Source of the DNA: Candidatus Gordonibacter avicola | GTDB lineage: Bacteria > Actinomycetota > Coriobacteriia > Coriobacteriales > Eggerthellaceae | Direction of reading: 5' to 3' | DNA: 64,000 nt | Assembly: GCA_019113915.1 (NCBI GenBank) | Contig: DXGM01000035.1 | Span: forward strand, 62,001 to 126,000 | Shown: positions 1-64,000 of the stretch, piece after piece | How the letters are laid out: every line of letters begins with the position of its first letter | Numbering within the stretch: position 1 is the first letter of the stretch | Notes under the pieces: generated by a model | Databases searched by the model: none | Seen by the model: the letters and a program-made list of their open reading frames with translations, nothing else | Told to the model about the DNA's origin: nothing | Program-made: the position numbers and the translations under genes

Positions 1-1241
1 GGCACCCAGCCCTGCTGCGGCGCATCCACCCAGCGCCACGCGGGCATGAGCGCCGCGTCGGGCACCGTCATGTCGAAGGCCACCACGCCTTCCGCCACGT
101 TCGCCCGCATCTGCGCCTCAACGCGCACGGGCAGGCGCAGGCGCTCCAAGACGGCACCCAGACGACAGCGCACCTCCCATTCGCCGCCTTCCGCGCCCGC
201 AGGCGCTCCAAGAATGCTCGCGTCGGGAAGTGGCTGAGTTCCGGCCGATTCAAGCAGATAGGCTTCCCAGCGCGCGCAGTCGATATCGGTGGCCAGCGAC
301 GCGCGGTCGCCAAACGCCTCCTCCATCAGCAAAAACCGGTTGAGCGCACTCTCAAGCGCCCACACGGTGCGCCGCGACACGTTCGCCCCTTCGCTCTCGC
401 GCGCCACGTAATACGTGTTGGCATAGCGAACGGTGCGCACCAGGCGGAGCGCGTCGTCAGGCACAGCGGGTGCCTTCAGCTCATCCAGCCCCGCGTCGGA
501 CAGCCAGCGCGCCAGGCTGCGCGCAAGTGCGGGCGCGTGCACCACCGGGTCGTTTTCCGCGTAGCGCACGTCGTCAATGATGGAGCGCAACCCCGGCAAG
601 AGCCAGTCCGCCGACAGGCGCTCGTGCACAAATTCCAGACCGCGTGTGGGAATTTCCGCGCCACCGGCCATTTTCGGCCGATAGACGAACGCCAAAAAGG
701 CGCGCGCCATGGCATCGTCGTACGAAAGATCGACGCCATACGGCCCGAAATCGTACCAGGAATCCTCCAAGGTGTAGCGGCCGTGCGCGCACGTGTACCG
801 CGTCACCTCCCGCGTATCACCCTCCGGGGTGCGCACCTGCACACACCCGCGCTCAACACCGGGAGTGTCCTGATCAGCGAAGAAGGCGAAGGAAAGATCG
901 GGCTCGCGCGCAGGTGGCGACACCGACGCAAAATTCTGTGCGAACACGCGCCCGAAGCGGTCGACATAGGCAAGGATGATGAACTCACGCTTCCCGAGGA
1001 ACTTCACAATATAGTGGTCGCCCTTGTTGGGTGCGGCGCACGCACCGGTGATCCAGCCGAAGACGGGCGCGGATTCAGGCGTAGGCGCGGGCACAGCCCC
1101 GGGCGATCCCGCAACCGCAGGCGTCAGCTCAACAGGAGCAAGCGGCGGCACCGCATCGGGAAGTTCACGGCGCGCCGCACCAAGAAGCGACGCCGTCGCC
1201 GTCAACGTATACACGCCATCCTTTTCTCCCGCCTGCCGCAC
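1..1241 (-). CDS. Unidentified protein, 3'-truncated by window edge
   Basis: An uninterrupted reading frame of about 413 codons runs leftward from a GTG and leaves the window, so the C-terminus is missing. The GTG was chosen because an AAAGGAG sits five bases upstream (1247-1253); a second GTG two bases earlier hits a stop after a few codons. The protein looks soluble: there is no signal peptide or membrane segment, the N-terminal 60 residues are rich in Ala and Pro, and the rest is mixed and acidic with motifs such as KFLGKREFIILAYVDRFGRV. I do not recognise a family and offer no function. Codon use (GC-rich third positions) matches the neighbours. It is separated from the NifX-like gene upstream by a terminator hairpin. 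Confidence 0.7.
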   Translation of the reverse strand, partial: MRQAGEKDGVYTLTATASLLGAARRELPDAVPPLAPVELTPAVAGSPGAVPAPTPESAPVFGWITGACAAPNKGDHYIVKFLGKREFIILAYVDRFGRVFAQNFASVSPPAREPDLSFAFFADQDTPGVERGCVQVRTPEGDTREVTRYTCAHGRYTLEDSWYDFGPYGVDLSYDDAMARAFLAFVYRPKMAGGAEIPTRGLEFVHERLSADWLLPGLRSIIDDVRYAENDPVVHAPALARSLARWLSDAGLDELKAPAVPDDALRLVRTVRYANTYYVARESEGANVSRRTVWALESALNRFLLMEEAFGDRASLATDIDCARWEAYLLESAGTQPLPDASILGAPAGAEGGEWEVRCRLGAVLERLRLPVRVEAQMRANVAEGVVAFDMTVPDAALMPAWRWVDAPQQGWV

Positions 1242-1305
1242 ACGTGCTCCTTTCTCTTTAAGCAAGCAGCATAACACGACCCCCGCATGTTGTCAGAACG
1301 AAGAA

Positions 1306-1343
1306 GCGCCCCGCCGCTCGACCGAAGTCGCGCTGCGGGGCGC
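1306..1343 (-). terminator. Hairpin terminator after NifX-like gene
   Basis: A perfect 9-bp inverted repeat (GCGCCCCGC at 1306-1314 with GCGGGGCGC at 1335-1343) is followed, reading leftward, by a pyrimidine run TTCTTCGTTC. It lies just past the stop of the leftward NifX-like gene and before the start of the next leftward gene, so it probably separates the two transcripts. Confidence 0.6.
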
Positions 1344-1367
1344 CTCATTGCTGCGTGTGGAAGCGAA

Positions 1368-1748
1368 TCAGTGATGGTGATTGCAGGCCTCGGCGGCGCT
1401 CATGATGGGCACCTCACCAGCGGCAACAAGCTTCGCCACCTCGCCCACCTGCGGCGTGCGGTTCTCGAAGTACACGGTGATGCCCGCCTGATTGAAGCCC
1501 ATCAGCGGGCGCATGCCCATGCCAGCCGCCACGATGGCGTTCACACCGGCGTCGGCCAGAAGACCCACGGGGCGCAGGCAACCGCCCTCTTCATGCGGCG
1601 GGTTTGCCACCTCGGACGTGCCCTTGATCTCGCCGTCTGCAATCTCCACAATAGTGAAGCAATCGCAGTGGCCGAAATGGCCCGCGCGCTCGGACTCTAG
1701 CCCGGCGGCGCCCATCGTTGGCACCGCAAGTTTTATCGTTTCTGCCAT
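1368..1748 (-). CDS. NifX/NifB-type Mo-Fe cofactor-binding domain protein
   Basis: A 126-residue single-domain protein of the dinitrogenase iron-molybdenum cofactor family (NifX/NafY/NifB C-terminal domain). Visible signatures are the N-terminal strand IKLAVPTMGAAG, the HFGHCDCFTIVEI segment, the central GGCLRPVGLLADAGV loop and the AAGMGMRPLMGF motif typical of free-standing NifX-like proteins in non-diazotrophs. It ends in a His-rich tail (EACNHHH) that could bind metal. No nitrogenase gene is present, so a generic Fe-S or metal-cluster carrier role is more likely than nitrogen fixation. It lies downstream of a PadR-family gene on the same strand (gap about 100 bp), and the two may be co-transcribed. 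Confidence 0.85.
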   Translation of the reverse strand: MAETIKLAVPTMGAAGLESERAGHFGHCDCFTIVEIADGEIKGTSEVANPPHEEGGCLRPVGLLADAGVNAIVAAGMGMRPLMGFNQAGITVYFENRTPQVGEVAKLVAAGEVPIMSAAEACNHHH

Positions 1749-1849
1749 GGTGACCCTTCTTTCCCGAGGCGCGTAACGCCCCGCATTCTGTCCTCCGGGG
1801 ATAAACCCCGACGCTTGCCTCTCGTTGTTGCCGCCGGCCCGCTCACCCG

Positions 1850-2284
1850 CTAGCTCGCGTGCGAACCCGCGTCTTCCTCAGACGTGCGTCCCACCTGGGC
1901 GAGGCCGCCTTCCAGTAAACCCACCAGCAACTCGTCCAACCGCTGGCGCGCCCGCAGCGCATCCAACCACTGTTCGGCCAATTCCATGCCCTGCTCGGTA
2001 AGTTCGTACTCGCGCCTGCGCGGGCCGGACGCATCCTCACACCAGCGCGACACCACGGCGCCCTCTTCCTCCAGCCGCCGCAGGGACCGATACAATCCCC
2101 CCACGTCAACGTCCACTTCGCCATCGGTCATCTCCAAGATGGTACGGCGCATGTCGTAGCCGTAGCCTCCCGCGTACAGAAGCGCCGCCAACGCGGCAGG
2201 CTCCACCAGCGCGCCGCCGCCTCCGCCGCGCCTGCGGCAACATGGTTGCCGAGCACCAGAACCCTCACAGTCACCTCGCGGCAT
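1850..2284 (-). CDS. PadR-family regulator with Cys-rich MPRGD N-terminus
   Basis: A 144-residue protein. Residues from about 25 to 105 form a PadR winged helix: the LAALLYAGGYGYDM helix, a VDVGGLYRSLRRLEEEGAV recognition helix, and a REYELTEQGMELAEQWLDAL wing and C-terminal helix. The first 20 residues (MPRGDCEGSGARQPCC, then RRRGGGGG) are not part of the usual PadR fold and carry three cysteines. This resembles the MPRGD-type start of small proteins often encoded beside NifX-like genes. The second of two in-frame ATGs was chosen because GAGGAGG then sits about 8 bases upstream; the first, at 2290, almost touches the ribosome binding site. It probably senses a ligand or metal and controls the NifX-like gene or the adjacent MFS gene. 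Confidence 0.85.
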   Translation of the reverse strand: MPRGDCEGSGARQPCCRRRGGGGGALVEPAALAALLYAGGYGYDMRRTILEMTDGEVDVDVGGLYRSLRRLEEEGAVVSRWCEDASGPRRREYELTEQGMELAEQWLDALRARQRLDELLVGLLEGGLAQVGRTSEEDAGSHAS

Positions 2285-2458
2285 GGGCATCGCCTCCTCG
2301 TATGCGTGCGTCAGCTATATGACGTGAACATATATACTCCCAGAGCATCTATGTTGTCAACATATATCGGAAAGAAAACGTGCGAACGGAAGGGGAAGCA
2401 AAGGAACGTTTTGCGCGCTGCGCCACGCGGCACGCGCCGGGAAGGTGCGAACGCGCCC

Positions 2459-3835
2459 CTAGCGCACCTTCGCCGCTATAAACGCGAAGGTGGCTACCGC
2501 GAACACAGCCGAGAACGCGAACGCCAGCTGATACGGCAGCGCCGGCACCGCAGTTGCCGCAGATGAAGCGCCCACCACGGCAATAAGCAGCACCATTGCC
2601 GACGTCCCCAGCGACGCGGCCGCCTGCCGCCCCGCAATGGAGAACGACGAGCCATCCGTCACCAGGCGCCCCGGCAAGCCCGCAAGGCTCCACGAGATAA
2701 GAGGCCCCATCAGGCCCGACACGCCGAAGCCGCGCACCGCCTGGCAGAGCGTGGTCACCGCAAGCGGCGTACTTTCATCGAGAAACACCATTGACACCGA
2801 TCCAACCGCCAAAAGCGTTCCCGACACCAGCGTCACCGGGCGCACGCCAAAACGATCGGTGAGCGCGCCCGCAAGCGGATTCAAAAACAGGGCCGCAATA
2901 GTACCCGGCAAAAGCACAATACCCGCATCGAGCGCCGTACCTCCGCAGAGCCCCTCCACATAGAGCGGAATAACCAGCGTCACGCCCATAAACGATGCAT
3001 GGAGCAAGCACAGCACCACAAACCCAACGCTGTACTGCCCGGATGCAAATATCCGCATGTCAATAAGTGGGTCGGCCACACGCTTCTGTCGCCGCACAAA
3101 CAGCACCAGAAACAACGTGCCTAGAACAAGCGGCCCCCACACAAAGGGGCTCGAAAGGGCGAAACTGCTTGCCTCGGAGAATCCCAAGAGCAAACCGCCA
3201 AAGCCGAGCGCCGACAGGGTAAAGGAACGTGCGTCGAACCGCTCCGAAGGGTTGCTCACTCCTCCGCGCACCATCAGCACCGTGACCACCGCCAGCAACG
3301 CCGCACCTACAACCAGCAGCACAAAGAAGCTGCGCCACCCCAGCGAAAAACTGAGCGCGCCACCAATGGTGGGACCAATGTTCGGCGCGAAGCCCATGGC
3401 GATGCCCGCCACACCCATGGCCGTGGCGCGGCGTCCCTCGGGAAAGCGCGTCATCGCAATAGTCTGCATGAGCGGCAGCAATAACCCCGTTGAAACCGCT
3501 TGGCACACACGCCCCGCGAGCAACACCGCAAAGCTTGAAGCAAGGCAATCGGCAAGTGCTCCCACCAGGAAAAACGCCAATCCTACCAGGACATGCACAC
3601 GCGTGGAGAAGCGCTTCGAAAGATACGTAGACACGGGCACCGTAATGCCCAGTACCAACATATAGCTGGTTGTAAGCCACTGGCCAAGTCCCACGTCGAA
3701 CGCGAACTCTTCCATGATCTCGGGAAGCATCGCATTGACGGCAGTCTGCGAAAGGTTTCCGAAAGCCGAGGCAAACATGACAATAACGAACAGCGCATAC
3801 ACCTGCCCGCGCTCGCTCCTAACAAACCCGCGCAC
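2459..3835 (-). CDS. MFS multidrug efflux-type transporter (DHA2-like)
   Basis: A 458-residue polytopic membrane protein of the major facilitator superfamily, with the pattern of the drug:H+ antiporter DHA2 branch. Features are the first helix with SQTAVNAMLPEIMEEF, GQWLTTSYMLVLGITVPVS for helix 2, a loop 2-3 motif (YLSKRFSTRV) and a motif-C-like GFAPNIGPTIGGAL in helix 5. About 12-14 hydrophobic segments are visible. It starts at GTG with GGAGG five bases upstream; an ATG two bases earlier is out of frame. Its substrate cannot be read from sequence. The PadR-type gene lies downstream on the same strand and could be its regulator, since PadR proteins often control efflux genes; this is inference. 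Confidence 0.85.
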   Translation of the reverse strand: MRGFVRSERGQVYALFVIVMFASAFGNLSQTAVNAMLPEIMEEFAFDVGLGQWLTTSYMLVLGITVPVSTYLSKRFSTRVHVLVGLAFFLVGALADCLASSFAVLLAGRVCQAVSTGLLLPLMQTIAMTRFPEGRRATAMGVAGIAMGFAPNIGPTIGGALSFSLGWRSFFVLLVVGAALLAVVTVLMVRGGVSNPSERFDARSFTLSALGFGGLLLGFSEASSFALSSPFVWGPLVLGTLFLVLFVRRQKRVADPLIDMRIFASGQYSVGFVVLCLLHASFMGVTLVIPLYVEGLCGGTALDAGIVLLPGTIAALFLNPLAGALTDRFGVRPVTLVSGTLLAVGSVSMVFLDESTPLAVTTLCQAVRGFGVSGLMGPLISWSLAGLPGRLVTDGSSFSIAGRQAAASLGTSAMVLLIAVVGASSAATAVPALPYQLAFAFSAVFAVATFAFIAAKVR

Positions 3836-3881
3836 AACATCCTCCTTCGATCTTTGTTATTGTTGAGTAGATGCTGTCGCG

Positions 3882-4445
3882 TTAGTTGAACGCTTGTTGC
3901 GTTTTTTCGAGGCCGGCCGTTACCAGCGAAAGCGCTGCTTGCGCGCCGCGGTCGACCGCGTACGTGAAGTCCTCGGCGGCTTCCTTTTTTGGCAGCGACA
4001 GCACCCAGTCTACCACGGGCATGCGTCCCGGGGGGCGGCCGATGCCCACACGCACGCGGAACCAATCGCGCGTGCCCAGTTTATCACAGATGGAGCGCAG
4101 ACCGTTGTGGCCCGCGTGGCCGCCGCCGAACTTCACGCGCACGGTTCCGGGGTCGATGTCCAGTTCATCATGGATGATAATCAGGTGCTCCGCGTCCACG
4201 CCGTAGGCGTTCATGAGCTGCTTCACCGGACCACCCGACGTGTTCATGTAGCTTTGCGGCTTGGCTAGCACCAGGTCAACGTCGCGGTAGGCGCCCTTGG
4301 CCGTGAGCGCGCCACACTCGGTCTTCCAGTAGCGCGCACCCACCTCTTCCGCAATGGCGTCCACCGCGTCAAACCCGGCATTGTGTCGCGTATGCGCATA
4401 TTCGTCGCCCGGATTCCCCAGGCCCACAATGAGGAACATCGTCAC
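3882..4445 (-). CDS. pth: Peptidyl-tRNA hydrolase
   Basis: A 187-residue cytosolic enzyme that cleaves peptidyl-tRNA released from stalled ribosomes. The family signature is clear: GLGNPGDEYAHTRHNAGF, with catalytic His21 after TR, then KPQSYMNTSGGPV, and IIHDELDIDPG carrying the conserved Asp, followed by KFGGGHAGHNGLRSI. Length is normal. It lies 9 bp after prs on the same strand, the last gene of a glmU-prs-pth cluster. GTG at 4445 was kept because AGGGG lies six bases upstream; the ATG at 4439 is the alternative and gives MFLIVGLG. Confidence 0.97.
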   Translation of the reverse strand: MTMFLIVGLGNPGDEYAHTRHNAGFDAVDAIAEEVGARYWKTECGALTAKGAYRDVDLVLAKPQSYMNTSGGPVKQLMNAYGVDAEHLIIIHDELDIDPGTVRVKFGGGHAGHNGLRSICDKLGTRDWFRVRVGIGRPPGRMPVVDWVLSLPKKEAAEDFTYAVDRGAQAALSLVTAGLEKTQQAFN

Positions 4446-4454
4446 GCGAAACCC

Positions 4455-5420
4455 CTACTCGAACAACGACGCAACCGAGCCGTTGTTGTATACGTTGCTG
4501 ATGGTTTGGGCGAACAGGGGGCCCACGGACAGCACCTTCACCTTGCCGGTCTGGCGGGCCAGCGGCACGGGCACGGTGTTCGTCACCACCACTTCTTCGA
4601 TGCTGGAGTTCTCAATGCGATCGTACGCCGGGCCGCTGAACAGGCCGTGCGTGGCGCAGGCGTATACCTGCGAGGCACCTTTGGCTTTCAGCGTGGAGGC
4701 GGCCGCCACCAGCGAGCCGGCCGTGTCAATCATGTCGTCGTTCAGGATGCAAATTTTGTCCGTCACGTCGCCGATGAGCGCCGTGATTTCGGCCTGGTTG
4801 TGCTTCGGGCGATCCTTGTGCATGATGGCAATGTCGCAGTCCAGCATCGTGGAGAACTTCTTCGCCGCCTTCGCGCGCCCCACGTCGGGCGACACAACGC
4901 ACAGGCGATCCTTGTCCAGCTGCATACTCTTGAAATAGTCAACGAAGATGGGCATAGCCGTCATGTGGTTCACCGGCAGATCAAAGAAGCCCTGGATGGC
5001 ATCTTGGTGCAGGTCGATGGTGATAACGTTGTCCACGCCCGCGGCGGCCAGCAGATCAGCCACCAGCTTGGCAGTGATGGGCTCGCGCGCGGTGGCCTTG
5101 CGATCCTGGCGCGCGTAGCCGTAGTGCGCCACCACGGCAGATACCGAGCGGGCGGAAGCGCGCTTGGCGGCATCGGTCATGATGAGCAGCTCCATGAGCG
5201 CGTCGTTCACGTCGTAGCCTTCGGCCCCGCACACCGACTGCACGAGGAACACATCGGCGCCGCGCACGCTTTCCAAGTAGCGCGCGTAAATCTCGCCGTT
5301 CGCGAACTTTTCGAGCTTGACGTTGCCAAGTGAGACATCCAAATTCTGGGCAATCTCATCGGCGAGCTCGGGGTTGACCGACCCCGAGAACAGAGCCAGG
5401 CTCTTCTGCACTTCCGTCAT
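4455..5420 (-). CDS. prs: Ribose-phosphate pyrophosphokinase
   Basis: A 321-residue PRPP synthase. It transfers pyrophosphate from ATP to ribose 5-phosphate for purine, pyrimidine, His and NAD synthesis. Recognisable blocks are FSGSVNPELADEIAQ at the N-terminus, the ATP-contacting RQDRKATAREPITAKLVADL, the cation-binding DLHQDAIQGFFDLPVNH and the PRPP loop DDMIDTAGSLV. One difference is that the region usually read as SPDVGG is SPDVGRAKAAKKF. Length fits class I. It sits between glmU and pth, a gene order common in Gram-positive bacteria, with AAGGAG upstream of the ATG. Confidence 0.97.
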   Translation of the reverse strand: MTEVQKSLALFSGSVNPELADEIAQNLDVSLGNVKLEKFANGEIYARYLESVRGADVFLVQSVCGAEGYDVNDALMELLIMTDAAKRASARSVSAVVAHYGYARQDRKATAREPITAKLVADLLAAAGVDNVITIDLHQDAIQGFFDLPVNHMTAMPIFVDYFKSMQLDKDRLCVVSPDVGRAKAAKKFSTMLDCDIAIMHKDRPKHNQAEITALIGDVTDKICILNDDMIDTAGSLVAAASTLKAKGASQVYACATHGLFSGPAYDRIENSSIEEVVVTNTVPVPLARQTGKVKVLSVGPLFAQTISNVYNNGSVASLFE

Positions 5421-5502
5421 GACATGCTCCTTCGTGTAGCTTGCTTCTCGTCTCTTCCCCGCGCCGCACGAATGCGGCGATTGTTCATTCTACCTTGTTC
5501 GG

Positions 5503-6882
5503 CTACGAGCGGCCCTGCTGGGCGCGTCTTTTTGCGGCCCAGCCCTCAATTTCGCGCTGATCAGGGCGTGTGAGAGCCAGCGCGTCGGGCGCCACGTCCT
5601 TCGTGATGGTGGAACCCGCGCCCACCACAGCACCCGCACCCACGGTGACCGGGGCCACCAGCATAGTGTCACTGCCAATGAACGCGCCGTCGCCGATGAC
5701 GGTGGCGTGCTTGTGCGCGCCGTCGTAGTTGCAGGTGATGGAACCCGCGCCCACGTTCACGTCCTCGCCGATAGTGGCATCGCCAATGTAGGACAGATGC
5801 GGCACCTTGGAGCCCTTGCCCACCGTCGACTTCTTGATTTCCACGTGCGTGCCCGCCTTCGCGTTCTCGCACAGATGCGCGCCGGGACGCAGGTAGGCGC
5901 GCGGGCCGCACGTGGCGCCGTCGTCGATGCGCGCGTCAACGGCCACCGTTTCGTCCACGACGCAGCCCTGACCCACCAAGGTGTCGGTCAGGCGCGTGTT
6001 CGGGCCGATGACGCTGTCTTCCCCCACGCTGGTTTCGCCCAGCAGATACGTTTGCGGCAGCAGTTCCACGTCGCGCTCGATGCACACGTCGGGGCCAATC
6101 CACACCTGATCAGGAGCCATCATGGTCACGCCGGCGTCCATATGCGCGCGATTGATGCGCGCCTGCGCCTGGCGAGTGGCCTCGGCCAGCTGTGCGCGCG
6201 AGTTCACACCCAGGCACTCGGCGGGCTTATCGGTGGGAAGCGCCACCACGGGACGCCCCGCGGCGCGGCAAATCTCCAGGACATCGGTGAGGTAGAACTC
6301 ACCCTGGGCGTTGTTGTCGTCCACCTGCGCCAGCGCGTCGAACAGGGCGCGGGCGTCAAAGCAGTAGAAGCCGGAATTGCACTCGCGAATGGCAGCCTCG
6401 GCGTTCGTGGCGTCTTTCTGCTCCACGATGCGCTCGACGGCACCCAGCTGGTCACGCACAATGCGGCCATAGCCGTACGGGTCGTCCAGTTCCATGGTGA
6501 GCACCACCACAGCGGCGTTGGCTTCCTCGCGCGTTTCCACCAGGCGGCGCACGGTGTCGGGCGTAATGAGCGGACAGTCGCCCGAAAGCACCACCAGCGA
6601 ACCGTCGAAATCGGCCAGCGCATCTTTGCACACGGCCACGGCATCGGCCGTGCCGCGGCGCTCGGGCTGCACCACCACGTCGGTGTCGGCGGCAACCAGC
6701 GGTTCCACCTGTTCACGCTCGTGTCCCACCACGGTAACGACGCGCTCGATGCCCGCACTGCGAGCCGCATCCACAACCCAGCGCACGAGGGGCTTTCCCA
6801 GTACCTCGTGCACCACCTTCGGCTTCTTGGACTTCATGCGGGTTCCAGCACCCGCAGCCAACACGATAGCGGCAGCTTCCAT
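5503..6882 (-). CDS. glmU: Bifunctional UDP-GlcNAc synthase GlmU
   Basis: A 459-residue two-domain enzyme making UDP-N-acetylglucosamine for peptidoglycan. The N-terminal uridyltransferase domain starts with the nucleotide loop LAAGAGTRMKSKKPKVVHEV and contains GTADAVAVC and the DVLEICRAAG region. From about residue 250 a left-handed beta-helix of hexapeptide repeats forms the acetyltransferase, with GTHVEIKKSTVGKGSK and the acetyl-CoA site SYIGDATIGEDVNVGAGSI. The C-terminal tail is short and basic. It is the first gene of the leftward glmU-prs-pth cluster. A TATACT on the minus strand (6923-6918) could be its -10 box. Confidence 0.97.
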   Translation of the reverse strand: MEAAAIVLAAGAGTRMKSKKPKVVHEVLGKPLVRWVVDAARSAGIERVVTVVGHEREQVEPLVAADTDVVVQPERRGTADAVAVCKDALADFDGSLVVLSGDCPLITPDTVRRLVETREEANAAVVVLTMELDDPYGYGRIVRDQLGAVERIVEQKDATNAEAAIRECNSGFYCFDARALFDALAQVDDNNAQGEFYLTDVLEICRAAGRPVVALPTDKPAECLGVNSRAQLAEATRQAQARINRAHMDAGVTMMAPDQVWIGPDVCIERDVELLPQTYLLGETSVGEDSVIGPNTRLTDTLVGQGCVVDETVAVDARIDDGATCGPRAYLRPGAHLCENAKAGTHVEIKKSTVGKGSKVPHLSYIGDATIGEDVNVGAGSITCNYDGAHKHATVIGDGAFIGSDTMLVAPVTVGAGAVVGAGSTITKDVAPDALALTRPDQREIEGWAAKRRAQQGRS

Positions 6883-6976
6883 GGCGTCCCTTCAATCCCT
6901 CGACAGTTTCGACGGTCAGTATAGCGCACGGCCCGCGACCTGCGCCCGAACCTCACGCAGAAGTCAAACGCACGAA

Positions 6977-8827
6977 CTAGCGGTCTTGCCCGCCGCGCGT
7001 GGCATCTTCGTTTGCCTGCTCAGGTTTGTCGCTTGGGCCGCCCGACATACCGGTGGTGTCTTCGGCTTCGCGGTGCAGGGCGGCGCGCAGGGCTTCTTCG
7101 CCTTCGCTGCGCAGCGCTTCTTCCACGCTCACCAGCGGCGGCTCGCCTTCGTGCTCCTTGAACTGGTCCTGCACCTTTTCCAGCAGCTCGTCCTTGCCCT
7201 CTTCGCGCAGCACGCGCACCACCTCGTTGCGCACCGCTTCGCGCACATCCCCGATGGAGCCGCCGCCCAAAAGGCCGCTCTCGCCCAGGTCAACCACAAT
7301 TTCGAACACGCCGGAGCGCTTCTTCGCTTCCTCGATTTCCTGCTTGATGAGGGGGCTTTCGATGTCGCGCATCATCTCTTCGCTGTCGCGCACGGCATCG
7401 CGGTCGGCCGTTTGCAGCAGGTCGTCATCCTCGTTGGCCGGCGTGGACAAATACGCCACGCCGCGCTTCTGAGCCGCCTTTGCCTGCAGGAAGAGGAACA
7501 AGAAACCCAGCACGCCCGCCAAAAGCGATGCCGCCAAAATGCCGGCCTTTGCGGTGGTGACCAGCGCCTCGTCGGTGAACGCAAGGTTCGCCACAAAGAT
7601 GGCCATGGTGAAACCCACGCCGCCTAGGATGGACGCGCCCAGCATGTGCATCCAGTTCACGTTCTCGGGCAGCGACGCCACCTTCAGCTTCACCACAATA
7701 AAGCTGAACAGCATAATGCCCAGCGGCTTGCCCACCAGAAGGCCCAGCATCACGCCATAGAGCACCGGGTCGGTGAGGAAGGCACCCAGGTCGGCGCCCA
7801 CCAGACTTACGTCGGCGTTCGTCAGCGCAAACAGCGGCAGAATGCCGAAGTATACCCACGGGTACAGCCGGTGCTCCAGGCGCGTAGCCGGCGGCACCAC
7901 CTGGCGCGCGACGCGGCTTAGATCCTGCACGGTTTCAATGTAGCCACCCTGCGCGATGACAGGCGTTTCGGGCTCGTACACCGCGCGCGCCTCGCGCACC
8001 TTGTCGCCCGACCAGGTGAGGAAGCTTTTGATGTTCACGCGCGAACCCGACGGAATGACGAAGGCCAGCAGCACACCCGCGATGGTGGAGTGCACGCCCG
8101 ACATGAACACGCAGTACCAAAGCACGGCTCCCACCAGCAGATACGGAATGAGCGAGTAAATGTGGTTGCGGTTCATCAGCACCAGCACCAGCAGCACCAC
8201 GGCAGCCGCACCCAGCCACACAAACGAGGGGCTGTGGCCGTAGAAGATGGCGATTACCAGGATGGCAATAATGTCGTCGGCCACGGCCAGCGTGCTCAAG
8301 AACACGCGCACGCCGTTCGGCACGCGGTTGCCCAGCAGTGCCAAGATACCCAGAGCGAACGCGATGTCGGTAGCCGTCGGCACGCCCCAGCCGTGCGCAG
8401 TTTCGGGGTTCGTGGCGTTAAAGGCCAGGTAGATGGCTATAGGCACCAGTACGCCACCCACGGCGGCAACAATGGGCAGCAGCGCCTGGCGGATGTTCGT
8501 CAGCTCGCCCACCGTGAGTTCGTACTTCACTTCCAAACCCACCAGCAAGAAGAAGATGGCCATAAACACATCGTTGATGACGTGCGCAAGCGACATCCCC
8601 GCAAACGCGTCGCCAAAAAACACGCCCACTTCGGTGTGCCAAAACTCAAGAAAGCCCTCGTAACCACCCGTGTTCGCCACGATGAGCGCCACCACGGCCG
8701 CCACCAGCATGGCACCTGCCGCCTTCGTGGATGAGTGTGTGAACTGGATGAGTTTGCGGTAGCGGGCCTGGTGACCCTGCACTTCGTTGATAAACAGCTT
8801 CTCTTTGCCTGATGCATTTGATGCCAT
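6977..8827 (-). CDS. nhaA: NhaA Na+/H+ antiporter with long cytoplasmic tail
   Basis: A 616-residue protein whose first ~460 residues are a NhaA antiporter exchanging internal Na+ for external H+. The paired Asp of the ion site are in LSTLAVADDIIAILV (about residues 184-185), with GWGVPTATDIAFALGIL before it and WVYFGILPLFALTNADVSL and GASILGGVGFTMAIFVANLAF after. Usual NhaA length is about 390. The last ~150 residues are hydrophilic, strongly charged and probably helical (LLQTADRDAVRDSEEMM, then EALRSEGEEALRAALHREA); I do not recognise them. The ATG at 8827 was chosen because the segment before it is not NhaA-like; an in-frame TTG at 8905 would add 26 residues. It runs leftward, divergent from hpf. 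Confidence 0.93.
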   Translation of the reverse strand: MASNASGKEKLFINEVQGHQARYRKLIQFTHSSTKAAGAMLVAAVVALIVANTGGYEGFLEFWHTEVGVFFGDAFAGMSLAHVINDVFMAIFFLLVGLEVKYELTVGELTNIRQALLPIVAAVGGVLVPIAIYLAFNATNPETAHGWGVPTATDIAFALGILALLGNRVPNGVRVFLSTLAVADDIIAILVIAIFYGHSPSFVWLGAAAVVLLVLVLMNRNHIYSLIPYLLVGAVLWYCVFMSGVHSTIAGVLLAFVIPSGSRVNIKSFLTWSGDKVREARAVYEPETPVIAQGGYIETVQDLSRVARQVVPPATRLEHRLYPWVYFGILPLFALTNADVSLVGADLGAFLTDPVLYGVMLGLLVGKPLGIMLFSFIVVKLKVASLPENVNWMHMLGASILGGVGFTMAIFVANLAFTDEALVTTAKAGILAASLLAGVLGFLFLFLQAKAAQKRGVAYLSTPANEDDDLLQTADRDAVRDSEEMMRDIESPLIKQEIEEAKKRSGVFEIVVDLGESGLLGGGSIGDVREAVRNEVVRVLREEGKDELLEKVQDQFKEHEGEPPLVSVEEALRSEGEEALRAALHREAEDTTGMSGGPSDKPEQANEDATRGGQDR

Positions 8828-9115
8828 AGGTGCCCTATCTGTTGGTTCTTCGCCGGTTTTTCTCTTACCGGTATTATCACTCAAATGCCCTTGTCGGCGG
8901 CACAATTGACAGGCGTTTACAACTCGATTTCACAACGTGAGGAGAAATACCCTGCCGCAACTCAGCGTTTTGCGCTATGCTGTACCTGTCAGCTTCGGCG
9001 TGAGGAGTCGGCCCCAGGACAATGCATGAGCGGCATATCGGATCCGCCCGCATGGTCTGAGGCGGCGCCCGCACCAAGCTGTTTTTTATTCGCCACGAGG
9101 TAAGAGGTGGGTGCT

Positions 9116-9694
9116 ATGAGCATTACCGTAGCCGGACGCAAAATGCCTGTAACTGATGCACTGCGTCAATACGCCGAAGAAAAAATTGGGAACTCGATGA
9201 AGGTCATGGACATCGACCCTCTGGTTGCCGAAATTGTCCTGTACGTTGAGAAGAATCCTTCCAACCCCCGTCCGGCCTGCTGCGAAGTCACCCTTCGCAC
9301 GAAAGGCCACATCATCCGCGTGGAAGAGTACGAAGAGGACATGTACGCGGCCATCGACGTGGCCGCCGCCAAGGTGGTTCGCCAGCTGCGCAAGTACAAG
9401 ACGCGCGTCATCGATCGCAAGCTGCGCGCCGAGGGCGAGACCATCCGCGTTGAGCCCGGCCCCGTGAGCGAGCTGGATGTTGACGGCCTGATGAACGAAC
9501 TCACGGCCGACGAAGAAGTTGTGCGCGTGAAGGAGATCGAGTTCGAGCCGCTGACCGAAGAGGAAGCCCTGGTGAAGATTGACCTTCTGGGTCATGACTT
9601 CTTCGCGTACACCGACCGCGACTCCGGCATGGTGAACGTGCTGTATCGCCGCTCCGATGGCGGCTATGGCCTGCTGAAGCAGAAGGAGGACTAG
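9116..9694 (+). CDS. hpf: Long-form ribosome hibernation promoting factor
   Basis: A 192-residue long-form HPF (YfiA/RaiA family). The N-terminal domain (residues 1-100, SITVAGRKMPVTDALRQYAEEK, HIIRVEEYEEDMYAAIDVAA) binds the 30S decoding region. The C-terminal ~60 residues (VVRVKEIEFEPLTEEEALVKI, GHDFFAYTDRDSGMVNVLYRR, DGGYGL) form the domain that dimerises ribosomes into 100S particles. The ATG at 9116 gives the standard MSITV start and is preceded by AGAGGTGGG; a GTG three codons upstream is less likely. acpP follows after only five bases and takes its ribosome binding site from the last codons of this gene, so the two are probably co-transcribed. Confidence 0.95.
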   Translation: MSITVAGRKMPVTDALRQYAEEKIGNSMKVMDIDPLVAEIVLYVEKNPSNPRPACCEVTLRTKGHIIRVEEYEEDMYAAIDVAAAKVVRQLRKYKTRVIDRKLRAEGETIRVEPGPVSELDVDGLMNELTADEEVVRVKEIEFEPLTEEEALVKIDLLGHDFFAYTDRDSGMVNVLYRRSDGGYGLLKQKED

Positions 9695-9699
9695 CCCTT

Positions 9700-9918
9700 A
9701 TGGCTACTATCGACACCGTCAAGAACATTTTGAACGAGAACCTCGACATTGATCCTGCCGAGGTGACCGAAGAGTCCACGTTCGAGTCGCTGGGTATTGA
9801 TTCGCTGGACATGGTGGAACTCATCTGCGATTTGGAAGAGGCTTGCGAAGTGGACTTCGGCGAGCCCGAAGGCCTGAACACGGTGGGCGAACTGGTGAGC
9901 TACATTGATTCGCTGTAA
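9700..9918 (+). CDS. acpP: Acyl carrier protein
   Basis: A 72-residue acidic acyl carrier protein that holds growing fatty-acyl chains on a phosphopantetheine arm. The attachment serine is Ser35 in the canonical FESLGIDSLDMVELI motif. The pI is clearly low (many Glu and Asp). Its ribosome binding site AAGGAGG overlaps the final codons and stop of hpf, so translation is probably coupled. A strong terminator follows at 9943-9972. No fatty-acid synthesis genes are adjacent, which is unusual for a housekeeping acpP; it could serve general fatty acid synthesis or a dedicated pathway elsewhere. Confidence 0.95.
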   Translation: MATIDTVKNILNENLDIDPAEVTEESTFESLGIDSLDMVELICDLEEACEVDFGEPEGLNTVGELVSYIDSL

Positions 9919-9942
9919 GCTTTGCTGCGATAGCTGATTGGA

Positions 9943-9972
9943 CGGACCCGCGTTGTGCGGGTCCGTTTTTTT
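9943..9972 (+). terminator. Rho-independent terminator after acpP
   Basis: CGGACCCGC (9943-9951) pairs with GCGGGTCCG (9957-9965) around a five-base loop, followed by seven T residues. This is a textbook intrinsic terminator 24 bp past the acpP stop. Confidence 0.93.
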
Positions 9973-10043
9973 GTGGGCTGGTTTGGCGGGGCTGCTGGGG
10001 GGGGTGGCGCGGGCTTTGGGCTTGTTGTGCGAAGCCTGGGGTT

Positions 10044-11357
10044 TTACGCTTCCGCGGCGGCTGCTTTGAGGGCCGCCACGGAGTAGAGGCTGCCGAACGC
10101 GCAGATGAGGCCCTGCGCACCGGCGAGTTCGCGGGCGCGTGTGAGGGCGTCGGCCATGTCGCGGGCAATGTAAGGCTTCACGCACGCCGAGCAGCCCAGC
10201 ATATCCTGGCCGGTCCACCTAATTGCGCGCGCCAACTTGTCGGCGGTTAGGGCGCGCGGGTTGTCGGGCGTTGTGCACACGAAATCACTGCCGTGCGGCA
10301 AGATGGTTTCGAGCATGGTGGGATAATCCTTATCCTCCAGCACGCCGATGATAAACACGGGCTTCTGGCCAGGGAATACGTCTTCGAGCGAATCGACGAG
10401 CGCGCGAGCACCCTGCGGGTTGTGCCCGCCATCCACCACGATGGTCGGACGGCCCTCCCCTGCGTCCACCACTTCGAACCGGCCAGGCCACGCGGTGTTC
10501 GCAATGCCCGTGGTTATCGCTTCGTCGCTGATGTTCCAGCCGCGTGTGCGCAGCGCCTCCACAGCTTCGAGCGCGAGCGCGGCGTTCGCTGGCTGGTAGC
10601 TGCCAAGAAGGCGCGTGCGCAGGTGGCGGCCCTTGTAGTTGAATGGGCGCGAGGGGCCGCCGGGTGCGTTCCAGTCGACGGGCTCCACAATCAGTTGCGC
10701 CGGGTCGGGCATGGTGAGCGTGCTGCCGCAGGCTGCGGCAGCTTGTTCGATAACTGCGAGCGCTTCGGGCTCCTGCGGCCACGACACCACGGGCGCGTCG
10801 GGCTTCACAATGCCCGCCTTCTCGCCCGCAATGGCAGCAAGCGTCGTGCCCAAAAGCTTCGTGTGATCAAGCCCGATGCGCGCGATAACGGACACCTCGG
10901 GCGCTTCGATCACATTCGTGGAATCAAGCCGACCGCCAAGGCCCACTTCCAGCACCACAATGTCGCAGCCGCTCCGCGCGAAGTGCTCAAGCGCAACGGC
11001 AGTCATCAGCTCGAACTCCGTGGGATGGTCGGCCATGGCTTCGGCCTGCTCACGCACCGCAAGCGTGACCTCGGTCAGCTCATCCAGCGTGATGTTCTCA
11101 CCGTTCACACGAATGCGTTCTTCGAACGTAATAAGGTAGGGGCTGGTGAACAGCCCCGTGCGATGCCCTGCCGCCTGCAACACCGACGCCAGAAATGCGC
11201 AGGTAGAGCCCTTACCGTTCGTACCCGCCACATGCACGAACTTCAGCCGATCCTGCGGCCGCCCCAACCGCTCAAGCAACTCCCGAATCCGCTCAAGCCC
11301 CAACCGAGACGCCAACCACCGCGGCTCATTGATATACCCCACCGCATCAAACGCCAT
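10044..11357 (-). CDS. folC: Folylpolyglutamate/dihydrofolate synthase
   Basis: A 437-residue Mur-ligase-family enzyme that adds glutamates to folates and/or makes dihydrofolate from dihydropteroate. The ATP P-loop GTNGKGST lies at residues 45-52, followed by the folate-site segment GLFTSPYLITFEERIRVNG and the Mg-binding VVLEVGLGGRLDSTN. The C-terminal domain carries WPGRFEVVD and VVDGGHNPQGARAL. The ATG at 11357 was preferred over 11378 because GGGGG lies just before it; the earlier start lacks a clear ribosome site. It follows nfnB on the same strand with a 40-bp gap and is probably the last gene of nfnA-nfnB-folC. Confidence 0.95.
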   Translation of the reverse strand: MAFDAVGYINEPRWLASRLGLERIRELLERLGRPQDRLKFVHVAGTNGKGSTCAFLASVLQAAGHRTGLFTSPYLITFEERIRVNGENITLDELTEVTLAVREQAEAMADHPTEFELMTAVALEHFARSGCDIVVLEVGLGGRLDSTNVIEAPEVSVIARIGLDHTKLLGTTLAAIAGEKAGIVKPDAPVVSWPQEPEALAVIEQAAAACGSTLTMPDPAQLIVEPVDWNAPGGPSRPFNYKGRHLRTRLLGSYQPANAALALEAVEALRTRGWNISDEAITTGIANTAWPGRFEVVDAGEGRPTIVVDGGHNPQGARALVDSLEDVFPGQKPVFIIGVLEDKDYPTMLETILPHGSDFVCTTPDNPRALTADKLARAIRWTGQDMLGCSACVKPYIARDMADALTRARELAGAQGLICAFGSLYSVAALKAAAAEA

Positions 11358-11397
11358 GGCACCCCCAAACCTTTTCATGTGCTTACGAGCTTTGACC

Positions 11398-12888
11398 TTA
11401 TTCCTTCGTCAAATACTCGGCGATGCCGGTGGCGGCTCGTTTGCCGGCACCCATGGCGAGGATGACGGTGGCGGCGCCGATCACGGTGTCGCCACCAGCG
11501 AATACGCCGGGCTTTGAGGTGGCGCAGGTGCCCTCATCAGCCACAATGAGGTTGCGCGACGTCACTTCCAGGCCGGGTGTGGTCTGCGCGATGAGGGGGT
11601 TCGTCTTTGAGCCCACGGCCATAACCAGCATGTCACAGTCGATGACGAACGCGCTGCCCTCGACCGGCTGCGGTCGACGACGGCCACTCGCGTCGGGCTC
11701 GCCCAACTCCATGCGTACGCATTCCACACCGGTAACCCAACCCTTGTCATCGCCCAAGATGCGCGTCGGGTTCGTGAGCAGCTGGAAGTCGATGCCCTCC
11801 TGTTCCGCATGGTGAATCTCTTCCGCGCGAGCCGGCATTTCCTCGCGGCCGCGGCGGTACACCACCGTGACCTCGGCACCCAGGCGGCGCGCCGTGCGGG
11901 CCGCGTCCATGGCCACGTTGCCACCACCCACCACCACGCACTTCTTGCCGGCATACACGGGCGTTTCGTATTCGGGGAAGCGATAGGCCTTCATCAGGTT
12001 CACGCGGGTCAGAAGCTCGCTAGCCACCATGGAACCGTTGAGACCCTCGCCTTCGATACCCAGATAGCCCGGCAGACCAGCGCCCGTGCCCACAAACACC
12101 GCGTCGAAACCGCGTTCACCCATGAGCTCGTCGATGTCGTACAGCTTGCCCACCAGGGCATTCATCTCGAAGGACACGCCACTGTCGCCCAGCTTCGACG
12201 CCTCACGCTCAACGATGTGCTTCGGCAAGCGGAACTCGGGGATGCCGTAGGTCAGCACGCCACCCGCCTTGTGCAGCGCCTCGAACACTGTGACCTCACA
12301 ACCGCGTTTTGCCAGTTCACCCGCGCAGGTAAGCGACGCGGGGCCCGAACCCACCACGGCAACGCGCTTGCCGATGAGATCCTTCGACACCGCGCCTTCC
12401 GCGTTGCGCCAAATGCTGCAGGCAACCTCGTCGCCCGCGGCGCATTCCTCGCGCAACTCGTCCATGGCCTTCGCCGCCTCGGCCGGATGCGTGAACGCCC
12501 AGTCGGACACGAAGCGCTCCAAGCGGCCGATGCCCACCGGCTCGCCGTTCTTGCCGCGCGTGCACACGCCTTCGCACTGCGTTTCCTGCGGACACACGCG
12601 CCCGCACACCGCGGGCAGTGCGTTTGCGCCCTTCACGATGGCGTAGGCGCGCGCGAAGTTGCCTTGCGCCACCTGCTCGATGAAGCGCGGAATAGGCACG
12701 CCCACCGGGCAGCCGCTCACGCACGGCGTGTTCGGGCACTGAATGCAGCGGCGCGCCTCGGCAACGGCCTCTTCCTCGGAATACCCCAGCGCCACCTCGT
12801 CAAACGTCTTCGAGCGCTCGACCGGATCCAGCTCGGGCATGGGCACCATCGTCTTTTGCTTGTTCGCCTCGTAGCTCATACGTGCCAT
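11398..12888 (-). CDS. nfnB: NfnB/GltA-like NADPH-binding flavoprotein subunit
   Basis: A 496-residue flavoprotein of the glutamate-synthase small-subunit fold. Eight cysteines near the N-terminus (C48, C51, C56, C60 and C95, C99, C105, C109) fit two [4Fe-4S] clusters. An FAD site follows (VAVVGSGPASLTCAGELAKRG), with an NAD(P)H-binding GGGNVAMDAARTARRLGAE. With the FNR-like partner encoded 2 bp upstream this matches NfnAB, the bifurcating NADH-dependent reduced-ferredoxin:NADP+ oxidoreductase. A sulfide dehydrogenase (SudAB) assignment is the main alternative. No large glutamate synthase subunit is present, which argues against GltBD. An in-frame extension of 76 residues upstream overlaps nfnA and looks non-coding, so the ATG after AAAGGGGGCC was chosen. 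Confidence 0.92.
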   Translation of the reverse strand: MARMSYEANKQKTMVPMPELDPVERSKTFDEVALGYSEEEAVAEARRCIQCPNTPCVSGCPVGVPIPRFIEQVAQGNFARAYAIVKGANALPAVCGRVCPQETQCEGVCTRGKNGEPVGIGRLERFVSDWAFTHPAEAAKAMDELREECAAGDEVACSIWRNAEGAVSKDLIGKRVAVVGSGPASLTCAGELAKRGCEVTVFEALHKAGGVLTYGIPEFRLPKHIVEREASKLGDSGVSFEMNALVGKLYDIDELMGERGFDAVFVGTGAGLPGYLGIEGEGLNGSMVASELLTRVNLMKAYRFPEYETPVYAGKKCVVVGGGNVAMDAARTARRLGAEVTVVYRRGREEMPARAEEIHHAEQEGIDFQLLTNPTRILGDDKGWVTGVECVRMELGEPDASGRRRPQPVEGSAFVIDCDMLVMAVGSKTNPLIAQTTPGLEVTSRNLIVADEGTCATSKPGVFAGGDTVIGAATVILAMGAGKRAATGIAEYLTKE

Positions 12889-12890
12889 TG

Positions 12891-13778
12891 CTAGGCCCCC
12901 TTCCGCTCGTCGGTGGCGTGCGCGGCCGCATCGCAGTCGCGCGCCTCCGAGGCCAGCCGGCCCTCTGTCGCTTCGCGCGCTGCCGTCTCGAACGAGCGGT
13001 ACATCACGCCGCGACGCATAGCGTCGTCGTAGTCCACCAGATGGCCGTCGAAGTCCGGCCCGTCCACGCACGCGTGCAAGTACTCGTCGCCCACCTTCAC
13101 GCGACAGCCGCCACACATGCCCGTGCCGTCAATCATGAGCGGGTTCATGCTGACCAGCGTCTTAATGCCGTAGGGCTTCGTGGTGGCCGCCACAAACTTC
13201 ATCATGATGACGGGGCCCACCGCAAGCACTATATCGTAGTTCGCGCCCTCGTCGATGCGCTGCTGCAGCGCGGCCGTCACCAGACCCTTGTTGCCGTTGG
13301 AGCCGTCGTCGGTCATGATGATCTGGCGCGTGGAGTGTGCGGCTATTTCGTCTTCCAGAATAACCAGGTCGACGTTGCGGAAGCCGGTGATAACGTCCAC
13401 CTCGCAGCCGTGCTCAAACAGCCACTTGGCCTGCGGATACGCAATAGCCGTTCCCAAGCCGCCGCCCACGACGCACGCCCGGCGCGCGCCCTCAAGTTCG
13501 GTGGGATTGCCCAGCGGCCCCGCGAAGTCCAGCAGCACGTCACCCGCCTTCATCTGCGCCAGGCGCATGGTGGTAGCACCCACCGCTTGGAAGATAATGG
13601 TGACGGTGCCCGCTTCCGGGTCACAATCGTTCATGGTGAGGGGGATGCGCTCGCCCGCTTCGTCGATGCGCAGCATAATGAACTGACCTGGCTTTATCTT
13701 GCGCGCAATCTCTGGGGCGCGCACGACCATGCGGGTGACCTCCGCGTTGAGCGGCTCAACTCGTTCGATGGGATACAC
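12891..13778 (-). CDS. nfnA: NfnA-like FAD/[2Fe-2S] subunit
   Basis: A 295-residue ferredoxin-NADP reductase-fold protein. FAD binding is indicated by GQFIMLRIDEAGERIPLTMN, NAD(H) binding by VVGGGLGTAIAYPQAKWL, and a C-terminal [2Fe-2S] site by Cys222, Cys225 and Cys237. Asp217, in IDGTGMCGGC, takes the place of the fourth ligand; an Asp plus three Cys cluster is characteristic of NfnA. Together with the next gene it would couple NADH and ferredoxin oxidation to NADP+ reduction, useful for an anaerobe. It starts at GTG with AAGGG eight bases upstream. A minus-strand TATAAT at 13860-13855 is a likely -10 box. Confidence 0.92.
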   Translation of the reverse strand: MYPIERVEPLNAEVTRMVVRAPEIARKIKPGQFIMLRIDEAGERIPLTMNDCDPEAGTVTIIFQAVGATTMRLAQMKAGDVLLDFAGPLGNPTELEGARRACVVGGGLGTAIAYPQAKWLFEHGCEVDVITGFRNVDLVILEDEIAAHSTRQIIMTDDGSNGNKGLVTAALQQRIDEGANYDIVLAVGPVIMMKFVAATTKPYGIKTLVSMNPLMIDGTGMCGGCRVKVGDEYLHACVDGPDFDGHLVDYDDAMRRGVMYRSFETAAREATEGRLASEARDCDAAAHATDERKGA

Positions 13779-13843
13779 GGCTCCTGCCCTTCTTCGTTAT
13801 AAAAGAAGCAGCACCGTTTCTGCCCGATGCCGCTTCCCGTGAG

Positions 13844-13867
13844 GTGTCAGTGGCATTATACCGACAC
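13844..13867 (-). promoter_or_regulatory. Candidate promoter and operator of nfnA
   Basis: On the minus strand TATAAT (13860-13855) lies about 80 bp before nfnA. It is framed by an inverted repeat GTGTC (13844-13848) and GACAC (13863-13867), centred on the -10 region, which could be a repressor site. No good -35 box is visible at 17 bp. The assignment rests on the motif match alone. Confidence 0.35.
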
Positions 13868-13942
13868 TTGCGCGGTACCAATGTTTCGATTGTGTTACCC
13901 GCCGGTCAAGGGCACGAAAACGCCCCGGATGCGCCGCTTGCC

Positions 13943-13948
13943 TATAAT
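13943..13948 (+). promoter_or_regulatory. -10 box for corA
   Basis: TATAAT lies 34 bp upstream of the corA ATG. No convincing -35 element is present at the usual distance. Confidence 0.45.
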
Positions 13949-13981
13949 CGAAGGCGTCCGCGGCAGGCGCAGGAGCGAAAA

Positions 13982-14905
13982 ATGGCGAAAAAGTACGTGT
14001 TACGAGAGCATTTGACGGCGGTACCCTTCAACGAACCGATGAAGCCGGACGAACCCGTAGTGGAGGTGCTCACGTCAGCCGAGTTCGCACATCTCAGTTT
14101 CGCCGACCGCCAGATGCAGGATGCAGTGCGCACGCTGGCCACCGTGGAGAACACGTACCTGGATGTGTTCCCGGACTGTCTCATTGGGTCGTTTGCCGTA
14201 CCGAGCAAGGATTGCGTGCTGTGCGACCTGGAGTGTTTCGCGTTCTACCTGGACAAAACTCACCTGCTGTTTCTCGATGAGCAAGACACGTGTATTCGTC
14301 TGCTTGACGCTATTGCCAAGCAAGGGTTCGTGAAGGAGCCCACCGTGGCCCACTGCCTCTTCGAGTTCATGAAGCAGCTGGTGAAGGGTGACTTGGCGTT
14401 TCTCGCCGACCTTGAAGACCGCATGGAAGACGTGGAGGAAAGTATTATCGACCGCGGGCTGGAGGGAACAAGCCGCCAGATGCTGTGGTATCGCCGCATG
14501 CTGCTGCGCATCGACACCTATTACCAGCAGCTGGTCGACATGGCCAGCAGCCTGGCGGACAACGAGAACAAGCTGCTCACTCACGAGGAAAGCCGTCTGT
14601 TTCTGGTGTTCGAACGCCAAGCCGAGCGTCTGCTGAAGCGCTCGCTCACGCTGAAGGAGTACAGCCTGCAATTGCGCGAACTCTACCAGACGCAGATTGA
14701 CATCAAGCAGAACGACACTATGCAATTCTTCACGGTGATCACCACCCTGTTCGCCCCGCTCACGCTTCTGACCAGCTGGTTCGGTATGAACTTCACCCAC
14801 ATGCCCGGCCTCAACTGGCCCTGGGCCTACTACGTAGTAATAGCCGTCTCCGTTGCCATTGTGACCCTGGAACTCATCCTCTTCCGCCGCAAGAAGTGGC
14901 TGTAG
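13982..14905 (+). CDS. corA: CorA-family magnesium/divalent cation channel
   Basis: A 307-residue CorA-type transporter. A long soluble, mainly helical N-terminal part (with the AFLADLEDRMEDVEESII and LRIDTYYQQLVDMASSL helices) is followed by two C-terminal membrane segments. The first ends in the selectivity motif WFGMNF (the GMN signature); the second is WAYYVVIAVSVAIVTLELI with a basic end RRKKWL. CorA works as a pentamer and imports Mg2+. The ATG was chosen because AGGAG lies eight bases upstream; an in-frame extension of 46 residues has no CorA character. It is convergent with the uracil-DNA glycosylase gene, with a cluster of three hairpins between them. Confidence 0.93.
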   Translation: MAKKYVLREHLTAVPFNEPMKPDEPVVEVLTSAEFAHLSFADRQMQDAVRTLATVENTYLDVFPDCLIGSFAVPSKDCVLCDLECFAFYLDKTHLLFLDEQDTCIRLLDAIAKQGFVKEPTVAHCLFEFMKQLVKGDLAFLADLEDRMEDVEESIIDRGLEGTSRQMLWYRRMLLRIDTYYQQLVDMASSLADNENKLLTHEESRLFLVFERQAERLLKRSLTLKEYSLQLRELYQTQIDIKQNDTMQFFTVITTLFAPLTLLTSWFGMNFTHMPGLNWPWAYYVVIAVSVAIVTLELILFRRKKWL

Positions 14906-14909
14906 AAAA

Positions 14910-15036
14910 TAACGAAAGAAAAGAGCGTTTTTCTTTCACAAAGGGGTTCTAACGAAAGAAAACACGCATTTTTTTCGTTAGGAGGCGAAAAACTAACACT
15001 AACGAAAGAAAACTTTCATTAGCGTTAGTTTGTGGG
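14910..15036. terminator. Three successive AT-rich hairpins with a shared repeat
   Basis: The AT-rich stretch between convergent corA and the glycosylase gene holds three copies of AACGAAAGAAAA (14911, 14951, 15001). Each opens its own hairpin: GAAAGAAAA with TTTTTCTTTC; TAACGAAA with TTTCGTTA; CTAACGAAAG with CTTTCATTAG, the last inside an outer AACTAAC/GTTAGTT pair. Together they could stop transcription from both sides. The region is much poorer in GC than its surroundings. Confidence 0.6.
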
Positions 15037-15050
15037 ACGCGTGATGGTGG

Positions 15051-15704
15051 TTAGAGGAGCGTTGGTTGGTCTATGGCGGGGGTTGGGGTTGGGTCGGACG
15101 GCTCTTGCGGGGCGGGGTCTGCGGCGGCCGCTTGGGCGGCGTCGCTGGCTCGCAGGAGTTCACCCAAGGTGGCGAAGTCGTTTTCGAGGGCCTCGCGCTT
15201 TGAGCCATCGTAGATGGCGGCGGCGGGGTGGAAGATGGGGAACACCTTGAACTTGCCGGCGCGTTGCAGCGTGCCATGCAAACGCGTGATGCCGATCTCC
15301 GTTTTCAGGATGAACTTCGTGGAGAAGTTGCCCAGCGTCACGATGAACTCGGGGTCGATGGTGCGCGTCTGTTCGCGCAGATACGGCGTGCAGAGTTCAA
15401 TTTCCTCCGGACGCGGATCGCGGTTTCCCGGCGGACGACATTTCAACACGTTCGCGATGAATACGTCGTCGCGCTCAAGCCCTGCGATGGCCAGCAACTC
15501 GTTGAGGTACTGACCGGCCTTGCCCACGAACGGCACACCCTGCAAGTCCTCATTCTTGCCGGGCGCCTCGCCCACAATGAGCACGCGCGCCTTGGGGTTG
15601 CCCGCCCCGAACACCGTCTGCGTGCGCCCATCGGCCAGGGGGCACTTATGACACCCCTCCACCTGCGCCCGAATTTCCTCCAAAGGAATATGCGGCTTAG
15701 GCAT
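15051..15704 (-). CDS. Family 4 uracil-DNA glycosylase (Fe-S type)
   Basis: A 217-residue DNA repair enzyme removing uracil from DNA. Four cysteines suit the [4Fe-4S] cluster of family 4: C18 and C21 (GCHKCPLA), C89 and C105. Motif A is [12 protein letters not shown] (residues 45-56), followed by [14 protein letters not shown]. The C-terminal catalytic loop is [10 protein letters not shown]. Past about residue 185 is an Ala/Pro-rich tail with no visible fold. Enzymes of this type are common in anaerobes and thermophiles. It is convergent with corA. Confidence 0.92.
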
Positions 15705-15807
15705 AACTTTTCCTTCCTTTTACCTTTTTTACTCGCGACTCGCAACGCGAAGGGCCGGGGGTACTCACCAAGTGGGTTTCCCCACGAGCCTCGCGTGGCA
15801 GACATCT

Positions 15808-15930
15808 TGTCATCCTGAGCGAACGAAGTGAGTCGAAGGATCCCGTGTGGTGCCAACAGTAAGGCTTCCTGCTATCGCCGCTCGGGATCCTTCGACTACG
15901 GCGGCTTCGCCGCCTCCGCTCAGGATGACA
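15808..15930. repeat. 123-bp palindromic intergenic element
   Basis: The outer arms TGTCATCCTGAGC (15808-15820) and GCTCAGGATGACA (15918-15930) are perfect 13-bp inverted repeats. Inside them AGTCGAAGGATCCCG (15831-15845) pairs perfectly with 15883-15897. The sequence word is of the widespread interspersed CATCCTGAGCGAA...GGATC type. It lies between alr and the glycosylase gene, both leftward, and contains no gene. Only one copy is in the window. It may be a small non-autonomous mobile element or a terminator. Confidence 0.8.
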
Positions 15931-15964
15931 GATGATTGCGCCTTCTACCTCTTCTCCGATCAGG

Positions 15965-17350
15965 TTACACATACACCCTCGGCATGCGGTGCGAAAAGCC
16001 GATGGACAGTTCGTAGTGAATTGTCCCCAGCGTGTTCGCCATGTCGTCGAGCGTTACCACTGAGTCGCCCTGGCGACCCACCAGTAGCACCTCGTCGCCA
16101 ATTTGCGGGTCGATGCGGCGGCGCGTGCCGTAGATGCGCATGTCCACCTCGAACATGCACTGATCCATGCAGATGTTGCCCACCTGACGGAACCGCTGAC
16201 CAGCCACGATAAAGTCCGTGCGCCCCGAAAGCCCGCGGCGCAGGCCGTCGGCATACCCCACGGGGATGGTGCAAATCTTCACGCTGCCGGGGCTGCGGTA
16301 ATTCATGCCGTAGCTCACGCCCTCGCTCATGGGCACCAGCCGCGCATCGGTCACGCGCGCGTGCACGCTCATGACAGGATGCAGTTCAATAAGGTGGCGC
16401 GTCTCCTGACACGGATGCAGGCCATAGAGCGCAATGCCGGGGCGCACCATGTCAAAGTGCACGTCCGGATAGCGAATGGTGGCAGCCGAGTTTGCCGCGT
16501 GTATGATGCCGGGGTCCACGCCCGCCGCGCGCATGCCCGACAGCGCCTCCAAGAAGCGCTTCGTCTGAATATGGAAGTCCAGCGTTTCGGCCGCGTCGGC
16601 TGTGGCGAAGTGCGTAAACGTGCCCACCAGATCGAGCGCACGATGGAAGCTTACCTGGTTGAGGAACTCCACCACCTGGTCGTAGCGCACGCCAATGCGG
16701 TTCATGCCGGTGTTCACGGCCAGGTGATACGGCGCGCGAATGCCGTACGCGTCGGCCGCTTCCGCATACTGAATGGCGAAATCGGGCTCGTAGATGCTCG
16801 GCATCACCTTGTAGCCCAGCAGCAGCGGAATGGCCGAAATGGGCGGCTGCGACAGTACCAGCACCGGCGCGTTCACCAGCGCTTCGCGCAGCTCAATGGC
16901 CTCTTCCACCGTGGCCACGCCCAGGTACTCTGCGCCGGAATTGAGCGCCGTCTTCGCGCAGCGCACCGCCCCGTGGCCATAGGCATCGGCCTTCACCACC
17001 GCCATGACGCGCACGCCGTGGCCCACATGCTGCTTAATAGCGGTGACGTTGCGCCGAAACGCGTTGAGGTCGATCTCAGTCCAGGCCCAGCGCCGGTCGG
17101 TGGCGGGAATCAGGCGCAGCTTGTCGGGGTCGAAGTTCGCCGCACCCCCGTTCGGCCGCGCGTGATCGCGCGCGTACTGAAACGCCCCTTGCGCCCCGCG
17201 ACTGTACGGAGCCGGCGTGCCCGCCAGCGCTGCCGCGCCCGTGGGGCCGTAGCCGCCGACGGGCGTGTGCCCTACCGTCGCGCTGGCGGGCTCAAAACCA
17301 GGCTTGCGTTTCGCGAATCCGGTGAACCCGTTGGGAAGCTCTTCTGCCAT
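15965..17350 (-). CDS. alr: Alanine racemase with N-terminal extension
   Basis: A 461-residue PLP enzyme converting L- to D-alanine for the cell wall. The PLP lysine is Lys120 in MAVVKADAYGHGAVRC. Further landmarks are HLAVNTGMNRIGVRYDQV, the substrate loop MSEGVSYGMNYR, PVGYADGLRRGLSG and the NICMDQCMFEVDM segment. Typical racemases begin near the WAWTEIDLNAFRRN strand, here at residue 88. The preceding ~85 residues are Gly/Ala/Pro-rich, look disordered and match nothing I know. The internal ATG at 17350 was chosen after an AGGACAGGAC stretch; the earlier alternative start would extend the disordered part further. Confidence 0.92.
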   Translation of the reverse strand: MAEELPNGFTGFAKRKPGFEPASATVGHTPVGGYGPTGAAALAGTPAPYSRGAQGAFQYARDHARPNGGAANFDPDKLRLIPATDRRWAWTEIDLNAFRRNVTAIKQHVGHGVRVMAVVKADAYGHGAVRCAKTALNSGAEYLGVATVEEAIELREALVNAPVLVLSQPPISAIPLLLGYKVMPSIYEPDFAIQYAEAADAYGIRAPYHLAVNTGMNRIGVRYDQVVEFLNQVSFHRALDLVGTFTHFATADAAETLDFHIQTKRFLEALSGMRAAGVDPGIIHAANSAATIRYPDVHFDMVRPGIALYGLHPCQETRHLIELHPVMSVHARVTDARLVPMSEGVSYGMNYRSPGSVKICTIPVGYADGLRRGLSGRTDFIVAGQRFRQVGNICMDQCMFEVDMRIYGTRRRIDPQIGDEVLLVGRQGDSVVTLDDMANTLGTIHYELSIGFSHRMPRVYV

Positions 17351-17468
17351 GCCGTCCTGTCCTCGCCGTCGCCTTTCGTTTTCGCGCACCAGTATAGCAC
17401 TGGGATGCGGCCCTCACGCGGCTTCCCTCAAACGATGCTCGGCAACAGGTGCAAGGTGAGTATATTCG

Positions 17469-19166
17469 TCACTTTCCCGAAGAGGCACGCGAGAATACCT
17501 CCGACGGGGTTGTCTCAAAGAAGGTAACCGTGCTGCCCGGAGAAGCATAGACAACATGGTAATCGCCGAACGTCCACACGCCCATGGTCCTCGCTCCGTC
17601 CAGATCGGTTTGAACCCCCCTTGAACCGTATGTTTTCATGCCCTTGGGGCCGATGTTCTCAATGGTGTAGCCCACGTTGGTGTAGCCGCTCGTCAGTTCG
17701 CCCCATTGCGCCGACGAGAAAAAGAGTGGCACGACCTCAGTGTCGGCGAACGTGGGAGCATCCGCCTTGCAGATGAAACTCCTGCCCACCAGACTCTCGG
17801 GCGCCGCGCCTTCACTCATGGTGGTGTCGAACAGTTCGTTCATGAGATCGCTGCCGTAGTAGCACACTGTTTGATCGCTGAACTCCTGCTTCTTGAGTTC
17901 GGGCTTACCGTCCGCTCCCGGGGTTATGAGCAAGGAGGACGCAAGGTACGGTAGGGTGGCCTCTGGGGCTAAATACCACAGAGATGAGGGGTTTGCCATA
18001 GTCGCCCATTCCGCTTTATCTTTCATGGTTAATGCCAAAATGCGCGAGAAGCCTTGCGGCATTGCAGTCGGTTCACCAGGATCCTGCGCATAAAGCAGCA
18101 TGACATCGATAGTACCAGCCTCAGCGCATACTTCAGCAATATTGTTTCCATCGTAGAACGTCGCCCACATAAAAGGCTTTTCGATGATGTATTGATCCAT
18201 CGGCTCAGGCAGCCCTGTTTCCTGCCACATATACTTCACCAATGCCTCATGTATTTGCGAAGCCTGGCGACTATCGCGTTTCGCAATTCCATCCGGCACA
18301 TCAACAGCGAATTGCTCAATATCATATTCAACGAAAACCGCTGTCCCATTTTCGTCTTCGGCAAAACCAACTCCTTGGACAGGGAAGCCGTCAACAATAT
18401 ACTTATCGTTGGCCAACTTCACCTCAATGCCGTATTTGTTTTGACAATAGTCAATGGCAGCCTTGCTCGCCGCGCTCTTTTGTTCCGGCGTGAGAGCCTT
18501 GTTGCCGCTTGGCTTATTGAAGGACATGTCGCCATCCGTGTTCACCACAAGGCTTGCGATTATCCCATCGTAATACTCCGGGTCGGCATCATACACAGCC
18601 TTGGGAAGCGCTAGCTGAACAGCCGCAACGACCTGGCCATCAATTTCAACGTAATATTCGCGCATCATAGAATTGTTCAGATCTATACCGTAGACGAGCG
18701 CATCATGTCCATTCAGCTTGAAGCGTTCAGGGTCCAACCGCACGGCATTTTTGGTGGCCTCTAACATCATGCGCTGCATTTCATCCATATCATCAGGATT
18801 CCGATTTCTCGCTTCTTCATACTTGGCTTGTATTGCATCAAGCCCACCGCCATTCGGATCGGTCACCTGCGAGACAGTGAAAGATACCGTCATGTCTTTA
18901 TTCATAAGCGTTGAAGTTATCAAATCCATGCCTTCGGGCAGGAAGGGACCATTTCTATTCTCACCAAACACGGAAAACTCGTCAGGATACCCCATGGACA
19001 CGGGACCAACGGTTATCGTGTTGGGAAAGTCTTGCTTTTTGTCGATGTTGTTTGTTTCGGTGGTGGCGCACCCGGTGAGTGCGAGAAGAAGGAGGGTGGC
19101 AATGCCCAGGAGGAGTCCCTTCGCCGCCCTGCTGTGCCGCCGTCGTGCGAATGCGATCGTGCTCAT
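17469..19166 (-). CDS. Large predicted lipoprotein of unknown function
   Basis: A 565-residue exported protein. The N-terminus is a classic lipoprotein signal: basic start (FARRRHSRAAKG), a Leu-rich core and the lipobox LTGC with Cys33 as the lipidated residue. The mature part is hydrophilic and acidic with no recognisable domain. Two halves contain similar-looking beta-rich segments (DFPNTITVGPVSMGYPDEF early, NVGYTIENIGPKGMKTYG late), which might be tandem PsbP/LpqN-like modules; this is a guess. The coding region is visibly less GC-rich than flanking genes, especially around 18,000-19,000, hinting at transfer or fast evolution. It is downstream of, and same strand as, the LuxR-type regulator. 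Confidence 0.75.
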   Translation of the reverse strand: MSTIAFARRRHSRAAKGLLLGIATLLLLALTGCATTETNNIDKKQDFPNTITVGPVSMGYPDEFSVFGENRNGPFLPEGMDLITSTLMNKDMTVSFTVSQVTDPNGGGLDAIQAKYEEARNRNPDDMDEMQRMMLEATKNAVRLDPERFKLNGHDALVYGIDLNNSMMREYYVEIDGQVVAAVQLALPKAVYDADPEYYDGIIASLVVNTDGDMSFNKPSGNKALTPEQKSAASKAAIDYCQNKYGIEVKLANDKYIVDGFPVQGVGFAEDENGTAVFVEYDIEQFAVDVPDGIAKRDSRQASQIHEALVKYMWQETGLPEPMDQYIIEKPFMWATFYDGNNIAEVCAEAGTIDVMLLYAQDPGEPTAMPQGFSRILALTMKDKAEWATMANPSSLWYLAPEATLPYLASSLLITPGADGKPELKKQEFSDQTVCYYGSDLMNELFDTTMSEGAAPESLVGRSFICKADAPTFADTEVVPLFFSSAQWGELTSGYTNVGYTIENIGPKGMKTYGSRGVQTDLDGARTMGVWTFGDYHVVYASPGSTVTFFETTPSEVFSRASSGK

Positions 19167-19355
19167 GATCTTCCTCCTTAGGGTCGCCCTTACTGCGCAC
19201 CTTGCGGTACGCTCGAACCCCCTGAACCCTTAGTATATCATGGAAAACCCCTCGTCGTATGGGGCACACAGAGTGCGGCATGCGACGTGGCCCGCGCGCT
19301 CGCCAGCCTACAGCAGCGACTTCTCCGGAAGCTTCGCGCTTAACTTCCCGGGGGT

Positions 19356-20939
19356 CTACCCCTCCAGGTCGGCCAGCATGTCTAGAAGCTCTTGGCGCTT
19401 GTGAATGTCCAGCTTCGTGTAGATGTGCTTGGCGTGGGTGCGCACAGTGTTCTCGCTGATGACCAGGCGCTCGGCGATGCTTGCCATGCTGTTGCCGCGC
19501 GCGATGAGTTCCATCACTTCGGTCTCGCGCAGTGACAGCCCATGCTCGTGTTGCAGTTGCAGGCACTGCTTCGACACGCGGTCGCGAATGGCGCCGGCAT
19601 CGGCGGTGGCCGAGGGACGGTTGCGACGCTTCTTGGGCGGCTCGGCCCCCTCACGCGAAGTCTTCCCGCGCGTCTTCTCCTTCGCCTTCGCTGCCTTCCC
19701 CGTCTTCACCGCGCTGGGCTCGGGCATCATGAACTCGATGGGCTCGGCCGCCAGGGTTCCCCTCGACGCCAGCGGCTTGAACAGCGTGCCAGTGGAGGCC
19801 AGCAGCGTCAGCCCCAGCACCCAGCTGGACACCATGGCCACGGCGAACAGCGACTCAAGCCCGTCGAGCGAGGCGAAGTCGCTCATCCAACCCAGCAGGA
19901 AACCCGCGCTCTGCATGAGGTAGGCCACGCCGCCGAAGAACCCGTAGATGAACACGGGGTTGATGCCGCGGTCGCGCGAGATTTGCGCGCACTGCATCAT
20001 CATGAGCATCTGCACGAGCGAAAACACCAGGTAGGTGAAGGCCGCGAACAGGTTGAGGTAGCCCGCGCCCAGCCACGGCAGCAGCAGAAACCCGGTGATG
20101 ACGAGCGGATACACCACGCGAAACACCGTGGTCATGCCAAAGCGGAAGCTCATGCGGAACCACAACACCAAAAGCACCGCCGCCGAGGCCAGCGCGCCCA
20201 GCATGGAAGCGCTGTTCACCACCGCAGCCAGTTCTTGATGTAACAGCGCCACACCGCGGATGACGCCGCTGGCAAACGCCAGCGCACCCACCGCAAGCGC
20301 GCTGCGCCAGTAGTCCACCACCACCTGGCGATACACGCGTGGATGGTCGCGCGGCACGTCCTCGAACATGGGTTGATCGAGCCGCATCTCGCGCACCGAG
20401 AGCGCAATGCACAGCCCGCACAGCGGCACAAACACCAGCGGCACCAGAAACGCCGTGAGCGCGATAGGCACCAGATACAGCGCGAAGTAAATGAGTGGTG
20501 CCAGCGCCGAGCCCACGATGAGTCGGAAGTTCCCCTGCGTGGGCGAGAGCGACGCAAAGTAGCGCTGCCACAGCATGAACATACCCGCGCAGCCTATTCC
20601 CAGCAGCACGCCACCTCCGGCCACCAGCGCCAGCGCGAGCGCTTCCACATACATGGCGCCAATGAGGCACGCCGAACCCGTAAACACCAGAAGCGCGCTC
20701 AACGCCACCAGCATGCGACGCGCGCCGCGCGGGAAGTAATACGACCCCAGCATGCTGGCAACGAACGCCCCGCCAAAAGCGAGCGCCTGCGCCAAGTAAA
20801 AGGTGAGCGTGACTTCCGCCGTCTGAAATTCCATCGGCAAAAACGGAAACACCCCGCCCCAAATAGACGTGGCATTCACCGTAAGAAAGCACGCATACCC
20901 CCAACTGGATACGTGCGTTTTAAGCGCACTTGACGCCAC
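19356..20939 (-). CDS. LuxR-type regulator with multi-pass membrane domain
   Basis: A 527-residue protein. Roughly the first 400 residues contain about 12 hydrophobic helices arranged like a transporter. A basic, disordered linker follows (KAKEKTRGKTSREGAEPPKK), then a C-terminal LuxR/GerE helix-turn-helix (LSLRETEVMELIARGNSM, ASIAERLVISENTVRTHAKH). Such membrane LuxR proteins are abundant in Eggerthellaceae, usually beside respiratory reductases. Divergence from dmsA (236 bp between starts) suggests it controls the reductase. GTG at 20939 was chosen because GGGAGGGG precedes it; an ATG at 20987 overlaps a TATAAT (20991-20986), so it is more likely part of the promoter than the start. Confidence 0.88.
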   Translation of the reverse strand: MASSALKTHVSSWGYACFLTVNATSIWGGVFPFLPMEFQTAEVTLTFYLAQALAFGGAFVASMLGSYYFPRGARRMLVALSALLVFTGSACLIGAMYVEALALALVAGGGVLLGIGCAGMFMLWQRYFASLSPTQGNFRLIVGSALAPLIYFALYLVPIALTAFLVPLVFVPLCGLCIALSVREMRLDQPMFEDVPRDHPRVYRQVVVDYWRSALAVGALAFASGVIRGVALLHQELAAVVNSASMLGALASAAVLLVLWFRMSFRFGMTTVFRVVYPLVITGFLLLPWLGAGYLNLFAAFTYLVFSLVQMLMMMQCAQISRDRGINPVFIYGFFGGVAYLMQSAGFLLGWMSDFASLDGLESLFAVAMVSSWVLGLTLLASTGTLFKPLASRGTLAAEPIEFMMPEPSAVKTGKAAKAKEKTRGKTSREGAEPPKKRRNRPSATADAGAIRDRVSKQCLQLQHEHGLSLRETEVMELIARGNSMASIAERLVISENTVRTHAKHIYTKLDIHKRQELLDMLADLEG

Positions 20940-20985
20940 GTGGCTTCGGCCCCTCCCGCCTCGTCCTCGATAATCTCTTAGTTTC

Positions 20986-20991
20986 ATTATA
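20986..20991 (-). promoter_or_regulatory. -10 box of the LuxR-type regulator
   Basis: A minus-strand TATAAT overlaps an in-frame ATG. Transcription from here would begin near 20979, leaving a 40-base leader with the ribosome site GGGAGGGG before the GTG start. Confidence 0.45.
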
Positions 20992-21086
20992 GTATGAAGC
21001 GCCGCTGGGCACGTTGAAGGTTTAGCGAAGCAGCACGCCTTTTCACCCTCACATGCCCCTCATCACCCTTTTCTGAACAGGTAATA

Positions 21087-21118
21087 CGCTTAAATCACAT
21101 GCAAAGTGTGATCAAGCG
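21087..21118. promoter_or_regulatory. Candidate operator between luxR-type gene and dmsA
   Basis: The inverted repeat CGCTT-AA-ATCACA (21087-21099) and TGTGAT-C-AAGCG (21107-21118) is separated by seven bases and centred about 73 bp upstream of the dmsA ATG. It is a plausible binding site for the divergent regulator. A small hairpin, GCCTA/TAGGC (21123-21138), follows in the dmsA leader. Confidence 0.45.
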
Positions 21119-21175
21119 AACCGCCTATTAAAGTAGGCTTTCCCACGGAGGAGTTACCAAGAGAAGGAGGGAATT

Positions 21176-23593
21176 ATGGCATTGAACGAAGCAGCGACGC
21201 TGTCGCGCCGCACGTTCGTGAAGGGCTCGCTCGCCGGGCTCGCGCTGGCCGGAGCGGCTGGAAGCGCGCTCTACGGCTGCGCGCCCAAGAGCGAGGGCGG
21301 CGCTAAGAAGGATGAACCCACAACGGCTGCCGACGAGATCGTCTGGAGTCAGTGCGTCGTCAACTGCGGCGGTTCCTGCGTGCTGCGCTGGCACGTGCAG
21401 GACGGCAAGATCCTGTACGCCGAAACCGACAACGTGGGCGACCCGGAAGGTCTACAAGCGCGCGCCTGCCTGCGCGGTCGCACCATCCGTCGCTGGATCA
21501 ACTCGCCCGACCGCCTCATGCACCCCATGAAGCGCGTTGGCAAGCGTGGCGAAGGCAAGTTCGAGCAGATTAGCTGGGATGAGGCCTACCAAGCCATCGC
21601 CGACAAACTTAAGAGCGTCATCGACCAGTACGGCAACGAGGCCGTGTACATGAACTACGGCAGCGGCGTGTCTTCAGCCACGAGCCGCCTGTTCCCGCGC
21701 CTTGCCAACCTCATGGGTGGTTACCTGAAGAGTTACGCCGACTACTCCACGAACATGATGCAGTCTGGCATGCCCTTCACCTACGGCGATGAGTGCAACC
21801 CCTACGACAGTGTGTTCGCTTCATCTATGTCCGAAGCCGAGAACTCTGACCTGGTGGTCATGTTCGGCAACAGCCCGGCCGACACGCGCATGGGCGGCGC
21901 CAACATTGTGTACGACTTCGAGAAGGTGCGCGAGGCCGGCGCGAAAATTGTGAACATCGACTACCGCCTGAACGAGACCAGCGCAGGCCATCCCGACGAG
22001 TGGCTGCCCATTCGCACGGGTACCGACGCTGCGCTCGTGAACGCCATCGCCCACGAGCTGATTGCGAATAACCAGGTGAACAAGGAGTTCCTCGACAAGT
22101 ACTGCGTGGGCTATGACGACGACACCATGCCCGAGTCCGCCAAGGGCCAGAACAAGTCCTACAAGGACTACATCATGGGCACGGGCTATGACATGGTGGA
22201 GAAGACGCCCGAGTGGGCCGCCCCCATCACGCAAATCCCCGCCGACCGCATTCGCCAGCTGGCCGCCGACATCGCAGCTTCCAAAGCGCTCTTCGTGGTG
22301 CAGGGCTGGGGCTCGCAGCGCCACAACAACGGCGAGAACACGTCGCGCGCCATCTGCATGCTGCCCATCCTTACCGGCATGATTGGCAAGCCGGGCACGA
22401 ACACGGGCATGCGCGAAGCCGAGCCGTCTGGCATCATTGGAAGCATGCCGAAGGGCAAGAACCCCGTGGTCACTGCCATCAACTGTTATCAGTGGCTCAA
22501 TGCGGTCGACCATGGTGAAGAGATGACGGCTGCCAAGGACGGCGTGCGCGGCGCCGACAAGCTGTCCACCGGCATCAAGTTCATCTGGAGCTACGGCGGC
22601 AACTGCATCACGAACCAGCACTCCGACATCAACCTTGTTCATGACATCTTGCAGGACGAGAACAAGCTTGAGTGCCTCGTGGTTATCGACACCGTCATGA
22701 CCGACACGGCCAAGTACGCCGACTTCCTGCTGCCCGACGCCATGCGCGCCGAGCAGATGCACATGGCCGGCAACGGCTACGCCGAGTACTACAACGGCGT
22801 TTTGGTGGGCGGCCCCGCACAGGATGCTCCGGGCGAAGCGCAGAAGGAATACGACATCGTATCCGGTATTGCCGATAAACTGGGCATGAAGGATGACTTC
22901 ACCGAGGGCAAGACGCAGGAGCAGTGGATCGAAGAGATTTACAAGAAGTCCGCTGAGGCCGATGGCAACATGCCCAGCTGGGACGAGATCAAGTCTCAGG
23001 GTCACTACAAGCGCGAGCTGGAGCCCGTCATTGGTCTGGCCGACTTCATCTCTGACCCCGTGGCAAACGCCCTGGCAACGCCTTCCGGCAAGATTGAGAT
23101 TTACGCCGAGCGTCTGGCCGAGACGGCTGCGAAACTGGAGCTGGCCGAAGGCGACGTTGTTACCCCCATCCCCGTATTCGACCCGGGCTATATGGGCTAT
23201 GGCAGCACAACCGACGAGTTCCCGCTGTACTGCTCTGGCTTCCACTACAAGAGTCGCACGCACTCCTCTTACGGTGGAGTGGACGAACTGAAGCAGGCAT
23301 GCCGCCAGCAGATGTGGATCAACCCCTTGGACGCCGAAAGCCGCGGCATCGCCAATGGCGATCAGGTGTCCGTCAAGAGCCCCGTGGGCGAACTGCGCAT
23401 CGAAGCGAAGGTTACGCCGCGTATTATCCCTGGTACTGTGGGTATTCCGCAAGGTGCGTGGCACGACGCCGACATGTCAGGCGACCGCATTGACAAGGGC
23501 GGCTGCATCAACACCATCACACCCTACCATCCCTCGCCGCTCGCGAAGGGCAACGGCGTACACTCGCTCATCGTCCAAGTAGCGAAAGCGTAA
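21176..23593 (+). CDS. dmsA: DmsA-type molybdopterin reductase, Tat-exported
   Basis: An 805-residue catalytic subunit of the DMSO reductase family. The twin-arginine signal is SRRTFVKGSLAGLALAGAA, so the enzyme works outside the membrane. An N-terminal [4Fe-4S] site is formed by C60, C64, C68 and C98. The molybdenum-ligand serine is probably Ser191 in YADYSTNMMQSG, matching the serine of E. coli DmsA. Other DmsA-like blocks are VVMFGNSPADTRMGG, RPSG-type cofactor loops, GWGSQRHNNGENTSRAICM and the C-terminal GFHYKSRTHSSYGGVDEL. Similarity to DmsA runs along the whole length, so an S- or N-oxide substrate is likely, though family members in this group act on varied compounds. dmsB follows 15 bp downstream. 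Confidence 0.92.
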   Translation: MALNEAATLSRRTFVKGSLAGLALAGAAGSALYGCAPKSEGGAKKDEPTTAADEIVWSQCVVNCGGSCVLRWHVQDGKILYAETDNVGDPEGLQARACLRGRTIRRWINSPDRLMHPMKRVGKRGEGKFEQISWDEAYQAIADKLKSVIDQYGNEAVYMNYGSGVSSATSRLFPRLANLMGGYLKSYADYSTNMMQSGMPFTYGDECNPYDSVFASSMSEAENSDLVVMFGNSPADTRMGGANIVYDFEKVREAGAKIVNIDYRLNETSAGHPDEWLPIRTGTDAALVNAIAHELIANNQVNKEFLDKYCVGYDDDTMPESAKGQNKSYKDYIMGTGYDMVEKTPEWAAPITQIPADRIRQLAADIAASKALFVVQGWGSQRHNNGENTSRAICMLPILTGMIGKPGTNTGMREAEPSGIIGSMPKGKNPVVTAINCYQWLNAVDHGEEMTAAKDGVRGADKLSTGIKFIWSYGGNCITNQHSDINLVHDILQDENKLECLVVIDTVMTDTAKYADFLLPDAMRAEQMHMAGNGYAEYYNGVLVGGPAQDAPGEAQKEYDIVSGIADKLGMKDDFTEGKTQEQWIEEIYKKSAEADGNMPSWDEIKSQGHYKRELEPVIGLADFISDPVANALATPSGKIEIYAERLAETAAKLELAEGDVVTPIPVFDPGYMGYGSTTDEFPLYCSGFHYKSRTHSSYGGVDELKQACRQQMWINPLDAESRGIANGDQVSVKSPVGELRIEAKVTPRIIPGTVGIPQGAWHDADMSGDRIDKGGCINTITPYHPSPLAKGNGVHSLIVQVAKA

Positions 23594-23608
23594 AGGAGGA
23601 ACGCAACC

Positions 23609-24247
23609 ATGACCCAGTACGGTTTCTATTTCGATAGCGCACGCTGCACGGGCTGCAAGACCTGCGAGATGGCGTGCAAGGATTATAAGGATCTGCCTTC
23701 GACCATCGCCTTCCGCAAGGTGTACGACTACGAAGGCGGCACGTGGACCGACGCCGGCAACGGCACCTACACGTCCGACACCTTCGCCTATCATGTGTCG
23801 CTGGCTTGCAACCATTGCGCCATGCCGGCCTGTATGGCGAAGTGCCCGTCGGGTGCCATTGAGAAGGACGGCAAGACGGGGCTTGTACGCATTGACCAGG
23901 AGAAATGCACGGGCGTGGGCGTGTGCGTAACCACGTGCCCCTACAACGTGCCCATTTTGGATGCAACCACGAAGAAGGGCGTGAAGTGCGACGGTTGCGC
24001 CGATCGTGTGGCCGAGGGCATGAACCCCATCTGCGTAGAGTCGTGCCCGGTGCGTGCGCTGGAGTTTGGCGACATCGAAGAGCTGCGCTCGAAGCATGCC
24101 GGCACCGTAGCAGGCATTGCGCCTCTGCCCTCGCCAGACGAGACCACGCCGTCTCTGGCCATCAACCCCTGCCCTGCCGCTAAGGAGGTAGGCGACACCA
24201 CGGGTGCCATCATGAACGAGAAGGAAGTTACGGACATTCCGGCGTAA
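23609..24247 (+). CDS. dmsB: DmsB-type Fe-S subunit, one cysteine replaced
   Basis: A 212-residue ferredoxin-like electron transfer subunit with four Cys groups: C13TGCKTCEMAC, C67NHCAMPACMAKC, C100TGVGVCVTTC and C127DGC...C142VESC. In group III the second cysteine is Val103, where E. coli DmsB has Cys102. In E. coli, replacing that residue converts the cluster from [4Fe-4S] to [3Fe-4S], and NarH naturally has Trp there. A [3Fe-4S] cluster is therefore predicted here. It lies 15 bp after dmsA with AAAGGAGG upstream, and a terminator follows at 24276. It should pass electrons from a membrane subunit to DmsA. Confidence 0.92.
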   Translation: MTQYGFYFDSARCTGCKTCEMACKDYKDLPSTIAFRKVYDYEGGTWTDAGNGTYTSDTFAYHVSLACNHCAMPACMAKCPSGAIEKDGKTGLVRIDQEKCTGVGVCVTTCPYNVPILDATTKKGVKCDGCADRVAEGMNPICVESCPVRALEFGDIEELRSKHAGTVAGIAPLPSPDETTPSLAINPCPAAKEVGDTTGAIMNEKEVTDIPA

Positions 24248-24275
24248 AAGCCCAACACGCACCTCCCTTTTCAAG

Positions 24276-24313
24276 CAGCCGCGCCGTCCCTCCCGGCGCG
24301 GCTGTTCTTTTTT
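24276..24313 (+). terminator. Terminator between the two dmsB genes
   Basis: CAGCCGCGCCG (24276-24286) pairs perfectly with CGGCGCGGCTG (24294-24304), followed by TTCTTTTTT. It should end the dmsA-dmsB transcript. A TATAAT begins only three bases beyond the T-run. Confidence 0.9.
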
Positions 24314-24315
24314 CG

Positions 24316-24321
24316 TATAAT
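24316..24321 (+). promoter_or_regulatory. -10 box for second dmsB and dmsC
   Basis: TATAAT directly after the terminator, 32 bp before the second dmsB start. No clear -35 box. The terminator/promoter pair implies separate control of dmsA-dmsB and dmsB2-dmsC. Confidence 0.5.
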
Positions 24322-24352
24322 GGCACGAACGACGAAAGAGGAAAGCAATTTC

Positions 24353-24982
24353 ATGGCGTTTGGGTTCTTCTTCGATAATGCGCGCTGTACGGGATGTAAG
24401 ACCTGCGAGATGGCGTGCAAGGATTACCATGACCTCGGTGTTGAGGCCACGTTCCGGCGCGTCATTGATTACGAAGGTGGCACGTGGCGGCCCGCCCATG
24501 GTGCGGGAGGCGTAGAAGAGGTCGAGGGCGTGTTTGCCTACCATGTGTCGCTTGCGTGCAACCACTGCGGAAACCCCGCGTGCACGAAGGTGTGCCCTAC
24601 TGGCGCCATGCACAAGGACGAAGCCGGGCTTGTGTGGCCTGACGAGCGCAAATGCATTGGTTGCGGCTACTGCACGATGGCGTGCCCTTACCACGCTCCC
24701 TTCATTGACCAGCGCCTCAAGCGCAGTTCGAAATGCGACGGGTGCCGCGAACGACAGGCCGAAGGCAAGCTTCCGATATGTGTGGAAGCTTGCCCCACGC
24801 GAGCGCTCGACTGCGGCGAACCGCTTGAGTTGGCGCAGCGGCACCCGGATGCCGTGCGCTCGATTCTGCCACTGCCGGCCGAGGACGCCACCTGGCCCAA
24901 CCTGCTGATAGCCCCCTCCCCCGCCGCGCTGCTTGCGGCCGAGACCGGCCAGGGTTCCATCGCGAACTGGGAGGAGATTTAG
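24353..24982 (+). CDS. Second DmsB-type Fe-S subunit
   Basis: A 209-residue paralogue of the preceding DmsB. All four cysteine groups are complete, including C101IGCGYCTMAC, so four [4Fe-4S] clusters are expected. It differs mainly by an insertion (HGAGGVEEVEG, residues 49-60) and a longer C-terminus with LPAEDATWPNLLIAPSPA. The ATG at 24353 has GAAAGAGGAAAG before it; an upstream in-frame start inside the -10 region is unlikely. Its stop TAG is followed immediately by the dmsC ATG (TAGATG), indicating tight coupling with the membrane subunit. It could be the true partner of DmsC, pass electrons to the first DmsB, or serve another catalytic subunit encoded elsewhere. Confidence 0.9.
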   Translation: MAFGFFFDNARCTGCKTCEMACKDYHDLGVEATFRRVIDYEGGTWRPAHGAGGVEEVEGVFAYHVSLACNHCGNPACTKVCPTGAMHKDEAGLVWPDERKCIGCGYCTMACPYHAPFIDQRLKRSSKCDGCRERQAEGKLPICVEACPTRALDCGEPLELAQRHPDAVRSILPLPAEDATWPNLLIAPSPAALLAAETGQGSIANWEEI

Positions 24983-25837
24983 ATGTCCAGCGGCTTCGAC
25001 GAGTTCTCGCTTGCCGTGTTCACCACGCTTGCGCCGGCGGGCGCGCTGGCGTTTGTGGCGGTGGCGCTTGCGCGGCTGTTCGCGCGCGACCACGATGCAG
25101 CGGTGCGACTGGATCGCATAACCGCTCTGCCGTTTTCCGTGATGCTGGTGGGGTTCATCGCCTCGGCCACACACCTGGGGACACCGGCCAACGCGCTGCA
25201 TGTGTTCTCGGGCGTGGGCCGCTCGCCGCTGTCAAACGAGGTGTTTGCCGCGGTGATGTTCTTGTTTTTGGTGGGGTCGTACTGGATGTGCGCGTTCAAG
25301 CGGCACTTCCCCGACGCAGTGGCGCGCCCATGGCTGGTGCTGGCCAGCGTGGCGGGGCTCGCGTTTGTTGCGTGCACGTCGCTGGCCTACTCCGTGGACA
25401 CCGTACCCACGTGGAATACGCTGTTCACGCCGGTGAACCTGTGGCTGTCGGCGCTTTTAGCGGGCCCGACGCTGGGGCTGCTGTTCTTGCGCGTGGCGCG
25501 CGTTGATGCGCGCAGGCTGAGCGCGGCGCTGGTCGTTGTGGCGGCGTTAGCCCTGGTAGCGGGCACTGTCATGCTGTATCTACACCACCAAAGCTTGGGC
25601 GGGATAGCGAACAACGAACTGATAGCCAGCGCGCTTGTACCCGACTACGGCTCCGCCATCATCTTCCACACCCTCACCGGAACCGCCGGCTGCCTCTGCG
25701 CCGCCCTGTCACTGCGCCGCTTCGCCAGCCCCCGCACCGCCCTCGCCCTCACCGGCGCAGCCTCAATCCTCGTCCTGGTAGCCGTCTTCGTAACAAGAAT
25801 AGAATTCTACCAACTACATTTGACTGTAGGGTTTTGA
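24983..25837 (+). CDS. dmsC: DmsC-type membrane anchor and quinol oxidase subunit
   Basis: A 284-residue membrane protein with about eight hydrophobic helices, matching DmsC (E. coli DmsC has eight and 287 residues). The signature region FSVMLVGFIASATHLGTPANALHVFSG has a His in a position typical of the menaquinol site, and SPLSNEVFAAVMFLFLVGSYW follows. It anchors the reductase and oxidises menaquinol. The ATG touches the stop of the preceding gene. Confidence 0.9.
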   Translation: MSSGFDEFSLAVFTTLAPAGALAFVAVALARLFARDHDAAVRLDRITALPFSVMLVGFIASATHLGTPANALHVFSGVGRSPLSNEVFAAVMFLFLVGSYWMCAFKRHFPDAVARPWLVLASVAGLAFVACTSLAYSVDTVPTWNTLFTPVNLWLSALLAGPTLGLLFLRVARVDARRLSAALVVVAALALVAGTVMLYLHHQSLGGIANNELIASALVPDYGSAIIFHTLTGTAGCLCAALSLRRFASPRTALALTGAASILVLVAVFVTRIEFYQLHLTVGF

Positions 25838-25850
25838 GGAAAGGATGGCA

Positions 25851-25880
25851 AGTTTCGATGATTGACAAGCTGTCGAAACT
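25851..25880. terminator. Bidirectional hairpin between dmsC and moaB
   Basis: AGTTTCGA (25851-25858) pairs with TCGAAACT (25873-25880). The hairpin touches the stop codon of leftward moaB and lies 13 bp past dmsC, so it could end transcripts from both sides. T-runs are weak. Confidence 0.55.
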
Positions 25881-26375
25881 CTAGTGTCCTCCGCCGGCCA
25901 TCATTTTGGCGGCGTGGGGGAGGGCGGCGGCTATGCCGTCCCAGTTTTCGCGGGCGGCTTTTTCGCTACCAGGGAGGTTGATTACCAGGTGGCGGCCGCG
26001 CTGCATGCACAGGGCGCGCGACAGCATGGCGAACGGCGTAATGGCCAGCGAGTGGGCCCGCATGGCTTCGGCGATGCCGGGCACGTTGCGCTCGCACACA
26101 TCCATCGTGGCCTCGGGCGTCACGTCGCGCAGGGACAGACCGCTTCCGCCGCACGTCAGCACGATGTCCACGTCCAGTTCGTCGCAGGCGTGCACGATGG
26201 CAGCGCCAATATCGGCACGCTCGTCCTTCACCACCACGTGGTCAACGCACGTCCAACCCTTTTCGGCAATGAGCGCCTCCAGTGCGGCGCCAGCCGTGTC
26301 TTCCTTCATGCTGCGCGTATCGGAGCACGTGATAATAGCGAAGCTAATGGGCTGGTCTTCATGGGAATGCGACAT
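25881..26375 (-). CDS. moaB: Molybdopterin adenylyltransferase-type protein (MoaB/Mog)
   Basis: A 164-residue MoaB/MogA-fold protein that activates molybdopterin by adenylation before metal insertion. Visible family motifs are ITCSDTRSMKEDTAG near the N-terminus, DELDVDIVLTCGGSGLSLRD (the GGSG/GLS substrate loop) and DVTPEATMDVCERNVPGIAEAM. The ATG at 26375 follows AAAGGA; a longer reading frame into the palindromic element upstream is not MoaB-like. It lies downstream of moeA on the same strand and next to the Mo-reductase genes, so cofactor synthesis and use are clustered. Confidence 0.93.
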   Translation of the reverse strand: MSHSHEDQPISFAIITCSDTRSMKEDTAGAALEALIAEKGWTCVDHVVVKDERADIGAAIVHACDELDVDIVLTCGGSGLSLRDVTPEATMDVCERNVPGIAEAMRAHSLAITPFAMLSRALCMQRGRHLVINLPGSEKAARENWDGIAAALPHAAKMMAGGGH

Positions 26376-26391
26376 ATTCGTTCCTTTCCCG

Positions 26392-26557
26392 CAGGTTGGC
26401 GTTAGTAAGTCAGCGAGAAGGGCTGTGGTGCGTCGAATTCGTGGGATCGCAAGGGCGAAGCGTACTTCGTACGCGAGTCCTTGGGATCGCGCGAAGGCGG
26501 CGTGCCACAGCCCTTCGCAGCGTCGGGTCACTCCGGCGGCCGTTAGGCCGACGGAAC
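26392..26557 (+). repeat. Palindromic element copy 1 (between moeA and moaB)
   Basis: First of five related elements. Order: flank CAGGTTGGCGTTAG, TAAGTCAGCGAGAAG; outer stem GAAGGGCTGTGG (26417-26428) with CCACAGCCCTTC (26505-26516); inner stem CAAGG/CCTTG; central hairpin GCGTAC-TTC-GTACGC (26460-26474); conserved CTTCGCAGCGTCG; second hairpin TCCGGCGGCC-GTTA-GGCCGACGGA ending one base before the moeA stop codon. GGGATCGC flanks the inner stem on both sides. No protein gene. Its place between moeA and moaB means it is probably transcribed as RNA when the two are co-transcribed. Confidence 0.85.
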
Positions 26558-27814
26558 CTATAGACTTACTTCCTCGGACACATCTAATAGCACGCACTCG
26601 ATTACCGAGCCGGCTGTGCGCGAATCGAGGCCTTCGGGCATGATGGCCATGCAGTTGCTGCGCTGGATGACGCCGAACAGGCCCGAGCTCTGGTTCTTCG
26701 CGGGAGCCACCACATACTCGCCGTCCTCGTCGCGATACAGCGTGCCGCGCAGGAAGATGCGGCGCGGGTCATTCTTCTTCACGTCGCGCGACAGCTTGGC
26801 CTTCACGCGCGGACGCTCGAAGTGATGATATCCCTGCATCTTGCGCAGCGCCGGGCGGATGATCATCTCGAAGCCCACGTAGGCCGCCGCCGGGTTGCCG
26901 GGCAGGCCAAACACGGGCGTACCGCGCACGACGCCGAACGTCTGGGCCTTGCCAGGGCGCATGTTCACGGTGGTCATCAGGAGTTCGCCCAGTTCATCCA
27001 CCACGGGCTTGATGAAGTCGAAGTCGCCGTTGGAGGCGCCACCGCTCGTTACCACGAAGTCGTACTCATCCACGGCGGCCGAGACGGCGGCCGCAAGAGC
27101 CTCCATCGTGTCCTCCACGATGGGCAGGATGACCGGCTCCGCACCGGCAGCCTGCGCGCACGCGGCCAGCGCGTAGCTGTTCGAATTGCGAATCTTGCCG
27201 GGCGTGGGCACCTCAGTGGGGTCAACCAGTTCGCTGCCGATGGAGATAATGGCCACACGCGGACGCCGATGCGTGGGTACCTCCACCACGCCGCAGCCCG
27301 CGAGGAACCCGACGCCAGCCGAGCCGATGACCTCGCCCTTTTCCACCACTGTCTCGCCCGCCTTGGCTTCCTCGCCCGCCTCGCGCACGTTGGCGCGCTC
27401 CTTGGCGGGTGCGCGGAACGCCACGCGGCTGCCAGGCTTGCCGTCGCCATCCACCACGTCAACAATTTCGTACTTCACCACGGCATCGGCGTCGTCGGGC
27501 AGCGGCGCGCCCGTCATGATGCGCACGCACTGACCAGCCTCAATGGGCCCCTCGTACACATCGCCAGCAGCTACCTCGGCAATGACGTCCATCTGAACGG
27601 GCGCTTCGTCACTGGCCTCAGCCAGTTCAGCCGCGCGCACCGCAAAGCCATCCATAGCCGAATGCGCGAACGGCGAGATGTCGATATCGCTGGTGAGGTC
27701 GGCGGCGGCCACGCGGCCCACGGCCTCCAGCACCGGCACCGTTTCCACCGGCAGCACGTCCACGTGCGCCAGCACCAGGTCGCGAGCCTCTTCGACCGAG
27801 ATCATTTCTTTCAT
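26558..27814 (-). CDS. moeA: Molybdopterin molybdenumtransferase MoeA
   Basis: A 418-residue MoeA that inserts molybdate into adenylated molybdopterin. Characteristic blocks are SDIDISPFAHSAMDGFAVRA near the N-terminus, IMTGAPLPDDADAVVKYE, RVAIISIGSELVDP, DFVVTSGGASNGDFDFIKP (the MoaB-like domain) and PVFGLPGNPAAAYVGFE. The C-terminal domain (SGLFGVIQRSNCMAIMPEG) is complete. Length is normal. The ATG at 27814 was chosen with GGAAGGGGAACC upstream; a longer frame adds a non-homologous 18 residues. It is followed by palindromic element copy 1 and moaB, and divergent from the gamma-carbonic anhydrase-like gene. Confidence 0.95.
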   Translation of the reverse strand: MKEMISVEEARDLVLAHVDVLPVETVPVLEAVGRVAAADLTSDIDISPFAHSAMDGFAVRAAELAEASDEAPVQMDVIAEVAAGDVYEGPIEAGQCVRIMTGAPLPDDADAVVKYEIVDVVDGDGKPGSRVAFRAPAKERANVREAGEEAKAGETVVEKGEVIGSAGVGFLAGCGVVEVPTHRRPRVAIISIGSELVDPTEVPTPGKIRNSNSYALAACAQAAGAEPVILPIVEDTMEALAAAVSAAVDEYDFVVTSGGASNGDFDFIKPVVDELGELLMTTVNMRPGKAQTFGVVRGTPVFGLPGNPAAAYVGFEMIIRPALRKMQGYHHFERPRVKAKLSRDVKKNDPRRIFLRGTLYRDEDGEYVVAPAKNQSSGLFGVIQRSNCMAIMPEGLDSRTAGSVIECVLLDVSEEVSL

Positions 27815-28068
27815 CGGTTCCCCTTCCGTGAAAAAGCGCGCCTTCCATCCTGCGCCTTCAAGTGACAACAGGCCCGGAGGTGCGCGTTATGGCATGGGGT
27901 TTATTATAGCGCTAGAAGTATAGTTCAGGCGGGCGACTTTAGCACGAGCCCACGCGCGACTCAGCCCGAGCCCACGCCCGGAAACACGGAGCAGCCACGC
28001 CCCATGAAGTTCCGCTGGTGAAGCGCCCCCGCCCCGTGCTTTTGAGCAAGCGTGGCGCGTGCGTTGTT

Positions 28069-28074
28069 TATAAT
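28069..28074 (+). promoter_or_regulatory. -10 box of the gamma-carbonic anhydrase-like gene
   Basis: TATAAT 37 bp before the ATG at 28111; no -35 match at 16-18 bp. Confidence 0.45.
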
Positions 28075-28110
28075 GGGGAGCCACATTTTCACACGGGAAA
28101 GGAATTCCGC

Positions 28111-28716
28111 ATGTCTCTCACCGATACCATATGCCCGCAAGAACCCCAGCCCAACCGCTACCGTCGCGTAAAAGCGCATCCCACGGCGCGCCTTTCGCCT
28201 ACTGCCAGCATCATGGGCGACGTCACCCTTGGGCGCGATGTATGCGTGCTCGATTTCGCCTGCCTACGCGGGGACGACGAGGCCATTTTCATTGGCGACG
28301 AAACGAACATCCAGGAAGGCGCCATCGTGCACGTGTTCGAGGGCTTCCCCGTCACCGTGGGTCAGCATGTGACCGTGGGCCACCGCGCGCTGCTGCACGG
28401 CTGCACCATTGGTGACAATACGCTGGTAGGCATGGGCGCCACCGTCATGAACGGCGCGCGCATTGGCTCGGGATGCGTGATTGCAGCCGGCGCGCTGGTG
28501 TCGGAGGGTAAGGAATTCCCCGACAACTGCCTGATCATGGGCGTACCGGCGCGTCTGAAGCGCATGCTTTCACCCGAGGAAGTACAGCGGATGTGCACCG
28601 ACGCGGGCGACGAATACCTCCGCGTAAGCGCAGCCATGCTGGAAGAAGGCCTCCTGTGCCACCCTGCGCCCGACATGAACGTGCACGTGCCAGAGGTGGG
28701 CGCGACGCAGGAGTAG
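28111..28716 (+). CDS. Gamma-carbonic anhydrase-like hexapeptide protein
   Basis: A 201-residue left-handed beta-helix protein with hexapeptide repeats (VCVLDFACLRGDDEAIFIGD, TVGQHVTVGHRALLHG, TIGDNTLVGMGATVMNGARI). Three histidines, His74 (IVHVF), His91 and His96 (GHRALLHGC), fit the H-xn-H-x4-H metal site of the gamma carbonic anhydrase/PaaY/CaiE family. A metal-dependent hydratase or thioesterase-type activity is possible; family members include true carbonic anhydrases and housekeeping homologues, so the substrate is open. The ATG follows AAAGGAATTCCGC. It is a single gene divergent from moeA and convergent with the acetyltransferase. Confidence 0.85.
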   Translation: MSLTDTICPQEPQPNRYRRVKAHPTARLSPTASIMGDVTLGRDVCVLDFACLRGDDEAIFIGDETNIQEGAIVHVFEGFPVTVGQHVTVGHRALLHGCTIGDNTLVGMGATVMNGARIGSGCVIAAGALVSEGKEFPDNCLIMGVPARLKRMLSPEEVQRMCTDAGDEYLRVSAAMLEEGLLCHPAPDMNVHVPEVGATQE

Positions 28717-28863
28717 AAGTTGCGCCCCTCCGGCAGGTGGTAGTGCTCGCGCGTCAGGGGCGAAATGACGCGGCCTCGTATACTCCAACCAGGGCTTTTA
28801 GGTTATCCCTCAACGGTGTTGCCAGGCCCGCCATCAGCCCCTCTGCGCTGCCGCGTGCCGCCC

Positions 28864-29439
28864 TCACGAAACAAAGGGCTTGCCCGAAAGCGGCGACACC
28901 ACACTCGACAGGGGAAGAACCCGCTTGTCCTCGCCTTCCGGCAACTCGTTAATGAGGGAGCAGAACCGCTCCGGGTCAAACCCCGGCCCCTTACAAAGCG
29001 CCTCGTACACGTCGTCCTCGAAGCACACCGTGTAGCCGGTAGGCTCAAAGCCGTTGCGCAGGTAGAACTCCCGGCGCCGTTTCCGCTGTTCAAGGTTTGG
29101 TGCTGCTTCGTCTATGGGCTCGATGTCCAGCATGAGCGTTTTTCCTGCGCAGCGCTTGCTCACGTCCGCGAGGATGCGCGCGCCGTAACCCTTCGACCGC
29201 ACGCGCTCGTCCACGGCCAAGTACAGCACGTACGCCATGTCTGCGCCCTCAATCATGAACACGAAACCGCAGAACTGGCCCTCGTCGTGGTATGCCAGCA
29301 GCGACACCTCGTCGCGACGTGCTTGCTCGGTCAGAAACGAGTACGGCACCAACTCGTACGCGGGAAACGCGGCCGTCAGCAGGCGCTCCACGTCGCACGC
29401 GTCGTCACTTCCCTCAACTACTTCGCATGCTGTCAGCAT
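28864..29439 (-). CDS. GNAT-family N-acetyltransferase
   Basis: A 191-residue protein with the GNAT fold. The acetyl-CoA-binding motif A is YVLYLAVDERVRSKGYGARI (core RSKGYG), preceded by the CGFVFMIEGAD strand and followed by TLMLDIEPIDEAAPN and REFYLRNGFEPTGYTV, the usual end of the fold. The C-terminal ~35 residues are extra. The substrate cannot be inferred. The internal ATG at 29439 was chosen over an in-frame TTG nine codons earlier, with GAGAGGG upstream. It is downstream of enolase on the same strand. Confidence 0.85.
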   Translation of the reverse strand: MLTACEVVEGSDDACDVERLLTAAFPAYELVPYSFLTEQARRDEVSLLAYHDEGQFCGFVFMIEGADMAYVLYLAVDERVRSKGYGARILADVSKRCAGKTLMLDIEPIDEAAPNLEQRKRRREFYLRNGFEPTGYTVCFEDDVYEALCKGPGFDPERFCSLINELPEGEDKRVLPLSSVVSPLSGKPFVS

Positions 29440-29530
29440 GTGCAAAACCCTCTCTCTCACCACCAACGCAAAGCGGGCCAGGCCGCCCTTCCCCCAGGTC
29501 AGCCCAGCCCGTTCACAGCAAATTCAGCGT

Positions 29531-30841
<1,311 letters not shown>

Positions 30842-30999
30842 TCATCCCGCTTCGCCGTTGCCCGTCGAAGCCTTGACTTCGGCAATCATAGCACGCCAGA
30901 GCCTCGCCACCAGATTCTACGGCCGTTTCCCACAACCCCGCCGACAAACGGTTACCGACTGCGACAGCCAAAAGGGCGCTGCGTGCAGGCGCGAGGCGG

Positions 31000-32616
31000 T
31001 TACTCTTCGAGGGGACGTTCGGAAGCGTCCGCGGCGAGGTCTTCACGTTCGCGCGCCAACAGGTCGGCGAGTTCTTGTTGGGAGTGAACGGCCAGCTTGC
31101 GATAGATGCTGCGGACGTGTGTTTTAACCGTGTCGGGCGACACGGACAGCTCTTCACACACGGCGCGGCGCGACTTACCTTGCGCCAGAAGCAGCATGAC
31201 TTCGCTTTCGCGTTGGGTGATGCCGCGTTCGGTGGCGACGAACTTCACGATGCCAGCTAGATCGCCCGTCGCAAGGCTGCTTTCGCCCGGGCGCACGGTT
31301 CCCCAGCCGTATTTCAGGTTGCTACCGCTTGAAAGCAGCAGCGCCGCTGCCAGCACAAAGCATGCCACGAGGCTTGCAAGCAGTGCGGCATCGGAGGACG
31401 CAACACCGCTCAAGAAGGCCAGGGTCACGCCGCTGCCTGCCACCGCCCCACAGAAGAGCGCTGCCCCCGGACAACTGGCAATCCACGTGGCTGGCAGACC
31501 CATGTTCTTCATGAGGCAGGCACCAAGGCTCCAGAGCACCAGGTCGAGGAAGCAAAACGCCGCCGCAAGCACTGCGCCGCCCACCGCCGTGGTGTCTGGT
31601 AGCAACGCCAGAAGCACAAATCCAGCAGCCACGAACGGAAACGCCACCTTATACACCAGCCGGTTGAAGTCCAGCCGCAAAAACACCAGCGTAGCGAACA
31701 GCAGCCCCACGGCCACCATTTGCCCCACCGCGCGCAGCAAGACTTCGGCAGAAGCCGGCACTGCAGCACCGACGCCAACCATGCCAGCCACGCCGGCCGC
31801 ACCTTCCACGGCTCCCGTACCTCCCGCAATTCCCAGCGCAAACACACCGGCGAACAGCACGCCCGCCGCCGCGCCCTGCACAAACGACGTAGCAACAAAC
31901 TTCGCCGGAAACGGCAGCGGTACATCAAGCCCGTGCCCAAAGTAGCGCACCCGCGGAAACCCGCTCACCACCGCGCGCAGCAGCGCCATACTCGCAAACG
32001 GCAGCACGAGCGCCACCACCAAAAGCGGCGTTTCGCTCGCCCCCGCAGCATCGCCTACCAGCGTCAAAACCGCCAACGCTGCCGCCGCTATTAGCGTGGC
32101 TGCCATGCCCTGCGAGAGCGTTTGCTGCGTACCAATCCAGCCGAACACGCGGTCAATTTCCACCCGGAACAACGCACAGCCCGCACCCATGACCACACTC
32201 GACAGCGCATAGAGCGCCCAACGTGCCGCGACGGGTAAACCCGTATCCAGCGCCCACACCAAATGAAGCGCCGCCGCCAGCGTCATGAGCGAGGCAAGTG
32301 CCACCATCCACGACGGCGTGCTCGGCACCTTCCGTGTCTTTTTGAACCACACGGCAATAACCACACTCGCGGCGGCCATACACGCAAGCGGGCCCATCCA
32401 AGCGGGCATGAGCAGCGCCAACCCTGTCTCACCGCCAGCACCTTCGGCACTCAGCGCAACAGCTGGCCCCGTACAGCAGGCTATCATCCACACCAGATAA
32501 CAGGCCATCGCAAACGCAATGCGCGGCTGCCCCGCGACAGCATGACCAAGACCGACGCGCACACGCACGCGATCGCCCGGCTCATTGAACAGATGACGAA
32601 CGTGACTTTCCTTCAT
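31000..32616 (-). CDS. Second LuxR-type regulator with multi-pass membrane domain
   Basis: A 538-residue protein built like the one at 19.4-20.9 kb: about 12 hydrophobic segments over the first ~440 residues, then a C-terminal LuxR/GerE helix-turn-helix (ITQRESEVMLLLAQGKS, VCEELSVSPDTVKTHVRSIYRKL). The linker between them is short (KYGWGTVRPGESSLATGDLA). The ATG is preceded by GAAGGGGAGGG. It is divergent from a Tat-exported flavoprotein gene with 196 bp between starts, so local control of that reductase is likely. The membrane part may sense a small molecule or the redox partner; this is inference from genome context. Confidence 0.87.
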   Translation of the reverse strand: MKESHVRHLFNEPGDRVRVRVGLGHAVAGQPRIAFAMACYLVWMIACCTGPAVALSAEGAGGETGLALLMPAWMGPLACMAAASVVIAVWFKKTRKVPSTPSWMVALASLMTLAAALHLVWALDTGLPVAARWALYALSSVVMGAGCALFRVEIDRVFGWIGTQQTLSQGMAATLIAAAALAVLTLVGDAAGASETPLLVVALVLPFASMALLRAVVSGFPRVRYFGHGLDVPLPFPAKFVATSFVQGAAAGVLFAGVFALGIAGGTGAVEGAAGVAGMVGVGAAVPASAEVLLRAVGQMVAVGLLFATLVFLRLDFNRLVYKVAFPFVAAGFVLLALLPDTTAVGGAVLAAAFCFLDLVLWSLGACLMKNMGLPATWIASCPGAALFCGAVAGSGVTLAFLSGVASSDAALLASLVACFVLAAALLLSSGSNLKYGWGTVRPGESSLATGDLAGIVKFVATERGITQRESEVMLLLAQGKSRRAVCEELSVSPDTVKTHVRSIYRKLAVHSQQELADLLAREREDLAADASERPLEE

Positions 32617-32657
32617 GGGCCCTCCCCTTCCCTTCTCTCAGGATACCGTGTCTCGCC

Positions 32658-32673
32658 TCACCCCCCGGGGTGA
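32658..32673. promoter_or_regulatory. Candidate operator between luxR-type gene and flavoprotein
   Basis: TCACCCC-CC-GGGGTGA is a perfect 7-bp inverted repeat about 147 bp before the flavoprotein ATG and about 42 bp before the regulator ATG. It could be the regulator's binding site. Confidence 0.35.
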
Positions 32674-32812
32674 AAACAGGCGAATCGGCATTTTCCCTGG
32701 GATGGGCGAAGAGGCCCACCCGCCGCGCGTGCTAGGGTGCAGGCAACGCACGGCGCGGAGGGCGCTGGGCCGCGACAGGCACCGCCGTCGCGAAGGAGGG
32801 AAGGGGTTTTCA

Positions 32813-34549
32813 ATGGAAAACGAGAAACTGAGTATGGATCGTCGTAGCTTCCTTAAGGGAGCGTTCGCCACCGGAGCCGTGGGTGCGGCCGCCGTCACCG
32901 GCATGGGCGCGCTGGCCGGATGCGCGGCGCAGCCAAAAGAAGGTACGGCCGGCGCGTCGACCTCGGACAACAAGAAAACAGGCGGCACGTACGACTTCGA
33001 AACAGCACCCGATCCTATTCCTGAGAGCGACATCAAGGAAACCGTGGATGCTGACGTCGTGGTCATCGGTGCCGGATTCTCCGGCCTGTGCTGCGCGCTT
33101 TCGGCGGCCGAAAACGGCGCGAACGTGGTCATGCTGGAACGCATGGACCACGTAGTAGGTCGCGGCGGCTCCATCTACGCCATGAACTCGAAGCTGACGA
33201 AGGAAAAGGGCTACGAGTGCTCCGTGGAAGAAATCGCCCAGCGCTACAAGCGCATGATGGGATACCACTCCTACCGCGTGGACGGTCGCAAGTGGATGAT
33301 GCACTTTAACCGCTCGGGTGAGGCCATGGACTGGCTCATCGACCGCATGACCACGGCCAGCTCCGTGGGCGGCGACGACCTCACGCCCGTCATGGAGCAC
33401 TGGTACGAGGACCCGGAGAATATCAACGGCGAATTCCCCGGCACGCACGAGTTCCTTGATGGCCCGAACGGCAAGGGCCCCGACGACAACCCGCAGCAGG
33501 ACGTGTGCGCAAACATGGCGCTGTACTGCGAAAAGGCTGGTGTGGACATCCGCTATCAGACGGACGCGCAGCAGCTGGTGAAAGAGGGCGACAAAGTGAT
33601 TGGCGTCGTGGCGAAATCCGGCGACGGCTACGTGCGCTTCAACGGCAAAAATGGCGTGGTCATTGCCACGGGCGACTTCGGCCAGGACAAGGACATGCTG
33701 GAGAAGTACATTCCGTGGGCGGCACATCAGACCGAGTTTGGCGGCATCTGGAACGGTTCGGGCCACAAGATGGCGTACTGGGCCGGCGCGGCAGTGGACA
33801 AGAACGAAACACCCACGCCCATGATTTTCTGCTTCCAGTGGCGCTCCATCACGCGTCAAGTGCGCGCGTTCCAGGGCCTCATGGTGAACGAGGACGGACG
33901 CCGCTACGACAACGAAGACAACGTCATCTCGCATGGCGGCCTGGCGCTCATGCACGAGAAGGGGCATCACGCGTACGCCATCTGGGACGATGACTACGCG
34001 AACGAGCCGGGCTGGCAGAACCATCGCTACGTGGATGGCCCGAAGGTGTTCGACACGCCCGATGACGTGCGCGCGTACTGGCAGACCGTCGTTGATGGCC
34101 CTGGCACCATCAACATGAACGGCTCTGGCGACATTCCCGTGAAGATGATCAAGGCCGACACGGTGGAAGAACTGGTGGAGAAGCTGGGGCTGCCGAAAGA
34201 CGAGGCGCTTAAGACCATCGAAGCGTACAACGGCTACTGCGAGAAGGGTGTCGACGAAGAGTTCGGCAAGCGCAAGGAACTGCTGCTGCCCATTAAGAAA
34301 GGCCCGTTCTACGGCATTGAGTGCACGCCGTGGTTCCTCACCACGGTGGGTGGCATTCGCTGCAACGAGGACATGCAGGTCATGAACGAGGACAACGAAG
34401 TTATCGAGGGCCTGTACTGCCTCGGCTCCACCGTAGGCGATATGTACTGCAACGCGTACTCCACGCACTTCCCGGGTCACAACCTGGGCGGCACATGCCT
34501 GACCTTCGGCTACGTAACCGGCCGCAAGCTAGCAGGCGCCGAGAAGTAA
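32813..34549 (+). CDS. Tat-exported FAD-dependent fumarate reductase-like flavoprotein
   Basis: A 578-residue flavoprotein related to soluble fumarate and urocanate reductases. The Tat signal is MDRRSFLKGAFATGAVGAA with a following Cys (GCAAQ) that could be lipidated. FAD binding is shown by DVVVIGAGFSGLCCALSAAE near residue 85, GVVIATGDFGQ in the middle and the C-terminal AYSTHFPGHNLGGTCLTFGY. There is no haem domain and no FMN-binding domain, so electrons must come from a separate carrier. The natural acceptor cannot be read; many Coriobacteriia paralogues reduce diet- or host-derived compounds. The ATG follows GAAGGAGGGAAGGGG. A 13-bp-stem hairpin follows the stop. Confidence 0.88.
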   Translation: MENEKLSMDRRSFLKGAFATGAVGAAAVTGMGALAGCAAQPKEGTAGASTSDNKKTGGTYDFETAPDPIPESDIKETVDADVVVIGAGFSGLCCALSAAENGANVVMLERMDHVVGRGGSIYAMNSKLTKEKGYECSVEEIAQRYKRMMGYHSYRVDGRKWMMHFNRSGEAMDWLIDRMTTASSVGGDDLTPVMEHWYEDPENINGEFPGTHEFLDGPNGKGPDDNPQQDVCANMALYCEKAGVDIRYQTDAQQLVKEGDKVIGVVAKSGDGYVRFNGKNGVVIATGDFGQDKDMLEKYIPWAAHQTEFGGIWNGSGHKMAYWAGAAVDKNETPTPMIFCFQWRSITRQVRAFQGLMVNEDGRRYDNEDNVISHGGLALMHEKGHHAYAIWDDDYANEPGWQNHRYVDGPKVFDTPDDVRAYWQTVVDGPGTINMNGSGDIPVKMIKADTVEELVEKLGLPKDEALKTIEAYNGYCEKGVDEEFGKRKELLLPIKKGPFYGIECTPWFLTTVGGIRCNEDMQVMNEDNEVIEGLYCLGSTVGDMYCNAYSTHFPGHNLGGTCLTFGYVTGRKLAGAEK

Positions 34550-34575
34550 AACTATTCCTCCCTCCCCATACGTAC

Positions 34576-34606
34576 GGAACGCGGCACCCCCCAGGTGCCG
34601 CGTTCC
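34576..34606 (+). terminator. Strong GC-rich hairpin after the flavoprotein gene
   Basis: GGAACGCGGCACC (34576-34588) pairs perfectly with GGTGCCGCGTTCC (34594-34606) over 13 bp with a five-base loop. No T-run follows directly, so it is a terminator-like or mRNA-stabilising hairpin. Confidence 0.7.
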
Positions 34607-34618
34607 GCGTTGGGGTGG

Positions 34619-34674
34619 TTTTGCTAAATCGTACTTTGCTAAATCGTAACTTAGCAAAGTACGATTTAGCAAAA
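34619..34674. repeat. Perfect 24-bp inverted repeat, AT-rich
   Basis: Two 24-base arms (34619-34642 and 34651-34674) are exact inverted copies around an eight-base loop. The arm is built from the word TTTGCTAAATCGTA, which also recurs directly after itself across the loop. It is far more AT-rich than its surroundings and lies about 94 bp before a lipoprotein gene. It could act as a two-way terminator or a protein-binding site. Confidence 0.85.
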
Positions 34675-34767
34675 CGGCCTCGTTGGATAAAAGACAAAGA
34701 CTCAGCTAGGGTTTTGGCTGAAGCTTGTATCATGGGAGAATGAGAGTGGCCGGGAGGAGAGGTGACT

Positions 34768-35421
34768 ATGATGCGTTGCGAGAATGGATATGTGCGCGTG
34801 TTTGCGGTAGCAGTTGTGGTGGCATTGGGGCTGGGCGCTTGCTGGACGTTGGCGGGATGCTCGGGGGTCTCGGGGGTGAGTGAGGCTGACGTGCAGGCGG
34901 CTCGTGAGCAGGGGTATCGTGAAGGATTTGACGCGGGACGCGACGAGGGGTATCAGGCCGGCTTCGACGAGGGCACAGTAAGCGGGATGCAGAAAGCGCA
35001 GGACGAAGCCGCGGCTGCGGCTGCGCCCGAGCAGCCGGCGGTTGCCGAGGTCATCGACACGCCGTATTACAGCATAGCCATCCCGGCCGCCTGGGAGGGG
35101 ACATACTACTACGAGTACACCGAGGGTTTCGGCAACCAGACGACCGTTGCCGGAGACCGCGGCGAACTGGTTGAGGTGCGCAACAAGGCCGACGACAAGC
35201 TGCTGTTCTCTGTCGCCTGCGGGAGGAATGGCTACGACGGCATTGGCAACGGCCTCATTGAGGAAGAGATCGGACGCTCGACGGTAGAGCCGGGATATGC
35301 CATTCTCATCGGCCGAAGCATCTCAAACAATTACGGCGACGAAATCAAAGGCTACGGTTTCAGTTCCGCGTTCGGCCCGAACCGCAATGCGGAATACGTG
35401 AAGTACATCACTATTAAGTAG
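34768..35421 (+). CDS. Lipoprotein with GX3 repeats
   Basis: A 217-residue exported protein. The signal peptide has a hydrophobic core (VFAVAVVVALGLGACWTLAG) and a lipobox LAGC. The mature N-terminus holds a striking run with Gly every fourth residue (EQGYREGFDAGRDEGYQAGF, then DEGTVSG), a GX3 pattern known from Yae1/deca-GX3-type helices. It is followed by an Ala/Glu linker and a ~130-residue domain (YYSIAIPAAWEGTYYYEYTE) that looks like a secreted beta-rich fold. I do not know its function. The ATG at 34768 is five bases from GGAGAGG; a GTG at 34762 overlaps that site. It is preceded by the 24-bp inverted repeat. Confidence 0.82.
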   Translation: MMRCENGYVRVFAVAVVVALGLGACWTLAGCSGVSGVSEADVQAAREQGYREGFDAGRDEGYQAGFDEGTVSGMQKAQDEAAAAAAPEQPAVAEVIDTPYYSIAIPAAWEGTYYYEYTEGFGNQTTVAGDRGELVEVRNKADDKLLFSVACGRNGYDGIGNGLIEEEIGRSTVEPGYAILIGRSISNNYGDEIKGYGFSSAFGPNRNAEYVKYITIK

Positions 35422-35515
35422 GTTGAAGGGTGCGACGGCGCGCGTTGATGTTCGCAGGCAGGTGCATCTGCGCTGCTTGCGGATGAATGCGCTCGCTTCG
35501 CCTTCCCCATCGCCC

Positions 35516-36373
35516 CTACAACCACGCGGCGAGGGCGACGCACGTGGCGAGTCCAAGCGCCAAGACCGCGACGCTTCCTCCCGTGAGACGCTGGGCAGCA
35601 AGCGACGTGCGTTCCACCTCGGGCGCCCCGTAGCAGCGGGCGTCCATGGCTATGGCCAGCGAATCAGCGCGGCGAAACAGGCCTACGAACAGGGGAATGA
35701 GTACCGTTTGCCACGCGCGCAGCCGCTCCCACAGGTTCCCTTCCGCAAACGCGGCACCGCGCGCCCACTGGGCGTCGTGTACGCGACCGAATTCCTCGGC
35801 CGTCACGGGAATAAAGCGCAGCGCCAGCGAGAACACCATAGCCACATCATCCACCGGCACGTGTAGCCGTCGCAGCGGACGCAAAAACGCCGCGAGTGCA
35901 TTGGTAAGCTCGGTGGAGGTGGTGGTGTACGTAACCACGAGGCTGGCCGTAACCAACAGCACGATACGCACGGCGAAGAAGCACCCGCGCGCCAACCCTG
36001 CCGGCACCAGGCCAAACGACCCCATAAGCGCCACGGGCGGCACGTCGGCCAACACGCCGGAAGACACGTCCCCCAAGCCACCGGGGGCTCCTGCCGCCGC
36101 AGCCGCAACCACATCGAGCGAAAACGCGTTGAACACCACCGCAAACGCCGCAATCACATACACCGGCACCAGCAGCGCGAAAAACCGCCGCACCGGTATG
36201 CCCGACGCAATCACCGCCGCCGCAAACAGCAGCGCGCACAACCCCAATCCCGTCCACGTGCGCACGAAAAACAGCGTCAGCGAGTACGCCAGCAACAGCA
36301 GCACCTTCACGCGCGCATCGCACGCATGAACAGGCGAAGTTCCAGGAATGTAAGAGCTCACAGAGATACGCAT
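35516..36373 (-). CDS. ecfT: ECF transporter transmembrane protein EcfT
   Basis: A 285-residue membrane protein of the CbiQ/EcfT family, the shared T component of energy-coupling-factor vitamin and metal importers. Visible features are the start SSYIPGTSPVHACDARVKVL, several hydrophobic helices, and two Ala-Arg-Gly-type coupling motifs (AQWARGAAF and the region AMDARCYGAPE, close to the canonical AxARG and A-x-R-G). No EcfA ATPases or substrate (S) component lie beside it, so it is an orphan in this window. The ATG at 36373 was preferred over an upstream start that adds a non-conserved nonapeptide. Confidence 0.87.
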   Translation of the reverse strand: MRISVSSYIPGTSPVHACDARVKVLLLLAYSLTLFFVRTWTGLGLCALLFAAAVIASGIPVRRFFALLVPVYVIAAFAVVFNAFSLDVVAAAAAGAPGGLGDVSSGVLADVPPVALMGSFGLVPAGLARGCFFAVRIVLLVTASLVVTYTTTSTELTNALAAFLRPLRRLHVPVDDVAMVFSLALRFIPVTAEEFGRVHDAQWARGAAFAEGNLWERLRAWQTVLIPLFVGLFRRADSLAIAMDARCYGAPEVERTSLAAQRLTGGSVAVLALGLATCVALAAWL

Positions 36374-36531
36374 GCAGGCAGTATGCCACAACCACCCCAC
36401 CCCGTAAGCACCCAGGTTGACAATTCCGCGCGATCAGCGGGCGATTACACCACAACGTTGTTATCTTCGCCATTATCAGTTTGGGAGGGGCATCATGGCA
36501 TTACGGAGACAGAGGCGCACGAAAGCAAGGG

Positions 36532-36537
36532 TATAAT
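36532..36537 (+). promoter_or_regulatory. -10 box of the pilT-like gene
   Basis: TATAAT 110 bp before the pilT-like ATG. A TTGACA occurs further upstream (36417-36422) but too far away to be its -35 box. Confidence 0.4.
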
Positions 36538-36647
36538 GCGTCCATGGCTTCCCCAACGAACGAAACTCCTGCCGCTGACCACCGTTGACTACTGCCGCTA
36601 ACCGCCACACTATTCCGGGCCTGCACCCCGCACGAGGAGCGAAAACA

Positions 36648-37718
36648 ATGAAACTTGATGAACTGCTGCAGGAGATAGTGGACGCACATGCGTCCGACCT
36701 CTTTATTGTGGCGGGCCTGCCCCTGTCCTACGTGGTGAGCGGGCGCCAAATACGCATGAACTCCGCACCGCTTATGCCCAAGGACACCGAGACGTTTGTG
36801 CAGGCCATTTACGAGGTTTCGGGCCGCAGTTTTCAAAGCTTCTTGGACAACACCAACCACGACGACGACTTCTCGTTCGCCCTCGCGGGCGTTGGCCGGT
36901 TCCGCGCGAACATTTTCCGCCAGCGCGGCTCGTATGGCGCGGTGGTGCGCGTGATTCCCTTCGGCCTGCCCGACCCCTCCGACCTGCATATTCCCGAGGA
37001 AGTGCTGCGCCTGTCGCGGCTGCAGAAAGGGTTGTTGCTAGTCACCGGGCCGGCTGGCGCGGGTAAGTCCACCACGCTTGCCTGCATAGTTGACCGCCTG
37101 AACCACGAGCGTATGGGTCACATTATTACGATGGAGGATCCCGTTGAGTACGTCCACAAGCACGGAACCTGCATCGTTACGCAGCGCGAGGTGCCTACCG
37201 ACATCGCCACGTACGGCGAGGCGCTGCGCTCGGCGCTCCACGAAAGCCCCGACGTCATTCTACTGGGCGAAATGCGCGACTACGAGACCATCGCCACGGC
37301 CGTCACCGCCGCCGAAATGGCGCAGCTGCTGCTCAGCACGCTGCACACCACCGGCGCAGCCAACACGATAAGCCGCATCATCGACGTCTTCCCCGCTGCG
37401 CAGCAGTGCCAGATTCGCCTTCAGCTGTCCATCGCGCTGCAAGCAGTGGTGTCGCAGCAGTTGGTGCCCACTGTGGATGGCGAAGTGCTGCCGGCGTTCG
37501 AAATTATGGTGGCAAACAGCGCCATCCGGACGCTCATTCGCGAAAACAAGACGCATGGGATAGAAAGCGTGCTTGCCCTCGGCAACTCAAGCATGCGCAC
37601 CATGGATCAAAGCCTGTTCAACCTCGTAAAAAGCGGCCGCGTAAAAGCAGAAACCGCCCTCCACTACAGCATCTACCAGGAAGATTTGGAACGCCGTTTT
37701 GAGGAAGAGGGTTTTTAG
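36648..37718 (+). CDS. pilT: PilT-family type IV pilus ATPase, orphan
   Basis: A 356-residue hexameric secretion ATPase of the PilT (retraction) branch. The N-terminal domain (MKLDELLQEIVDAHASDLFI) is followed by Walker A GPAGAGKST (residues 134-142), the Asp box MEDPVEYVHKH, Walker B VILLGEMRDYETIATAVTAA and the His box LLLSTLHTTGAANTISRIID. It lacks the extra N-terminal domain of PilB/GspE extension ATPases. No pilin, PilC or PilM-Q gene is nearby. The ATG follows GAGGAGCGAAAACA. Palindromic element copy 2 begins right after the stop. Confidence 0.92.
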   Translation: MKLDELLQEIVDAHASDLFIVAGLPLSYVVSGRQIRMNSAPLMPKDTETFVQAIYEVSGRSFQSFLDNTNHDDDFSFALAGVGRFRANIFRQRGSYGAVVRVIPFGLPDPSDLHIPEEVLRLSRLQKGLLLVTGPAGAGKSTTLACIVDRLNHERMGHIITMEDPVEYVHKHGTCIVTQREVPTDIATYGEALRSALHESPDVILLGEMRDYETIATAVTAAEMAQLLLSTLHTTGAANTISRIIDVFPAAQQCQIRLQLSIALQAVVSQQLVPTVDGEVLPAFEIMVANSAIRTLIRENKTHGIESVLALGNSSMRTMDQSLFNLVKSGRVKAETALHYSIYQEDLERRFEEEGF

Positions 37719-37753
37719 GCGCTCTCTTTGCGCAGGTTGGTGCAACGAAAGCC

Positions 37754-37918
37754 CAGGTTGGCGTAGTATGCCAGCGAGAAGGCCTGAGGTGTTCGAGATC
37801 GTCCCGTTTCGCGGCCGCGCGTGCTTCGCACGTAAGGGCAAGCGAAAAAGGGGCGAGATCGAATGTCTCAGGCCTTCGCAGCGTCGGCTCGTTTCGTCGT
37901 TCGTCAGAACGACGAAAC
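37754..37918 (+). repeat. Palindromic element copy 2 (pilT / DUF2804)
   Basis: Same build as copy 1: flank CAGGTTGGCGTAG, CCAGCGAGAAG; outer stem GAAGGCCTGAG with CTCAGGCCTTC; central hairpin GCGTGC-TTC-GCACGT; CTTCGCAGCGTCG; second hairpin GTTTCGTCGTTC-GTCA-GAACGACGAAAC ending one base before the stop codon of the leftward DUF2804 gene. A further CAGGTTGG lies 21 bp upstream (37733-37740). It lies between convergent genes. Confidence 0.82.
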
Positions 37919-39016
37919 TTAGTATACGTTGTGGACTACTTCGGCGGAGCCTTGGAGGTTTGCGATGCGGAAGGGGGTGCCGTCGTCGAGGGTGACGGTG
38001 CCGTTGAAGGTGCCGAAGACCTGGTGCTGGTCGGTGCGCACCACAAGGGCGTTGATGCAGTCGGCGCGGTCGATGGCGGGCGTGAACAGGAGGTCGAGGC
38101 GGCCTTCGTCGTCGGTGACGTGCCAGGGCGCCATGAGGTCGTAGCGGTCGGAAACCGAGCGCGCAGACGCGGCACCAGCCTTTTCGGGCACACCAAAGTC
38201 AACGTGATGGAGCTTGTGAGCAGCACCGTCGACGAACACCATGTTCTCAGATGCAGCGGAGGTGTCGCCGAACCCGTACCCCAGGTTCAAACCAAAGCGG
38301 CGCGCGTTGCGGCCCGGTTCGCAACCGCCGCGACCATCCTGCCAGCCTTGCGCCACGCCCCAGTACCAGGTATTATCACGCGTCCATACACCGCGACCCC
38401 AATCGAGCAGCCCGAACGAGGTATCGGGGCTAAACCCATGCACAAGCAGGCCTTTCTTGAAGCTGCCGCGGGCGCGCAGGGCCACAATCTTGCGGTTGTA
38501 ATAGAACGCGAGCCTATCTTCGGCCCACGGCGTGGCAATGACCATGGAATCCACGGGCTCGTCATCCAGTACGGCATCGAACACGAGGTCGTCCGAGCCG
38601 TCGAAGTTCGCGAACCGCGCGCTCAGGCGGCGCGTGCCCCCGGCCACTTCAAAGCGGAAGGAGACACGCGCGTTCTCAAACGTAGACACGCCATCATCGG
38701 ATGAAGCAGGCAACTTGAAACGGCCGAGCGGAAACGGTGTGATGACGCTCGTGGTTTTGTACGCCCCCTGCGCGAAGTCGATCACCGAGGCCGAAATCAT
38801 GCCAAGGTAGCCCAAATCGCCCAGCGTGAGCGCCACCGCATAGTCATTGTCGTTCACCAGGTAGTAGTCCCACTCCTTGATGCGCCAGCGGGGAGCTTTG
38901 ATGCGGCTGCGGTCGTAGGACAGCAGCGGCTCGGTAGCCCAGCCGCGCGCGGCAAGCGAGCCGTCGTCGGCGTGAAGCGGGCCAGCGTCGAGGATGCGCG
39001 TTTCCAAACCCATCAT
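37919..39016 (-). CDS. DUF2804 family protein
   Basis: A 365-residue protein matching the DUF2804 family: ETRILDAGPLHADDGSLAARG at the start, WRIKEWDYYLVNDNDYAVAL, TPFPLGRFKLPASS, and the central SPDTSFGLLDWGRGVWTRDN and WYWGVAQGWQDG blocks with NLGYGFGDTSAASEN. It is predicted to be soluble, beta-rich and lipocalin-like. The molecular function of this family is not known to me. Its ATGATG start overlaps the stop of mscS (ATGA), so the two are translationally coupled. Its stop abuts the hairpin of palindromic element copy 2. Confidence 0.88.
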   Translation of the reverse strand: MMGLETRILDAGPLHADDGSLAARGWATEPLLSYDRSRIKAPRWRIKEWDYYLVNDNDYAVALTLGDLGYLGMISASVIDFAQGAYKTTSVITPFPLGRFKLPASSDDGVSTFENARVSFRFEVAGGTRRLSARFANFDGSDDLVFDAVLDDEPVDSMVIATPWAEDRLAFYYNRKIVALRARGSFKKGLLVHGFSPDTSFGLLDWGRGVWTRDNTWYWGVAQGWQDGRGGCEPGRNARRFGLNLGYGFGDTSAASENMVFVDGAAHKLHHVDFGVPEKAGAASARSVSDRYDLMAPWHVTDDEGRLDLLFTPAIDRADCINALVVRTDQHQVFGTFNGTVTLDDGTPFRIANLQGSAEVVHNVY

Positions 39017-39993
39017 CGTCCCTTTCCTTGGTTAGCGGAAGTGCCGTCGGGCGCGGAAGCAGGCGTGTCGGTGCTGGCGTTTGCGGAGGAATGTGTGCTG
39101 GTGGAGGCCTCGTCGCCCTCGCCGCTCATCTGTGCGCTCGCAGCAACTTCAGCACCTTCCTGGGGCGCATCGGCCCACAGGTCGGCCGCCGGGTGTTCTT
39201 CCGCTTCCACTCGCTCGGCACCGGCTTGGCGTGTGAGGGGCGCCACGGCGCGCACCACCGCATCGGCCGCGCGCGAAGCGGTGCGGCTGTCGGCCACCTT
39301 GAACGAGATGGAACCCTTGAAGCCGTCGCCATCAATTTCCGTGAGCAGAGCGGTGGGATCCTTCGTCAACTTCGCCACGCTATTGGCCGCCTCAAGCGCC
39401 GCGTGCTCGATGGCATGCACCACCTCGTCGAGGCGCGCGCCGTCGGCCGTTACCACAAAGGCCACGCTCACCTGGTTCGTCGGTGGCAGGTGCGTGAGTG
39501 CCGTCTTATTGATGATTGAGTTGGGAATAATTACTTCCTCGCCCTTCGCATTCTTGATGGTGGTGTGTCGCCACGTGACATCCTTCACCACACCGGTGGA
39601 GGTGCCCACCTGAATGTTGTCGCCCGGCTTCACAATGCGCATGAGCGACACCTGCAAGCCGCCTATCAGGTTCGATATGGTGTCCTGGAAGCCCAACGAA
39701 ATGGCGATGCCGCCAATGCCCAGCGCCGTGATGGCCGCGCTCACATCCACGTTGAAGCTGGTGGACAGCATGATACACACGCCCAACACCCATACGGTGC
39801 CGCGCGCGATGTTCACGAAGATGGAGCTGGAGGGCAGATTCTTTTCCTCGTTGAAGTGGAGAAGGTGGCGCAAAAAGCGGGTGACCAGGCGCGCGACAAC
39901 CGCTGTGACCGCCAAAATGATGACCACCGAGAGGGCCGTGTTGATCCAGTCGGCGCGCACGAGGCTGTCGATATGTTGGAGAAGTTGCTCCAT
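39013..39993 (-). CDS. MscS-family mechanosensitive channel
   Basis: A 326-residue small-conductance mechanosensitive channel. Three hydrophobic segments are visible (ALSVVIILAVTAVVARLVTRF; GTVWVLGVCIMLSTSF; then the pore helix ALGIGGIAISLGFQDTISN with the Gly/Ala pattern of MscS TM3). The beta domain follows (VKPGDNIQVGTSTGVVKDVT, RHTTIKNAKGEEVIIPNS). The C-terminal ~60 residues are acidic and Ser/Thr/Ala-rich with no known fold. It opens on membrane tension to release solutes. The gene overlaps the DUF2804 gene by 4 bp. Confidence 0.92.
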   Translation of the reverse strand: MEQLLQHIDSLVRADWINTALSVVIILAVTAVVARLVTRFLRHLLHFNEEKNLPSSSIFVNIARGTVWVLGVCIMLSTSFNVDVSAAITALGIGGIAISLGFQDTISNLIGGLQVSLMRIVKPGDNIQVGTSTGVVKDVTWRHTTIKNAKGEEVIIPNSIINKTALTHLPPTNQVSVAFVVTADGARLDEVVHAIEHAALEAANSVAKLTKDPTALLTEIDGDGFKGSISFKVADSRTASRAADAVVRAVAPLTRQAGAERVEAEEHPAADLWADAPQEGAEVAASAQMSGEGDEASTSTHSSANASTDTPASAPDGTSANQGKGR

Positions 39994-40059
39994 AACGCTA
40001 TCCTACCATGTCAGGTGCGCCGTCGTCTCGCCGCGTGCCGAAATGGCGAACGGCGCGTG

Positions 40060-40605
40060 TCACCACGACGCGGGTTTGCGGGGAAGGTAGTCCTCAGTTT
40101 CCCATAGAACCACGTGCCCTGCGCGCTGCGTGGCGGGAACGTCGATCAACCGTTGGTTGGAGGAGCCGCGCCATTTGAGTTCGAAGGAGTGGCACGCCTG
40201 CACGAAGGGGCCGTCTACGAGGACGTCGGTTTGTTGGAGCAGGTCGCGCGCCGCAGGGTCGGGCACGCCGGCGGCCAGTTGCTCGTAGGTGTAGCCGGAG
40301 TACGTCCACACGTTGAGGCCAAGCACGCGGCACTGGCGTGCGAGTTCAGTGCAAGCAGCGGCCTGCTCGAACGGCTCGCCGCCTGAGATGGTGATGCCCT
40401 GCGCCAGCTTGTTCGCGGCGATCTCAGCCACGAGGTCGTCAATGGCGCGCACCGTCCCGCCCCCACACGGCTGACTGTCGGGGTTATGACATCCGGGGCA
40501 CCCATGCGAACACCCCTGCACAAACACGGCAAAGCGCAGCCCTGGCCCATCAACAATGGAATCCGGAGCCGTACCATAAAGCCGAATGGTGGTGGGGGTG
40601 GTCAC
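40060..40605 (-). CDS. nrdG: Anaerobic ribonucleotide reductase activase
   Basis: A 181-residue radical-SAM enzyme that installs the glycyl radical on NrdD. The [4Fe-4S]/SAM motif is FVQGCSHGCPGCHNP (C-x3-C-x2-C), and GITISGGEPFEQ is the SAM-contacting GGE motif. The start is uncertain: GTG at 40605 was chosen over an in-frame TTG at 40611 that sits against the only ribosome-site-like AGG. It follows nrdD after about 10 bp and is surely co-transcribed with it. Confidence 0.94.
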   Translation of the reverse strand: MTTPTTIRLYGTAPDSIVDGPGLRFAVFVQGCSHGCPGCHNPDSQPCGGGTVRAIDDLVAEIAANKLAQGITISGGEPFEQAAACTELARQCRVLGLNVWTYSGYTYEQLAAGVPDPAARDLLQQTDVLVDGPFVQACHSFELKWRGSSNQRLIDVPATQRAGHVVLWETEDYLPRKPASW

Positions 40606-40615
40606 TTTCAACCTG

Positions 40616-42943
40616 CTACATTTGGTGTTTTACTCTGTCGGCTTCTTCGGCGCGTTTGGCGTCGTTGAAGCGGTCGAGGGTTCCTACGAGGTAACCGGTG
40701 ATGCGGCGGATGCGCTCGAAGGACTGGCCGTGCTCTTCTTCGGTGCGGCCGCACTTGGGGCACACGTCGCCGATGATGCCGTTGTAGCCGCAGACCGGGT
40801 CGCGATCGACCGGGTGGTTCACCGAGCCATAACCGATGCCAGCTTCCTTCATGTGACGGATAACGGCCTCAAACGCCTCCAGGTTGTCGGTGGGATCGCC
40901 GTCCAGCTCAACGTAGGAGATGTGGCCCGCGTTCGTCAACGCATGGTACGGCGCCTCAATCTCAATCTTGTCGAACGCGCTGATGTCGTAATACACCGGC
41001 ACGTGGAAGCCGTTCGTGTAGTAGTCGCGGTCGGTGATGCCCGGCAGTGAGCCGTAGCGCTCGCGGTCCATGCGCACGAAGCGGCCCGAAAGCCCCTCAG
41101 CCGGCGTGGCAATGAGGCCGTAGTTCAGCCCGCGCTCGGCCGAGATGCGGTCGAGGTAGCTGCGCATATGCCCAATAATTTCCAGGCCCAAATTCTGCGA
41201 TGCCTTCGACTGGCCGTGATGCTGGCCAGTCAGCGCCACGAGCGCCTCAGCCAGGCCGATGAAGCCCACCGACAGCGTGCCGTGCTTTAGCACCTCGCGC
41301 TGCTCGTCGCCCGGCGCCAGTTTCTCGGAGTCAATCCACACGCCCTGCCCCATGAGGAACGGTGCGTTGTACACCTTCTTGCGCGCCTGAATTTCGAAGC
41401 GCTCGTCCAGCTGGCCCACCGTGAGTGCCAGCTTCGCGTCCAACAGGTCGAAGAACAAATCGATGTCGCCCTTGGAGCGGATGGCGAGGCGCGGCAGGTT
41501 GATAGACGTGAACGAAAGATTGCCGCGACCAGGCGTGATCTCGCGGTCGGGGTCGAACACGTTGCCCATGACGCGCGTGCGGCAACCCATGTAGGCCACT
41601 TCCGTCTCGGGCGTGCCCTTGTAGTACTGGATGTTGAACGGCGCATCAAGGAAGCTAAAGTTGGGGAACAGACGCTTCGCCGAGCAATGCATAGCCAGCT
41701 TGAACAGGTCGTAGTTCGGATCCTCGGGGTTGTAGTTCACGCCTTCCTTCACGCGGAAAATCTGCACGGGGAAGATGGGTGTTTCGCCGGAGCCCAGGCC
41801 TTCTTCGGTGGCCAGCAGCATGTTCTTCACCACCATGCGGCCTTCGGGGCTGGTGTCCATGCCGTAGTTCACCGAGCTGAACGGCGTTTGCGCGCCGGCG
41901 CGGGAGTGCATGGTGTTCAGGTTGTGCACGAGCGCTTCCATCGACTGGAATGTGGAGCGATCGGTGTCGGCCTGGGCGTTTTTCGCGGCGTAGGCGAGCG
42001 TCTTGGTGGTCGTTGCCTCGTTTACGCCAGCCTCCACGAGCGCGGCGTGCAGGGCGGCCTCAAAGCCTTCGTCCATCGTAAGGCTGGCCCACACACCTGT
42101 CTCTTCTTCAACGCGCGCAAGCGTGTCCTGCGCGAAGGTGCGGGCGTCTTCCACCACGCCATCGGCCAAGAGGTCAAGCGCCTCGGCCAGGTGCTTCTTG
42201 TACAGGCGGCGATACGTCTTGCGCACGCCCTCGGCCAGACCGTAATCGAAGTCGCAGATGGCCTGCCCGCCGTGCTGGTCGTTCTGGTTGGACTGAATGG
42301 CAATGCAGGCAAGCGCCGCGTAGCTGGAGATGTCGTTCGGCTCGCGCAGCACGCCGTGGCCCGTGGAGAACCCGCCCTTGAAGAGTTTGCGCAGCTCAAT
42401 CTGGCAGCACGTGGTGGTAAGCGTGTAGAAATCCATGTCGTGGATGTGGATGTCGCCCTCGCGATGGGCGCGCGCGAACTTCGGGTCGATGACGCACATC
42501 TCGTAGAACTGCTTGGCCGATTCGCTGCCGTACTTGAGCATGGTGCCCATGGCGGTGTCGGCATCGATGTTGGCGTTTTCACGCTTCATGTCCGAGTCGC
42601 TGGCCTTGGAAAACGTGATGTCCTTGAGCGTTTGGATGAGGCGGCTGTTCACGTCGCGGGCGCGGCTGCGCTCGGCGCGATAGAGGATGTAGGACTTCGC
42701 CGTCTGTACGAAGCCAGACTCGATGAGCGTTTCCTCAACGAGATCCTGGACGCCCTCAACCGTGGGCGTGCCTTCGATGGCGCCAGCCTCCAGCTTGTCG
42801 ACCACCTTCTGCGCAATTTCCTCGGCCGCCGCGCGATCCTGCATGGCGCCGCATGCCTGGAAGGCGCGCTCCACCGCCTCGGCAATCTTGCTCTGGTTAA
42901 ATTCCGCCGTGCGGCCGTCGCGTTTGATGATGGTGGTGACCAT
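40616..42943 (-). CDS. nrdD: Anaerobic (class III) ribonucleotide reductase
   Basis: A 775-residue oxygen-sensitive reductase making deoxynucleotides from NTPs. An N-terminal ATP-cone (VTTIIKRDGRTAEFNQSKIA) controls activity allosterically. Catalytic-domain landmarks are IHIHDMDFYTLTTTCCQIEL, the GFSTGHGVLREP segment and DPNYDLFKLAMHCSAKRLFP. Near the C-terminus two cysteine pairs (DPVCGYN, DVCPKCGR) bind zinc, and RRITGYLVGTLDRFNDAKR holds the radical glycine. The ATG at 42943 follows GGAGGGATACG; an in-frame extension upstream overlaps the leader and is rejected. Only the anaerobic class is seen here, in line with a strict anaerobe. Confidence 0.96.
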   Translation of the reverse strand: MVTTIIKRDGRTAEFNQSKIAEAVERAFQACGAMQDRAAAEEIAQKVVDKLEAGAIEGTPTVEGVQDLVEETLIESGFVQTAKSYILYRAERSRARDVNSRLIQTLKDITFSKASDSDMKRENANIDADTAMGTMLKYGSESAKQFYEMCVIDPKFARAHREGDIHIHDMDFYTLTTTCCQIELRKLFKGGFSTGHGVLREPNDISSYAALACIAIQSNQNDQHGGQAICDFDYGLAEGVRKTYRRLYKKHLAEALDLLADGVVEDARTFAQDTLARVEEETGVWASLTMDEGFEAALHAALVEAGVNEATTTKTLAYAAKNAQADTDRSTFQSMEALVHNLNTMHSRAGAQTPFSSVNYGMDTSPEGRMVVKNMLLATEEGLGSGETPIFPVQIFRVKEGVNYNPEDPNYDLFKLAMHCSAKRLFPNFSFLDAPFNIQYYKGTPETEVAYMGCRTRVMGNVFDPDREITPGRGNLSFTSINLPRLAIRSKGDIDLFFDLLDAKLALTVGQLDERFEIQARKKVYNAPFLMGQGVWIDSEKLAPGDEQREVLKHGTLSVGFIGLAEALVALTGQHHGQSKASQNLGLEIIGHMRSYLDRISAERGLNYGLIATPAEGLSGRFVRMDRERYGSLPGITDRDYYTNGFHVPVYYDISAFDKIEIEAPYHALTNAGHISYVELDGDPTDNLEAFEAVIRHMKEAGIGYGSVNHPVDRDPVCGYNGIIGDVCPKCGRTEEEHGQSFERIRRITGYLVGTLDRFNDAKRAEEADRVKHQM

Positions 42944-43065
42944 GCGTCGTATCCCTCCGTGTCGGTTGCGTTGTGTGCGTTGTTCCGTCGTCTGTGTTTT
43001 CGCAGTATGAGCAGTGCGTTTGGGAATGTTATGCCCACGGTTTCCACTGCCTATGAGTGCTTTTT

Positions 43066-43081
43066 CCACAACATGTTGTGG
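43066..43081. promoter_or_regulatory. NrdR-box-like 16-bp palindrome before nrdD
   Basis: CCACAACATGTTGTGG is a perfect palindrome in the nrdD leader. It agrees at 12 of 16 positions with the NrdR consensus ACACwATATATwGTGT. A second, weaker AT-rich half-similar site is centred about 32 bp upstream in nrdD orientation (around 43105), close to the spacing usual for paired NrdR boxes. Confidence 0.5.
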
Positions 43082-43106
43082 TGCAAGCACGTTTTAGCGT
43101 GGACAT

Positions 43107-43135
43107 ATAGTACCGGGAGGATGCCGAGAAAACAA
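43107..43135 (-). promoter_or_regulatory. Promoter of nrdD
   Basis: Minus strand TTGTTT (43135-43130), exactly 17 bp, then TACTAT (43112-43107). Transcription would start near 43100, placing the NrdR-like palindrome in the early transcribed region and leaving a leader of about 157 bases. The remaining stretch to 43337 holds no recognisable gene. Confidence 0.5.
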
Positions 43136-43337
43136 GGGGGATAATTGTTACAAAAAGAGTTCCATTCGTAATCACGCAGGGCAACCACCGAATCTCCACA
43201 GGAGACGGAGGGCGTATGAGGGTGAGCGGCTGGAGCGTGAGCGAGGCCCAGCGGCGGGCAGCGGGCGAAACGCGCAGGGAAGTCACCGAGGGCGGACAGC
43301 AAGCGAAGCGCGCGGGGAGCCGGGGGCGAAGACGGCT

Positions 43338-43610
43338 CTACTCCACCGTACCGTAGACTTGGCCCCAGGCGTGACCGCCGATAGACGAGTTAATTTGGTC
43401 GCACAGCCGCTGGCGAGTGTACGACCCAGGCGGCAACAGACGCACCACTTCCAGAAGATCCTCCGGCAAATCAGCCGCCTCGGCCGCAATGATTACGTCC
43501 AGTCGGCGCACACTTTTCTGCGTGGGGTCCGCGAACAGACCATCCACCACATCCTGCAGCGCGCCGTAGAAGGGGCTGCGCTCAATGTTGGAACCCTTAG
43601 CTGCAGCCAT
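43338..43610 (-). CDS. Conserved-looking small protein, function unknown
   Basis: A 90-residue, probably helical cytosolic protein (MAAAKGSNIERSPFYGALQD, LFADPTQKSVRRLDVIIAAE, EDLLEVVRLLPPGSYTRQRL, QINSSIGGHAWGQVYGTVE). The even mix of charged and hydrophobic residues, good codon use and the ribosome site GGGGAGG make it a real gene. It starts three bases after the stop of the methyltransferase-like gene, so the two form an operon and probably act together. The C-terminal half (SYTRQRLCDQINSSIGGHAW) has the look of a small helix-turn-helix or adaptor. I do not recognise it. Confidence 0.75.
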   Translation of the reverse strand: MAAAKGSNIERSPFYGALQDVVDGLFADPTQKSVRRLDVIIAAEAADLPEDLLEVVRLLPPGSYTRQRLCDQINSSIGGHAWGQVYGTVE

Positions 43611-43613
43611 GCG

Positions 43614-44609
43614 CTACCTCCCCTCGGCAAGAGCCGCGGCAACGCTCTCGCGAGCAGCAGCCAGGCGCTCTTCTAAACTGGGCTCAACCTCGCCCGACAC
43701 CGACGTGCGGTCTTCGTCGCAGCGCCGGGCCACGTCCAGACCATCGACCGTCGCTGCAAGAGCACCCGTGTAAGCAGGCGTCACATCACCCACGGCGCGC
43801 AGGAACTGCGCCCCGGCGCTGCGCAAACGCACAGCGGCACCCACCAGGGTGTCCGGGCAGAAGTAAGGGTTCTCCGGCGTGACATCTCCCTGGCGCGGCG
43901 CGTGTGAAGCCACCCGCAGCTGCACCAGCACAGGCAGCGAGCACGCCTGCACGGCGCGTTCACAGAGCGCCACAGCTTCGTCCTCGGGTGCACCGGTGGT
44001 AAAGCCCGCCACGCATGCGCCAAACTCTTCCATCACTGCCACAGCCTCTTCAAGCGTGGTGCGGCCGTCGGCCAGCAGCCCGTCGGGTTCCACCTGTATG
44101 GACGCGAAGGCGGGGTGGTCACTCATCTGACGCACGCCCATAAGCGCACACTTCAGGTCAACCGCGCTCGTAAAGCCCTCAAGGAAATAGGCGTCGAAGG
44201 TGCCGCCTTCGAACGCGCGAGCCGCGCGAGCATACTGACTGCGATTCTCGTTGAGCGAGGCAGCGCTTGAGCCATCGAGCGGCAGCCCGCAGGGGCCGAT
44301 TTCAGCCAGCACGTGCTGAGGCTTGAGTTCAGCCACTGCATCGAGCGCCGCATGCGCCACCTCAGACGCGCGGTCTTCCATGCCATGATGCGCCAGCCGA
44401 GCCGGCGCAATGCCTTCCGTCGTGGTGACAAGGCACTTCGCCCCGGCGAGCGACTCCAAGCGCAGGGCATCGACCACCGCCTCGGGCTCCACCAGGTTGA
44501 GATATTCCAGGTCACGTCCCACATCCACACCCTGGCGGGCGAGCACGGCAGTGAGCGGGGCGGACAGCACAAGCATGTCCTTGTGAAGGCGCAGCGTGAT
44601 ATCAGGCAT
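43614..44609 (-). CDS. Homocysteine methyltransferase-like protein lacking zinc cysteines
   Basis: A 331-residue TIM-barrel protein resembling the Hcy-binding domain of MetH/BhmT (MPDITLRLHKDMLVLSAPLT, KCLVTTTEGIAPARL, VLAEIGPCGLPLDGSSA, YFLEGFTSAVDLKCAL, EEFGACVAGFTTGAPED, AQFLRAVGDVTPAYTGAL). Cys199 in FGACVAGF fits the first zinc ligand. The usual GGCCGTTP pair is replaced by AVGDVTPAY (about residues 272-280), so two of three zinc cysteines are missing. It is unlikely to be an ordinary zinc-dependent methionine synthase and may use another substrate or be regulatory. Start after AAAGGAACTGTC. An operon with the 90-residue protein downstream. Confidence 0.8.
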   Translation of the reverse strand: MPDITLRLHKDMLVLSAPLTAVLARQGVDVGRDLEYLNLVEPEAVVDALRLESLAGAKCLVTTTEGIAPARLAHHGMEDRASEVAHAALDAVAELKPQHVLAEIGPCGLPLDGSSAASLNENRSQYARAARAFEGGTFDAYFLEGFTSAVDLKCALMGVRQMSDHPAFASIQVEPDGLLADGRTTLEEAVAVMEEFGACVAGFTTGAPEDEAVALCERAVQACSLPVLVQLRVASHAPRQGDVTPENPYFCPDTLVGAAVRLRSAGAQFLRAVGDVTPAYTGALAATVDGLDVARRCDEDRTSVSGEVEPSLEERLAAARESVAAALAEGR

Positions 44610-44868
44610 GACAGTTCCTTTCGTCGAAGCCATGATACCGAAAACGCCGCGCCGCCGCGCCCGGTTCCGCCGAATTCCCGCACGTTTCGACAGAAGGCCC
44701 ATCGGCCGAGCCCCTTCTTCCCTTTTTGTCAAATCTCACGCCGCCGTGAGCGGAGGCGCTGACGGCGCGAGCGGAGAAAAAAGCAGGCGGCTGTGCATTT
44801 CACCGATCATGCACGGCCGCTGCACAAGACGAACACGCTTGCGCCATACGTTTTTCAACGTCGGACCC

Positions 44869-44874
44869 TATAAT
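44869..44874 (+). promoter_or_regulatory. -10 box of small RNA unit A
   Basis: TATAAT seven bases before the likely RNA start. The upstream stretch CATACGTTTTTCAA is nearly repeated before unit B (CATATGTTTTTCAA), at the same distance from its -10 box, arguing for a shared promoter design. Confidence 0.6.
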
Positions 44875-44880
44875 GGGCCC

Positions 44881-45016
44881 TGCAAGCGAAAGGCTCCCCT
44901 CCTTTCAACTTGCACTGCTTGTACCCCTTACAAAGCAGTAGCGATGCCCCGAGCATCGCATCATCCCCTCCTTGTGGCCCGGTGGAGCTCCCCTCTCCCC
45001 CGGGCCGATCTGTTTG
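44881..45016 (+). ncRNA. Structured small RNA unit A, C-rich loops
   Basis: About 135 bases with no open frame fold into four hairpins. P1: TGCAAG-GAAAGG with CCTTTC-CTTGCA, loop CTCCCCT. P2: ACTGCTTGTA with TTACAAAGCAGT, loop containing CCCC. P3: GCGATGC/GCATCGC. A single-stranded CATCATCCCCTCCTTGT follows, then P4 GGCCCGG/CCGGGCC (44976-45006) with loop GAGCTCCCCTCTC and an interrupted T-run (TGTTTGTT). The four C-rich unpaired parts resemble the 16S anti-Shine-Dalgarno CCTCCTTTC. Unit B has the same plan with different, still paired stems. It is similar in spirit to the actinobacterial 6C RNA, but I cannot claim identity. Confidence 0.72.
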
Positions 45017-45067
45017 TTGCGCTGGCCTGCCGGCCACCGGAACTTCTCGACGCTGCGAAGCTTATTG

Positions 45068-45232
45068 GTTCCGGCGGCCTGCCGACCACCGGAACTTCTC
45101 GACGCTGCGAAGCTGTGTAGCGCCCCATCTTGCCGCTTGTGCGCTTACCCTCGCGTACCCAAGGTACGCTCGGCCGCGCGGCGCGACAATCTGGAGCACC
45201 ACACAGCTTCTCGCTGACTTACTACGCCAACC
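45068..45232 (-). repeat. Palindromic element copy 3 (beside RNA unit A)
   Basis: Reverse-oriented copy. Read on the minus strand: GGTTGGCGTAGTAAGTCAGC, GAGAAG; outer stem GAAGCTGTGTGG with CTACACAGCTTC; central hairpin GCGTAC-CTTGG-GTACGC; CTTCGCAGCGTCG; then a GTTCCGG-type hairpin that is partly decayed. A second, degraded half copy (GACGCTGCGAAG plus CACCGGAAC) lies at 45020-45062. A run of CAGGTTG-like short repeats continues to about 45280. Confidence 0.82.
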
Positions 45233-45376
45233 AGGGAGAGGGTGTTCAACCTGAAAGCGGGTGTTTCGACCAGGGATAAGCGAGCATCCTTCAACCGCCG
45301 GGGTATTTCCCATTGCATACCTGGTAACTCGGATTTATGATGGCGGTATCTTTTTGCGCGAGAAATGAGGGGCACC

Positions 45377-46498
45377 ATGTACCTGAAGGATAAGGTGTCG
45401 AAGCTGCCGTTGCCGGTGGTGCCGGCGACGCTTGGCCTGTTTGTACTGAGCGGCGTGTACGATGCGCTGGGCTATCCCCTCGTGCGGTGGCTGGCCGCGG
45501 CGGTGTCGGTGGCTGTGGTGGTGCTGTATGGACTGAAGATTGCGTTCCATCTGCGCAGTGTGGTGGCGGCGGAGTACGCGAACCCCATGTTGGCTGCCCT
45601 CTACCCCACCCTCCCTATGCTCATCATGGCACTCTGCGCGTACTTCGCGCCGCTTCTACCCGGCGCATGGGGGCTGTTCGAAGGCATATTCTTCCTGATG
45701 CTGGGCATATTGTTCGTGCACGTAGCCGTGTTTTTCGTACGCTTCTTCGTGCGCCGCTTCGAGTGGAAAACGTTTATGCCCAGCTGGTACGTCACCACTA
45801 ACGGCGTGATGGTGACCACGGTGGCAGGCATGGTGTTTATGCCGGAGCCGCTGGCCGTGGGCATTGTGGTGTGGGGCATCGCCATTTATGTGGTGGTGAC
45901 GCCGTTTATGCTGTGGCGCATGAAGCGTTGCGAGGTAGCCGAGGCCATGATGCACTCTCAAGCCATTATGCTGGGACCGTGCAGCATGTGTCTGGTGTCG
46001 TACGTGAACGTGTTTCCGGAGCCGAACCTGGTGGTGCTGGCGGCGCTCTTTGCGTGCGAGGCCGTGTCACTTATATATGTAGTGTGGAAGTTGCCGAAGT
46101 TTTTCAGCGTAGCGTTCCACCCCGGCTATGCGGGCATGACGTTTCCCATGGCCGTGGGCGTGCTGGCTACGCGCTTGCTGGCTTCAGCACTGGCAGCAGC
46201 AGGGTACGGGGAGCTGGCGGCAGCGGTCCAGCAGCTTGCCGGCTTGCAGCTGGTGATGGCCACGGTCATTGTTGCTGTGGTGTGTGCGCGGTTTGCGGGC
46301 ATGTTGGCTGCGGGATTGAAGGCCGACCGTTCTTCCGGGGCGCTTGCGCCCGAGCACCTGGCAGCACTGCGGGCGGTGCGGGCGTTCTTGCGCAGCGGAT
46401 CTGGCGATGTGGCTGCGCCAACTGAAGATTTCGTACCCGTTGCGGCCGGCGTGGCCTGTGAGGTTGACTGCGAAGAGGTGGCAAACGCGAAGGCGTAG
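45377..46498 (+). CDS. TDT-family (TehA/Mae1/SLAC1-like) transporter
   Basis: A 373-residue membrane protein with about ten hydrophobic helices, matching the tellurite-resistance/dicarboxylate transporter (TDT) family. Features are the start KLPLPVVPATLGLFVLSGVY, FMPSWYVTTNGVMVTT, the Gly/Pro-rich SQAIMLGPCSMCLVSYVN and AFHPGYAGMTFPMAVGVLAT. The C-terminal ~55 residues are hydrophilic and acidic. Substrates in the family include malate, chloride, nitrate and sulfite; none can be assigned. ATG at 45377 follows AGGGG; an upstream ATG at 45365 is less likely. The gene lies between the two RNA-plus-palindrome units, an odd arrangement. Confidence 0.85.
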   Translation: MYLKDKVSKLPLPVVPATLGLFVLSGVYDALGYPLVRWLAAAVSVAVVVLYGLKIAFHLRSVVAAEYANPMLAALYPTLPMLIMALCAYFAPLLPGAWGLFEGIFFLMLGILFVHVAVFFVRFFVRRFEWKTFMPSWYVTTNGVMVTTVAGMVFMPEPLAVGIVVWGIAIYVVVTPFMLWRMKRCEVAEAMMHSQAIMLGPCSMCLVSYVNVFPEPNLVVLAALFACEAVSLIYVVWKLPKFFSVAFHPGYAGMTFPMAVGVLATRLLASALAAAGYGELAAAVQQLAGLQLVMATVIVAVVCARFAGMLAAGLKADRSSGALAPEHLAALRAVRAFLRSGSGDVAAPTEDFVPVAAGVACEVDCEEVANAKA

Positions 46499-46619
46499 AA
46501 AACGGCTGTGGCAGAGCGGACGGGTTGTTTCGCGGACGGTTTTACCTAATTGTTACTTTCGAGGCCCCTGATTCACAAAACATGCACGTCGCGCTCATAT
46601 GTTTTTCAAGGCCAACTTT

Positions 46620-46625
46620 TATACT
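46620..46625 (+). promoter_or_regulatory. -10 box of small RNA unit B
   Basis: TATACT, preceded by CATATGTTTTTCAA as in unit A. No standard -35 hexamer is seen in either unit. Confidence 0.55.
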
Positions 46626-46631
46626 AACGTC

Positions 46632-46768
46632 AGCAAACGAAAGGCTCCCCTCCTTTTCAGTTTGCCTCTGCTTTAACCCCTTAAAAGCAGAGCGGTGTCA
46701 AAGAACACCGCATCATCCCCTCCTTGTGGCCCGGCGGAGCTCCCCTCTCCCCGGGCCGATCTTTTTTT
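46632..46768 (+). ncRNA. Structured small RNA unit B, C-rich loops
   Basis: Paralogue of unit A with the same four-hairpin plan. P1 GCAAAC/GTTTGC plus AAAGG/CCTTT, loop CTCCCCT (46633-46665). P2 CTCTGCTTT/AAAGCAGAG around ACCCC (46666-46691). P3 GCGGTGT/ACACCGC (46692-46711). Linker CATCATCCCCTCCTTGT, identical to unit A. P4 GGCCCGG (46728-46734) with CCGGGCC (46751-46757), then seven T (46762-46768), a good terminator. P1, P2 and P3 differ from unit A in sequence but keep pairing (for example GCGATGC:GCATCGC becomes GCGGTGT:ACACCGC). No open frame of note lies within. Confidence 0.78.
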
Positions 46769-46932
46769 GTTCCGGCGGCCTGCCGGCCGCCGGAACTCCT
46801 CGACGCTGCGAAGCTGTGTGGTACCCCATCTTGCCGCTTGTGCGCTTGCCTTCGCGTACCAAAGTACGCTCAGCCGCGCGGCGCGGCAATCTGGTGCACC
46901 ACACAGCTTCTCGCTGACTTACTACGCCAACC
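46769..46932 (-). repeat. Palindromic element copy 4 (beside RNA unit B)
   Basis: Begins at the base after the T-run of RNA unit B with the hairpin GTTCCGGCGGC/GGCCGCCGGAAC, then CGACGCTGCGAAG, stem GAAGCTGTGTGG/CCACACAGCTTC, central hairpin around GCGTAC-TTTG-GTACGC and the flank ending CTACGCCAACC. It is close in sequence to copy 3. CAGGTTG-like short repeats (minus strand) continue to about 46982 at 21-25 bp spacing. Confidence 0.85.
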
Positions 46933-47097
46933 TGGGAGTGGGATGGATTCACCAACCTGGGAGGTAATGTTTTCAACCTGTGGGGCCATGCTTCCTCCTG
47001 GTTACCTTGTTGTGGCGGTGGGCGAGCGGGGGTGGAGGCGCGCGTGGGGGCTGATACAATCGCGAAAAAACCATTTGGCTCTCGGAAGGAGCGCGCT

Positions 47098-48060
47098 ATG
47101 AACATTGTTATCCTTGAGGGGTGTGTAAACAATCCGGGCGATCTGAGCTGGGATGCGCTTTCGCAGTTTGGCCAGGTGACAGTCTATGACCGCACGTCGC
47201 GCGACGAGTTGGCGGAGCGCGTGGCCGAAGCTGAGGTGGCGGTATCGAGCAAGGTACGCTGGGATGCCGAGGCGCTTTCGTGGGCACCGAACCTCAAGAT
47301 GATCGCTCTCACCTCCACCGGCTTCAACGTGGTTGACCTGGACGCAGCGCGCGAGCGCGGCGTGGTGGTGTCAAACGTGCCGGCCTACTCCACGCCCGAT
47401 GTGGCTCAGATGACCTTCGCTCTTCTGTTGGAGCTGTGTCTACATGTAGGCGAACACTCCGAACTGGTCATGGACGGCGACTGGACGCGCGCAAAGGATT
47501 TCTCGTTCTGGAAAACTCCGCTGATTGAGCTTCAGGGCAAGACACTCGGCATCGTGGGTATGGGCAGCATCGGCCAGGCAGTCGCCCGCATCGCGCGCGC
47601 CTTCGGCATGCCGGTAGTGTTCGCGAACCACCGCCCCAAGCCCGAGGCCGAAGGCGACGGCATCCGCCAGGTACCGCTCGACGAGCTTCTGACCATGGCC
47701 GACTTCGTATCGCTACACGTACCAGCCACGCCCGAGACAAACAACATGATGAACGCCGAAACCCTCGCTCGCATGAAAGATGGCGCCATGCTCATCAACA
47801 CCGCGCGCGGCACTCTGGTCGACGAGCAGGCCGTCGTGAACGCCCTCCACTCTGGCAAACTGGCCGGTTTCGCCGCCGACGTAGTATCCGAAGAACCCAT
47901 GAGCCCCGACAACCCCCTCCTCCAAGCAAAGGGCGAGAACATCGTAGTCACCCCCCACATAGCCTGGGCCACCCACGAAGCAAGAGAGCGCCTCCTGTCC
48001 GTAGTAGCCGCCAACGTAAGCGCCTTCGTGGAAGGGAAACCACAGAACGTGGTGGATTAA
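47098..48060 (+). CDS. D-2-hydroxyacid dehydrogenase, NAD-dependent
   Basis: A 320-residue dehydrogenase of the D-isomer-specific 2-hydroxyacid family. The NAD loop is TLGIVGMGSIGQAVARIARA near residue 150. Catalytic segments are MLINTARGTLVDEQAV (Arg), FAADVVSEEPMSPDNPLL (Glu) and VVTPHIAWATHEARERL (His). The sequence pattern is closest to hydroxypyruvate/glycerate dehydrogenases; D-lactate dehydrogenase is an alternative. The ATG follows GGAAGGAGCGCG. A TACAAT about 44 bp upstream may be its -10 box. It is convergent with galU across palindromic element copy 5. Confidence 0.92.
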   Translation: MNIVILEGCVNNPGDLSWDALSQFGQVTVYDRTSRDELAERVAEAEVAVSSKVRWDAEALSWAPNLKMIALTSTGFNVVDLDAARERGVVVSNVPAYSTPDVAQMTFALLLELCLHVGEHSELVMDGDWTRAKDFSFWKTPLIELQGKTLGIVGMGSIGQAVARIARAFGMPVVFANHRPKPEAEGDGIRQVPLDELLTMADFVSLHVPATPETNNMMNAETLARMKDGAMLINTARGTLVDEQAVVNALHSGKLAGFAADVVSEEPMSPDNPLLQAKGENIVVTPHIAWATHEARERLLSVVAANVSAFVEGKPQNVVD

Positions 48061-48077
48061 AAAACAACGGGTCGTTC

Positions 48078-48232
48078 GTAACGTCAGCGAGAAGGGCGCT
48101 GGCGCCCGAGATTCGTGGGATCGCGGCAGCGAAGCGTACTGTGGTACGCGAGTTGCCGGGATCGCGCGAAGCTTGGGTGCCAGAGCCCTTCGCAGCGTCG
48201 ACTAGTTCCGTCGTTCGGCAGAACGACGGAAC
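48078..48232 (+). repeat. Palindromic element copy 5 (overlaps galU 3' end)
   Basis: GTAACGTCAGCGAGAAG; outer stem GAAGGGCGCTGGC with GCCAGAGCCCTTC; inner stem GGCA/TGCC where copy 1 has AAGG/CCTT; central hairpin GCGTAC-TGTG-GTACGC; CTTCGCAGCGTCG; second hairpin GTTCCGTCGTTC-GGCA-GAACGACGGAAC (48205-48232). That last hairpin is coding: it supplies the final codons of leftward galU, whose TAG occupies 48202-48204. Confidence 0.85.
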
Positions 48233-49023
48233 AAGATGTTGTTGGTTTCGAGCCAGCTTTCTACGGTACCGGTGTCGAAGCCGTCGGTGGGATCGATGAT
48301 CAGGGCATACATCTCTTCTTCTTTGAGTACGGCGTCCAAAGCGTCGGTCAGTTGAATCTCGCCACCCACGCCGGGCTGCACGTCGGCCAACAACTCCATC
48401 ACGCGGGGCGACAGCAGGTAGCGGCCAAACACAGCCAGGTTCGACGGCGCATCCTCAAGCGCCGGCTTCTCCACCAAGGCGTCCACCTTCCACACATCGT
48501 CGGCCACAGCCGCACCGGCGATGACGCCGAAGCGGCTCACCTGATCGTCCGGCACCGGCATGACAGCAATCACACTCGCGCCGCCGTGCGCGTCGGATAC
48601 CTCCTGCATGCGAGGCAACATCTGATTGTCGGGCACCAGCACGTCACCCAGCAGCACGTAGAAGGGCTCGCCAGCCGTCTTCACAGCAGCGCAGTGCACG
48701 GCGTGGCCCAGGCCCAGTGCCTCGTCCTGGTACACATAGCTCACGTTGTAGTTCCCCACCTGTTCCACCAGGTCGGCGTACTTATCCTTGCCGCGAGCGC
48801 GCAGCGTGGCCACCAGCTCCGGGTTCGGCGAGAAGTGGTCCTCGATGGCCTTCTTCTCACGGCTGTTGATGATAACCACCTCGTCGGCCGCCGACGCCAA
48901 ACCCTCCTCCACCACGTACTGGATGGCCGGACGATCAACCACAAGCAGCATTTCCTTCGGCTGCGCTTTCGTGGCGGGCAGAAAACGCGTGCCGAGACCG
49001 GCGGCAGGAATAAGAGCCTTCAT
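48202..49023 (-). CDS. galU: UTP-glucose-1-phosphate uridylyltransferase
   Basis: A 273-residue nucleotidyltransferase making UDP-glucose for glycan and lipid synthesis. Hallmarks are MKALIPAAGLGTRFLPATKA, QPKEMLLVVDRPAIQYVVEE, YVYQDEALGLGHAVHCA, LLGDVLVPDN and VDALVEKPALEDAPSNLAV. Length is near the usual 290 but the C-terminus is short and ends FRRSAERRN, which is encoded by the hairpin of palindromic element copy 5; the native end was probably replaced. The ATG at 49023 follows AGAAAGG; an earlier in-frame start adds seven residues. Confidence 0.95.
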   Translation of the reverse strand: MKALIPAAGLGTRFLPATKAQPKEMLLVVDRPAIQYVVEEGLASAADEVVIINSREKKAIEDHFSPNPELVATLRARGKDKYADLVEQVGNYNVSYVYQDEALGLGHAVHCAAVKTAGEPFYVLLGDVLVPDNQMLPRMQEVSDAHGGASVIAVMPVPDDQVSRFGVIAGAAVADDVWKVDALVEKPALEDAPSNLAVFGRYLLSPRVMELLADVQPGVGGEIQLTDALDAVLKEEEMYALIIDPTDGFDTGTVESWLETNNILFRRSAERRN

Positions 49024-49175
49024 GGACGGGTGCCTTTCTCGCAAGGTACAGGGACAAAAGCGAGGACGCCGCGATCGGGCGGCGTCCTCAACGAATCGCT
49101 CGCGCTATTGTAGCACGAGCGAACAGGTGGCAGGCGACCCTACGGCGAACCTGCACGTAAGCGTAGCAGTGGCGC

Positions 49176-49367
49176 CTACAGCGTCGTATTCTTCTGCTCC
49201 GCGATGGCCTCTTCCAGCACGGCCATCTGCGCCTCGGCCTTCTTGTAGCCAAGCATGATAATGAGCACGTACACCAGCAGCGCCACCCACATGAGCGCAT
49301 ACGCGCCAATGATGAACGGCATCGACGGAGCAACCGTGCTGTAAATCTCGGTGAGAATGGGATTCAT
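49176..49367 (-). CDS. ccmD: CcmD-like small membrane protein
   Basis: A 63-residue protein with one membrane helix (FIIGAYALMWVALLVYVLII) followed by a charged helix (KKAEAQMAVLEEAIAEQKN). Size, topology and place at the end of the ccm cluster match CcmD, which helps release haem-loaded CcmE from CcmABC. ATG at 49367 gives a normal MNPILTE start, but the best ribosome site (GAAAGG) is spaced for a TTG three codons earlier (49376). Confidence 0.8.
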   Translation of the reverse strand: MNPILTEIYSTVAPSMPFIIGAYALMWVALLVYVLIIMLGYKKAEAQMAVLEEAIAEQKNTTL

Positions 49368-49418
49368 ACTAATCAACCAACCTTTCGCATGCTCAACCGC
49401 ACATCGGCGGTCAAACCC

Positions 49419-50189
49419 TTAATCTTCCAACTGCTCCTTCAGCGCCTCGACGCGCTCGGTCAGGCGCACCTGACGGAAGCGCAGGCGATACAGCGCAAAG
49501 CCCACCATCATGATGCCCAGCAGGCAGAACATAAGCGTGATGCCCATGTCGCTTGACATGCCGCCCTCGCGCACCACCACCGGGTGGATGCTTGAGGGGA
49601 TGAGGCGCGTCACCATAAAACAGATGGGTACGTCGATGAGCGCGATAATGGCAAGTACGGCTCCGTAGGTGGCGCGGCGTTCGGGCTCGTCGATGGCGTT
49701 GCGCAGGATGAAGTACGCGATGATGATAAGCATCAGAATAAGATAGGTGGTCAGGCGCGGATCCCACGTCCACCACACGCCCCACTCGAAGCGCGTCCAC
49801 AGGTCGCCCGTGATCATGGTGCACGCCACGAACAAAAGCGCAATTTCCATGGCAATCTTCGAGCATGTGTCGAAACGGCGGTTCTTCGTCATAAGGAAGC
49901 GCACCGCGTAGTAGCCCGCGAACGCCAGCGCCACAAACGACGTGATGGCCACCGGCATGTGGAAGTAGAATATTTTCTGCGACAGAAGCAGCACATGAGT
50001 GACCATCTGGCCGCCGATCATTTCGACACCGCTCACCGCCGCGCCGTTCACGGGCGAGGCCCAGAGAAACGCCAGCAAAAAGCCAATAGTCGATAGCACG
50101 ATGCCCACCACGAGCACCACCGGCGCAATCCGGTCGGGCCACTGCCCCGCTTCCGGCAGCTTAAGCGCCTTTTTCTCCTTCTCGCTCAT
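49419..50189 (-). CDS. ccmC: Haem-handling protein CcmC
   Basis: A 256-residue membrane protein with six helices. The tryptophan-rich haem motif FEWGVWWTWDPRLTTYLI is complete, and conserved histidines flank it (FYFHMPVA before, SSIHPVVV after). CcmC loads haem onto CcmE outside the membrane. It follows ccmB by 16 bp on the same strand and precedes ccmD. The C-terminal helix is charged (ERVEALKEQLED). Confidence 0.94.
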   Translation of the reverse strand: MSEKEKKALKLPEAGQWPDRIAPVVLVVGIVLSTIGFLLAFLWASPVNGAAVSGVEMIGGQMVTHVLLLSQKIFYFHMPVAITSFVALAFAGYYAVRFLMTKNRRFDTCSKIAMEIALLFVACTMITGDLWTRFEWGVWWTWDPRLTTYLILMLIIIAYFILRNAIDEPERRATYGAVLAIIALIDVPICFMVTRLIPSSIHPVVVREGGMSSDMGITLMFCLLGIMMVGFALYRLRFRQVRLTERVEALKEQLED

Positions 50190-50205
50190 ATAGCCCCTTC
50201 TCTCT

Positions 50206-50922
50206 TTAAGCGCTTATCACAAAATCGTACAGTACCCAGCTAGCGAGGATCATGATGACATCGTAGCCGGCACCGAGTGCGAGCGACGTCAGCATCACAT
50301 CCGCGTAGCCCTCCGCGCCCACGATGGCGGCGGTCGTCGCCGACACGCACGCGTACAGCAGCGGGAAAATCAGCGGAATGAACAGCACCGCCAGCATCAC
50401 GTCCTTGCCGCGCGTGTTCACCGTGATGGTGGACAGCAGCGTGCCGATGCCCGCCACACCGATGGTACCCACCAAAAGTGGGATAATCAGCAGCCAAAAA
50501 CTTTCGGACGGCGTAGTGGTAGTCAGGAAGAAGAAATAGAACAGCGGCACTGAAATCACTTCCACCACCAGCAGAAACAGGAGGTTGGAAGTAGACTTCG
50601 CCAGGAACACCACCGAGCGATCCATCGGCACCAAGAGAATGCCCTCAAGGCAGCCCTGCTCCTTCTCGTGCGCAAACGAACGGTTCAGGCCAAGCAGCGA
50701 CGTAAACACGATGAGCGCCCACAGAAGGCCGCCACTCATCTGCAAGATGTCGGTGGTCTGCGAGGTTTGCGCCAGCGCCGCGCCGTACACAATGAGCACG
50801 AGCAGCGCGTAGATGCCCATGGATGTGAGCATTTCCTTCGTGCGGAATTCCTGCTCGAGGTCTTTGCGCAGCAGCGTCTTGTACTGCTGGAACGTCGAGG
50901 GCTTTTTCAGCGCGACTGCCAT
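50206..50922 (-). CDS. ccmB: Haem exporter membrane subunit CcmB
   Basis: A 238-residue protein with six membrane helices, matching CcmB. Typical parts are the start YKTLLRKDLEQEFRTKEML, LGLNRSFAHEKEQGCLEGIL (cytosolic loop contacting the ATPase) and DRSVVFLAKSTSNLLFLLV. With CcmA it forms an ABC module needed to free haem-CcmE. It begins one base after the stop of ccmA, so translation is coupled. Confidence 0.94.
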   Translation of the reverse strand: MAVALKKPSTFQQYKTLLRKDLEQEFRTKEMLTSMGIYALLVLIVYGAALAQTSQTTDILQMSGGLLWALIVFTSLLGLNRSFAHEKEQGCLEGILLVPMDRSVVFLAKSTSNLLFLLVVEVISVPLFYFFFLTTTTPSESFWLLIIPLLVGTIGVAGIGTLLSTITVNTRGKDVMLAVLFIPLIFPLLYACVSATTAAIVGAEGYADVMLTSLALGAGYDVIMILASWVLYDFVISA

Positions 50923-51636
50923 TTACGCCACCCCCATGCCAACCGTCGTGCGATACAAGGCCGCAAACTCGTCGAAGTCAAACGCATCCTTCTCGTCAAA
51001 CGCTACCACTTTGCCCTTCGCCAACACGAGTGCATGCGTGCACATGGCGAAACCCTTCTGCAAGTCGTGGCTCACCATGACGAAGGTGCGTCCTTCGCGC
51101 TGCTGCTCGATAAGTTCGTCGAAGATTTCCACCGCATGCGGGTCAAGACCCGAGTACGGCTCATCCAAAAACACCACGTCGGGGTCATGAATGAGCGCCC
51201 GAGCGATGGAAAGACGCTGCGTCATGCCGCGCGAGAACGTGCGCACCACATCAAGCCGGCGGTGCTTCAACTCCACCGCCTCCAGCAGCTCCATAACGCG
51301 CGCCTCGGGGTTCTCCACTCCGTAGAGGCGCGCGTAAATCATCAGGTTCTGCTCCGCCGTGAGGTCGGGATACAGCATCGAGTTGTGCGAAATGAGGCTA
51401 ATATGGTCGCGTGCCTTGTCGGGATCCTCCTTCAGATCAACCCCCATAAGCGTGGCCTTGCCCGAAGTCGCCCGCGAAAGCGTTGACAGCACGCGCAGAA
51501 GCGTCGTCTTCCCCGCCCCATTCGGCCCAAAGATGGACAGAAACGCCCCCTGCGGAACCTCAATCGACACGTTGTCAACCGCCCGGCGGTTCCCGAACAC
51601 CTTCGAAAGCTTATGAGTCTCAATGGCCGCAACCAC
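50923..51636 (-). CDS. ccmA: Haem exporter ATPase CcmA
   Basis: A 237-residue ABC ATPase. Walker A is FGPNGAGKTTLL (around residues 35-46), the signature is TFSRGMTQRLSIARAL, and Walker B is DPDVVFLDEPYSGLDPHAV with the H-loop VMVSHDLQKGF. It starts at GTG only six bases after the ccmF stop and runs directly into ccmB. Length and order fit CcmA rather than a general ABC exporter. Confidence 0.93.
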   Translation of the reverse strand: MVAAIETHKLSKVFGNRRAVDNVSIEVPQGAFLSIFGPNGAGKTTLLRVLSTLSRATSGKATLMGVDLKEDPDKARDHISLISHNSMLYPDLTAEQNLMIYARLYGVENPEARVMELLEAVELKHRRLDVVRTFSRGMTQRLSIARALIHDPDVVFLDEPYSGLDPHAVEIFDELIEQQREGRTFVMVSHDLQKGFAMCTHALVLAKGKVVAFDEKDAFDFDEFAALYRTTVGMGVA

Positions 51637-51641
51637 AACAA

Positions 51642-53960
51642 CTACGCCTTCTTCTCGTCTGTCAAATTTTTACCGCCGTCTTCGCAGGCGCCATCCTCCG
51701 AAGCTCCCTCGGAGCGAGCGGGGTCGGCGGCGTCCACCAAGCGAGTTCCGCAGCTCTGCGAGGACTGTTTGAGCGACTGGACGTTGCCGACCCCGCTCGC
51801 GGTCTCACTGGTAGAATCATCCGACTTCCGCTTAGCCCCACGGCGCCCAAGCGTCGCCACCACGACGCCCACCATCAGCAGCCCAAACCCTATCCACACC
51901 TCGGCAATCAACGGGTTCACGCGCACATCCATGGAGAAGTCGCCGTCTTTGTTCACACCCTTGTATACCACGAACAGGTCCTCCGTGGGGAACGAGATTA
52001 CACCCGCCACCAGCTTTTGTTGCTGCGTGGACTGCACCAGCTGCACGGCCGGCGACACCGAGCCCACGAACTGACCGTCTTTGTACACGTCGTAGTTCAC
52101 GGTGTACAGAATGTCGTCGCCGTTTTCCATCTCGGTAATGTCGTTCGACGTGTACTTCAGCGTGAAGTCCTGAATGGTGAAGTCTTCGGCCGTATCGGCA
52201 GCCTCGTCGTAGTTCACGTAGGCAACCTTTTCCGTGACGTACATCGACGAGCCGATGAGGCCCACCAAAATCACGGCCATGGCCAGGTGCGATAGGAAGC
52301 CGCCGAACGACGAAGCACGGTTCACCAGCATGCCCAGCGTGGCGCCGAACACGTTGCCGCCGTGCTTCTCCTTGTATGCGCGAATGCCGCGCCCCAACAT
52401 GAACAGCGAGTTAAAGAACAGCAGGCTGGCCACCAAGAAGCCTACCACCGCAAGACCGTTGTAGTACCACGACGGCCCCTCGTCGGCCAGGCCCTCAGCG
52501 TTCGTGCCGCCAGCCGCAATCATGGCGTCGTAGCTGGGAAGCAGGTACGTCACGAAGTACACCATGAGCACGGCAAACAGCACCAGCGCGCACACGCCGG
52601 GAATGCGCGCGCGCTTCCAGAACTGCTTGCCCTCGGTCTTGCCCCACGAAAGCAGCGGACACACGGCCAGAATAAGCAGGTAGATAACGCCCAACGGACG
52701 CGCAATAGCATTGTAAGTGCCGGCCGACAGCGACTGGCCGCCGAACGGCATCCACGCAGGCAGCGCGGAAGAAATGGTCATGTACGCCAACAGGAACGTG
52801 AACACAATCATGATGACGTTGTTAAAGTAGTAAGCGGCGTCCTTCGACAGCATGTTCTCCACGTCGTCCGCGCCCGCCTTAGCCGGGCCAAACGACTTCC
52901 AACGCACCACCAGGCCCACGATGCCGGCCAACACCGACGCAATAATAAGTGCGCCGAACAGCACGAGCGACACCGGGTCACCCTCGAACGCGTGCACCGA
53001 CTGCACCAACCCCGAACGCGAAATAAACGTACCCACAATGACGAATGCCAGCGTGAGACATGCGCACATCACCGACCAGCGCTTAAACGCGCCGCGCTGG
53101 CGATACACCGTGAAGCTGTGGATGAGCGCCACGCCCACCAGCCACGACAGCAAGCTGGCGTTCTCGACCGGGTCCCAGCCCCAGTAGCCGCCCCAGCCAA
53201 GCACCACGTAGGCCCACACGGCGCCCAAGCCAATGCCGAAGCCCAGGAACAGCCACGAGAACAGGGCATAGCGCTGTGAGCGCACCACCCACGTCTTCGA
53301 CGAATCGTTCACAATGAGCGCCGCAATGGCGTACGCGAACGGAATGGTGAGGCCCGCGTAACCCACGAACAGGGTGGGCGGATGAATGGCCATAGCCCAG
53401 TGCTCCAGCAGCGTGTTCATGCCCCAGAGCGCCGCCTCGCCACGCAGCGAGCCGTCAGCGTTGAAGTACGACGCCGCCATGGCGGTAAACGGCATATTGC
53501 TCTCCGAGAACAGCAGCACACCTACAAACGCTGCCAGCACAATTTGCGACACCAGCAGTGCCATGGAGTCCAGTTTCTCCAGCCGCTTCATGTTGCGCAC
53601 CGCCACCACCGAGTTGAACACGGCAATAAGCCACGCCCAGAACAGCAGCGAGCCTTCGCGTCCAGCCCACAGGCCTGCCAACTTGTAAAGCCAGCTAAAG
53701 TCGCCCGAAGCGTTGCTGTGATAGTGCACCACGTATTCGATGGACGTGTCGCCCGTCATGAAGCAGTACACCAACACAGCGCAGCACGCCGTCAACCCTA
53801 TGGCGGACACCAATGCCGCCACGTGGCCACCCCAGGTGAGCGTGGCTCCAACGCCATCGGGGTTCTTGCGACGCATAAGGCCGCCCACAACCAAACAGAT
53901 GATGGATACCGCAACGGCCGCAAACGACACGAGCAGCCCCATCAGACCGAAGAGAGACAT
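51642..53960 (-). CDS. ccmF: Cytochrome c haem lyase CcmF with long tail
   Basis: A 772-residue membrane protein of about 15 helices (usual length about 650). Haem-related motifs are GWGGYWGWDPVENASLLSWL (the WWD region), AMAIHPPTLFVGYAGL with a conserved His, and a periplasmic domain before the last helix (ITEMENGDDILYTVNYDVYK, VISFPTEDLFVVYKG). It attaches haem to apocytochromes. After the last helix (LLMVGVVVATLGRRGAKRK) is a ~65-residue hydrophilic tail (VDAADPARSEGASEDGACED) encoded by palindromic DNA at 51714-51800; no function is evident for it. Confidence 0.94.
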   Translation of the reverse strand: MSLFGLMGLLVSFAAVAVSIICLVVGGLMRRKNPDGVGATLTWGGHVAALVSAIGLTACCAVLVYCFMTGDTSIEYVVHYHSNASGDFSWLYKLAGLWAGREGSLLFWAWLIAVFNSVVAVRNMKRLEKLDSMALLVSQIVLAAFVGVLLFSESNMPFTAMAASYFNADGSLRGEAALWGMNTLLEHWAMAIHPPTLFVGYAGLTIPFAYAIAALIVNDSSKTWVVRSQRYALFSWLFLGFGIGLGAVWAYVVLGWGGYWGWDPVENASLLSWLVGVALIHSFTVYRQRGAFKRWSVMCACLTLAFVIVGTFISRSGLVQSVHAFEGDPVSLVLFGALIIASVLAGIVGLVVRWKSFGPAKAGADDVENMLSKDAAYYFNNVIMIVFTFLLAYMTISSALPAWMPFGGQSLSAGTYNAIARPLGVIYLLILAVCPLLSWGKTEGKQFWKRARIPGVCALVLFAVLMVYFVTYLLPSYDAMIAAGGTNAEGLADEGPSWYYNGLAVVGFLVASLLFFNSLFMLGRGIRAYKEKHGGNVFGATLGMLVNRASSFGGFLSHLAMAVILVGLIGSSMYVTEKVAYVNYDEAADTAEDFTIQDFTLKYTSNDITEMENGDDILYTVNYDVYKDGQFVGSVSPAVQLVQSTQQQKLVAGVISFPTEDLFVVYKGVNKDGDFSMDVRVNPLIAEVWIGFGLLMVGVVVATLGRRGAKRKSDDSTSETASGVGNVQSLKQSSQSCGTRLVDAADPARSEGASEDGACEDGGKNLTDEKKA
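51714..51800. repeat. Palindromic DNA inside the ccmF tail
   Basis: GCGAGCGGGGTCGGC (51714-51728) and GCCGACCCCGCTCGC (51786-51800) are perfect 15-bp inverted repeats around 57 bp that contain a smaller stem (CCGCAG/CTGCG). A further CTCCGA/TCGGAG pair lies just outside. The whole is in frame within ccmF and codes for its dispensable-looking tail. Confidence 0.75.
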
Positions 53961-54033
53961 AGAGGTTCCTTCCGAAGCGGCCGCGCGGGGCGGCCGCCTG
54001 TATTCCTAGGGATGTTTCCGGCAGCGCGTCGCG

Positions 54034-54699
54034 CTAGCCCTCAAGCGCGACATTGGTCGCATGGAACTTGCCATCGGCGTTGATTGAGCCGGTAAGCACG
54101 AGCGACGAGCCATCCTTCACCTCGTCAGACAGCGCGTCGTCGAACACCACAGGCATCTCGGTGGTGCCTTCGGCATCCACCAACACGAAGCGGTCGCCCT
54201 GCCCCGCGGCAGCCAGCGTGCCCGCTTTCACGGTGCCCGCCACCTTCACGGTTTTGTCCAGCACGCTATCGCCGTAGTCCAGCAGCTGCGCCACGCCCAA
54301 GGCATCGGTGGCATTTTCGTACTTCGACGGACACTTGGTCACAAGCTCACTCGCGCGCAGCACGCCGTCAGCGCCCACTTTGCCGGTGCAGATGGCCGTC
54401 ACGTCGTTGCCAAACGTGGCCGCCACGCCACCCTCATAGCTCACGCGCACATACTGCATGGGGTCCCCATCGGGGTCGTAAATGTCGAACGTGAGAACGT
54501 TGCCCTCTGTCTTGAAGGAGTTCTCCACCACGTTACCCGACACCTGAATCTTCTGGTCTTGATACTGGCCACTGACTGCGTCGGCCACCGTGACGGCCTT
54601 CGCAGACGAGCTGCCGCCCACCACTGCCAGAACAACGACCAGCACAATAATGATGATACCGGTCACCACCACCAGGCGCCGTTTCGTTTTCGCGTTCAC
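54034..54699 (-). CDS. ccmE: CxxxY-type haem chaperone CcmE with extra OB domain
   Basis: A 221-residue protein with an N-terminal membrane anchor (RRLVVVTGIIIIVLVVVLAV) and an external OB-fold (IQVSGNVVENSFKTEGNVLT, ICTGKVGADGVLRASELVTK). The haem-binding motif is CPSKY (Cys123, Tyr127), a CxxxY form, where most bacteria have HxxxY. This CxxxY form is known from archaea and Desulfovibrio, whose variant system lacks CcmH. Residues 130-221 look like a second OB-like domain (KTVKVAGTVKAGTLAAAGQG, SLVLTGSINADGKFHATNVA), not usual in CcmE. GTG at 54699 was chosen because GAGGAGGCGAAC precedes it; an upstream ATG lacks one. Confidence 0.9.
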   Translation of the reverse strand: MNAKTKRRLVVVTGIIIIVLVVVLAVVGGSSSAKAVTVADAVSGQYQDQKIQVSGNVVENSFKTEGNVLTFDIYDPDGDPMQYVRVSYEGGVAATFGNDVTAICTGKVGADGVLRASELVTKCPSKYENATDALGVAQLLDYGDSVLDKTVKVAGTVKAGTLAAAGQGDRFVLVDAEGTTEMPVVFDDALSDEVKDGSSLVLTGSINADGKFHATNVALEG

Positions 54700-54888
54700 G
54701 TTCGCCTCCTCCTCATATAATCTCCCGACAATTGTCACGTACTCCAAAGTTCCGAAGGACGGAAGCGGGGTGAATTCAAAGATTCACCATGTTGCCTCCC
54801 GTGTGTGCCCATCTGGCTGCGAGAGCCCTGCTCACAAGGCGCCCTCTCTCTCAAAGGGGCCCGTTTCCATTCTTCGAGGCTTTGAAAA

Positions 54889-54938
54889 GGAAGCCCGTCC
54901 AAGCGTTTTTTAGTTTCGCTTGAGGCGGGCTTCCTCTT
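54889..54938 (-). terminator. Terminator between nrfH and ccmE
   Basis: GGAAGCCCGTCCAAGCG (54889-54905) pairs with 54917-54934 with one bulged base. Reading leftward the stem is followed by TTTTC. It would end the nrfA-nrfH transcript before ccmE. Confidence 0.75.
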
Positions 54939-54989
54939 CGTTATGCAATTGACGCTTGCTGTGCGCTCGCACGCACTGCGGGTCTGGCG

Positions 54990-55703
54990 CTACGAGTTCA
55001 GGCTGTTCGCCTGGCTGTAGGTCAACCAGCCTTCCGGCACGTACGCATCGGTGTGGCACTGCGTGCAGGCGTTCACCGACGCACGGTGAGCCTTGTGGCA
55101 GTTGCTGCACGCCTGCTCGTTGTGCTGCGGCGTGTGCGGGTTGTACTTGCCCAGCTCAGACGTGGCCGCAATCAGGTCGTCACGCGTCTGCGTATGACAG
55201 GCCTCGTTCAGGCAGAACTGATCTTCCTCAAGGCCGCGCGCTGCAACCAGCTCTTCCAGGTCGCGCTCCTCCAGCGGGTAGTAGTAGTTACCCGAAATCC
55301 AGCTCATGCCCTCGGACACCTGCTCGCCGATGGTCGGAACGTGACAGCTCATGCACGTAGCCTCGGCACCGCCCTGATCCTTCGACACGCGGTGCACGGC
55401 GGCCATCATGCCGCTGGCATCCGCCACGTCGTTGCCCCACTTGTCAACGGCCGGCTGGCCCGGTTCCGCCTCGTACGTCGGCAGATACGGATCCATCGGC
55501 GTGTGGCAGATTGCGTTGCAGAAACTCGGCTGCTCATGCCAAACCCAGAAGCCGGCACCGGCTGCAATCAGAACAACCACGACAACGCCAACGACGATGG
55601 GCCACTTCTTCCCCTTCTTCTTGGGAGCGGGCTCATTGGTCGTGGAGCTTTCGGTCTCGGACGTCTCGGCGGCGGCTTCCACTTTGGCTTCCTCTTCGCT
55701 CAT
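54990..55703 (-). CDS. nrfH: NrfH-like membrane multihaem cytochrome c
   Basis: A 237-residue NapC/NrfH-type quinol-oxidising cytochrome. A charged 32-residue N-terminus is followed by one membrane helix (WPIVVGVVVVVLIAAGAGFW). Five haem-type motifs are seen: C62NAICH (three-residue gap), C117MSCH, C164LNEACH (four-residue gap), C199SNCH and C213TQCH. Classical NrfH has four CxxCH motifs. TPMDPYLPTYEAE after the first motif fits the quinol-site haem. It should carry electrons from menaquinol to NrfA, whose gene lies 271 bp upstream. The ATG at 55703 follows AAGGAG. Confidence 0.88.
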   Translation of the reverse strand: MSEEEAKVEAAAETSETESSTTNEPAPKKKGKKWPIVVGVVVVVLIAAGAGFWVWHEQPSFCNAICHTPMDPYLPTYEAEPGQPAVDKWGNDVADASGMMAAVHRVSKDQGGAEATCMSCHVPTIGEQVSEGMSWISGNYYYPLEERDLEELVAARGLEEDQFCLNEACHTQTRDDLIAATSELGKYNPHTPQHNEQACSNCHKAHRASVNACTQCHTDAYVPEGWLTYSQANSLNS

Positions 55704-55974
55704 TCTCCTTAACCCCCTTTCATGCTGACTCGATTCGCCCCGCCTTGCGCGCGGAAACCGAAGGCTTCCGTCAAGGCGCGGCACGTTACTTGATGAATAC
55801 TAGCCGTCGCTCGGCCAAAAACCTATCACCCATTTGGGGGGAAATAGCCCGTTTTACCCCCATTTTTCGTGTGAATCAGCCGTGACACCATGGAGCGAGG
55901 GCTTGAAGTGGCAAGAAGGGGAAGCGGCGTGCTTCCCCTTCCGCACCGGAGTGGAGAGACCGGTTGCCTTGCGG

Positions 55975-57225
55975 CTAGAACATCGCCAGAGCCTTGTCCA
56001 CGGCGGCCTCGGACTTGTTTAGCGTGTCCTGAGCCAGCGCGGAGTTGTGGGCGCCGTCGCTGTTCTCCACCATGACCCAATCCCAGTAGAACTGAGCCGT
56101 GCGGTTAAGGTCGCGGATCTGGTTGAGCTCGTCCTCGCTCTTGGAGCCGTTGTTCACAGCGTCCGTGAGCTTGTTGTTGAGCGTGACCAGCTTGTCGCCG
56201 ATGCTGTTGACGCGGGCGATAGCGACGGCCTGCTTGGCCTTCACAGTCGCCGTGATGTCCTCGTGGCACTTGGAGCAGTCGTTGGCGATAAGCTCCTGGT
56301 TGTCCAGCGGACTCGTCCAGTTGTGGTTGTCGAACTCTAGACCGTCAGCGCTCTTCGTCGTGCCCATGTGGCAGTCGGAGCAGCTGTAGCCAAGCTTGGC
56401 CATGGGGGCCATGTCGCCACCATACATCGTCTCGAACTCGGGGTGCTGCACCTTGATCTGCTTGGTGCCGTTCGTCGGGTTGGTGTGATCGACGTAGTTG
56501 ATGGAGTTCTCGTACGCCAGCACCTTTTCCGGCGTGGCCTCGGCCAGGCCCTTCCACGGGTTCTCGGCCGACTTGTTCTCATTCGGGAACAGGTACTCGT
56601 TGTGGCACTGGCCGCACGACATGGCACCTTCGGGCACCTGGGAAATGTCGTCGCCCACGGCATCAACGAAGAACTGGCGGATGGCCTTGGAGCCGTCGGC
56701 CGGGCTGTTCTCGTGGCAGTCGTAGCAGCTGATAGGCTCAGTGACCTGGGCCTCCATCTCGTGGATGTCGGACTTGTTCAGCGTGGGGTCAGCGTCCTGC
56801 TTCAGGATGAATTCCGAAGACTTGCAGGTCAGGCAGTTAGCCGTCTTGGGGTTGCGCCCCGTCTCCTGAATGTCCGTCAGCGAGTACGTGTGACCGTTCG
56901 GCTCGGCGTAGAACTTCGAGAAAGCGGAGCCGGCCCAAATGGTTTGGATCTGCGGGTAGATTTGTGTGTAATCGCCCGGATCCTTGTTCTCGTCATTCAT
57001 TTTGTACGTGGCATACTCGTTCGGATACACGTCCTTCCACGCCTCGGCCGTGATGATGCCATTATCGTTCGGTGCGGGGATTTTGATGTCCACCGCGCTA
57101 TCACTTTCCTTCGTAACGTTTTCGGTCTGCTGGGGCGCGCACGCCGCCAAGCCCAAAACCAAAACGCAAACGCACGTGAGGGAAAGCCATAGATGAGTCT
57201 TCTTGCTTGCAATGATAGATTTCAT
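55975..57225 (-). CDS. nrfA: Pentahaem nitrite reductase NrfA
   Basis: A 416-residue exported cytochrome reducing nitrite to ammonium. The active-site haem uses the special C131LTCK motif; the other four are C167YDCH, C204GQCH, C282SDCH and C317SKCH. The signal peptide ends in a lipobox-like GLAAC (Cys29), so the mature enzyme may be a lipoprotein. The C-terminal helical part (LNRTAQFYWDWVMVENSDGA, NSALAQDTLNKSEAAVDKAL) forms the dimer helix. It lies upstream of nrfH, the reverse of the common nrfH-nrfA order. The ATG at 57225 follows GGAGGAGATGC. Confidence 0.95.
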   Translation of the reverse strand: MKSIIASKKTHLWLSLTCVCVLVLGLAACAPQQTENVTKESDSAVDIKIPAPNDNGIITAEAWKDVYPNEYATYKMNDENKDPGDYTQIYPQIQTIWAGSAFSKFYAEPNGHTYSLTDIQETGRNPKTANCLTCKSSEFILKQDADPTLNKSDIHEMEAQVTEPISCYDCHENSPADGSKAIRQFFVDAVGDDISQVPEGAMSCGQCHNEYLFPNENKSAENPWKGLAEATPEKVLAYENSINYVDHTNPTNGTKQIKVQHPEFETMYGGDMAPMAKLGYSCSDCHMGTTKSADGLEFDNHNWTSPLDNQELIANDCSKCHEDITATVKAKQAVAIARVNSIGDKLVTLNNKLTDAVNNGSKSEDELNQIRDLNRTAQFYWDWVMVENSDGAHNSALAQDTLNKSEAAVDKALAMF

Positions 57226-57420
57226 CAAAGCATCTCCTCCCTTCGACCTTCGACCTTTGACGATCTCTCCTTCACGAAATATACACTTTTTTTCGCGCAA
57301 TAGTGACGCTGCAGCCCGAGTTCGGGAATTCCCATTCCAGCCATAGGGAAAAACCCTCCCCCCATTTATCCGCAGATCAGAATGCAAGTGGAGGGAGGGC
57401 GCAAGGGCTGGAGGTGGCGC

Positions 57421-58896
57421 TTACTGCACGGTTACCTTTCCCTCGTCGACAACCCAACGAATGGTGGTGCACGCGGTGAGGAAATCATCGTCGTGCGAGA
57501 CGACGATGAGCGCGCCGGGGTAGGCGGCGAGCGCGCGTTCGAGGGCCTCGGCCGAGTGAAGGTCCAGGTGGTTGGTGGGTTCGTCCATGACGATGAGGGC
57601 GGGTTGGTTCAGCACGCCCTCCGCCAGCATGAGTTTGCGCAACTCACCGGGGCTGACATCGCGCCCGGCAAGAATGCGCTTTGCGTCCGAATTGAGCTGC
57701 GTGACCAGGGAAAGGATGCGCCCACGGCGCGCCTCATCGGCGGAGCGCACGCTGGCAATAAGGTGGCGCGCCGTGTGAGGCGGCACCTCCTGGGGAATGA
57801 CGAGCGCAGGAATGTCCGCGGGCAACTGGCCGAGCAGATGCGTAACAAGCGTTGACTTACCTGCGCCATTGGGGCCGGAAATGCCTATGTGGTCGGTGTT
57901 GCCGAGGGCCAACTTCGGCAGGGCAAGCGTGCGCACGCCACAGGGAATGCTGTGCGCGTCTTTGAACAGGAGCGTGGCGCGAGGGCTTGGGGAGGCATCT
58001 AGCCACAGCGACCCATCGTAGCGCTTTGCCACGGAGATGCGGTGCGCTTCTTGATGGGCCCGTGCCTGACGTGCTTTTATGGTTGAGGCGAGCGCACCCG
58101 CCTTGCCATCTTGACCAGAAACCGCCGCCAAGCGCCGCTTTGCGCGCCCATCGCTGTCGTGCTTGTCGAGGTGCCGCGCGCTCAGGCGCGATGCCGTGCG
58201 AGCAGCCTGATGCGCCCGCGCGTCAGCTTCAGCAGCAAGCCGCGCCGCCTCGCGTTTGGCGGTTGCTTTCTTAGCCGCCGCTTCTGTCTGCTCACGTTCG
58301 TACTGGTTGTGCCCTTGGTCGTAGGAACCTGGCCGCAGAGTCCAAGTGCCGTTTTCGAACATGAGACAACTCTTAACCAGCCGGTTCAGGAGCATGCGGT
58401 CATGCGAAACCAAGAGGCCGATTCCCCGGTATTCTTCGAGTGCACCTGCCAGCGCCTCGCGACAGCGCGCGTCAACGTGGTTGGTGGGTTCATCGAGGGC
58501 GAGCACCTCCGGGCGTTGCCATAGGGCCACGGCCACCTGGATTTTCTTACGTTCGCCGAAGCTGAGGTGGTCAAAGCGCCACAGCATTTCGTCATCAATG
58601 TCCAAGCGTTCACGCAGCACCATCGCTTCGCGCGACCAGTCGCATGCGAAGTCTTCCAGCAGCGCGGGCGGCGCGCTGGCATCCTGCGAGCAATACGCGC
58701 TCGTACGGCGAGGAACCACCTCTCCCGCATCGGGCGTCACCAAGCCACACGCGATGCGCGCAAGCGTGCTCTTGCCGCAACCGTTGTCACCCACAATGCC
58801 GCACCACCCTTCGTCGAAGGTGGCCGAAACGTCGCTGAGTGCTGGCAGCGGCGAGCCGGGATAGGTATAGGTAATAGTGCGCAGGGTAAGAACCAT
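57421..58896 (-). CDS. ABC-F family ATPase
   Basis: A 491-residue soluble protein with two ABC domains and no membrane part. Domain 1 has Walker A GDNGCGKST, signature LSFGERKK and Walker B EVLALDEPTNHVD. A linker of about 110 residues, rich in Ala, Lys and Arg (KKATAKREAARLAAEADARA), is followed by domain 2 with GPNGAGKST, VSPGELRK and ALIVMDEPTNHLD. ABC-F proteins act on the ribosome; the antibiotic-resistance branch dislodges drugs, while others are translation factors. Linker length and overall size fit a Vga/Lsa/VmlR-like resistance protein, but this is inference. The ATG at 58896 has AAGGAGG upstream and a leader of about 300 bases precedes it. Confidence 0.88.
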   Translation of the reverse strand: MVLTLRTITYTYPGSPLPALSDVSATFDEGWCGIVGDNGCGKSTLARIACGLVTPDAGEVVPRRTSAYCSQDASAPPALLEDFACDWSREAMVLRERLDIDDEMLWRFDHLSFGERKKIQVAVALWQRPEVLALDEPTNHVDARCREALAGALEEYRGIGLLVSHDRMLLNRLVKSCLMFENGTWTLRPGSYDQGHNQYEREQTEAAAKKATAKREAARLAAEADARAHQAARTASRLSARHLDKHDSDGRAKRRLAAVSGQDGKAGALASTIKARQARAHQEAHRISVAKRYDGSLWLDASPSPRATLLFKDAHSIPCGVRTLALPKLALGNTDHIGISGPNGAGKSTLVTHLLGQLPADIPALVIPQEVPPHTARHLIASVRSADEARRGRILSLVTQLNSDAKRILAGRDVSPGELRKLMLAEGVLNQPALIVMDEPTNHLDLHSAEALERALAAYPGALIVVSHDDDFLTACTTIRWVVDEGKVTVQ

Positions 58897-59210
58897 AGCT
58901 AACCTCCTTAAACTACGGAGGCCCTGCTTGCGGAAAACTCGCAGAGTGAATGGCGCGATACGCACCAGTACGTCGAAACGCAGAAAGGGGCAAACCGTGA
59001 AGCTGCGATGCTTATCCGTGCAAGGCCAAACGCCCGCAGGCGCAAGGAATACGTCGGATGAAATGCACCACTAAAACTTCAAGTATCGCTCTCCTTCTCG
59101 AGCAGCCACGTGGCATAGAGGCAGCTGCAAACCAAACAACAACGGCGCCGAGTGTACCACGCATTTACTCGTGAGAACAAGAGAGAACCAAGGAGAAACT
59201 GAAATAGCAA
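58897..59210 (-). promoter_or_regulatory. Long leader of the ABC-F gene
   Basis: This gene-free stretch lies between fhs and the ABC-F start. In the leftward direction it contains AAGGAG, eight bases, then the mini-frame TTG-AAG-TTT-TAG (59082-59071), overlapped by a 19-codon GTG frame ending at 59012. Resistance ABC-F genes are often controlled by short translated leaders, so this may be an attenuator. No clear terminator/antiterminator pair could be drawn. Confidence 0.3.
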
Positions 59211-59233
59211 AGCCCGGGAATAACTCCCGGGCT
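59211..59233 (-). terminator. Terminator after fhs
   Basis: AGCCCGGGA (59211-59219) pairs perfectly with TCCCGGGCT (59225-59233); leftward it is followed by TTGCTATTTC. It sits 14 bp past the fhs stop. Confidence 0.75.
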
Positions 59234-59246
59234 CCCAATTACCCGT

Positions 59247-60914
59247 TTAGAACAGTCCGGAAATCTTGCCGGTTTCGTCGACGTCGATCTTGAAGGCGGC
59301 GGGGGTTTTGCCGAGGCCGGGCATGGTCATGATGCTGCCGGTGAGGGCTACCACGAAGCCAGCGCCAGCGGACACCTTCGCATCGCGCACGGTGATGCGG
59401 AAATCGCGCGGCGCACCGAGTTTCTTCTGATCGTCGGAGAAGCTGTACTGCGTCTTCGCCATGCACACGGGCATGTTGCCGAAGCCCAGGCTCTCCAACT
59501 TGGCCAGTTCAGCCGCAGCTTTCGGCTCGAAGTCTACGCCGTCGGCATGATAGATACGCGTAGCAATGGCCTCAATCTTCTCGCGCAGCGACACGTCGTC
59601 GCCGTAGGCAAACTGGAAGTTATTCGGCTGCTCGCACAGGCGTACCACCTCGGCGGCAAGCGCCTGGCCGCCTTCGCCGCCCTTCGCCCACACCTCGGAC
59701 AGCGCCACGTTCACACCCAACTCGCGGCACTTTTCCTCCACGAGCGCCAACTCGGCCTCGGTATCGGTGGGGAAACGGTTGATGGCCACCACGCACGGCA
59801 ACTGATACACCTGCGTGATGTTCTCCACATGCTGCAGCAGGTTCGGCAGGCCCGCTTCCAAGGCCTCAAGGTTCTCCTCCCCCAGGTCGGCCTTCGCCAC
59901 ACCGCCGTGATTCTTCAGCGCGCGCACCGTGGCAACCACTACCACGGCGTCGGGCTTCAAACCCGCCAGGCGGCACTTGATGTCGAGGAACTTCTCCGCA
60001 CCCAGGTCGGCACCAAAACCGGCCTCGGTCACGCAGTAGTCGCCGAGCGCCATTGCCATGCGCGTGGCCATGATGGAGTTGCAGCCGTGCGCGATGTTCG
60101 CAAACGGGCCGCCATGCACGAATGCGGGCGTGCCCTCCAAAGTCTGCACGAGGTTCGGCTTCAGCGCGTCCTTCAGCAGCGCCGCCATGGCACCCTCGGC
60201 GTGCAGGTCGTGCGCTGTGACCGGCTTGTCGTCGTAGGTGTAGCCCACCACGATGCGGCCGAGGCGCTCCTTCAAGTCGGTGATCGACGTGGCCAGACAG
60301 AAGATAGCCATAACCTCGGAGGCCACCGTGATGTCGAAGCCGTCCTCGCGCGGCACGCCGTGTGCCTTGCCGCCCAGGCCATCCACGATGTTGCGCAGTT
60401 GGCGGTCGTTCATGTCCACCACGCGCTTCCACGTGATTTTGCGCACGTCGATGCCCAGTTCATTGCCGTTGTGAATGTGCGCGTCAAGTAGTGCCGCCAG
60501 CAGGTTGTTCGCCGCGCCGATGGCGTGGAAGTCGCCTGTGAAGTGCAGGTTAATATCCTCCATGGGCACCACCTGGGCATAACCGCCGCCAGCCGCGCCA
60601 CCCTTGATGCCGAACACGGGGCCGAGCGACGGCTCGCGCAGCGCCACCACCACGTTCTTGCCCTGGCGCGCCAGCGCGTCGGCCAGACCCACCGTAGTGG
60701 TGGTTTTGCCCTCACCGGCCGGCGTGGGGTTGATGGCCGTCACCAGAATCAGCTTGCCCGGCGTGTGTTCGACGTCGGTAAGCAGGTTATAGTCCACCTT
60801 CGCCTTATTAGTGCCGTACATTTCCAGGTACGACTCGGGCACGCCCGCCTTCTCAGCGATAACGCTGATGTGCTCCGGCTTCGTGGCCTGGGCAATTTCA
60901 ATGTCGCTCAACAC
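59247..60914 (-). CDS. fhs: Formate-tetrahydrofolate ligase
   Basis: A 555-residue ATP-dependent enzyme making 10-formyl-tetrahydrofolate. Family blocks include the start [20 protein letters not shown], the P-loop [71 protein letters not shown] and the C-terminal [20 protein letters not shown]. Length is standard. GTG start with AAGGAAGGG upstream. It supplies one-carbon units and is typical of anaerobes; no other Wood-Ljungdahl gene lies nearby. Confidence 0.97.
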
Positions 60915-61074
60915 GTCGGGCCCTTCCTTTCCTCAGCTTCACAAGGGAAAAGCCACAGCCCTCCCCTTCTCTCGTCTCACCTCATTCTACTGGTTTTAAC
61001 CCGCGCGTTCGCCCTCGTTCCCCCAAGTGCCAACAAATACCAGCAGCCGGAACGTGCCAAGCCGAAACGGATTC

Positions 61075-61094
61075 TCTTACTATATATAGTAAGA
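61075..61094. promoter_or_regulatory. 20-bp perfect palindrome after coaX
   Basis: TCTTACTATATATAGTAAGA reads the same on both strands and lies three bases past the coaX stop, 160 bp before fhs. It is sharply AT-rich in a GC-rich setting. It could be an operator for fhs or a weak terminator of coaX. Confidence 0.5.
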
Positions 61095-61097
61095 AGT

Positions 61098-61877
61098 TTA
61101 GGCCGCGTTGCCCTTGCGGGCCTCGTGGATGAGGCGTAGGCCTTCGAGGGTTAGTTCGCTGTTGATGGCGGTGATGGTGCTTGATTGTTCGGCCACGCGT
61201 GAGGCCAGGCCGCCCGTTGCCACCACAGGGGCTTCGTAGCCCAGTTGGGCGAAGATGCGACGCACCAGGCCATCTACGCGGTCGGCCTCGCCGTAGACAA
61301 TGCCGGCCTGAATGGCCTCTTCCGTGCTGTGACCGATGGCCGTGTGAGGGTCAACCAGGTCGATGGCCGCCAAGCGCGTGGCGCGCGAGAACAGCGCCGC
61401 GGCGCTCGTGTCCACACCCGGCGCAATGACACCGCCGATAAAGCGCCCCTTATGGTCGATGACCTCGATATTCGTCGCCGTACCAAAGTCCACCACCACC
61501 ACGGGCGCACCGTACAGCACGCGCGCTGCCACGGCATCCGCCACGCGATCGGCCCCAATTTCGCCAGGGTTCGCATACGTCGTGGGGAACAACTCACCTG
61601 CCGCTTCGGCCGTACACACCAGCGGCGCGGCACCCAGCATACGCTCAAGTGCGGCACACCACGCCTGCGTGAGCTGCGGCACCACCGAGGCCAACGCCGC
61701 ACCGCGCACCGCTTCGCGCGCAATGCCCTCGGACGCCAGCAGCGGCTCCACTTTCACGCGCAACTCATCGGCCGTGTGGCTTTTGTTCGTAGCCACGCGC
61801 CACATGTGTTCCAGATGTTCGCCGTCATACACGCCCACCACGGTTTGCGTGTTCCCCACGTCGATAGCAAGTAACAT
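61098..61877 (-). CDS. coaX: Type III pantothenate kinase
   Basis: A 259-residue ASKHA-fold kinase for the first step of coenzyme A synthesis. Motifs are MLLAIDVGNTQTVVGVYDG (phosphate 1), NPGEIGADRVADAVAA (pantothenate site), VVVDFGTATNIEVID (phosphate 2) and GGVIAPGVDTSAAALFSRA (type III specific). The ATG at 61877 was chosen because the family begins with LLAIDVGNT. GAGGGGG lies about 12 bases upstream, rather far. A 41-residue upstream extension has no similarity. It is divergent from the response regulator gene. Confidence 0.95.
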   Translation of the reverse strand: MLLAIDVGNTQTVVGVYDGEHLEHMWRVATNKSHTADELRVKVEPLLASEGIAREAVRGAALASVVPQLTQAWCAALERMLGAAPLVCTAEAAGELFPTTYANPGEIGADRVADAVAARVLYGAPVVVVDFGTATNIEVIDHKGRFIGGVIAPGVDTSAAALFSRATRLAAIDLVDPHTAIGHSTEEAIQAGIVYGEADRVDGLVRRIFAQLGYEAPVVATGGLASRVAEQSSTITAINSELTLEGLRLIHEARKGNAA

Positions 61878-62000
61878 GTTTTTGACAAACCCCCTCGAAA
61901 GCAGGCACTCTAGACGGGAACGGATATAGTTGCAGCTATTCATTATATCAAGCGGATACCCGCCCCATCGTCTGACACTGCGCTCGTAGAAAGGTATCAC

Positions 62001-62696
62001 ATGAACGATACACCCAACCGCATTCTCGTCGTTGACGATGAACCTTCCATCACGGAATTCGTCAGCTACGCGCTGAAGAAGGAAGGTTTCTATACCGATG
62101 TGGTCGACAACGGCGAGGAAGCGCTGGCCTTAGCGACTAAGAACCCGTACGACCTGTTTGTCCTGGATATCATGCTGCCTGGCATGGATGGCTACGAACT
62201 GTGCCGTCGTCTGCGCTCGAAAACTACCGTACCCGTGTTGTTCCTGTCCGCGCGCGACACAGAGCTGGACAAGGTCGTTGGTCTGGAAATTGGCGGCGAC
62301 GACTACCTGGCAAAGCCCTTCGGCGTGCGCGAACTCATTGCACGCGTGCGCGCCCTTCTGCGTCGTGGTTCGGGTGGCGACTTCCCAGGCGCGAATCGCG
62401 CCATCACGGCCAGCGGCATCACACTGGACGAGGATGCCCACACCGCCTCCGGTGAGCAGGGCGAAATTGACCTCACGCCCCGCGAGTTCGAGCTGCTTGC
62501 CAGCCTTATGAAGAACGCCGGCAAGGTGGTATCGCGCGAAGACCTGCTGCGCGACGCATGGGGTTGGGAATACTTGACGGAGACGAAGACCGTTGACACC
62601 CACATCAAGCGCCTGCGTGATAAGATTGAGGGGGCCGGGTACGATCCCGGCTTGGTGGAGACGGTTCGCGGATACGGGTACAGGTTCAAACAATAA
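62001..62696 (+). CDS. OmpR/PhoB-family response regulator
   Basis: A 231-residue two-domain regulator. The receiver domain has the acidic pair VDDEPS (residues 11-13), phospho-acceptor Asp56 (FVLDIMLPGMDGYEL), VLFLSARDTE and the Lys in DYLAKPFGVREL. The winged-helix effector domain (EIDLTPREFELLASLMKN, VVSREDLLRDAWGWEY, VDTHIKRLRDKIEGAG, RGYGYRFKQ) binds DNA. The ATG follows GAAAGGTATCAC. The kinase gene overlaps or directly follows it. Confidence 0.95.
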   Translation: MNDTPNRILVVDDEPSITEFVSYALKKEGFYTDVVDNGEEALALATKNPYDLFVLDIMLPGMDGYELCRRLRSKTTVPVLFLSARDTELDKVVGLEIGGDDYLAKPFGVRELIARVRALLRRGSGGDFPGANRAITASGITLDEDAHTASGEQGEIDLTPREFELLASLMKNAGKVVSREDLLRDAWGWEYLTETKTVDTHIKRLRDKIEGAGYDPGLVETVRGYGYRFKQ

Positions 62697-62719
62697 AACG
62701 ACTGCAAACATACTTTTCA

Positions 62720-63724
62720 TTGCTGGCAACGCTGTTGATGCTGCTTGCCGGCACCATCGTCATCCTCATATGCTTTCTCGCCTTCGGCACTCCGCCGGAG
62801 GCGTTTCTGCTTTTACTACCCACGGGCGTGATAACGTTTGTGTTGAGCCTGATCATTGGCCACTTTCTTGCTGAGCCGCTGAACGTGTTGGTGAAGAAAA
62901 CGCAAGCCGTGCGCTCCGGCGCCGATGTGACGTTAGCCCCTGACGGGCGCCTGCACGAAGCCGATGAGTTGGCGCGCACTATCGACCAGTTGGTGCGCAA
63001 GACGAAGTCGCAGCAGGCCGACCTCGCGCTGAAAGAACATCGGCAGTCCGCGTTCGTGAGCGACGTGGCCCACGAGCTGCGCACGCCACTCACAGCCATC
63101 CGCGGCAACGCCGAAATGCTGCAAGACCCCGACCTACCAGCCGAATTGCACGCGAAGTTCTGCTCCATCATCATCACCGAAAGCGAGCGGCTGAGCCGAC
63201 TGACGAACGACCTTTTGACGCTGCAGCGCATTGAGGCCGACAACGCGCCGATGGAGCTTTCGCGCGTGAACCTGAAGAACCTCGCCCACAACGTGCTGGA
63301 TGCGCTTGAGCCCATTCTGCGCGACCGCGGCGCCCACACCCAGGTTGTCGGCGAGGCACCCGACGTGCTGGGCAACCTCGACCGCCTCAAGCAGGCCGTA
63401 ACGAACCTCGTAGAGAATGCGAGCCGCTTCATTGAGCCAGGCGGGCACATTATCATTGAACTGTTCGGTCTGCGCGGCAACTCCATATTAGCCGTGAAGG
63501 ACGACGGCCCCGGCTTCGGCGACGTAGACCCCAAGTTGCTGTTCGACCGCTTCTACCGCGCCGACGCCTCGCGCAGTCGCGGCACCGGTGGCACCGGACT
63601 CGGGCTGGCCATCGTCAAGTCCGTGGTGGAAGCTCACGACGGCACCGTAGAAGCCATCAACCTCCCCCAAGGCGGCGCCTGCTTCATAGTGGCCCTGCCC
63701 TCCATTCAGGAAGTAGCCGCGTAG
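62720..63724 (+). CDS. Sensor histidine kinase, start codon unclear
   Basis: About 334 residues. Two membrane helices (TLLMLLAGTIVILICFLAFG; LLLLPTGVITFVLSLIIGHF) are joined by a very short loop, so there is no extracellular sensor domain. Then come HAMP, HisKA with His118 (FVSDVAHELRTPLTAIRG) and HATPase with NLVENASRFIEPGG, VKDDGPGFGD and GTGGTGLGLAIVKSVV. TTG at 62720 falls inside the first helix and has no ribosome site. The same frame continues upstream as IKRLQTYFSL, a typical kinase N-terminus, beginning with an ATA that overlaps the regulator's stop (ATAA). The real start is probably a rare codon there. It pairs with the response regulator just upstream. Confidence 0.88.
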   Translation: MLATLLMLLAGTIVILICFLAFGTPPEAFLLLLPTGVITFVLSLIIGHFLAEPLNVLVKKTQAVRSGADVTLAPDGRLHEADELARTIDQLVRKTKSQQADLALKEHRQSAFVSDVAHELRTPLTAIRGNAEMLQDPDLPAELHAKFCSIIITESERLSRLTNDLLTLQRIEADNAPMELSRVNLKNLAHNVLDALEPILRDRGAHTQVVGEAPDVLGNLDRLKQAVTNLVENASRFIEPGGHIIIELFGLRGNSILAVKDDGPGFGDVDPKLLFDRFYRADASRSRGTGGTGLGLAIVKSVVEAHDGTVEAINLPQGGACFIVALPSIQEVAA

Positions 63725-63807
63725 GGGATAAGGCACCCGTGAGGCCTCGCAGCATCCGTCCTACTATTCAGCCGCAGCCCTCACCCAAGCGTGCCGAAAA
63801 GTTCGAC

Positions 63808-63813
63808 TATAAT
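63808..63813 (+). promoter_or_regulatory. -10 box upstream of the last gene
   Basis: TATAAT 61 bp before the ATG at 63875. A hairpin, GGTGTCGCTCGA with TCGAACGACACC (63823-63834 and 63841-63852, one mismatch), would lie at the very start of the transcript. Confidence 0.45.
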
Positions 63814-63874
63814 AGTATTCTTGGTGTCGCTCGATCCCCTTCGAACGACACCTGATTCAGGGGAGGATTCGCAC

Positions 63875-64000
63875 ATGAAAGTAAAGAAAGCGCACATCCG
63901 CACAATGCTGCCCGTCGCTTCGGCGGGCTTCGCTTGCTTTTGGGCCTGGTTCTACCTGGTATTACTAAGCCCCTACCCAGCAAATCACGCCGGCGAGGAA
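63875..64000 (+). CDS. Membrane protein N-terminus, truncated by window edge
   Basis: Only the first 42 codons are present: a basic start (MKVKKAHIRTM), then a hydrophobic segment (LPVASAGFACFWAWFYLVLL). GGGGAGG lies eight bases before the ATG. The aromatic-rich first helix recalls the N-termini of the membrane LuxR-type regulators elsewhere in the window, but too little is visible to assign a family. Confidence 0.6.
   Translation, partial: MKVKKAHIRTMLPVASAGFACFWAWFYLVLLSPYPANHAGEE

Follow-up and report, generated by a model that had tools for sequence, protein, structure and literature searches.

We consider it fairly probable that the two paralogous units in the window, i.e., the whole 64,000-nucleotide stretch of DNA that was analysed, belong to an Eggerthellaceae-wide family of trans-acting anti-Shine-Dalgarno sRNAs, the promoters of which are switched by an OmpR/PhoB-type regulator. 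Judged from sequence only, the family units likely encode small RNAs, and they combine the exposed motif with the predicted promoter and predicted terminator expected for this functional class. Eggerthella, Gordonibacter, Adlercreutzia, and their kin are gut bacteria that transform drugs and polyphenols. A limited literature search, covering titles and the starts of abstracts, found no regulatory sRNA of Eggerthellaceae among the matches listed. A family that is conserved and multi-copy, covaries in its fold, and carries a response-regulator-like array would provide a testable entry to the post-transcriptional control of Eggerthellaceae.

Layout of the two units

Units A and B are paralogous and both lie on the + strand. 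The sequence-only reading had described two units with C-rich, Shine-Dalgarno-complementary loops, and the sequence bore this out. The element CATAyGTTTTTCAA, the -10 boxes, the three hairpins, and the GGCCCGG/CCGGGCC terminator hairpin were located in both units as that reading had placed them. The linker was indeed identical in both over 17 nt (CATCATCCCCTCCTTGT), and the T7 tract was found in unit B; the T tract of unit A is weak (CTGTTTGTT). The features are as follows, with the start of the unit A RNA taken from the -10 box and its end from the terminator.

44799..44864, + strand: unit A putative operator, six 11-bp direct repeats (TTCACCGATCA TGCACGGCCGC TGCACAAGACG AACACGCTTGC GCCATACGTTT TTCAACGTCGG), CA at -80, -69, -58, -47, -36, -25
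44869..44874, + strand: unit A -10 box TATAAT
44881..45013, + strand: unit A predicted small RNA, ~133 nt, R2 model score 116.6 bits
44882..44913, + strand: unit A hairpin 1, loop CUCCCCU (folding, covariation)
44914..44939, + strand: unit A hairpin 2, loop CCCCU (folding, covariation)
44941..44959, + strand: unit A hairpin 3 (folding, covariation)
44960..44975, + strand: unit A single-stranded linker ATCATCCCCTCCTTGT, complement of ACAAGGAGGGGAUGAU, mean unpaired probability 0.94
44976..45006, + strand: unit A hairpin 4/terminator, loop CUCCCCU (folding, covariation)
46542..46557, + strand: unit B further upstream element TTACCTAATTGTTACT, seen by eye in many B-type promoters
46572..46615, + strand: unit B putative operator, four 11-bp direct repeats (TTCACAAAACA TGCACGTCGCG CTCATATGTTT TTCAAGGCCAA), CA at -58, -47, -36, -25
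46620..46625, + strand: unit B -10 box TATACT
46632..46768, + strand: unit B predicted small RNA, ~137 nt, R2 model score 152.6 bits (unit B itself is among the 14 sequences used to build R2)
46633..46665, + strand: unit B hairpin 1, loop CUCCCCUC (folding, covariation)
46667..46691, + strand: unit B hairpin 2, ACCCC in loop (folding, covariation)
46692..46711, + strand: unit B hairpin 3 (folding, covariation)
46712..46727, + strand: unit B single-stranded linker ATCATCCCCTCCTTGT, mean unpaired probability 0.95
46728..46757, + strand: unit B hairpin 4/terminator, loop CUCCCCU, then T7 at 46762-46768

The repeat array of unit A (44799..44864) extends across the position of a -35 box. A dispersed repeat of ~170 bp (41 matches) lies 3' of both units and was set aside as unrelated. 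This repeat, the upstream 11-bp array, and the family spread had gone unmentioned in the sequence-only reading.

Family spread, fold, and exposed motifs

The comparative search for further copies, which had been proposed earlier, yielded family matches in 101 of 138 Eggerthellaceae genomes, at 1-4 copies each, and no match in the other 37. In a class-wide sample, 62 of 296 genomes matched, and all 62 were Eggerthellaceae. The first consensus fold, made from the whole alignment (R1), mispaired the 5' end with hairpin 2 owing to MAFFT having placed hairpin 2 out of register, and was used in no search. Model R2, built from 14 better-aligned copies in its place, gave 95 matches across 78 partly overlapping sources. 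It confirmed 30 of the 51 pattern matches submitted, all from Eggerthellaceae, Coriobacteriaceae, Coriobacteriia, or records without a group name; 19 of the 21 that it did not confirm carry names of other groups. The pattern scan of viral contigs gave 0 matches.

In the predicted fold of both units, three hairpins are followed by an open linker and then by a terminator hairpin. The folding energy was -55.2 kcal/mol for unit A (shuffled mean, -33.8; z, -6.26) and -54.1 kcal/mol for unit B (shuffled mean, -33.0; z, -6.58), and 0 of 200 shuffles were as low in either case. With the predicted +1 as the start of folding, all of the aligned copies (34 of 34) gave four hairpins and an open linker, the lowest mean unpaired probability of the linker being 0.89. 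When the RNA start was moved six bases earlier, long-range pairs joining 5' bases to the linker or to the 3' end appeared in 26 of the 34 copies, and linker openness dropped to 0.48-0.99. Furthermore, in an alignment of 69 distinct rows, fitted to the same model used for testing pairing, 95.8% of cells were paired and two-sided changes occurred at 31 of 37 base pairs. In the control, 0 of 500 shuffles matched any of the five measures, and slid structures were 29.8-48.8% paired.

The C-rich motifs had all been assigned to loops or single strands. For the CCCC runs of the loops and linker this held (mean unpaired probability, 0.82-0.99, in the units folded from the predicted +1), but not for the CCTTTC part of CCTCCTTTC in unit A, which is base-paired in hairpin 1, where the stem sequence is variable across the family. 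CCCCTCCTT was present in 34 of 34 copies collected by DNA similarity. Among 66 distinct model-aligned copies (66 of 95 rows, leaving out duplicates and rows of 120 nt or less), the linker was found in 66, CCCCTCC in hairpin 1 in 60, and CCCCT in hairpin 4 in 65, counts that include many loci fetched by a pattern requiring the linker and TCCCCT. CCC is present in hairpin 2 in 46 of these copies, and the hairpin 3 loop is not C-rich in most copies. The 20 weakest model matches, of which the two lowest may be false, held the exact CCCCTCCTT in 11 cases and, by reading, CCCTCC at the linker in 18. The linker thus varies among copies that were not selected by motif. Two motifs are strongly conserved and exposed: UCCCCU, carried by the hairpin 1 and hairpin 4 loops, and, within the linker, CCCCUCCUU or a sequence close to it.

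The 11-bp array at the family promoters

The CA repeat newly recognised here at the predicted family promoters has an 11-bp period, the spacing of OmpR/PhoB-type operators. CA stood at -58, -47, -36, and -25 in 47 of 56 non-redundant promoters and at no fewer than three of these four positions in 53 of 56; 3 of 56 were without the array. At least three CA positions were also seen in 14 of the 20 weakest model matches, which were chosen by no pattern. TTGACA was found in 0 of 60 promoters within the last 60 bases, and the 11-bp direct repeat occupies the place of a -35 box. According to the excerpts of the published work, OmpR/PhoB regulators bind direct repeats. The PHO box and OmpR-PhoB operators share with the family array direct repeats of an 11-bp period, and the TTCACA core of the array is close to the M. 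tuberculosis PhoP motif TCACAGC. A response regulator of the OmpR/PhoB type is the likely switch at the family promoters.

In an operator matrix scan of 464 kb of G000, the two units scored 53.4 and 45.9 and the next best sites 13.7 and 12.6; the reversed-matrix control reached 5.7. At 3 mismatches or fewer, the operator pattern matched only the two sRNA promoters in G000. With regard to the phosphate regulon as a candidate signal, inspection by eye of a 1.07-kb stretch of G000 running from upstream of pstS into the gene showed no comparable array. Moreover, promoter classes changed 6 times, compared with 11.9 times in shuffles, on a tree of 60 copies in which 23 of 57 inner branches were open. 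These copies were what remained of the 95 R2 matches after removal of repeats shared by overlapping loci and of copies with fewer than 140 upstream bases, and the classes came from one custom pattern (13 A, the remaining 47 called B).

Relation to known RNAs and possible mode of action

An Rfam scan, which had also been proposed, gave 0 matches at the gathering score, both for the window and for 16 relative loci; the architecture is not in the catalogue. A permissive scan of the region gave seven matches, all below the cut-off and judged to be chance; RF01066 was absent from them. The likeness to 6C RNA (RF01066) noted by the sequence-only reading stands as a resemblance but not as membership, because the gathering score of 47 bits was reached in 0 of 60 relatives (under stricter filters) and nowhere in the window. 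The best RF01066 match, 41.4 bits, lies at another locus in G001 and by eye resembles a plain terminator. According to a review that cites Mai et al. 2019 (PMC8628891), mycobacterial 6C RNA interacts with mRNA targets. Like the Eggerthellaceae family, 6C RNA is actinobacterial and has conserved cytosines in stem-loops. 6C RNA has two stem-loops with six conserved cytosines over 75 model positions, whereas the family has four hairpins and a linker, with loops that are mostly UCCCCU and hold four C.

The sRNAs alpha-r14, NfeR1, SmelA075, and SmelA099 are all taken by us to be of the cuckoo RNA family of Alphaproteobacteria. As far as the excerpts of the published accounts go, alpha-r14 sRNAs have variable stems bearing copies of CCUCCUCCC and act as silencers at ribosome binding sites, NfeR1 silences ntrB at the ntrB ribosome binding site, and SmelA075 exists in several copies per genome. 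Judged from the same excerpts, alpha-r14/NfeR1 and SmelA075/SmelA099 resemble our family in having 3-4 hairpins, an identical unpaired C-rich anti-Shine-Dalgarno motif, and variable stems. However, alpha-r14 is described there with CCUCCUCCC in each hairpin, whereas in the Eggerthellaceae family UCCCCU occurs in hairpins 1 and 4, the longest conserved motif (CCCCUCCUU) lies in the linker that joins hairpin 3 to hairpin 4, and C is mostly absent from hairpin 3, where the alpha-r14 rule would need CCUCCUCCC. The NfeR1 promoter is likewise described as being under LsrB and NtrC, in contrast to the 11-bp repeats found here. The two groups also differ in phylum, and the alpha-r14/cuckoo model (RF02344), albeit the best weak match, scored 20.2 bits (E 0.53) against the required 58.8 bits. 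By analogy, the best reading is that the family would work like alpha-r14/NfeR1 without membership; it would represent an independent occurrence, outside the phylum of alpha-r14, of one anti-ribosome-site motif repeated on freely evolving stems. The C-rich-loop sRNAs of Firmicutes (the S. aureus UCCC family, e.g., RsaE) carry UCCC in loops through which they pair with Shine-Dalgarno sequences; they were set apart by description, with another phylum, another architecture, and no Rfam match.

The 16S end of G002, a relative of the same genus, reads ...GGATCACCTCCTTTCT; the 16S end pattern found nothing in G000. The motif had been equated with the 3' end of 16S rRNA, which holds for CCUCC, common to the family, but identity past these five bases does not characterise the family. 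CCUCCUU is common to the linker and the 16S 3' end. Most linkers are CCCCUCCUU, as opposed to ACCUCCUUU in the 16S tail, which suggests that selection has favoured a property other than a perfect copy of that tail. The proposed target prediction against leaders gave no specific target: 464 kb of G000 yielded 376 crude gene calls, under a start choice that favours Shine-Dalgarno sites; of these, 1 had AAGGAGGGG and 7 had AAGGAGGG (-22 to -1), and the top duplexes resembled generic Shine-Dalgarno matches and support no named target.

Under the favoured anti-Shine-Dalgarno reading, a phosphorylated response regulator would bind the repeats head to tail beside the -10 box and turn the RNA on. The RNA would offer about three equivalent C-rich seeds for pairing with AGGAGGGG-like ribosome binding sites, which would block translation initiation for a set of mRNAs. 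Since the C-rich loops would pair with ribosome-docking sites, the output of certain proteins is predicted to be likely lowered. Several tandem copies with different arrays may set dose and timing.

Some sRNAs act on proteins; RNAs with GGA loops titrate CsrA, and several similar short motifs on varying stems are the typical look of protein-titrating sRNAs. Such motifs on freely varying stems are seen here, and the C-rich loops and linker could titrate an RNA-binding protein (e.g., KH or cold-shock) instead of mRNA. We regard this as rather unlikely, since conservation is highest in a stretch, CCCCUCCUU or a variant with CCCUCC in it, that complements a strong ribosome binding site and is not just C-rich. 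It is very improbable that the units are cis-acting leaders or attenuators. They do lie 5' of a SLAC1-like gene (A) and a 2-hydroxyacid dehydrogenase gene (B) on the same strand, but the modelled copies finish with a terminator-like hairpin, the adjoining genes vary in kind and strand across 33 loci, and the ~170-bp dispersed repeat separates each window unit from its next gene. Improbable in the extreme is a diverged 6C or alpha-r14 RNA; the C-rich or anti-Shine-Dalgarno loops are a common design idea and alpha-r14 was the best weak Rfam match, but both model scores fell short of their cut-offs as given above.

Two broader readings share the ribosome binding site as the point of action. That the RNA competes for Shine-Dalgarno sequences at large, like a free 16S tail with no defined mRNA set, seems quite improbable. 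The CCUCCUU in the linker, its generic complementarity to G-rich ribosome binding sites, and the up to four copies per genome are consistent with such competition; nevertheless, most linkers depart from the 16S tail, and a very abundant RNA would be demanded. It also seems unlikely, on present evidence, that a two-component-controlled bank of 1-4 anti-ribosome-site RNAs gates translation initiation cell-wide. In this cell-wide reading, the commonest linker, CAUCAUCCCCUCCUUGU, would be antisense to an entire initiation site, taking in both the Shine-Dalgarno sequence and the AUG, and one short RNA would therefore dim translation in these gut bacteria, which metabolise drugs and plant compounds.

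Units A and B and the fold of the RNA family

In the 3.08-Mb genome of the window (G000, 49 contigs), both small-RNA units proposed by the sequence-only reading were found with their elements as described, and folding placed the C-rich stretches in the loops or the linker of both units. When folded singly, units A and B were much more stable than their dinucleotide shuffles. One copy of a dispersed repeat lies after each unit.

44881-45013, forward strand: unit A, predicted small RNA
45071-45242: dispersed repeat of about 170 bp, copy after unit A
46632-46768, forward strand: unit B, predicted small RNA
46772-46945: dispersed repeat of about 170 bp, copy after unit B

The repeat downstream of unit B opens with the hairpin GTTCCGGCGG...CCGCCGGAAC. 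Since it had 41 matches in G000, including both unit-side copies and one antisense self-match, it was regarded as a dispersed genome repeat outside the RNA units.

In an alignment of 34 distinct copies, folding from the predicted +1 gave four hairpins and an open linker in all 34. When folding was started six bases before the predicted +1, the same fold was obtained in 31 of 34 copies, long-range 5' pairs were gained in 26, and the linker was partly closed in some; therefore, the exact RNA start matters. Among 69 distinct rows, 95.8% of the cells were paired, two-sided changes occurred in at least one row at 31 of the 37 base pairs, and covariation was present in all four hairpins. Pairing fell to 29.8-48.8% when the partners were slid by 1-3 columns. 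The cells changed on both sides numbered 217 versus 56.5 in shuffles, and none of 500 shuffles equalled the observed value on any measure; this alignment was fitted to R2, a covariance model of the four hairpins built from 14 copies (unit B included), and contains the source sequences of R2, which favours the model, but the gap is nonetheless very large. Judged from these alignments, the structure of the predicted RNA family is under selection.

The Rfam scan suggested by the earlier reading, run on the window and on 16 loci from relatives, revealed no known family at the gathering score. No description of the RNA family was present among the literature matches listed; since many of the papers listed do not mention these genera at all, this silence is weak evidence of absence. 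A database paper mentions E. lenta together with RNA-seq (PMC4620388). The main text of a microbiome survey with thousands of structured-RNA candidates names neither Eggerthella, Gordonibacter nor Coriobacter, and its supplements may hold the motif unnamed (PMC8040213).

Distribution and paralogue classes

Further copies, for which a comparative search had been proposed, were found by DNA search in 18 of 60 genomes (G000 counted), that is, in 18 of the 36 belonging to the same family, Eggerthellaceae; the same search gave no copy in the 24 genomes of other families. With R2, 95 matches were obtained from 78 sources that overlap in part. Under stricter filters, by which weak matches were lost, R2 matched 101 of 138 Eggerthellaceae genomes (37 of 48 genera, 1-4 matches per genome) and 62 of 296 genomes in a class-wide draw, all 62 of them Eggerthellaceae. 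A pattern scan of a named genome collection returned 55 stretches, of which 51 were tested with R2, the other four being duplicates of loci already in use. The 30 confirmed stretches came from Gordonibacter, Eggerthella, Paraeggerthella, Rubneribacter, Enteroscipio, Raoultibacter, Adlercreutzia, Enterorhabdus and Parvibacter, and the remainder from other Eggerthellaceae, Coriobacteriaceae, Coriobacteriia or nameless records. The 21 unconfirmed stretches (19 under names of other groups, 2 nameless) were taken for chance matches.

Among 60 copies, 13 had the A-type promoter with a AAGACGAACAC-like core, and the remainder were called B. On a tree of the RNA bodies, from which the promoters were excluded, the A/B label clustered: it took 6 changes, whereas shuffles took 11.9 and none of the 500 did with so few. 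Unit A was closest to A copies in other Gordonibacter genomes, and unit B to B copies from Gordonibacter and Enteroscipio. Since A copies were also present in Eggerthella, Rubneribacter, Enteroscipio and the relative G011, the classes look older than the genus, on a tree with 23 of 57 inner branches open.

C-rich motifs and the upstream array

Each of the 34 copies obtained through DNA similarity contained the linker CCCCTCCTT, and 31 of them carried at least three CCCCTC. In 66 distinct model-aligned copies, many of whose loci were retrieved by a pattern requiring the linker and TCCCCT, the linker was found in 66, CCCCTCC of hairpin 1 in 60, CCCCT of hairpin 4 in 65, and exactly three CCCCTC in 59. 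As a control without motif selection, 20 of the weakest R2 matches from the 138-genome search were inspected. All 20 had the four-hairpin fold, 11 had the exact CCCCTCCTT, and 18 had, by eye, CCCTCC at the linker place (e.g. TTCCCTCCTTG); thus, conservation of the linker is strong but falls short of invariance. The linker form seen most often, CAUCAUCCCCUCCUUGU, is the complement of ACAAGGAGGGGAUGAUG, in which AUG follows a strong Shine-Dalgarno (SD) sequence. The proposed resemblance to the 16S tail held in part: CCUCCUU is common to the RNA and the 16S 3' end of the relative G002 (GGATCACCTCCTTTCT), but at the place of the tail's CA the RNA usually carries CC.

A TATAMT or TACAAT box lay close to the RNA start in all 60 upstream regions (56 non-redundant), which were anchored on this box, so its conservation in the position table is by construction. 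TTGACA was absent from the last 60 bases of all 60. The best-conserved positions included CA at -58, -47, -36 and -25 and T at -60 and -27. All four CA were present in 47 of the 56 non-redundant promoters, at least three in 53, and none in 3; among the 20 weak matches, 14 had at least three. CA-to-CA spacing peaked at 11, 22 and 33, and the array of unit A had two extra repeats, six in total. Beyond units A and B, the operator pattern had no match in G000 at up to 3 mismatches. According to two papers, Mycobacterium tuberculosis PhoP binds 7-bp direct repeats separated by a 4-bp spacer, and 11-nt direct repeat units make up the PHO box (PMC4832192, PMC4415409). From the likeness of the 11-bp direct repeat to such sites, we infer by spacing that an OmpR/PhoB-type response regulator may bind the array.

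Proposed action and gene neighbourhood

When such a response regulator is active, the predicted RNA would likely block translation initiation of several mRNAs. The analogy is with the rhizobial alpha-r14 RNAs, which silence mRNAs at the ribosome binding site through three redundant motifs (PMC10746234, PMC3927594); in both families anti-SD seeds are repeated on variable stems. The main rival is that the RNAs act as a protein sponge. A target search over 464 kb of G000 returned generic best duplexes and established no target.

The genes adjoining the units encode NrdD, a homocysteine S-methyltransferase-like protein, a 2-hydroxyacid dehydrogenase, a nucleotidyl transferase and a cytochrome c assembly protein, and a SLAC1-like channel gene sits between units A and B. 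Across 33 loci, crude gene calls clustered by BLAST put the methyltransferase-like gene at 11, a nucleotidyl-transferase-like one at 8 and NrdD at 7, so part of the family has kept an ancestral place; an AAA ATPase, presumably RarA, lies at 6 of the loci.

At 45367-45379, GAGGGG directly precedes the second in-frame ATG of the SLAC1-like gene and is complementary to CCCCUC of the RNAs; with six bases, this may be chance. At locus L161 of G000 (contig C16, about 3907-3947), the hairpin AGGAGGGGGC...GCCCCCTCCT adjoins a crude gene call and holds SD-like and anti-SD-like blocks; it may be a terminator, or else act as a decoy for the RNAs.

A PstS-like phosphate-binding protein at L186:3999-5009 (G000, contig C17) heads a pst-type operon and matches PF12849 with its halves in swapped order, as in circular permutation. 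Among 31 genomes searched (G000 included), 10 further ones had a near-full-length match in swapped order: nine from the family of G000, and G040 from a different one. In many of the other genomes searched, the PstS match was divided into two pieces, as though the order were the usual one.
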